A stretch of 24,407 bases of DNA from a virus, in the IMG/VR virus record IMGVR_UViG_3300021375_000156, positions 1-24,407 of that record; one strand, 5' to 3'. The translations under genes and the position numbers were made by a program. The notes under the pieces were generated by a model, which was not told where the DNA came from, did not search any database, and worked only from the letters and a program-made list of their open reading frames with translations. The number at the start of each line of letters is the position of its first letter. The first letter of the stretch is position 1. Shown in pieces: positions 1 to 24,407 of this stretch.

Positions 1-375
1 AGCATGTGGGAAGTTACCTTACATGAAACTATATTACAAGACTGGAAACATCACTATGAGTCTATTAAGTATATCATCAAGAAAGATTACGAAGTAGACT
101 TTGCCAAAACAATAGAAGATAAAACTATATTGTTAGAAGCAAAGGGTAGGTTTTGGGACCACGCTGAATACAGTAAGTATCTGTGGATAAGAGAAGCACT
201 ACCTGCTAACATGGAGCTAGTCTTTTTATTTCAAAATCCTTTCTCTCCTATGCCGGGAGCAAAGGTAAGGAAGGATGGAACAAAACGTACCCATGCTGAA
301 TGGGCTGAAACAAATAACTTTAGATGGTTTAGTGAAGAGACTTTACCCGATGACTGGAGAAATGATGGAGTATAA
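1..375 (+). CDS. T7 endonuclease I-like Holliday junction resolvase, 5' partial
   Basis: This is probably a structure-specific endonuclease that cuts four-way junctions and branched phage DNA during replication and packaging, and helps degrade host DNA. The visible 123 residues (from the ATG at 4) carry the core of the Phage_endo_I family: an Asp at residue 32 in YEVDF, followed by LEAKG with Glu45 and Lys47. These match Asp55, Glu65 and Lys67 of the T7 enzyme. Further on are an LWIRE segment and a C-terminal THAEW...LPDDW stretch that parallels the T7 C-terminus. T7 endonuclease I is about 149 residues and has another catalytic Glu in an N-terminal helix that is not clear here. The frame is open to the window edge, so I take the true start to be outside and the ATG at 4 to be possibly internal. 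The end overlaps the next gene by 11 bases. The family call is good; the exact start is unknown. Confidence 0.8.
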   Translation, partial: SMWEVTLHETILQDWKHHYESIKYIIKKDYEVDFAKTIEDKTILLEAKGRFWDHAEYSKYLWIREALPANMELVFLFQNPFSPMPGAKVRKDGTKRTHAEWAETNNFRWFSEETLPDDWRNDGV

Positions 376-631
376 ATTTAACGAAAGAAGACATATAATT
401 GAACTTAAAGAATATATTGACAATACTTACGGAGAACACTATGCTTCTGATAAGTATCAAGCAACAGATATTATCATTGACTCTGGTCATGGCGAAGGTT
501 TCTGTATCGGAAACATTATGAAGTATGCTAAACGTTATGGAAATAAAGAAGGAAAGAACAGAAAAGACTTGCTAAAAATCTTACACTATGGTATAATAAT
601 GCTTAACATTCACGACACAGAGAACTCATAA
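365..631 (+). CDS. DUF3310-like small phage protein
   Basis: This is an 88-residue protein resembling DUF3310, a family frequent in T7-like and marine phages and sometimes called nucleotide-kinase-like. The biochemical role is not established. The family pattern is visible: YQATDIIID, then GFCIGNIMKYAKRYGNK, then a charged DLLKILHYG helix (GN..KY..RYG.K...DL.K...Y). The open frame continues upstream to an ATG at 275, but that region lies wholly inside the endonuclease gene. I chose 365 because GGAG at 356-359 sits five bases before it; an ATG at 362 is in frame but too close to that site. The stop overlaps the nrdA start as TAATG at 629-633, which points to translational coupling. Its place between a nuclease and ribonucleotide reductase suggests a role in nucleotide metabolism, which is inference. 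Confidence 0.7.
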   Translation: MEYKFNERRHIIELKEYIDNTYGEHYASDKYQATDIIIDSGHGEGFCIGNIMKYAKRYGNKEGKNRKDLLKILHYGIIMLNIHDTENS

Positions 632-2526
632 TGGTAGAAGATAAAGTAGGAATAAAGGAATACTTAGGTATTAAAATTAATTACAGTAATGAAAAACTAT
701 TAGATAAGTTTAGTCTTGATACATTAAAAGACAGATACTTATGGGAGAATGAAACACATGCACAAGAAGCGTTTGCCCGTGCCTCGGTCTTCGGGGCAAC
801 CTACAAAGGTCACACGGATTTTGAATTGGCTCAAAGGCTTTATCACTACAGTTCCTCTTGTTGGTTCATGTTTAGCACTCCTATACTTAGTAACGGGGGA
901 ACAAGTCGTGGTCTTCCTATTAGCTGTTTCCTCAATTATGTACCTGATAGTCGCAGTGGTTTATCAGATCATTATGACGAGAATATTTGGTTGGCATCTT
1001 CAGGTGGAGGTATTGGTGGATATTGGGGAAACATTAGGAGTAACGGTATTTCTACTACTCACGGTAGTAAGTCTACTGGTTCAATTCCTTTTATCCATGT
1101 AGTTGATTCACAGATGTTAGCCTTTAATCAAGGCACAACAAGACGTGGTTCTTATGCTGCATACATGGACATATCTCATCCAGAGATTGAAGAGTTTATT
1201 AACATGCGTAAAGAATCCGGTGGGGATATCAATCGTAAGAATCTTAATCTTCATAACGGTATCAACATTACCAATGAGTTTTTAAAAGCTGTTGAAGAAG
1301 ATGCAGACTTTAGATTGATAGACCCTAAGACTAACGAGCCTACTAAGATTGTAAATGCTAGAGACTTATGGTGGCAGATCATCAACGCTAGAGCAGAGAC
1401 TGGTGAGCCTTACATGGTCAACATAGATACATGTAACGAAGCTTTACCAAAAGAACAGAAAGATTTAGGATTAGAAATTAAACAGAGCAATCTTTGTTCT
1501 GAGATTACTTTACCTACTAACGAAGAGAGAACAGCAGTGTGTTGTTTATCTTCTGTAAACTTAGAATACTATGATGAATGGTCAGAGAATCCAGTGTTCA
1601 TAGATGATTTAATAACCATGCTTGACAACGTTCTTCAACATTATATTGATAACGCTGTTGACACAGATAACTTAGGAGAGTACAATGCAAACTTTAAAAG
1701 GTTTCAAAAACATATTAAAGAAGGTAAAGAAGGGTTTACTAAATCTGCCTACTCAGCTTATAGAGAAAGGTCATTGGGTCTCGGTGCGATGGGCTTCCAT
1801 TCGTATCTCCAATCACGCAACATTCCTTTTGAAGGTATCTTCGCTACGGGTTTCAATCATAAAGCGTTTAAACATGTTAAGACACATGCAACCAAAGCTT
1901 CTGAAAGACTTGCAGATGAAAGGGGGGAAGCTCCTGATGTCAGTGGTAGTGGCAGGAGGAACGCTAATCTACTCGCTGTTGCTCCTAACGCTAGTTCTAG
2001 TATCATATGTGGTGGTACTTCTCCTTCGATTGAGCCATATCGTGCTAACGTTTATACGCACAAGACTCTAAGTGGTTCGTTCCAAGTTAAGAACAAATAC
2101 CTAGAAGAGGTATTACAAGACAAAGGACTAAAGAAAAATGAGTTGACTGCATTGTGGAAAGACATTGCAGGTAACGAAGGTTCAGTACAACATCTTGATA
2201 TATTAACTGATGAAGAAAAAGAAGTATTTAAAACTGCTAATGAAATAGATCAGATATGGATTATAGAACATGCATCTAAACGTCAAGAGTTTATTTGTCA
2301 AGCACAATCCGTTAATCTTTTCTTTACACTTCCTAAAGCTACAGAGCCACAGGAAGTACATGATGAATACATGCAGTACGTTAATGATGTACACTGGTAT
2401 GGCATGAACAAACTAAAGTCTTTGTATTACTTTAGAACTAATGCTGCTAGAAATGCAGAAAATGTAAACGTTAAAGTTCAGCGTATTAAACTAGATGATG
2501 CTGAGTGTATAGCTTGTGAGGGTTGA
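631..2526 (+). CDS. nrdA: Class Ia ribonucleoside-diphosphate reductase, alpha subunit
   Basis: This is the catalytic large subunit that reduces ribonucleoside diphosphates to dNDPs for phage DNA synthesis, working with NrdB encoded downstream. All key class I residues are visible in the 631 residues. Cys99 (PISCF) and Cys304/305 (AVCCLSS) are the active-site dithiol region. NLCSE (287-291) holds the thiyl-radical Cys289 and Glu291. The tyrosine pair Tyr599-Tyr600 (LKSLYY) belongs to the radical path. The C-terminal CxxC at Cys626/Cys629 is the swinging arm re-reduced by a thioredoxin or glutaredoxin. APNASSS (451-457) is the phosphate-binding loop. It is shorter than E. coli NrdA (about 761 residues), and I see no N-terminal ATP-cone, so it probably lacks dATP feedback at that site, as is usual for phage enzymes. 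No intein or intron interrupts it. Start and stop couple closely to its neighbours. Confidence 0.95.
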   Translation: MVEDKVGIKEYLGIKINYSNEKLLDKFSLDTLKDRYLWENETHAQEAFARASVFGATYKGHTDFELAQRLYHYSSSCWFMFSTPILSNGGTSRGLPISCFLNYVPDSRSGLSDHYDENIWLASSGGGIGGYWGNIRSNGISTTHGSKSTGSIPFIHVVDSQMLAFNQGTTRRGSYAAYMDISHPEIEEFINMRKESGGDINRKNLNLHNGINITNEFLKAVEEDADFRLIDPKTNEPTKIVNARDLWWQIINARAETGEPYMVNIDTCNEALPKEQKDLGLEIKQSNLCSEITLPTNEERTAVCCLSSVNLEYYDEWSENPVFIDDLITMLDNVLQHYIDNAVDTDNLGEYNANFKRFQKHIKEGKEGFTKSAYSAYRERSLGLGAMGFHSYLQSRNIPFEGIFATGFNHKAFKHVKTHATKASERLADERGEAPDVSGSGRRNANLLAVAPNASSSIICGGTSPSIEPYRANVYTHKTLSGSFQVKNKYLEEVLQDKGLKKNELTALWKDIAGNEGSVQHLDILTDEEKEVFKTANEIDQIWIIEHASKRQEFICQAQSVNLFFTLPKATEPQEVHDEYMQYVNDVHWYGMNKLKSLYYFRTNAARNAENVNVKVQRIKLDDAECIACEG

Positions 2527-2527
2527 T

Positions 2528-2671
2528 ATGGATTGTTGGCACTGTGGAACACAATTAATATGGGGTGGAGATCACGACATAGAAGATGAGAACGATGAGT
2601 ACATTATGGAAACTAATTTAAGTTGCCCTAAATGTAACTCGGCTGTTATAGTTTATTTACCAAAAGATTAA
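2528..2671 (+). CDS. 47-residue zinc-ribbon protein between nrdA and nrdB
   Basis: This is a very short open frame starting one base after the nrdA stop and ending at TAA 2669-2671. Its protein has two CxxC knuckles, Cys3/Cys6 (CWHC) and Cys33/Cys36 (CPKC), spaced by an acidic linker (residues 15-28), which is a typical treble-clef or zinc-ribbon layout. A WGGDHDIED segment follows the first knuckle; I recall similar small proteins in marine and cyanobacterial phages, but with no assigned function. Its place inside the nrdA-nrdB operon suggests a link to ribonucleotide reductase or to nucleic-acid binding, though that is inference. The two CxxC pairs could in principle be redox-active instead of metal-binding, but the spacing favours zinc. 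I am fairly sure the gene is real because frame, start spacing and motif agree. Confidence 0.75.
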   Translation: MDCWHCGTQLIWGGDHDIEDENDEYIMETNLSCPKCNSAVIVYLPKD

Positions 2672-2672
2672 T

Positions 2673-2852
2673 ATGAAACAATCAGAATTTGACAAGGTGT
2701 TTAGCCAAAAGTTTTCAGGCTTTACAAGTAGGATGTGGTTAGATTATTGTGATGAAAATAATAATCCATTCGCAAAAACAAAAGATTACGCAGGATATGT
2801 AATTGAAAATTTTAAATATTTAGTTAAGAGATTTAACGAGGAGAACAGATGA
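2673..2852 (+). CDS. 59-residue hypothetical protein upstream of nrdB
   Basis: This small open frame starts one base after the zinc-ribbon stop and ends in an ATGA overlap with the nrdB start (ATG 2849-2851, TGA 2850-2852). The protein has no membrane segment and no motif I recognise. It is mixed-charge, with aromatic residues spaced along its length (FDKVF, FSGF, MWLDY, FKYL), and is probably one or two helices. The nrdB ribosome binding site GAGGAG (2838-2843) lies in its last codons. Gapless packing on both sides and continuous codon use support a real gene. The function is unknown. Confidence 0.6.
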   Translation: MKQSEFDKVFSQKFSGFTSRMWLDYCDENNNPFAKTKDYAGYVIENFKYLVKRFNEENR

Positions 2853-3832
2853 GCTTATTAGACACAAGAGATTATTACAAACCATTCGATAACCCTTGGA
2901 TGTTTGACTACTATGTCTTACAAAACCAAATGCACTGGATGCCGGAGTCAGTACCTTTACACACCGATGTAAAAGATTGGCAAGAGTTAGATTCAAAAGA
3001 AAAGAATCTATTAACACAAATCTTTAGATTGTTTACTCAATCTGATGTAGATGTTGGTGCAGGTTACGTTGATAGATACATGCGTATCTTTAGAAAGCCT
3101 GAAGCTAGAATGATGATGGGTTCTTTTGCTAACATGGAATCTATTCATCAACATGCTTACAGCTTACTCCTTGATACAGTTGGTATGCCTGAGATAGAAT
3201 ACAAAGCTTTTTCAGAGTACGAAGAGATGGCAGATAAACACGAGTACGTACATAAGATTAAGACAACTAAGTCTGACAAGAAAAGTATTGCAAAAACTTT
3301 AGCAGTCTATTCAGCTTTTACAGAAGGACTACAATTGTTTAGTAGCTTTGCAATCTTGTTAAACTTTCCAAGGTTCGGCAAGATGAAAGGTATGGGACAG
3401 ATAGTTACTTACTCTATACGGGATGAGTCTATGCACGTTGAAGCTATGACTAAACTCTTTAGAGAATTTATCCAAGAGAACTTAGATATCTGGACAGATG
3501 ATTTTAAAGCAGAACTCTACGAGATTTGTAGACAAATGGTAACACTAGAAGATAAGTTCTTAGACCTAGTGTTTGACATGGGAGACCTTGAAGGTCTTAC
3601 AAAGAAAGATATGTATGCTTACAATAGATACATAGCTGATAGAAGATTGTTACAGCTTGGTCTTAAAACAAACTATGACCAACGTGAGAATCCTCTAGGT
3701 TGGTTGGATGAAGTGATGGGTGTTGAACATCAGAACTTCTTTGAAGGTCGTGCAACTTCTTATATGAAGGCAGGACTAAGGGGTAGACAGGATAAGATAA
3801 CCTTTGCAAACTTGGAGAGTGATAATGGTTAA
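2849..3832 (+). CDS. nrdB: Class Ia ribonucleoside-diphosphate reductase, beta subunit
   Basis: This is the ferritin-like small subunit that houses the metal centre and tyrosyl radical and passes the radical to NrdA. The 327 residues contain the full ligand set by alignment to E. coli NrdB: Asp66 (QSDVD), Glu97 and His100 (ESIHQHAY), Glu159 (TEGLQ), and Glu193 and His196 (RDESMH). The radical tyrosine is kept as Tyr104, at the position of E. coli Tyr122, so this is a tyrosyl-radical enzyme and not a class Ic type that lacks it. Near the C-terminus, HQNFFEGRATSY resembles other phage NrdB sequences. The start is well placed: GAGGAG at 2838-2843 lies five bases before the ATG, which overlaps the previous stop. 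The downstream gene overlaps the last codons. I see no insertion or frameshift. Confidence 0.95.
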   Translation: MSLLDTRDYYKPFDNPWMFDYYVLQNQMHWMPESVPLHTDVKDWQELDSKEKNLLTQIFRLFTQSDVDVGAGYVDRYMRIFRKPEARMMMGSFANMESIHQHAYSLLLDTVGMPEIEYKAFSEYEEMADKHEYVHKIKTTKSDKKSIAKTLAVYSAFTEGLQLFSSFAILLNFPRFGKMKGMGQIVTYSIRDESMHVEAMTKLFREFIQENLDIWTDDFKAELYEICRQMVTLEDKFLDLVFDMGDLEGLTKKDMYAYNRYIADRRLLQLGLKTNYDQRENPLGWLDEVMGVEHQNFFEGRATSYMKAGLRGRQDKITFANLESDNG

Positions 3833-4043
3833 TAAAAGTGAAGCGAACTTAGTAAGTTTTAAAGTGCTTCTTACACGTAACAATGAAATCGTTACAGAGT
3901 TTAGTATGTTACCGGAGGATATGGTGGATGAAATATTTCCACCAGATGAAAGAGATGTTATAAAAACTATTCTACGTAATGGTAAGATAAAGATGGGAGA
4001 CTTACATAACTTTTTTCAAAGAGAGTTAAACGTTTTGAAATAA
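3825..4043 (+). CDS. 72-residue hypothetical protein ending the plus-strand operon
   Basis: This small soluble protein has no family that I recognise. It starts with MVNKSEANLVSFKVLL, has an acidic middle (PEDMVDEIFPPDERDVI) and ends in basic and aromatic residues (LHNFFQRELNVLK). I chose the ATG at 3825, which overlaps the nrdB stop by eight bases, over the in-frame ATG at 3804 because GGAG at 3814-3817 lies seven bases ahead of it. It is the last gene of the nucleotide block; its stop (4041-4043) is two bases from the stop of the oppositely oriented gene. The stop codon is also inside an inverted repeat that may act as a weak terminator. The function is unknown. Confidence 0.6.
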   Translation: MVNKSEANLVSFKVLLTRNNEIVTEFSMLPEDMVDEIFPPDERDVIKTILRNGKIKMGDLHNFFQRELNVLK

Positions 4044-4058
4044 CTCTAATCTTTTCTT
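4022..4058 (+). terminator. Possible weak terminator hairpin at the convergent junction
   Basis: A perfect seven-base inverted repeat, AGAGTTA (4022-4028) and TAACTCT (4041-4047), encloses a 12-base loop and is followed on the plus strand by a T-rich run (AATCTTTTCTT, 4048-4058). The stem is AT-rich and therefore weak. On the minus strand the trailing sequence is not T-rich, so if it works it should mainly stop plus-strand transcripts. It overlaps the stop codons of both converging genes. Confidence 0.35.
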
Positions 4059-4327
4059 ACATCTTTCTTACCATCAGCCCGAGCTATCCTAGCAACGTCT
4101 GGTGGTAGTTTTAATGCAGTACGAACTAAGGTGTCGATACGTATCATATCATTATCCATTTGCCTGATTCTATCAATCAAGGAAACAATCATCGTGTGTT
4201 GCGTATCTAGTTTTTTATGGATGTCTGCAATTAAACTTTTAAAGAGTGTCCATACTAAATAACCTAGACCAATTGCAGCAGCAGCCGGAATACCTATAGT
4301 TTCTATGGCACTTATAAACTCTTTCAC
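4046..4327 (-). CDS. 93-residue membrane protein with C-terminal coiled coil, GTG start
   Basis: This is the last gene of the minus-strand late block. A single hydrophobic segment spans about residues 10-30 (IGIPAAAAIGLGYLVW), followed by a charged, heptad-like helix (about 32-70, with KKLDTQHTMIVSLIDRIRQM) and a basic tail. The start codon is GTG at 4327-4325, overlapping the TAG stop of the holin gene as TAGTG; the next internal Met is at residue 46, beyond the membrane segment, so GTG is preferred. Being directly downstream of lysozyme and holin suggests a lysis accessory such as an inner-membrane spanin or antiholin. No lipoprotein partner is visible, so the specific role is inference. 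Confidence 0.6.
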   Translation of the reverse strand: MKEFISAIETIGIPAAAAIGLGYLVWTLFKSLIADIHKKLDTQHTMIVSLIDRIRQMDNDMIRIDTLVRTALKLPPDVARIARADGKKDVRKD

Positions 4328-4803
4328 TACTCATCTTTATCCGGAGTATTAGAAGCACCAAAGTAAAAACTTATCACAGCACTTGCCAACCCTCCTAAAT
4401 ATCCTAACACTAAAGATACTATAGTATCTGAAGTACTGTCAGGTGGTTGTAGGGTTACTAAAAATATATAACTAAAAAAGCCTGTTAAAGTAATTGTTCC
4501 TAATATTTTTGGTGTCCAATCTTTACTAAACTTTTGTCTAGCATCTTGTTTATCGTTCACCTCTAATTCAAATACGTCAACCTCTAGCTCTTTCATTTGA
4601 ACTTTAAAATCGTTCTCAGCTATTTTAAGTTCAGCCATTTGCTCGGCTGTTAAATTATTCATAGCCTGTTCAAGAGACTTAGGGTTGTTTTTTACACCTA
4701 AAACACTACTTAGTATTTGACCTGCTTGTCCTCCTATTGGACCACCAAGTGCAGCACCAAGAGTTGGGGCTAGAGTACCTAATATACCTTTTAGTTTTTT
4801 CAT
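4327..4803 (-). CDS. Holin of the GTA_holin_3TM (DUF3154) type
   Basis: This is a likely holin, which permeabilises the inner membrane so that the lysozyme encoded two genes upstream can reach the cell wall. The 158-residue layout is typical of the family as I know it. An N-terminal Gly/Ala-rich amphipathic or hydrophobic segment (about 8-35, LGAALGGPIGGQAGQI) is followed by LGVKNN. A long charged helix (about 43-90) follows, with the NDFKVQM element, then W96TPKILG leading into two membrane segments (about 99-118 and 127-149) and a short polar tail. The ribosome binding site TAGGAG (4810-4815) lies six bases before the ATG. The gene is coupled to its downstream neighbour through TAGTG. The family assignment rests on sequence pattern and lysis-gene context. 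Confidence 0.75.
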   Translation of the reverse strand: MKKLKGILGTLAPTLGAALGGPIGGQAGQILSSVLGVKNNPKSLEQAMNNLTAEQMAELKIAENDFKVQMKELEVDVFELEVNDKQDARQKFSKDWTPKILGTITLTGFFSYIFLVTLQPPDSTSDTIVSLVLGYLGGLASAVISFYFGASNTPDKDE

Positions 4804-4804
4804 T

Positions 4805-5041
4805 TTAATCTCCTAGTGTCAATGTTGATTCAAGTAAATCGTTTATAGAATCTAATAAATACTCAGGAACATCATCACCTAGTATATAATCTTCACTGTA
4901 TGCAACCATATAAGACTCTATAAGGTCTTCATAAAGTGGTCTAAAGTCTTCACGTGTTACCCACTCTTCGTTACACAGAGTACGAGCTTTACAATCTATT
5001 CTGTAAGCTTTATCTAATTGTTTCTCTGTGTATAATAACAT
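4805..5041 (-). CDS. 78-residue acidic hypothetical protein in the lysis block
   Basis: This small soluble protein lies between lysozyme and holin and its family has no function known to me. It begins MLLYTEKQLDKAYRIDCK and continues with REDFRPLYEDLIE and an acidic C-terminal half. No membrane segment, signal peptide or metal motif is visible. The start overlaps the lysozyme stop as TAATG (5043-5039), so it is probably translated by coupling. I recall similar openings (LLYTEKQLD.AYRI) in marine phage small proteins, but without function. Its position suggests a late role. Confidence 0.6.
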   Translation of the reverse strand: MLLYTEKQLDKAYRIDCKARTLCNEEWVTREDFRPLYEDLIESYMVAYSEDYILGDDVPEYLLDSINDLLESTLTLGD

Positions 5042-5490
5042 TATTGATCTAATACAATTTGTTGTAGCTCAATGCTACGTCTACCTACTTGAGTAAACCA
5101 TCGACTGTCCTGCATCTCTTCAGCCATTTTATCCCAGTCGTGTTCTCTACAAGCTTTCAACATGTTACGAAACTTTGAAAGCCTTGTACCACCTAAGTTA
5201 AAACACATGTTGACTAACACATGCTGTATCTTTTCAGGTAGTTTATAAAATTCTTCTTTATCACCAAACACATGTATAGCTTCTGCATAGTGTCTATCAA
5301 AGTCTATGGTGTAGTATCTATCTACAACCTCTTGAGATACAGGTGTACCAACTTCCCAATCATATTCAGGGTCATTAGGTTGACATAGATGACCAACTCC
5401 TAGAGTCTTATAGCCTAAACTATCCATATAAATCTCTAGGACTTCGCCCTCGTGTCGTTTGATTTCAACCTTACATTGTTCTATGTTCAT
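5041..5490 (-). CDS. T4-type lysozyme (GH24 endolysin)
   Basis: This endolysin hydrolyses the glycan strands of peptidoglycan at the end of infection. The 149 residues show the T4 lysozyme catalytic triad with the right spacing: Glu14 (RHEGE), Asp23 (YMDSLG) and Thr29 (KTLGVGHL), corresponding to Glu11, Asp20 and Thr26 of T4. The conserved FNLGG...SKFRNML and RSIEL blocks follow. The frame runs back to an ATG at 5604, but the extra 38 residues lie inside the upstream large gene and do not look like a signal peptide followed by a mature domain. The ATG at 5490-5488 sits one base after that gene's TAG (5494-5492) and begins the domain directly, so I use it. With no export signal, release should depend on the downstream holin. 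The start lacks a strong Shine-Dalgarno, which suggests coupling. Confidence 0.9.
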   Translation of the reverse strand: MNIEQCKVEIKRHEGEVLEIYMDSLGYKTLGVGHLCQPNDPEYDWEVGTPVSQEVVDRYYTIDFDRHYAEAIHVFGDKEEFYKLPEKIQHVLVNMCFNLGGTRLSKFRNMLKACREHDWDKMAEEMQDSRWFTQVGRRSIELQQIVLDQ

Positions 5491-5491
5491 A

Positions 5492-8400
5492 CTATTGGTA
5501 CTTAATAAGGGGTTGATTGTAGGGTAATCCTGTGATGGGGTTGATTCTATCAGCAGCGTTATCCTGTGTAAAAGGTACTTGAGGACCTTCAATAGTTTCT
5601 TCACCGACTAGTCCTCCTTTTGAAAATTCTATTAGTGCTTCTTGTGAAGGTTCTAAAGTTTGTTCTATACCACTATATATGTCTTTACCAAAAGGTACAA
5701 GTTTAGCAGCTTGTTCAATGGTGCTTCTTTCATCAGTCATGCTTAAAGGTATCTGAGCTAAATCGTCTATAAGACCCAAAACAGGGGCGATTTGCTCAGG
5801 AACATTAGTTCCATATCCAGAAAACTTCACGGTATTTCGTACTTTATCTACCCACACAGTGTTTAAACCTGAGAAAGATAACGTTTCTCCAAACTTTTTC
5901 CACCACTCTTCTTCGCTTCTTTCTTTTTTATATTCTTGATTACTTGATAATGCTATTTGAGCTGACATAATAGAGTAATATAATGGTAAAGCAGCAGCTA
6001 TACGCATTGCTAATGCTGCATCTCCTTGCTCCATACGTGCTACAATTGCATTAGTTTGAGAAGTTTTAGCTTGTGCCCACGATAAGAAACTTCCTAAGAA
6101 TTTAACATAAGGATTCTTACTTTGAGAAAATAATCTTCTATTACCAACGGTAGGAATGATGGCATCTCTATCTGCAGATTTTATACCGGCTTTGGTTAAG
6201 TATTGTTTACCTGTTGCATCTGCAAAAGCATCATCAACGTTTTTAAACTTACTTAAATAAAGCATATTGTCTACGTTTAAACCTAACGTATCTAATTCTT
6301 TTTGTAAAGCATTAGAAACTTTTTTTCCTTTCCCAATTTTTCTAGATATATCCATGGCTCTATGAAGTCCTGCATCAAAAGCAAACCCACGAGCAATCCT
6401 TGTTATTCTACCAAGCTGAACTACTTCAAAAAATTTCCTAGTAAAATCTGCTGCTCGTTTTTGAACTAACGCAGCCGGTCCAGAGCCTATTAAAAACACA
6501 TCTTGTAGTTCTCTTTCAATAATGTTATCATATCTATTGTTACCTAAAAACTTATCTAGAAATGTAACATCTTTACCATCAATTTGTTTTACACCGCCTC
6601 TTAAAGCTAGTGTTTCTGCACCCTTACCTGTTTGTTTAATCTGATTAATAGCAGATTTCCATGCAGCTTTATATCCACTATTAGTAATAGTCTGCATCCA
6701 GTCTCCCATACTTGGTATCGCTACTTTTGTAAGTCTTGTTGTAGCTAAAACTGATTGTAATAATACTGCTGTTGCCCTTCCTGCTTCAGTTGCTGGTAAT
6801 GAAGCTGCACCATATACTTTAAAATAAGCCTCTAGTGAATCTTTAATCTTTTGTTTTTCTGCCGATGCACGATGAGCAAATCCCGGCATAAGTTCATATA
6901 ATTCTTCAGAATCTACAAAACGTTTGTTAGTTTGCTTACGAGCAAGTCTTAACATTTCATTATCAATATCTTTAAATAAAGTTTTAATACCTTCTCCTCT
7001 AGCACCAAACACTCTAGAAAACTCTGCAACAGGTACAGTGTTTTCTGTTAGCTGTTTTAAAGTTAATAAAGGATTTTGTTCAAATAAATCAGAAACTAAT
7101 GCTCTTGCTTCTTGGTCATACAATGTTCTTTCTTTATTAAAATGTCTAGCTGCAGTTAATACAAAGTCTTCGTCTGAAGCTCTTCTTCCTACAAACTCTC
7201 CCACATCATTACCTCGCCACCCGTCACCTTCTTTTGCCCATATTGAATTAGATCGAGGTGTTTTACTTGCTAATAAATAATTATCTGCTATTTTAAAAGC
7301 TTGTTTTTCGGTAATAACTTTTTTTCTAACTCCTCTCGCTACTTCATTTTTACTTTGAACAATAAATGCAGTAGCTAAACTAGTTCTAACACTAGTTTGA
7401 GGCATCTGACTAATTACTTTATCATTTAACATTTGTGTTAAACCGTAACGTGCTTCGTCAGTAAAATCTAATCCTGCAGATTTTGCGTATTCTTTAAATC
7501 TTAAAGTATAATCCTCTACTTTTACAGCTAATTCTTTAGCTTCTTTTAATCTTGAACTTTTTAAATCTTCTGGCTTTAAGAATCTAGTTTTTACACTTTT
7601 ATTTAACCCACGTTCATTAACAATTTTACCAGCAAGTATCATTACTTCAGTGTCTACTTCACTAATCATGTCAATGAGTTCGCCTCGCCAAGCAGCAGCC
7701 TGCCTAAGTGCTTCTTCTTCTACAGATAAACCTTTAGTAGATTTACCCACAGCAACTCCACCACCTTGCATTTTAAACATTCTAGCAGCATAATTAACGA
7801 CTGGTTTTGAAAAAGCCATTAACTCTTGTACGTGGGAACCGGCTGTCAAACTTTTTAAATAAGTATAAATACTACGTCTATACATAATATCTATTTCTTT
7901 TCCTGCTGCATCTTTTATAGGTTTTGCAATAAGTTTATAAGGAGAAGTTTGAATCTTACGCTGAAACGCACCTGCTAAAAATCCCATAGCAGCCATTGTA
8001 GCCATTGTAGAGTTAGTATCGTTCTTATCAGTAAAAGATGCTCCTATACCTGCCCCAATAACACCACCAAACAAAGGTCTAACTGCTTCCTGAACTAAAG
8101 CTCTAGCCATCCCGTCAGTTAAAACATTCTCTTTAAAACCTGCTACCATCCCTTTAGTTAATATATCTAGTATATTTTCAGGAACTTGTTCTCCAGTAAT
8201 TCTTTGTATTTCTTTAATTAATAAACCTTCTTCTTTCTCTAACTTTTTTAACTGTCTATTTAATCTAACTGTCGGTGCAGTTTTAAAAGTTTTTGTATCT
8301 TTAGAAGCTTTGTCAATTTGTGATGGAGTAAGAGGCTTACCTTCTTTTATTTTTTTAACTTTTTCTTTTATTGCTTCTCTTTTAGCTGCAATCTCTCTTA

Positions 8401-9358
8401 GCCTAGCATATAAAATACCTTGACTTTCTATTGTTTCTTCTGCAGCTTCTGCTGTAGCTGCTTCAGCTTTCTGAACTGCTGGTATATCTTTTTTATTTAT
8501 AGGAGGCTGTTCTTTAGAAGGAGGTATTTCTACTTTCTTTTTAACTTTTTTACCTGTTTCAGAAACTACTTCGACAGTCTCATTTACTCCTCGTTTAGCA
8601 TAAGCCATTACAACCTCACCAACTGTAGCACCTGCAGCACCTAATCCCAGCCCAAGCAAAACAGTTTCTGGTTGTATCTTACCATACAAAGCTTCTTCAC
8701 GTAAAGATAAATCAGCAGCAGCTACACCAGCACCTGAACTAATACTAGCAATTTTACCAGCTTTTGCAATCTTAGTCCAAGGTATTAAAAAAGTTACAGG
8801 GTCAATTAAAGCCATTGAGCCTCTACCTAAAAGAACTCCTGCATCTTCTTGTTTACCTCTAAACTCAGGAAACTCTTCTAAAATTCTTTCTTGTCTTTCG
8901 TTTTCAATTCGTTCTCTTGCTTCTTTATAATCTTCATCAGGGTCAAGAGCTGCTTGAACACCCGCTTTAATTAAACGATAAGCACTTCCTACAGCAGTAG
9001 GTTCTTGAGCCATACCGTAATTTACTTTACGAGCAAAAGCTATATCGTCTCCTAACTCTTCTAGAGGTCTCTCAATCTTTTGAGCTTTAGCATATTCTAA
9101 ATATTCAGGAGTTTCAAAAATACTTACATAACTATCATCTACAACTTCTTCTTCCACAACAGGAGGCTTCTCTTCAATAATTTCTTGAGGTTGTGGTAAA
9201 GCAACTGGTTGTTCTGCTTGAATAGCAGCCAGTCTTTCTCGTTCTAATCTACGTCTTTTTTCTTCTTCTGTTTCTTCAGGTATTTCAGCATCTCTTGCTG
9301 CAACATAATCTTTATATTCAGTAGAATCAAAAATACTTACGTACTCATCTTGTAACAT
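5492..9358 (-). CDS. 1288-residue internal virion (ejection) protein candidate
   Basis: This is the largest complete gene in the window. From size and place (downstream of other virion genes, just before lysozyme) it is a good candidate for a T7 gp16-like protein ejected into the cell with the DNA, but I see no lytic transglycosylase or other catalytic motif. The N-terminus has two copies of a short motif, YVSIFDSTEYKDYV (6-19) and YVSIFETPEYLEYA (77-90), separated by a Glu/Arg- and Pro-rich linker. Glycine-rich hydrophobic stretches occur near residues 228-253 and 426-470, and a more membrane-like one near 1118-1138 (ALPLYYSIMSAQIAL). Charged helical regions (for example 300-385, Lys/Glu-rich) look like coiled coil. 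The C-terminus, INPITGLPYNQPLIKYQ, is a short polar tail. TAGGAAA (9363-9369) precedes the ATG. The role is inferred. Confidence 0.65.
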   Translation of the reverse strand: MLQDEYVSIFDSTEYKDYVAARDAEIPEETEEEKRRRLERERLAAIQAEQPVALPQPQEIIEEKPPVVEEEVVDDSYVSIFETPEYLEYAKAQKIERPLEELGDDIAFARKVNYGMAQEPTAVGSAYRLIKAGVQAALDPDEDYKEARERIENERQERILEEFPEFRGKQEDAGVLLGRGSMALIDPVTFLIPWTKIAKAGKIASISSGAGVAAADLSLREEALYGKIQPETVLLGLGLGAAGATVGEVVMAYAKRGVNETVEVVSETGKKVKKKVEIPPSKEQPPINKKDIPAVQKAEAATAEAAEETIESQGILYARLREIAAKREAIKEKVKKIKEGKPLTPSQIDKASKDTKTFKTAPTVRLNRQLKKLEKEEGLLIKEIQRITGEQVPENILDILTKGMVAGFKENVLTDGMARALVQEAVRPLFGGVIGAGIGASFTDKNDTNSTMATMAAMGFLAGAFQRKIQTSPYKLIAKPIKDAAGKEIDIMYRRSIYTYLKSLTAGSHVQELMAFSKPVVNYAARMFKMQGGGVAVGKSTKGLSVEEEALRQAAAWRGELIDMISEVDTEVMILAGKIVNERGLNKSVKTRFLKPEDLKSSRLKEAKELAVKVEDYTLRFKEYAKSAGLDFTDEARYGLTQMLNDKVISQMPQTSVRTSLATAFIVQSKNEVARGVRKKVITEKQAFKIADNYLLASKTPRSNSIWAKEGDGWRGNDVGEFVGRRASDEDFVLTAARHFNKERTLYDQEARALVSDLFEQNPLLTLKQLTENTVPVAEFSRVFGARGEGIKTLFKDIDNEMLRLARKQTNKRFVDSEELYELMPGFAHRASAEKQKIKDSLEAYFKVYGAASLPATEAGRATAVLLQSVLATTRLTKVAIPSMGDWMQTITNSGYKAAWKSAINQIKQTGKGAETLALRGGVKQIDGKDVTFLDKFLGNNRYDNIIERELQDVFLIGSGPAALVQKRAADFTRKFFEVVQLGRITRIARGFAFDAGLHRAMDISRKIGKGKKVSNALQKELDTLGLNVDNMLYLSKFKNVDDAFADATGKQYLTKAGIKSADRDAIIPTVGNRRLFSQSKNPYVKFLGSFLSWAQAKTSQTNAIVARMEQGDAALAMRIAAALPLYYSIMSAQIALSSNQEYKKERSEEEWWKKFGETLSFSGLNTVWVDKVRNTVKFSGYGTNVPEQIAPVLGLIDDLAQIPLSMTDERSTIEQAAKLVPFGKDIYSGIEQTLEPSQEALIEFSKGGLVGEETIEGPQVPFTQDNAADRINPITGLPYNQPLIKYQ

Positions 9359-9366
9359 TTAGTTTC

Positions 9367-11433
9367 CTAAGATTGTAAAATGTTGATATATTCTTCGATT
9401 GCTTTTATTTTATCTGTTTTAGATAGTTTATTTAAAGAGTTAGCATCGTAGTTTTCTTTAATATAATCATTAAATCCAGTACTTAATAATCCTATAACAG
9501 GTCTGTTTTCTTTAATTCTATCTGCAGCGTTTTCTAAATTTTTAACTAGCTGAGATTTTCTAAACTGATTTAAGGTTACAGCATCTTTAGAATACTCTTG
9601 TAAAGCTTTTCTAATCATATCTGTATCTGAAATATCTGGAGACAATAGACTTGGCTTGTCTTCGACATCCTGACTATCAGTTTTGTTTTCTTGTTCTTCT
9701 AGGAAAGGACTTTTACCTTCTTCCATACGCTTAATCGCTGCTTCTTTAGCAGTTATTTGTATGTCTTCAGGTATAGGGTCTACTCCTATTTTTAAGTTTT
9801 GTAAAGTTTCTATTTGGTCATCTGTTGTGAGTTCATTAATTGCTGGAACTAAAGTTTCTTTTCCATCAATCATAACTCCAATAGATACTTCAGTCATTGT
9901 AGAGTTATCTACGTTATTTTTAATAGGACCTTTAAAACCTGTATCTGATTTTTTAGTGCCATCTACACGTGTCATATCATCCTCTTCAGGCACATATAGT
10001 AAGAACTCATCTTTGTATTCCGGAAACTCTTCTGCCATTTGTTTTAAATCTAAAATCATTGTTTTAGGCATACCTATAGGATTATTTTGATACTCAGTAA
10101 TTCTATTTCTCATTGTAATTACAGGAACAGGTACTTCTGTTTGTCCTTTTTCTTGTCCTTCAACATCAACAGGAGTTAAAGTCGGAGTAGTTTTATTGTA
10201 TATATAATCTGTTTGTTTTAGCTTCCAATCAAACCAAGCTCCACCAGTAATTTTTACAGACAATCCTTTTTTAGTAACGTCATATATAGCATTTGCAGCC
10301 AGTTGCCTTTTAAATGCCGGAGTAATTATTTGTCCTGTTCTCTCGGCTTTTAATAATTCTAATTGAGCTTGTTGTTGAGCTGCTTGTGTAAGTAAAGCCC
10401 AATCGTTTATTTGAAACTTAGAAGGGTCTTTTATTTCTTCATTATTTAATGTTTTCTCTAAGTCTGTTTTTATCTGTAATAAAGAAGGACTAGCTAAAAT
10501 ACTTCCTTTTTTATCGGTTACTTGGATTTCACGTATCATGCTGTTTTGTAATTGTTCATATCCTTCTACACCTGTTTTAGGACCTGCAGTAATTTGACTA
10601 AAAGCTTTTTCTAATCCTTCATCTAAAACTAATTTTTTAGGAGTTTTAGGAAGTATTACTCTATCATAAATAGCTTGAATTTTATCACTACCATCTATTG
10701 TATTTAATTTTATTGCTTCTTTTTGAAGTTGTTTAAACTCTTCTAGTTTCATTGTTTTCGTTTCAATATTGTCTAGCATTGTCAACATTTCTAAATCTAT
10801 CGAGTTTAATATTTCTGTAGGCACATCTAGAGTAACATCGTTGTTAGCACTTAGCCTAATTTTATGGGCTGTTGTTGTACCTTTTTCACTATTAAAATAT
10901 TTTCTCCCTAAAACTTTAGATAAGTTATCATCTTTAATAATTTTTTCACCTTTAGAAGCTATTAAACCTAATTGAGTTTTAAATTCTTCACTTGTAGTGT
11001 TCATGTAAGGAGTATAAAATTCTAATTCTGCTTGATGATTTTTAATTAACGGAGCAGCTCGTTCATTAGCTAATAGTAAAAGTTCTTTATCATTAACTTG
11101 TTGTCCTTTTAAATCTAAATTGTTTCTTAAAGTTTCAAGCTCTCGTTCAACATATCCTTGTTCCCAACCGTAATCTCCCCCTTTTTCTATCACATCGTCA
11201 TGTATTTTTGTAAACTTTCCCATATTACTAAAAAATCCATCTGCTGCTTTTTTAATCGGAGTAAAACTATTGTTCCACTCATTAGCTCGTTGCATAGCTT
11301 TTTTACGTATATTAGAATTAGCTATACTCATACCAACCATAGCAAGACCTGCTAGTTGTCCAAGCTTCTGTCCACGTTTAGCTTTCTTCTTAGCTGAAGA
11401 TAGTAAAGATTCTCCTAATGCTTTAATTGCCAT
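9367..11433 (-). CDS. 688-residue internal virion protein candidate
   Basis: This is a large, mostly helical, charged protein of no family I can name with certainty. The first 50 residues are basic and contain a weak hydrophobic stretch (about 24-40, QLAGLAMVGMSIANS). The body is rich in Lys/Glu with many short helices, and residues 580-600 form an acidic, polar linker (KTDSQDVEDKPS). The gene lies between the 192-residue acidic protein and the 1288-residue protein, the place where T7-like phages encode their middle internal core protein, so an ejection or core role is plausible. Its start overlaps the previous stop as TAATG (11435-11431), with GAGGAA about six bases ahead inside the upstream gene. 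No catalytic motif is visible. Confidence 0.6.
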   Translation of the reverse strand: MAIKALGESLLSSAKKKAKRGQKLGQLAGLAMVGMSIANSNIRKKAMQRANEWNNSFTPIKKAADGFFSNMGKFTKIHDDVIEKGGDYGWEQGYVERELETLRNNLDLKGQQVNDKELLLLANERAAPLIKNHQAELEFYTPYMNTTSEEFKTQLGLIASKGEKIIKDDNLSKVLGRKYFNSEKGTTTAHKIRLSANNDVTLDVPTEILNSIDLEMLTMLDNIETKTMKLEEFKQLQKEAIKLNTIDGSDKIQAIYDRVILPKTPKKLVLDEGLEKAFSQITAGPKTGVEGYEQLQNSMIREIQVTDKKGSILASPSLLQIKTDLEKTLNNEEIKDPSKFQINDWALLTQAAQQQAQLELLKAERTGQIITPAFKRQLAANAIYDVTKKGLSVKITGGAWFDWKLKQTDYIYNKTTPTLTPVDVEGQEKGQTEVPVPVITMRNRITEYQNNPIGMPKTMILDLKQMAEEFPEYKDEFLLYVPEEDDMTRVDGTKKSDTGFKGPIKNNVDNSTMTEVSIGVMIDGKETLVPAINELTTDDQIETLQNLKIGVDPIPEDIQITAKEAAIKRMEEGKSPFLEEQENKTDSQDVEDKPSLLSPDISDTDMIRKALQEYSKDAVTLNQFRKSQLVKNLENAADRIKENRPVIGLLSTGFNDYIKENYDANSLNKLSKTDKIKAIEEYINILQS

Positions 11434-12011
11434 TATACTTCCTCTGTGTTATCAGGTGCCAATAAACTTTCAGGCACTTTAATCTCTTTTAATTTTGTTT
11501 CAATCTCTTTAGGTAGTACACCTTTTTGTACACCACTAACTTTATCTTCTTCAGCCTGTACTGCAGCTTTACTAAGAAGTTGTTCCATAGCTGTAACCTG
11601 TTGTAGCTTATCTTCTTCGTCTTCTACCTCAGGTTCTCTATCTATTTTGTATTCTAATCTTCCTGCTCGTTCAACCAAGCCCATAATTAAATACATGGTT
11701 GGCTCGATAAGCAGTGTCATTAGATCAGGATTCCATAAGCCTTCTTCAAAACCTGCATACAATACAACTTGGGCTGCATCAGCAATGGTATTATCTGCAT
11801 CAATTAAATCTACAATAGCTTCATAGGCATCATCTTCTGTTAAACTAACATAAAGAGATTCAATAGCTGGTTGTATTTCTGTAAACTCAGGTGGCTGTTC
11901 CCAAGGATAAGGACTATCAGGACTGTTAGTTAAACTTTGTCCCGGAATAGGTCTTTGCATTTGACCTAGAAATTCTAGACCTTCTTGATCGTATTGTTTT
12001 TGTTCCATCAT
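11433..12011 (-). CDS. 192-residue acidic virion-associated protein
   Basis: This is a strongly acidic protein with a Pro-rich N-terminal segment (MQRPIPGQSLTN...PYPWEQPPEF, about 18-44), a helical middle that includes a short hydrophobic run (PTMYLIMGLVERAG, about 105-118), and a Glu-rich linker near 127-134. I recall proteins with PIPGQSLTN...EQPP and a GLWNPDL motif (present here near residue 93) in several marine podo- and myoviruses, where they lie among virion structural genes; no exact function is known to me. It starts with tandem ATG codons (12011 and 12008) directly after the previous TAA, and its stop overlaps the next start. A scaffold-like or chaperone-like role for the adjacent large proteins is possible from its charge, but this is inference. 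Confidence 0.65.
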   Translation of the reverse strand: MMEQKQYDQEGLEFLGQMQRPIPGQSLTNSPDSPYPWEQPPEFTEIQPAIESLYVSLTEDDAYEAIVDLIDADNTIADAAQVVLYAGFEEGLWNPDLMTLLIEPTMYLIMGLVERAGRLEYKIDREPEVEDEEDKLQQVTAMEQLLSKAAVQAEEDKVSGVQKGVLPKEIETKLKEIKVPESLLAPDNTEEV

Positions 12012-12911
12012 TTAAACGTACCTAATGTTTTCCATAATTTGTAAAGAATCTAACGGACTCATATATTGTCCACCTTGAGATTTTACAGAGAAATCAATAT
12101 CTCGTGTCACTTTTTCAGGTGTAACTTCTAAGTAAGCTACAGTTGGTCCTTCTTCACTTGATGTAGTAGTTTGCGGTTGTGCATCTGCAGCTTTGATTAT
12201 TTCACTTTTAGCTGTATCTAATGTAAATACTTTAGAAGCTGCTACTGTTCCAGCTTTAAGAAGTCTGTCTCCTTGAGTCATTAATAAGTTATCAGAAACT
12301 TTAGGAGTTGTGATTGTTTCAACTAAATCTTTAGTCGTATCTAATCCTTTTGATTTAATAGTTTGAGCAGACTGTTCTCCTATATTGACAACATCCTGTC
12401 TTACGTCTGCAAAAATATCATCTCCTGCAAAAAGTTCTTTACCTATCTCATCATCATAAGTAGGAGTACCGGTTACCCATTCTTTTGCAGCATCAAACTT
12501 GTTGGTAATACCTTTTTTAAGTTTAGCTCCTTGTTGCCCAACCCAATCAAGTCCAGTGGAAATACCATCACTAATAAACGTATAAGCTTTGTTTATAGAA
12601 GCAGCTCCAAAGTTAATACCCTGTGCAAGTTTACCTGCAGCTTTAAGAAATAAATTTGATTTACCAGCTAACCCACTTGCAAAAGTTCCAAAAGAACTAG
12701 AAGCAAGATATCCCATGCCTTTCATTAGACCACCAACTGCCCAAGGCATTATAAAGCTTAAAGCAATTTGTCCAAGGATACCAAGTTTTTGAAACGGTTT
12801 AGCAATCTTACCTAAGACTTTACCAATACCTTTCGCTACTTTTTTGATTCCTCTTCCAACTTTCTTTACAATCTTTTTGAAGCCTCTTTTTATTTTACTA
12901 AATAGTCCCAT
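12012..12911 (-). CDS. 299-residue virion protein with cationic amphipathic N-terminus
   Basis: The N-terminus is unusual: residues 6-43 are Lys/Arg-rich with a repeating pattern (KIKRGFKKIVKKVGRGIKK, then KVAKGIGKVLGKIAKPF), followed by a hydrophobic Gly-rich stretch (about 44-80, LGQIALSFIMPWAVGGLMKG). Together they look like a membrane-active segment. The remainder is polar, with a charged helix near 130-145 and a Ser/Thr-rich linker near 246-256, and ends in NIRYV. I recall similar MGLF-K-KK openings in marine phage virion genes, but no assigned function. The position next to the 192-, 688- and 1288-residue proteins suggests a member of the ejection set that could help breach the host membrane. 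A strong TAGGAG (12917-12922) sits five bases before the ATG. The role is inference; the gene call is firm. Confidence 0.65.
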   Translation of the reverse strand: MGLFSKIKRGFKKIVKKVGRGIKKVAKGIGKVLGKIAKPFQKLGILGQIALSFIMPWAVGGLMKGMGYLASSSFGTFASGLAGKSNLFLKAAGKLAQGINFGAASINKAYTFISDGISTGLDWVGQQGAKLKKGITNKFDAAKEWVTGTPTYDDEIGKELFAGDDIFADVRQDVVNIGEQSAQTIKSKGLDTTKDLVETITTPKVSDNLLMTQGDRLLKAGTVAASKVFTLDTAKSEIIKAADAQPQTTTSSEEGPTVAYLEVTPEKVTRDIDFSVKSQGGQYMSPLDSLQIMENIRYV

Positions 12912-12916
12912 AATTT

Positions 12917-12922
12917 CTCCTA
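12917..12922 (-). promoter_or_regulatory. Shine-Dalgarno TAGGAG before the 299-residue protein
   Basis: On the minus strand the sequence reads TAGGAG, five bases before the ATG at 12911. It is the clearest example of a site shared by several late genes: TAGGAG also precedes the genes starting at 4803, 15969 and 18881, and the weaker TAGGAAA precedes those starting at 9358 and 15100. It supports the chosen start. Confidence 0.7.
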
Positions 12923-15100
12923 CTAACCTTTAAATGCTTTAATTAAATTAGCAACTGCACTAATAGATGAATTGAAATTTTCTGCAGTACTTGTTTCATT
13001 TGCTAACGCTGTAGCATAAAGCTGTGTTTCTCTATTTTCTTTTCCTTCAGCAGCTCTGAAATCAAAGTCTGCTTGATCTCGTAGCTCCTGCCATAAAAAA
13101 GCTTGTGCTTGTGATGACATGTTAAAAGCATTTTGAGAGTTTTGCATAGCTACTTGATTAGCAGCAGCAGTGTTTAGTGTATTTACTTGTCTTCTCCAAG
13201 CTAAGTTAGATTGCTCAATAGCTTGTGCGTTAGCTGTATTAAACTTATCTCTATCAAATTCTATCTGCTCATTAAACTGATTAATTTGATTTACCATTGC
13301 AGCATTAGCTTTATTTAAATCAGCTTCTGTTTGAAACTCTAAAGCTTGTCTAGCATTAATTTGTTGTGCATTAAACTGAGACATAGCATTAGTTTGCTGT
13401 ACGTTAAACTGTTCTACTTGAGTAGCTAAGCTTGACATAAACTGCTGAGTTTGATTCTCACTAGCAGCATTGAATTGTCTTGCAGCATTTTGAGCTGCTT
13501 GATTACTTAATAACGTTTGTTGAGCTTGTTGAGCTTTTAATACATTAGCTTGTTGCTCGTTATTAAGATTGGTTAAATCTGTTTGTAAGAAAGCATTAGC
13601 ATTGTTTATTTGAGCTTTCTGATAGAAGTCTGCTTCAGCTAAGTTAGCTTGAGACATTAGTACAGCATTTTGAATTGTAGCTTGTTGTCTGTTACTTGCT
13701 TCAGTTAAACCTACAGTTTGTAAGAACTTACTGTTAGATAATGCTGTTTGTTGGTCAGCACTAAACTGAGCCATATCCATTTGAAAAACTTTACCAGCGT
13801 TATCGAGTGCTGTCTGCTGTCTAAACTGAGCATTTTGTATTTCAGCTTGAGCTTCAATAGCTTTCTGTTGTCCTACACTTTGCTGTATTGCTTGTGCATT
13901 AGCTTGTGCTAAAGGTACAGCAGATTGTATAATAGCATTGAGCAAGGCATCTCTACCTACTGTTGAAGCTTCCATACCACGCTGTGCTAACATAGCTTCT
14001 ACACTAGCTACAGCAGGTCTAGCCCACGTAGGAATCTCACCTTCTTCAATACCACTTAATAAACTATCTAACTGATTAGATACTAAAGCTTCTTCAGGTA
14101 GACCAGCAATAACTCCACGTTCAGCTTCTGTTAAATCCATTAACCTAGCTTCTAGGTCTTCAGGGTCGTTACCTAATATAGCTATATCTTCAGCACTAAC
14201 ACCAGCGTTAGCTAACTGTTTCTTAGCCCTTGTAACACGTGCTAGAGTTGTACCTGCTACTTGAGCAGCTTCTGCCATAGCGTTAGGACTTATAGTTCCT
14301 ACAACTCTTTCAGTTAGTGCACCGGGAATAATCTCTACTTCAGCAGCTTCAATAGGAGCTACACGTTCTACTTCTGCAGCTTCTGCTAATGCTTCAGGTC
14401 TTACTTCACCTTCAGCTACAGCAACTTCAGGAGCTTCTGTAATCTGTGCTGCTTCCATCTGTGCAGCAGTGAGTGGTTCAGGAGCAGCTACTGCTGGTGC
14501 AGCTTCTGCGGTTACAGCTTCTGGAGCTGTTGGCATTGCAGCAGTTTCAGCTACTAAAGCTTCTCTAGGTGCGACTTCTCTAGCTACACCCATATCGCCT
14601 ACTTCAACTTCTTTAGGTGCGTCTATTTGAGGAACACCTGTCATGTCTCCCGACACTAATTGTTCTGCTCTAGCTTTTGCATCGCCCATTGCAGGTGAAG
14701 GAGTTGGAGCTGGTGTTGGCTGTGTAGCAGGTTTAGTTTCTATGTCAAGTCCGGGTCCACCAAAGCCGGGACCTCCGGGAGCATTAGGTACTTTAGTAGG
14801 TAAGTTAGGATTATATCCGGGAGTATTGGGAATATTCATATCAAATTTAATATTTCGATTATCCTCTTCTCTTAAAACTTGTGGACTATTATCTTTACTT
14901 GAAAAAGAATCTACAGGATTAGAAGTAATACCTCTGAGTTCTTCTCTAGTTGGTTCATATAACGTATTCCTTACTCCTTGAGGATTTTTAAATACATCTA
15001 TTTTACCCGGAGTTCCTTTTGCATAACCAACTCTACCACCTTTAGTATAGTCTTGTCTAGCTGTTCCACCACTTCTTTTTCTATTTCTTCTTTTTGACAT
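12923..15100 (-). CDS. 725-residue repeat-rich virion protein
   Basis: This is a three-part protein whose function I do not recognise. Residues 1-40 are basic and contain QDYTKGGRVGYAKG, a motif I recall at the start of other marine phage proteins. Residues 85-135 are Pro/Gly-rich. Residues 155-260 are a low-complexity stretch of Ala, Glu, Val and Pro (EAVTAEAAPAVAAPEP). Residues 280-400 look like a folded helical region (SAEDIAILGNDPEDLEARL, GLPEEALVSNQLDSLL). Residues about 422-684 are a Gln/Asn/Ala-rich helical repeat with a 22-residue period, resolving to 11 residues towards the end. The composition suggests a long fibrous or rod-like component, such as a tail, tape-like or core protein. 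It is placed between the tail-protein genes and the ejection-type genes. TAGGAAA (15106-15112) precedes the start. Confidence 0.65.
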   Translation of the reverse strand: MSKRRNRKRSGGTARQDYTKGGRVGYAKGTPGKIDVFKNPQGVRNTLYEPTREELRGITSNPVDSFSSKDNSPQVLREEDNRNIKFDMNIPNTPGYNPNLPTKVPNAPGGPGFGGPGLDIETKPATQPTPAPTPSPAMGDAKARAEQLVSGDMTGVPQIDAPKEVEVGDMGVAREVAPREALVAETAAMPTAPEAVTAEAAPAVAAPEPLTAAQMEAAQITEAPEVAVAEGEVRPEALAEAAEVERVAPIEAAEVEIIPGALTERVVGTISPNAMAEAAQVAGTTLARVTRAKKQLANAGVSAEDIAILGNDPEDLEARLMDLTEAERGVIAGLPEEALVSNQLDSLLSGIEEGEIPTWARPAVASVEAMLAQRGMEASTVGRDALLNAIIQSAVPLAQANAQAIQQSVGQQKAIEAQAEIQNAQFRQQTALDNAGKVFQMDMAQFSADQQTALSNSKFLQTVGLTEASNRQQATIQNAVLMSQANLAEADFYQKAQINNANAFLQTDLTNLNNEQQANVLKAQQAQQTLLSNQAAQNAARQFNAASENQTQQFMSSLATQVEQFNVQQTNAMSQFNAQQINARQALEFQTEADLNKANAAMVNQINQFNEQIEFDRDKFNTANAQAIEQSNLAWRRQVNTLNTAAANQVAMQNSQNAFNMSSQAQAFLWQELRDQADFDFRAAEGKENRETQLYATALANETSTAENFNSSISAVANLIKAFKG
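13049..13837 (-). repeat. 22-residue (11+11) protein repeat domain in the 725-residue gene
   Basis: The encoded stretch (residues 422-684) divides into consecutive 22-residue units without gaps, for example AQFSADQQTALSNSKFLQ (+4), TEASNRQQATIQNAVLMS (+4) and AEADFYQKAQINNANAFL (+4). In the last third an 11-residue step is clear, with Asn often leading the unit: NVQQTNAMSQF, NAQQINARQAL, NAAMVNQINQF, NEQIEFDRDKF, NTANAQAIEQS, NLAWRRQVNTL. One unit (about 532-554) is a residue longer. An 11-residue period fits a right-handed or straight hendecad coiled coil. Confidence 0.65.
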
Positions 15101-15122
15101 AGTTATTTCCTATATACCTATT

Positions 15123-15365
15123 TTACTTAACTTCAAAGAGTTTGTCAAGCTTTTCACTGATTTTATCCATTCTTTCCATAATGATGGTCATATCGTTTCT
15201 TAGCTCATCTTTGGTTACATAATCTTTTGCAACCTCTTCACGGGTTTTGTTCAGCAATATATCTTGTCTTCTAAGCTCTGAAGTGTTCTGCCTAATCTGA
15301 AACCAGATAGGGGCTAAGACTAACGTTATAAAGATGTTCCAAATGATATATGCTGATAGTTCCAT
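15123..15365 (-). CDS. 80-residue membrane protein with coiled coil
   Basis: A single N-terminal membrane segment (about residues 4-24, SAYIIWNIFITLVLAPIWF) is followed by a charged helix and a regular heptad region near the C-terminus (about 50-78, YVTKDELRNDM then MERMDKISEKLDKLF). This one-helix plus coiled-coil layout is common in small phage proteins near lysis or tail genes, including some holin-like and spanin-like proteins, but no family can be named. It starts one base after the stop of the DUF4376-like gene (TAA-C-ATG) and has no strong ribosome site, which suggests coupling. It resembles the 93-residue gene at 4046-4327 in architecture, but not clearly in sequence. Confidence 0.6.
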   Translation of the reverse strand: MELSAYIIWNIFITLVLAPIWFQIRQNTSELRRQDILLNKTREEVAKDYVTKDELRNDMTIIMERMDKISEKLDKLFEVK

Positions 15366-15366
15366 G

Positions 15367-15969
15367 TTATGCTCCTAAGATTGGAAACTCACCTAAAGGT
15401 CTGACAGGTGGTTCTGCATCGTTGTACTCGTATAAAGCTGCTAAAGCATCTACGTCTGCAGCACCGTCAATAGCTGTACACATGTCATTAGACTTTGTAC
15501 GCACTGCAGCTCTCCACGTTGCTATATCGCTTGGTACTGCTGTACCACCTTCTGCAGCTCTAACCACCATCCAGTCAGTGCCTTGTAAAGTGCTACCGGC
15601 TTGAGAGTTTATTACAGCTTTGTGTTGTGGTTTTAAACCATATTGCTTAACTTCACCTTCTGTACCAAGCCCATCTGTTTCTTCTTGAGCTGTAAAGAGT
15701 ACATCATCTATAGGTTTAGCAGTTGCCACACCGTATGAAGCTGTTACCACACCGTCTGCAAAGTCAAAGCTTTGATTAGTATTAATATAATACTCGTTAC
15801 TTTTTAGATTTGTGTTGTCGATAACGACCTCATAAATCCCCATAGCTTCTAGTTCAGAAGCTGACCAAAGCATAAAGATATTAGCAGGATAGTTAACTTC
15901 TCCCACTGTTATAGCTTTGGGTCTTGTGTAAATTTGGGTTACACTTCCCGATTCTACTAATGCCCACAT
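15367..15969 (-). CDS. 200-residue tail-associated protein with DUF4376-like C-terminus
   Basis: This is likely a small tail-fibre-associated or tail-fibre-assembly protein. The N-terminal half is beta-rich (MWALVESGSVTQIYTRPKAI, then VNYPANIFMLWS). A central QYGLKPQHKAVINSQAG segment leads to a helical C-terminal part (about 140-185) with TWRAAVRTKSNDMCTAI and DVDALAALYEY, which resembles the DUF4376 region of phage tail proteins as I know it. It follows the second DUF7483-like gene after a 36-base gap, the largest in the window, and has a clear TAGGAG (15977-15982) seven bases before the ATG. It lies at the end of the adsorption block, which fits an accessory of the tail fibres. The exact role is uncertain. 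Confidence 0.6.
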   Translation of the reverse strand: MWALVESGSVTQIYTRPKAITVGEVNYPANIFMLWSASELEAMGIYEVVIDNTNLKSNEYYINTNQSFDFADGVVTASYGVATAKPIDDVLFTAQEETDGLGTEGEVKQYGLKPQHKAVINSQAGSTLQGTDWMVVRAAEGGTAVPSDIATWRAAVRTKSNDMCTAIDGAADVDALAALYEYNDAEPPVRPLGEFPILGA

Positions 15970-16010
15970 AATTTTTCTCCTATAATAAAGTGGTTAGTTA
16001 AATGTTTAAC
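15970..16010 (-). promoter_or_regulatory. 36-base spacer with ribosome site and short inverted repeat
   Basis: This is the longest non-coding gap in the window. It holds TAGGAG (15977-15982) for the gene starting at 15969 and, at its upstream side, an inverted repeat with six-base arms, GTTAAA and TTTAAC (15997-16002 and 16005-16010), overlapping the stop codon of the gene above. The sequence is very AT-rich, so a minus-10-like TATTAT can be picked out, but I see no convincing partner element and do not call a promoter. Confidence 0.3.
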
Positions 16011-17085
16011 GTGCTGTACACGGGACACCTGTTGATGTCGTAAAAGGATTTTCTGCAAATGCCATGTAGATTATTGTATTTCCGCTTCCGTTCCATGTTC
16101 CGTCTGCATAGTCTCGTATTTTGAAGCCATTAGATAAAAAATCTAATGAGTCATAAGCTGTTCCTTGTGTTGCATTGGTTGTATTGGCATTTAATCCATT
16201 GTTGACAACATTGTATGGATTCCTTTTGTTATCCCACATATACCAATTTTTAGTTGCATTTGCATTTTTAACCATCACAAAAGCAGGTTTAAATCCTGTA
16301 TAGACAAACGGACCATTGTCATTTCCATTGCCGACATAACTGCCAAACTTGCTGTAGCCTTGTTTTTCTGCGAAGCAGTAGGCTAGATAATCTGTACTAG
16401 CAAGTGCTGTATTACCTGATTGCATTCCAAAGACTGAAGATGTCATACCTGCACCCCAAGCATTTGAGTAACTTGCTTCAATACTAATTCTTTCTAAGGC
16501 AACAATATAACTGGTATTGCTGCTACCACCAGTTAAACCTTTATGCCAAGTCCACCAGTTACTTGTACTGTCTCTGCTTTTTGTAATAACCATTGCAGGT
16601 ATTTGTCCTAATCCATGTCCTACTGAAAAAATTCCTGTGCCTGAACTAGGTGCTGAAGTAAAAGTAACAATACTAAATCCAGCATCTTGATTGGCTTGTA
16701 CTGTAGAAGTTATAGAACCATCCGTATTGCTTGAGGTCGTACCACCATTCGCTTTCCATTGCCATCCAACAAAAGTATTTCCAGTATGGTTGGGTACTTG
16801 TGAGCCATCATCTCCAACAGTAAAACCATTGGTGTCAAAAGACTCTACCAAGTTTGTCCAAGTTGTATCTCCTGTAGTTGTATTTGAAGATAAATATACT
16901 GAAGTTCCTCGTGAGGAATCTTGTAAAAAGTGATTGTATCCAACATTTCTATTTTTCAACCAAACTAAATCAGGCTGTAAATCACTATTACCATCATTTG
17001 TTAATGCTCTACCATCAACATCATTACCAGTCCATAACAAAGTCTGAAAATGTGCAGATGGGTCGTCTATATTTGTATAAGCCAT
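16006..17085 (-). CDS. DUF7483-like tail protein, copy 2
   Basis: This is a probable receptor-recognition or tail-fibre component of the family I know as DUF7483, common in marine phages. The 359 residues start AYTNIDDPSAHFQTLLWTGN and have three similar modules: around 38-115 (QPDLVWLKN, QDSSRG, FVGWQWKANG), 163-243 (IPAMVITKS, WWTWHKG, AYCFAEKQG) and 267-347 (KPAFVMVKN, WYMWDNKRNP, IIYMAFAEN). It ends TSTGVPCTAR, nearly the same as its paralogue at 18898-19959. The start lies one base after the LamG-SPRY stop (TAATATG), with GCGGAG encoded in the upstream gene's last codons as a likely ribosome site. No signal peptide or membrane segment is seen. Sequence similarity along the whole length makes it a duplicate of the other DUF7483-like gene. 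Confidence 0.75.
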   Translation of the reverse strand: MAYTNIDDPSAHFQTLLWTGNDVDGRALTNDGNSDLQPDLVWLKNRNVGYNHFLQDSSRGTSVYLSSNTTTGDTTWTNLVESFDTNGFTVGDDGSQVPNHTGNTFVGWQWKANGGTTSSNTDGSITSTVQANQDAGFSIVTFTSAPSSGTGIFSVGHGLGQIPAMVITKSRDSTSNWWTWHKGLTGGSSNTSYIVALERISIEASYSNAWGAGMTSSVFGMQSGNTALASTDYLAYCFAEKQGYSKFGSYVGNGNDNGPFVYTGFKPAFVMVKNANATKNWYMWDNKRNPYNVVNNGLNANTTNATQGTAYDSLDFLSNGFKIRDYADGTWNGSGNTIIYMAFAENPFTTSTGVPCTAR

Positions 17086-17086
17086 A

Positions 17087-18523
17087 TTATCCGTACTCCG
17101 CTAAATTTTTAGTGCATAAGGCGTAGTAGCCTGATGGGGGTGCATATTCAAAAGTTCCGTAGCCATTGGCGTCTGTTGCTGCTGAAGATATTGTTCCTGC
17201 TGTATACCCACCAAAATTGCAGTCAGCACCAATATTAGACCCATACTCGCTTGTGCCTATAAAATATCTAGCTTCAGTATCAGGAAGGTTTTGTGCATTA
17301 GTTCCTGTTACTGGGTTTTGTGAGTTTATATATGTTCCGTTTTTTGCAAAATAAACTTTACCATTATCGGTATCTAAAGCTACGCTTATAATATCATTAT
17401 TGGTAAAAGTAGTTCCTATAACTACTATTGTTCCATTATTGTAAATGTTTCCATTGGCACTATACAAACCAACTGAATTAGTGCCTGAATACCCATAATA
17501 AATTTCAGGAAATCCAGTTCCATTTCCAGCACCTATAAAATAGTAGTCTTCAGAACCAACGCCTACAAAGTGATTACCTGCACCAATAATTTTAAATTCT
17601 GCATACCACTTACCACTACCCACTGCTATTGTATTAGCCCAACTGTTCCAATCGTTACCACCTTGATGTGAAATTCTAGTTGCACCTTCTACATATGTAA
17701 AAGCATTGGCTCTTGTATTGCCTATAACATTAGGTATAGCAAAATTATTAGTAGGTGTGTCAGTTGCTTGGTTTGCGGATGTGATGTTGTTTAGGGTAAA
17801 GTCGTGGTTATTACCGCTTTGGTCTTCACCTAAGTTTGAAGCATTGCTAAAATCTAAATAAAATCCATTATTACCATAAGTGCCTGTATAAGCTTTAGGT
17901 TTCCATATACCACTATCATCGTCGTATTCACCAAAGTCTGCTGATGTTAGTTGTTGCCCATCAACATAATGTACTTCTGCTATATATCCATTGTATCTAT
18001 AAACACCTTCGCCTATCATTATATCTTTGCCATTTTCACCAATAGCCAAATCTGCATTTTGTGTAATGTTAGATGTGTTGTCAGTTGACCATCCCGGCTC
18101 TACTCCATTTCTGTAAACTTTAAATCTATTTGTTGAAGTAGCTTGAGTTGTGTCTATAGCTATTACCACATGATACCAAGCTGAAGTATCTCTAATTGCT
18201 CCATAACTATTTCCTACACTAAAATTAGTTCCTCCAAGTCGCATTCCATATGTTTCTAATGAACCATATATATCTCTACCCCAACGAAGTGATAAATAAT
18301 TTCCTGAAGCATCATCTCCAAACTGAAAAAGTCCAATATTTGAGCCTATTTCAGTTCTTTTGAACCACATACTAATAGTTCCTTTCTTTTGGCTTGTAGG
18401 TGCTGAGTCATAAGTATGAGTCATTTTTTCAACATTATCAGCTTCAAACTTACAAGAGTTATCAATCTCATACCCACCCGTAGCTGAGTTAGCTCCACCG
18501 ACTCCTAGATTAATATCTGCCAT
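17087..18523 (-). CDS. LamG plus SPRY domain tail protein, copy 2
   Basis: This is a two-domain lectin-like protein, probably displayed on the tail and binding a surface glycan or protein. Residues about 45-230 form a LamG/concanavalin A-like domain: GTISMWFKRTE, then WYHVVIAIDTTQATSTNRFKV, GYIAEVHYVDGQQL and GIWKPKAYTG. A linker follows (QSGNNHDFTLNNITSANQAT). Residues about 285-470 form a SPRY-like domain (GKWYAEFKIIGAGNHFVGVG, then NDIISVALDTDNGKVYFAKNG). The C-terminus, FEYAPPSGYYALCTKNLAEYG, is a strongly conserved tail shared with copy 1. It begins one base after the stop of the 118-residue gene (TAATATG). It pairs with the DUF7483-like gene that follows. Ligand and virion location are inferred from domain type. 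Confidence 0.75.
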   Translation of the reverse strand: MADINLGVGGANSATGGYEIDNSCKFEADNVEKMTHTYDSAPTSQKKGTISMWFKRTEIGSNIGLFQFGDDASGNYLSLRWGRDIYGSLETYGMRLGGTNFSVGNSYGAIRDTSAWYHVVIAIDTTQATSTNRFKVYRNGVEPGWSTDNTSNITQNADLAIGENGKDIMIGEGVYRYNGYIAEVHYVDGQQLTSADFGEYDDDSGIWKPKAYTGTYGNNGFYLDFSNASNLGEDQSGNNHDFTLNNITSANQATDTPTNNFAIPNVIGNTRANAFTYVEGATRISHQGGNDWNSWANTIAVGSGKWYAEFKIIGAGNHFVGVGSEDYYFIGAGNGTGFPEIYYGYSGTNSVGLYSANGNIYNNGTIVVIGTTFTNNDIISVALDTDNGKVYFAKNGTYINSQNPVTGTNAQNLPDTEARYFIGTSEYGSNIGADCNFGGYTAGTISSAATDANGYGTFEYAPPSGYYALCTKNLAEYG

Positions 18524-18524
18524 A

Positions 18525-18881
18525 TTAGCTTAGTGTTAAGTTTTGATTCCTACCTACTTCTAACCACTTAGAACCATTGTATCTAAATGTAAACAAATCA
18601 CCTTTAGAAGCGGTAGTAGTTAGTGTAGGTGCTGTGTCGTCTTTAAATTCATAGACAGCGTTCCATGCAAGTGTTCTAGAGCCTGTACCGTCTTGTATAA
18701 CTAGTAAAGCTATGTATTGTCCATTGGCTATAGCGTTTGTTGGAGCTGCTAAAGTTCTGTTACCAGCAAGAGTTACTTTGGCTACAGGGCTTGTAGAAAC
18801 ATCCCAAGCTATGGTAGCACCATCAGTTAATGTTGCTTCTGCGATTGGTAGTAGTTCTACCGGTATTTTAGTTGTTGCCAT
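18525..18881 (-). CDS. 118-residue stand-alone copy of the tail-fibre C-terminal domain
   Basis: This small beta-rich protein is clearly related to the last 110 or so residues of the long fibre encoded at 21393-24407. Shared landmarks in the same order are TIAWD/AIAWD, F/L-x-AP-(S/T)NA, RTLAWNAVYEF versus RTIAWNTVFEF, TAPTLTTTASK versus TAPTVTATANK, and DLFTFRYNGSKWLEVGR versus DIFSFRYNGSVWQEIGR, then QNL. The fibre copy sits at a C-terminus, so this domain may cap, trimerise or bind a receptor. The gene lies exactly between the two LamG-SPRY/DUF7483 pairs and has its own TAGGAG (18892-18897), ten bases before the ATG. It has no signal peptide. Function is inferred only by domain relation. 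Confidence 0.7.
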   Translation of the reverse strand: MATTKIPVELLPIAEATLTDGATIAWDVSTSPVAKVTLAGNRTLAAPTNAIANGQYIALLVIQDGTGSRTLAWNAVYEFKDDTAPTLTTTASKGDLFTFRYNGSKWLEVGRNQNLTLS

Positions 18882-18897
18882 ATTTATAGTTCTCCTA

Positions 18898-19959
18898 CTA
18901 TCGGGCTGTGCCCATAATTCCTGTTGATGTTACGAATGGATTTTCTGCAAATGCCATGTAGATGATACTTCCACCTGATGCGTTAAAACCATTCCATGTT
19001 CCTCTAACTTTAAAACCATTAGATAAAAAGTCTATGAGTTCTGATGAAGCTGTGGCTTCTGCATTAGCATTATGGGGCATTAAATATTTGTCTACTACAT
19101 TAGATGGATTTCTTTTACTGTCATACATAACCCAATCTCCTGTAGAATCAATTCTTTTAACTATTACAAAAGCAGGTTTAAAGCCTGTATAGATGAACGG
19201 ACCATTAGAGTTGCCATTACCGACATAACTACCAAACTTGCTGAAGCCTTGTTTTTCTGCGAAGCAGTAGGCTACATAGGTTTGACTTGCTTGTCCTGAT
19301 GCCGCAACATTTAATCCAATAGTGCTTGTGTCAAAACCTGCTCCCCACATATTTGCTTCAAAGGCTTGTGCACCATTAGAATGTAATCCTATATAATAAT
19401 TTGGTTGTCCTAAGTCTTTATGCCAAATCCACCAACCACCTGTAGCACTTCTTGATTTTGTTATCACCATAGCAGGTTTAACTCCCAACCCATGCCCTGC
19501 TGTAAAATTACCTGAACTACTAGGAGCAGTATAAGTAACAATACTAAACCCTGCATCTTGATTGGCTTGAACTGTTGTTGTTACATCTCCATCTGTATTA
19601 CTAGCTGTCGTACCACCATTGGCTTTCCATTGCCAAGCTACATAAGTCCTACTACTTACATTTACACTACCACCACTAGCATCAGCACCTAAACTAAATC
19701 CATCACTATCAAATGAAGTCTGTGCATCTGTGTAAGTTATTTCAGCATTAGTTGTATTTGTAAATAAAGTTTTTGTTGCTCCTCTTGATGAATCTTGTAA
19801 GGAGTGCCAACTTGCATTGCTTCTTGATTTTATCCACACCCAATCAGGTTGCATATCGCTGTTACCATCATTGGTTATAGATTGAGTAGACCCATTACCA
19901 GTATAAGTAGCAACCTGAAAATATGCAGATGGGTCGTCTATTGCTGTGTATTTACCCAT
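18898..19959 (-). CDS. DUF7483-like tail protein, copy 1
   Basis: This 353-residue paralogue of the protein at 16006-17085 has the same ordered landmarks: DDPSAYFQVATYTGNG, QPDWVWIKSRS, LQDSSRG, WQWKANGGTT, QANQDAGFSIVTYT, GHGLGVKPAMVITKSRS, WWIWHKDL, YCFAEKQGFSKFGSYVGNGN, GFKPAFVIVKR, IIYMAFAENPF, then TSTGIMGTAR. The most variable parts lie between residue 60 and 105 and in the loop after WHKDL. The start overlaps the LamG-SPRY stop as TAATG (19961-19957), with TGGAGGAA (19967-19974) about nine bases ahead inside that gene. The tight pairing with a LamG-SPRY gene in both copies suggests the two products act together on the tail. Confidence 0.75.
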   Translation of the reverse strand: MGKYTAIDDPSAYFQVATYTGNGSTQSITNDGNSDMQPDWVWIKSRSNASWHSLQDSSRGATKTLFTNTTNAEITYTDAQTSFDSDGFSLGADASGGSVNVSSRTYVAWQWKANGGTTASNTDGDVTTTVQANQDAGFSIVTYTAPSSSGNFTAGHGLGVKPAMVITKSRSATGGWWIWHKDLGQPNYYIGLHSNGAQAFEANMWGAGFDTSTIGLNVAASGQASQTYVAYCFAEKQGFSKFGSYVGNGNSNGPFIYTGFKPAFVIVKRIDSTGDWVMYDSKRNPSNVVDKYLMPHNANAEATASSELIDFLSNGFKVRGTWNGFNASGGSIIYMAFAENPFVTSTGIMGTAR

Positions 19960-21386
19960 TAGGATGTTCCTCCATATTCTGCTAAGTTTTTACCACATAG
20001 TGCATAGTATCCAGATGGTGGAGCATACTCGAATGTTCCATATCCGTTTTCGTCTGTTGCTGCACTTGCTGGTGTGTATGATGTAAAGCCACCAAAGTTA
20101 AAATAACCACCACAGCCATTTAAATAAACGCTACCAACAGGCATAGCAAAATCACCGATACTTGTAAAAATTGGGTTGCCACTATTTTGGATTGTTCCGT
20201 TTTTATAAAGATACATATCTCCATTGTCCATATCTAAAGCTACACCTGCTATGTCATTTACTGAAAAGGTATTAAATTTACCGCTTATAATAGAACCATT
20301 AACAAATGTACCGCCATTCGGTAAAAGGGCAACTTTAGAAGGATAACCAGAGCCACCTCCTGCTGTTTGGGTTGAATCAGTAGATTCAGAGCTAGTGTAG
20401 CCTATGGCAGACCAATATGCTGTTCCACCAGTACCAATGTGTTTAAACTCCCAGTACCATTTACCTCTACTAACACCTATCGTTCCTACAACAGTATTAC
20501 CAGAAGCACCAGTAGAAAACAAACTTGTCGCACCTTGAGAGATAACAGTATTAGCTGCGGTCAACATAACTGGATTCATCGTACAAAAATTATTAGTCGG
20601 AGTATCTGTAGCTTGGTCGGCTGCTGTGATGTTGTTTTCTGTGAAGTCATTTCCGTTACCACTTTCATCATCACCTAAGTTTGCACCATCTACAAAGTCT
20701 AAATACCAACCATTAGTACCAAAAGAACCTGTGTAAGCTTTGGGTTTCCATATGCCACTATCTTCATCAAATTCACCAAAGTCTGTTGGTGCTAGTGCTT
20801 CTCCATCTATGTGATAATAGTCTGCTATATATCCTGCAAAATAACCAAACTCATTTCCAGCGTAAGGTTTAGTACCAATTCGCATAACATTATTTTGTAC
20901 ATTATTTACTGTATCTGCGTTTTGCGATGGGTAGCTTGTGGCATCAAAAGCTGTTTCTTGTACACCATTAACATACAACTTCCATCTATTAGATTCAGTT
21001 GCTTGAGTTGTATCTACAGCTAAAACAATATGATACCAAGCAGAAGTGTCTCTAAATCTTCTTGAAGTGTAATTATTGGTTGAACCAACAACTCTAAATT
21101 CTAATTTATCTGCGTTGGTGTCTTGCCATGTATGAAACTGCATACTAACCATGTTAGTGCTATCAACTCCACTAAAAAACAAATTATGTCCGTTAGCATC
21201 GGCTGCACCAGCTTTTAGTTCAGTTCTTTTAAACCAACAACTAACAGTAAATGTTTTTCTATTACTTGTAGAGCCTATAGTTCTGCTTAAATATTCAGTA
21301 TTATCAGGCTCAAGTTTTACAGAGTTATCAATATCATACCCAGTAGATATGCTTCCACGATTAGCTGTGCGTTGTAATACTTCCAT
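19959..21386 (-). CDS. LamG plus SPRY domain tail protein, copy 1
   Basis: This 475-residue paralogue of the protein at 17087-18523 has an N-terminal GYDIDNSVKLEPDNTEYL, then a LamG-like domain (about 40-215) with FTVSCWFKRTEL, WYHIVLAVDTTQAT, GYIADYYHIDGEAL and GIWKPKAYTG. A linker follows (DDESGNGNDFTENNITAADQ). The SPRY-like domain (about 290-460) includes GKWYWEFKHIG and DIAGVALDMDNGDMYLYKNG. The conserved C-terminus is YGTFEYAPPSGYYALCGKN then LAEYGGTS. It follows the fibre gene after six bases with no strong ribosome site and so may depend on read-through from it. It probably carries a glycan- or protein-binding site on the tail. Domain names come from sequence pattern, not a search. 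Confidence 0.75.
   Translation of the reverse strand: MEVLQRTANRGSISTGYDIDNSVKLEPDNTEYLSRTIGSTSNRKTFTVSCWFKRTELKAGAADANGHNLFFSGVDSTNMVSMQFHTWQDTNADKLEFRVVGSTNNYTSRRFRDTSAWYHIVLAVDTTQATESNRWKLYVNGVQETAFDATSYPSQNADTVNNVQNNVMRIGTKPYAGNEFGYFAGYIADYYHIDGEALAPTDFGEFDEDSGIWKPKAYTGSFGTNGWYLDFVDGANLGDDESGNGNDFTENNITAADQATDTPTNNFCTMNPVMLTAANTVISQGATSLFSTGASGNTVVGTIGVSRGKWYWEFKHIGTGGTAYWSAIGYTSSESTDSTQTAGGGSGYPSKVALLPNGGTFVNGSIISGKFNTFSVNDIAGVALDMDNGDMYLYKNGTIQNSGNPIFTSIGDFAMPVGSVYLNGCGGYFNFGGFTSYTPASAATDENGYGTFEYAPPSGYYALCGKNLAEYGGTS
19969..19973 (-). promoter_or_regulatory. Shine-Dalgarno GGAGG embedded in the upstream coding end
   Basis: On the minus strand GGAGG lies nine bases before the ATG at 19959 and is formed by the codons for the Gly-Gly of the conserved LAEYGG ending of the LamG-SPRY protein. 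It supports the TAATG-coupled start of the downstream DUF7483-like gene. Confidence 0.6.
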
Positions 21387-21392
21387 AAATTA

Positions 21393-24300
21393 TTAAGTTT
21401 GTGCTAAGTTCTGTACTCTTCCGATTTCTTGCCAGACTGAACCGTTGTAACGGAAACTAAAAATGTCTGTCTTGTTAGCTGTAGCAGTCACCGTAGGAGC
21501 TGTACTAGCTGCAAATTCAAATACTGTGTTCCAAGCAATTGTTCTTGGTGTAGCACCTTGTGCAAGTTCTACAGAGATTATAGCACCTTCTACAGCGTTA
21601 CTTGGTGCTGAGAATGTAGTGTTTTCTGTAGTGACGTGATAAGCGTTAGCTGCTGCTGTAGAGTCCCATGCAATTGCATTAGAGCTAGAAGTTAATGCAA
21701 CTTGTGCAATCCTAGCTGAACCTGAAACAGATATGCTACTTGCAAGTTTATCACTTGTTACTGCATCATCTTGAAGTGTAGCAGTGGCTACTGAATCATT
21801 GGTTGGAGCATTAATACTTGTTTGTGTATATGAAATAGCTTCTACAGCTACACCGGTTGCAGGGGCTGTAGAGAATGTTAATGTAGTTCCAGAAGTACTA
21901 TAGTTAGCCTTGCTCTGATAAACTCCATCAAAATATACTTGTACGTTGTTCTCACTTACAGGAGCTACAGACAGTGTTAAAGTTGTATCACTGTTATCAC
22001 CTGTCATAGTGTCAACAATCATATTAGAACCACTAATGCTACTTCTAATGTGATAAACTGTAATGACTCTACCGTTTGCAGGAGCTTCAGAGAACGTTAA
22101 AGTAGTTCCTGAAACACTGTAACTGTCTTGTGCTTGGAAGCCACCATCAATAAATACTAATAAATTGTTTTCACTTGTTGGTGCTGTTGTAAGTGTAAAG
22201 GTTGTATCACTACCATCACCTGCAAAGATTTGAGGTTCCATAGCTGAACCAGCTCCACCACTACCTGCAATAGCTCCCCATTCACCATCAGCGTAACCTT
22301 CAAACTGAGCATCGGTTGTGTTATATCTAAAGTAACCGTTAGCACCTGTAGGTCTTTGAGCTGTTGTACCACTTGGTACGTGTATCGCATCTGTAGCACT
22401 TCCAACGTCTAATGAAACATCTGGAGAAGCATTTAGAATACCTACACGATTATTAGTTGAATCAACTTTTAAAGTGTTTGTATCGACTGTAAGGTCTCCA
22501 GAGATTGTACCACTAGAAGCTGTAAGTCCTGCAATAATTAAATCTGCAGCAGCATAACCTGTAGCACCTGTGTTGACCGTAGTAGCTGGTTCTGTTTGCG
22601 TATCAGCAAATAATCTAAATGTATTATCTGTTGATGCATCATAGAATAGACCAGCATATTTAGTTGTGCTTGACTCTACATATTTACCATAAAGTCCAAA
22701 GTCTGTAGCGTTACCTGTGTTACCATTGGTAAGCCCTGTAAAGTTATCGTCAGATACAATAGGACCAGTTTGTGTAGTCGTACCTGTAACTGTTAAGTTT
22801 CCTGAAACTACTAAGTCATTAGAGACTGTTAAATCATTGGTAATGGTTACATCGCTTGGTAAACCATAAGTAATTGTACCTGAACTTTCAGAAACATCAA
22901 CCTCGTTAGAAGTTCCAGCAAATGTTATAGTTCCTCCAAGAGCTATAGCTGTTGAACTTGTTACTGCAGAAACTGTAATACTTGAGTTTGCAAGTTTTGC
23001 ATTTGCAATTGAACCTGCTAACTGAGCATTAGTTATAGTTCCTGTTAAAGAACTTGTCGGGTAATTCGTTGCATCAGTAAGGTCAAAGGCTGGTGTAGTA
23101 TCTGAAGCACCTAGTGCTAAACTTATACCACCGTATGAAACTGTAGAGTTTGAAAGTTTACTGTTAGCAATACTTCCTGCTAACATTGTATTCGTTACTG
23201 TACCACTATCGCCTGAACCTACTAGAGTTCCTGCTGTAGCTGGTAAAGTTAAAGTTGGGTTACCACTAAAGCTACCGTGTGCTGGTGCTTGTAATCTTGC
23301 ATAATGAGCATTAGCTGATTCACAATAAAAATCTATGTATGATTGTGTGCCACCATTTTTAATTGATATAGCACCTTGTGATATTTGTACACCGTTAGTT
23401 GAACCACCACCAATACCTAAAGATGTTGTAATCTCTGCTGCTGCTGGAATACCTATTGTAACTGCGTTACCTGTAGCAGAAGTTTCAATCTCGTTAGATG
23501 TACCACCGATTGTTAAAGTTTCACTATCAAGGTCTATGGCTATCGTGCCACTGTCTGTTGTTAAATCTAAATCTTGAGCAGTAACTTGAGAATCTACATA
23601 AGCTTTAATAGACTGCTGGGTAGCTAATTGTGTAGCTGAATCAGAAGCCATATTATCTTCATCTAATATTGCAGTACCTGATACGCTTGTATTGATTACA
23701 GGGCTTGTAAGTGTTTTGTTTGTTAAGGTTTGAGAGCCTGTCAGTGTAGCAACTGTAGAGTCTATATTAACTGTTACAGTGTTACCTGAACCTACTGTAT
23801 CTAAACCTGTTCCACCAGCGATTGTGAGAGCTTCTGAGTCGAGGTCAATTGAAAGTGCACCTCCACTATCTCCTTGAAAATCTAAGTCCTGTGCGGTCAC
23901 CTGAGAGTCTACATAAGCCTTGATAGATTGTTGGGATGCAATACCTGTAGCACTGTCTGAAGACATATCATCTTCATCAAGAAAAGCTTTGCCATCTAAA
24001 AGATTTAACTCTGCTGCAGTTGATGTAACACCATCAAGAATGTTGAGTTCTGCAACTGTTGAAGTAATACCATCAAGAGTATTAATTTCAGCAGCAGTAG
24101 CAGTGACCCCATCAAGAATATTTAGTTCGGCTGCTGTGGATGTTACTCCATCTAATATATTTAGTTCAGCAGCAGTAGAGGTAATAGCAGTACCATTAAA
24201 ATTAATAGCATCTAAGTAAGCTGTACCGTCAATGTAAATATCTTTCCACTCTTTTGAAGAGCTTCCTAAGTCATAAGTGTTATCTGTGTTTGGTATAACA

Positions 24301-24407
24301 TTTGAATCAATCTCTGCAGCTAAGTTAATGCTGTCAGTGTCTGCATCACCAAATGTAAGGTTACCGGAGATAGTAGCGTTACCTGTGACTGTAAGATTAC
24401 CACCGAT
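21393..24407 (-). CDS. Long repetitive tail fibre protein, 5' partial
   Basis: The frame is open to the right edge, giving 1004 visible residues with no start codon before an internal Met at 23966, so the gene begins outside. The visible protein is a beta-rich fibre. First comes a Gly/Thr-rich part with YDLGSSSKEWKDIYIDG, a phrase typical of phage tail fibres. Then there are five tandem 13-residue units (TSTAAELNILDGV type), two copies of a roughly 55-residue block (LDEDxMxSDSAT, QQSIKAYVDSQVTAQDLD, IDLDSE), long Ser/Thr/Gly repeats, and two 60-residue repeats (GD.SDTT.TL..AP.SENN..V..DG). The C-terminal domain is shared with the 118-residue gene. It is probably the main host-recognition or tail-spike-like fibre heading the adsorption operon. 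No enzymatic motif is seen. Confidence 0.8.
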   Translation of the reverse strand: MGGNLTVTGNATISGNLTFGDADTDSINLAAEIDSNVIPNTDNTYDLGSSSKEWKDIYIDGTAYLDAINFNGTAITSTAAELNILDGVTSTAAELNILDGVTATAAEINTLDGITSTVAELNILDGVTSTAAELNLLDGKAFLDEDDMSSDSATGIASQQSIKAYVDSQVTAQDLDFQGDSGGALSIDLDSEALTIAGGTGLDTVGSGNTVTVNIDSTVATLTGSQTLTNKTLTSPVINTSVSGTAILDEDNMASDSATQLATQQSIKAYVDSQVTAQDLDLTTDSGTIAIDLDSETLTIGGTSNEIETSATGNAVTIGIPAAAEITTSLGIGGGSTNGVQISQGAISIKNGGTQSYIDFYCESANAHYARLQAPAHGSFSGNPTLTLPATAGTLVGSGDSGTVTNTMLAGSIANSKLSNSTVSYGGISLALGASDTTPAFDLTDATNYPTSSLTGTITNAQLAGSIANAKLANSSITVSAVTSSTAIALGGTITFAGTSNEVDVSESSGTITYGLPSDVTITNDLTVSNDLVVSGNLTVTGTTTQTGPIVSDDNFTGLTNGNTGNATDFGLYGKYVESSTTKYAGLFYDASTDNTFRLFADTQTEPATTVNTGATGYAAADLIIAGLTASSGTISGDLTVDTNTLKVDSTNNRVGILNASPDVSLDVGSATDAIHVPSGTTAQRPTGANGYFRYNTTDAQFEGYADGEWGAIAGSGGAGSAMEPQIFAGDGSDTTFTLTTAPTSENNLLVFIDGGFQAQDSYSVSGTTLTFSEAPANGRVITVYHIRSSISGSNMIVDTMTGDNSDTTLTLSVAPVSENNVQVYFDGVYQSKANYSTSGTTLTFSTAPATGVAVEAISYTQTSINAPTNDSVATATLQDDAVTSDKLASSISVSGSARIAQVALTSSSNAIAWDSTAAANAYHVTTENTTFSAPSNAVEGAIISVELAQGATPRTIAWNTVFEFAASTAPTVTATANKTDIFSFRYNGSVWQEIGRVQNLAQT
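21825..22230 (-). repeat. Two tandem ~60-residue repeats near the fibre C-terminus
   Basis: The first unit reads FAGDGSDTTFTLTTAPTSEN, NLLVFIDGGFQ and SGTTLTFSEAPANGRVITVY. The second reads MTGDNSDTTLTLSVAPVSEN, NVQVYFDGVYQ and SGTTLTFSTAPATGVAVEAI. They look like two copies of a small beta domain. Boundaries are approximate. Confidence 0.7.
23502..23666 (-). repeat. Fibre block repeat, copy 2
   Basis: This encodes LDEDNMASDSAT, then TQQSIKAYVDSQVTAQDLD and TDSGTIAIDLDSETLTIGG, the second copy of the block at 23811-23981. The intervening part includes a TGSQTLTNKTLTSPVIN phrase that is common in fibre shafts. Confidence 0.75.
23811..23981 (-). repeat. Fibre block repeat, copy 1
   Basis: This encodes LDEDDMSSDSAT, then SQQSIKAYVDSQVTAQDLD and a DSGG..SIDLDSEALTIAGG end. 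Copy 2 lies at 23502-23666. The QQSIKAYVDSQVTAQDLD core is identical in both copies. Confidence 0.75.
23991..24182 (-). repeat. Five tandem 13-residue units in the tail fibre
   Basis: Five consecutive 39-base units encode T(S/A)T(A/V)AE(L/I)N(I/L/T)LDG(V/I); the last lacks the final residue and runs into KAFLDEDD. The bases differ at many third positions, so selection seems to act on the protein and not the DNA. This repeat type is familiar from marine phage fibres and probably builds a trimeric shaft. Confidence 0.8.

Follow-up and report, generated by a model that had tools for sequence, protein, structure and literature searches.

In the fibre loci of phages T4 (gp37/gp38), Mu and P2 (the latter two with Tfa), the fibre gene precedes recognition genes that can be exchanged and a gene for an assembly factor, and mosaic exchange takes place at conserved segments. 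The receptors of the phages that kill SAR11 and other abundant marine bacteria are, to our knowledge, almost entirely unknown. In the metaviromic islands of marine phages, fibre and lectin-like genes under-recruit and variation is concentrated in the recognition domains (Mizuno et al. 2014, PMC3909814). For the Pelagibacter (SAR11) phage Skadi-1 (Polarivirus skadi), a hypervariable region at 13,646–15,713 has been published and reported to be associated with an arms race (PMC10504331). The region coincides with a DUF7483 gene (13353–14408) and a SPRY gene (14408–15730) beside the fibre; in the published section on it one ORF is left uncharacterised, and domain-by-domain exchange, a part corresponding to the fibre C-terminal (CT) domain described below and multiple cassettes are not reported. 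Two further Pelagibacter isolates, HTVC103P and HTVC104P, have two DUF7483 genes.

The DNA studied here (the window) is a 24.4 kb assembled fragment from a marine metagenome, positions 1–24,407 of IMG/VR record IMGVR_UViG_3300021375_000156. It has the Skadi-type layout of the recognition region, with adjacent DUF7483 and SPRY-lectin genes next to a putative tail fibre, but Skadi-1 has one cassette whereas the window has two. HTVC103P resembles the window in having two LamG-SPRY/DUF7483 pairs (gp68-67 and gp63-62) upstream of a p725 homologue, although the proteins of the two isolates are only 33–44% identical to those of the window and three other genes (441, 106 and 333 aa) lie between the pairs. 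The proteins at the T4, Mu and P2 tips are unrelated to those of the window, which has LamG and SPRY heads and a three-repeat DUF7483 protein, with the set present in several copies. In the metaviromic islands, unlike here, C1q and fibre ends were examined, and under-recruitment rather than identified swaps was described (PMC3909814). We consider it likely, from sequence comparison and structure prediction, that the region encodes an exchangeable module for host adhesion, located at the tail fibre tip, and that it holds two separate versions of this module, of which the second came by recombination.

All of the genes concerned lie on the minus strand, in the order fibre(CT1)–LamG-SPRY-1–DUF7483-1–CT2–LamG-SPRY-2–DUF7483-2–p200. 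The tail fibre gene (21393–24407), which is cut at its 5′ end by the end of the window, matches phrog_892 and other tail fibre families and carries a type I C-terminal domain (CT1, 21402–21704) that shares 76–93% identity with the CT found in some 30 further contigs of marine phages. Cassette 1 comprises a LamG-SPRY gene of 475 aa (19959–21386, with LamG at 20586–21362 and SPRY at 19971–20591) and a DUF7483 gene of 353 aa (18898–19959), and cassette 2 a LamG-SPRY gene of 478 aa (17087–18523, with LamG at 17741–18496 and SPRY at 17090–17746) and a DUF7483 gene of 359 aa (16006–17085). The two neighbouring pairs of the same order and size described in the first-pass annotation are therefore present, but the repeat is larger than the two-gene cassette proposed there. 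A free-standing gene of 118 aa between the pairs (CT2, 18525–18881) is of type II and homologous to the C-terminal ~100 aa of the fibre (48% identity, E=5e-26), so that the repeat unit is CT+LamG-SPRY+DUF7483. The cassettes are co-linear direct repeats with a spacing of ~2.85–2.9 kb and 71–86% nucleotide identity, and the identities between copies 1 and 2, 58% for DUF7483 (E=2e-136) and 45% for LamG-SPRY (E=1e-110), are far beyond chance. The last DUF7483 gene is followed by p200 (15367–15969) and by the conserved gene p80 (15123–15365), which bounds the variable slot on its downstream side and keeps 62–94% identity among phages of the same backbone, whether they have 0, 1 or 2 cassettes.

Both DUF7483 proteins match profile PF24299 over the whole domain (positions 1–330 of 330), with scores of 355 and 391 bits against a curated cut-off of 27 bits (E=3.7e-106 in cassette 2 and 5.4e-117 in cassette 1, in that order). 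The AF2 model of DUF7483-1 has a mean pLDDT of 92.8 and consists of three all-beta repeats that profile comparison shows to be homologous (E=2e-11 to 4e-15), which provides a first structural description of this widespread uncharacterised family. Nothing significant was found for DUF7483 among PDB structures, the NCBIfam search gave no useful match, and the name DUF7483 was not found in the literature searched; the strong matches in BFVD are to long proteins of phages, of which one bears the name DUF7483. Both LamG-SPRY proteins are of the phrog_27411 type (E=7.5e-84 and 1.3e-71 in cassettes 1 and 2), with an N-terminal LamG and a C-terminal SPRY domain. The SPRY profile is below its cut-off in copy 1 (E=0.007) and copy 2 matches PF00622 (E=3.5e-7), while the LamG halves of both proteins gave no Pfam match in the profile search. 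Among 56 members of the LamG-SPRY family, however, Laminin_G_3 was matched in 25 and SPRY in 45, and solved structures of SPRY domains are matched at profile level (E=6e-10). The near-identical end motifs noted previously in the two copies are present, but they are family-wide and so give no sign of recent duplication: LAEYG terminates 91 of 203 LamG-SPRY frames, with LAEFG ending others, and TAR terminates 136 of 196 DUF7483 frames.

CT1 and CT2 represent two types, each conserved in its own right, and CT2 is 97% identical to a free-standing gene in one other contig (L229) and 84–85% identical in three more (L111, L015 and L099). The AF2 model of CT2, predicted from an alignment without two rows from phage records, has a pLDDT of 89.3. 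In a fold search its six best matches were all phage spikes or tailspikes, at E=0.007–0.046 and thus below significance, and, when CT was compared with the C-terminal beta-sandwich of the tailspike/depolymerase kind, the match to PF25692 was below the cut-off (E=0.0027). The product of p200, which is single-copy here and not duplicated with the cassettes, weakly matches phrog_4912, 'tail fiber assembly' (58 residues, E=1e-4), and is probably a fibre assembly factor, a role with which its position agrees. Judged by gene order, p200 is a fourth member of the module across relatives, where the set runs C.LS.D.p (42 sets) or C.p.LS.D (37 sets). A strict tie to the end of DUF7483 was rejected: a p200 homologue directly follows DUF7483 in 98 of 186 cases and is absent there in the other 88, in many of which it follows CT.

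Two diverged sets of adsorption type had been proposed for this locus; the diverged sets are confirmed, and they probably form an adsorption module adjoining the tail fibre. The LamG-SPRY and DUF7483 proteins most likely function as exchangeable receptor-binding modules at the fibre tip. A trimeric fibre would end in the CT beta domain, at which the single-chain, three-repeat DUF7483 protein and the lectin-type LamG-SPRY adhesin would assemble with the aid of p200. Binding would fall to LamG and SPRY as the variable heads, with CT and the conserved linkers acting both as mating surface and as recombination handle. A second version would then arrive by recombination from another phage, the free-standing CT2 would let it dock, and the virion would gain a second receptor specificity or an alternative tip. 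It has to be weighed that phrog_19943, which contains both domains, is annotated 'head and packaging, virion structural protein', and that binding folds of the LamG and SPRY types are generic; the proteins might instead decorate the virion, coating the particle and aiding loose attachment to polysaccharides. We regard such decoration as improbable, since the cassettes usually adjoin a fibre or CT and a fibre-assembly-like gene, CT is the fibre's own C-terminus, phrog_24898, the DUF7483 family nearest in length, is annotated as a tail fiber protein, and the Skadi-1 region beside the fibre is hypervariable.

The two copies had also been read as a duplication, which does not hold as an event, because each copy has closer relatives in other phages than in its partner. 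DUF-1 is nearest to L001 (70%) and DUF-2 to L005 (98%) and L008 (67%), against 58% between them, and an AU test rejects the window copies as a sister pair (p=0.03); on both grounds a recent duplication is rejected. The same order and size, the co-linear direct repeats and the high identity of the window pair among all cassette pairs (99th percentile for DUF, 98th for SPRY and 93rd for LamG, values raised by the retrieval of the set with the window proteins) would fit a tandem duplication in place, after which the copies diverged and host range broadened. Other phages are nevertheless closer than the partner copy in all four parts (partner ranks of 4 and 7 for DUF, 37 and 7 for LamG, 11 and 20 for SPRY, 42 and 22 for CT), and this origin is also opposed by the AU result, the two CT types and a synonymous divergence near saturation. 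Tandem duplication is therefore unlikely, and it would have to be an ancient event that took place before both lineages spread. The proposed comparison of dN/dS between the copies (0.29–0.47, with dS of 0.9–1.7) shows purifying constraint on both and nothing more, as the synonymous sites are near saturation. Most likely, the second version was acquired by recombination from another phage.

The slot between fibre and p80 contains no cassette in four same-backbone contigs (L138, L145, L140 and L151), one in L153, and two in contigs 3300030104_000130 and 3300030101_001144. The suggested survey of related phages found none, one, two or three sets. The window comes from a marine metagenome, and in its two nearest relatives with two cassettes the contigs break off between one cassette and the other, as relatives' contigs tend to do, so this spot is evidently hard to assemble; the window could in principle join two co-occurring phage populations. 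Such a chimera is very unlikely given the same two-cassette layout in independent same-backbone contigs, the tandem cassettes of L307, the two pairs in the isolate genome of HTVC103P and the two DUF7483 places in HTVC104P.

Recombination acts on pieces smaller than the cassette. Cassette 2 and its counterpart in L005 (contig 3300025674_000464) are 100% identical in CT2, 99% in LamG and 98% in DUF7483, but 28% in SPRY. The SPRY-2 segment (aa ~251–440, 17204–17773) is replaced over its whole length and not at scattered sites, with 28% amino acid and 46% nucleotide identity over aa 276–440, and blastn leaves a gap at 17218–17741 inside 95.7–98.8% identity; the break points fall at conserved linkers. 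With L061, SPRY-1 shares 94% identity, against ~53% for LamG and DUF7483. Among 32 cassette pairs with at least 80% identity in some domain, all three domains were shared in one, in a survey that collapsed identical cassettes of one virus and thus undercounts whole-cassette sharing within species. On these comparisons phages exchange LamG, SPRY and DUF7483 singly, and this suggests a way in which such viruses may alter their adhesion targets. The pair had been said to be retained as a unit, implying interaction of its products; the independent reassortment contradicts unit retention, but the conserved gene order and natural LamG-SPRY-DUF7483 fusions (e.g. phrog_19943) make a functional link likely. 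No reverse transcriptase of a diversity-generating retroelement was found among the scanned genes of the 24.4-kb window. Since domains clearly recombine at conserved linkers, cassette 2 might be a silent store that donates domains to an expressed cassette rather than a second adhesin. We give this little credence: both copies are intact within a single tightly packed gene run, pN is well below pS in both, and a search for near-identical tracts between them found none.

A broader scheme is possible, though we advance it only tentatively, in which unrelated marine phages plug LamG, SPRY and DUF7483 from one pool, domain by domain, into zero to three CT sockets, with DUF7483 as the adaptor joining a single-chain head to the trimeric fibre. 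In such a scheme the evolution of host range would be combinatorial, with two loaded sockets in the window phage. A region known from field data only for its hypervariability now has a named anatomy (CT, LamG, SPRY, DUF7483 and p200), and the piece that changes at each step is identified. Natural near-isogenic pairs such as the window and L005, whose modules are conserved around differing SPRY heads, open the question of which domain determines the host to direct testing. Along the proteins, conservation is 0.55–0.74 in the linkers and ends and falls to 0.13–0.2 in the LamG and SPRY cores.

The window, a single viral fragment of 24,407 bp, carries its structural genes on the minus strand. Read along the genes, the first is a long tail fibre (21393–24407), truncated at its start by the window end; it is followed by LamG-SPRY-1 (19959–21386), DUF7483-1 (18898–19959), a 118-residue gene (CT2, 18525–18881), LamG-SPRY-2 (17087–18523), DUF7483-2 (16006–17085) and p200 (15367–15969), and past p200 come p80, p725 and then more virion genes, all on the minus strand. 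Both DUF7483 proteins score far above the profile cut-off; for SPRY, only copy 2 exceeds it, copy 1 falling short. The LamG assignment in the window proteins is certain only through their relatives, 25 of 56 of which match Laminin_G_3. Shortly before the window end (24000–24407, minus strand), the fibre contains a run of near-identical 'TAAELNILDGVT' repeats.

The first-pass annotation had described a two-gene cassette present twice. The two LamG-SPRY/DUF7483 pairs stand, and the unit is larger than two genes: CT2 is homologous to the last ~100 fibre residues (48% identity, E=5e-26), so that the repeated unit is CT (the C-terminal fibre domain) plus LamG-SPRY plus DUF7483, its first CT being the fibre end and its second a stand-alone gene. 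Among relatives, the CT ahead of LamG-SPRY may close a long fibre or a ~220-residue protein, or may be a free-standing gene of 118–158 residues. A fourth module member, p200, follows DUF7483 in 42 sets and lies between CT and LamG-SPRY in 37. The two conserved CT types share only ~48% identity; type I (the window's fibre end) is 76–93% identical across roughly 30 contigs, and type II (CT2) reaches 97% in L229, on the same contig as L203, where the neighbouring LamG-SPRY and DUF7483 are only ~40% identical to those of the window.

The two copies share 58% identity in DUF7483 and 45% in LamG-SPRY. The nearest sequence to DUF7483-1 is L001 (70%), and those to DUF7483-2 are L005 (contig 3300025674_000464; 98%) and then L008, L081 and L082 (66–67%), identities to the window being inflated because the loci were collected by similarity to its own proteins. 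Among the matches of copies 1 and 2, the partner ranks 4th and 7th for DUF7483, 37th and 7th for LamG, 11th and 20th for SPRY, and 42nd and 22nd for CT. In a 56-sequence tree, copy 2 groups with L005, L084, L008 and L081 with full support and copy 1 with L001, L016, L002 and L006 with support of 91; a constraint uniting both copies was rejected by the AU test (p=0.03, quick tree). The tree is thus moderate evidence against sister copies, and the duplication event implied earlier is not borne out, each copy being nearer to other phages than to its partner. An ancient duplication may possibly have given rise to both, but the simplest history is that a second, unrelated cassette was gained by recombination at the adhesion slot between fibre and p80.

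As judged from sequence, the domains of the cassette are exchanged singly between phages. Cassette 2 matches L005 at 100% in CT2 (over the 76 residues present), 99% in LamG and 98% in DUF7483, whereas SPRY residues ~276–440 of LamG-SPRY-2 are only 28% identical (46% in nucleotides) and the final ~20 residues again 100%; beyond the cassette, p200 and p80 are 94–100% identical and p725 falls to 68%. A ~3.7-kb block is thus common to different phage lineages, with its SPRY head replaced. With L061, cassette 1 has 94% identity in SPRY against ~53% in LamG and DUF7483. Among 158 distinct cassettes, 32 pairs have at least 80% identity in at least one domain (SPRY only, 14; LamG only, 12; DUF7483 only, 2; SPRY and DUF7483, 2; LamG and DUF7483, 1; all three, 1), counts that apply to distinct viruses since duplicate cassettes from the same virus had first been merged; with each cassette used once, there are seven SPRY-only pairs, six LamG-only pairs and one whole-cassette pair. 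Breakpoints fall at conserved stretches, residues 201–260 and 441–478 of LamG-SPRY-2 (conservation 0.55–0.74, versus 0.13–0.4 in SPRY).

The window belongs near HTVC103P-type phages. Relatives of p1288 are confined to three phages of Pelagibacter HTCC7211 (HTVC103P, HTVC104P and HTVC115P), a strain that need not be the host of the window's phage, and relatives of p725 occur in the same three, in HMO-2011-type and in other phages. The first-pass annotation had proposed to see whether related phages have one, two or more cassettes, and the number does vary, from zero to two on the same backbone and up to three elsewhere, all counts being lower bounds because IMG/VR contigs are fragmentary. On the same backbone, L153 (p725 87% and a lysozyme-region gene 93% identical in nucleotides, p80 91% in amino acids) has one cassette, and the space from fibre to p80 holds no cassette in L138, L145, L140 and L151. 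Contigs 3300030104_000130 (L017 and L130) and 3300030101_001144 (L325 and L326) have two in the window's layout, with a near-identical first cassette, although their cassette join is inferred since the contig ends fall between the cassettes. Two or three copies occur in L220/L221, L100 and L070 and tandem copies in L307 and L316; isolate HTVC103P has two LamG-SPRY/DUF7483 pairs and HTVC104P has DUF7483 at two places. These comparisons establish the module's anatomy, conserved order, modular exchange and variable copy number. Contig ends lie between the cassettes in three two-DUF7483 contigs (L017/L130, L325/L326 and L327/L328), those of 3300030104_000130 having 161 nt in common, 159 of them identical, within CT. 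The vicinity of CT thus seems to be where assembly breaks, and a chimeric join of the two cassettes in the window is a minor possibility. In the second of three cassettes of L070 (after about 9400), DUF7483 lies in pieces in different frames, so cassette copies may decay. The LamG-SPRY gene of the Pelagibacter phage isolate HTVC202P (gp49/gp50, L120:8497–9973) is present as two overlapping reading frames, possibly a frameshift.

Independent support comes from published variable regions. The hypervariable region of the Pelagibacter phage Skadi-1 (13,646–15,713; PMC10504331) coincides with a DUF7483 gene (13353–14408; our match, 13392–14387) and a SPRY gene (14408–15730) beside a putative tail fibre, and fibre and lectin-like genes are among the commonest identifiable genes of metaviromic islands (Mizuno et al., PMC3909814).

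The AF2 model of DUF7483 is all-beta and confident (pLDDT 92.8, pTM 0.92). Profile comparison reveals three homologous repeats (residues ~1–118, 134–237 and 236–353; pairwise E=2e-14, 4e-15 and 2e-11), and the strand pattern of the model recurs in step with them. Among solved structures there is no significant match to DUF7483, and the strong hits in BFVD are to further phage proteins. The CT model (pLDDT 89) gave coherent fold hits, phage capsid spikes and tailspikes, none of them significant. From fold and position, CT would form the end of a trimeric fibre, at which LamG-SPRY and the three-repeat DUF7483 protein would assemble; LamG and SPRY would be the binding heads, and p200 may help assembly. 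Giant fusions with several tandem DUF7483 units, which suggest that the unit is stackable, occur in Synechococcus phage S-B68 (L124; eight stretches matching DUF7483), phage C72C1 (L123) and Roseobacter phage CRP-406 (L121).

Elsewhere in the window, p158 (phrog_1544) and p93 (4046–4803, minus strand) have counterparts in L015 (L015:9031–9785; 77% and 86% identity) that sit directly after p200; the gene order of L015 differs from that of the window, so these two genes may also move between lineages. The large and small subunit genes of ribonucleotide reductase (631–2526 and 2849–3832) run on the plus strand, opposite to the structural genes, and are adjoined by a small endonuclease gene (4–375).
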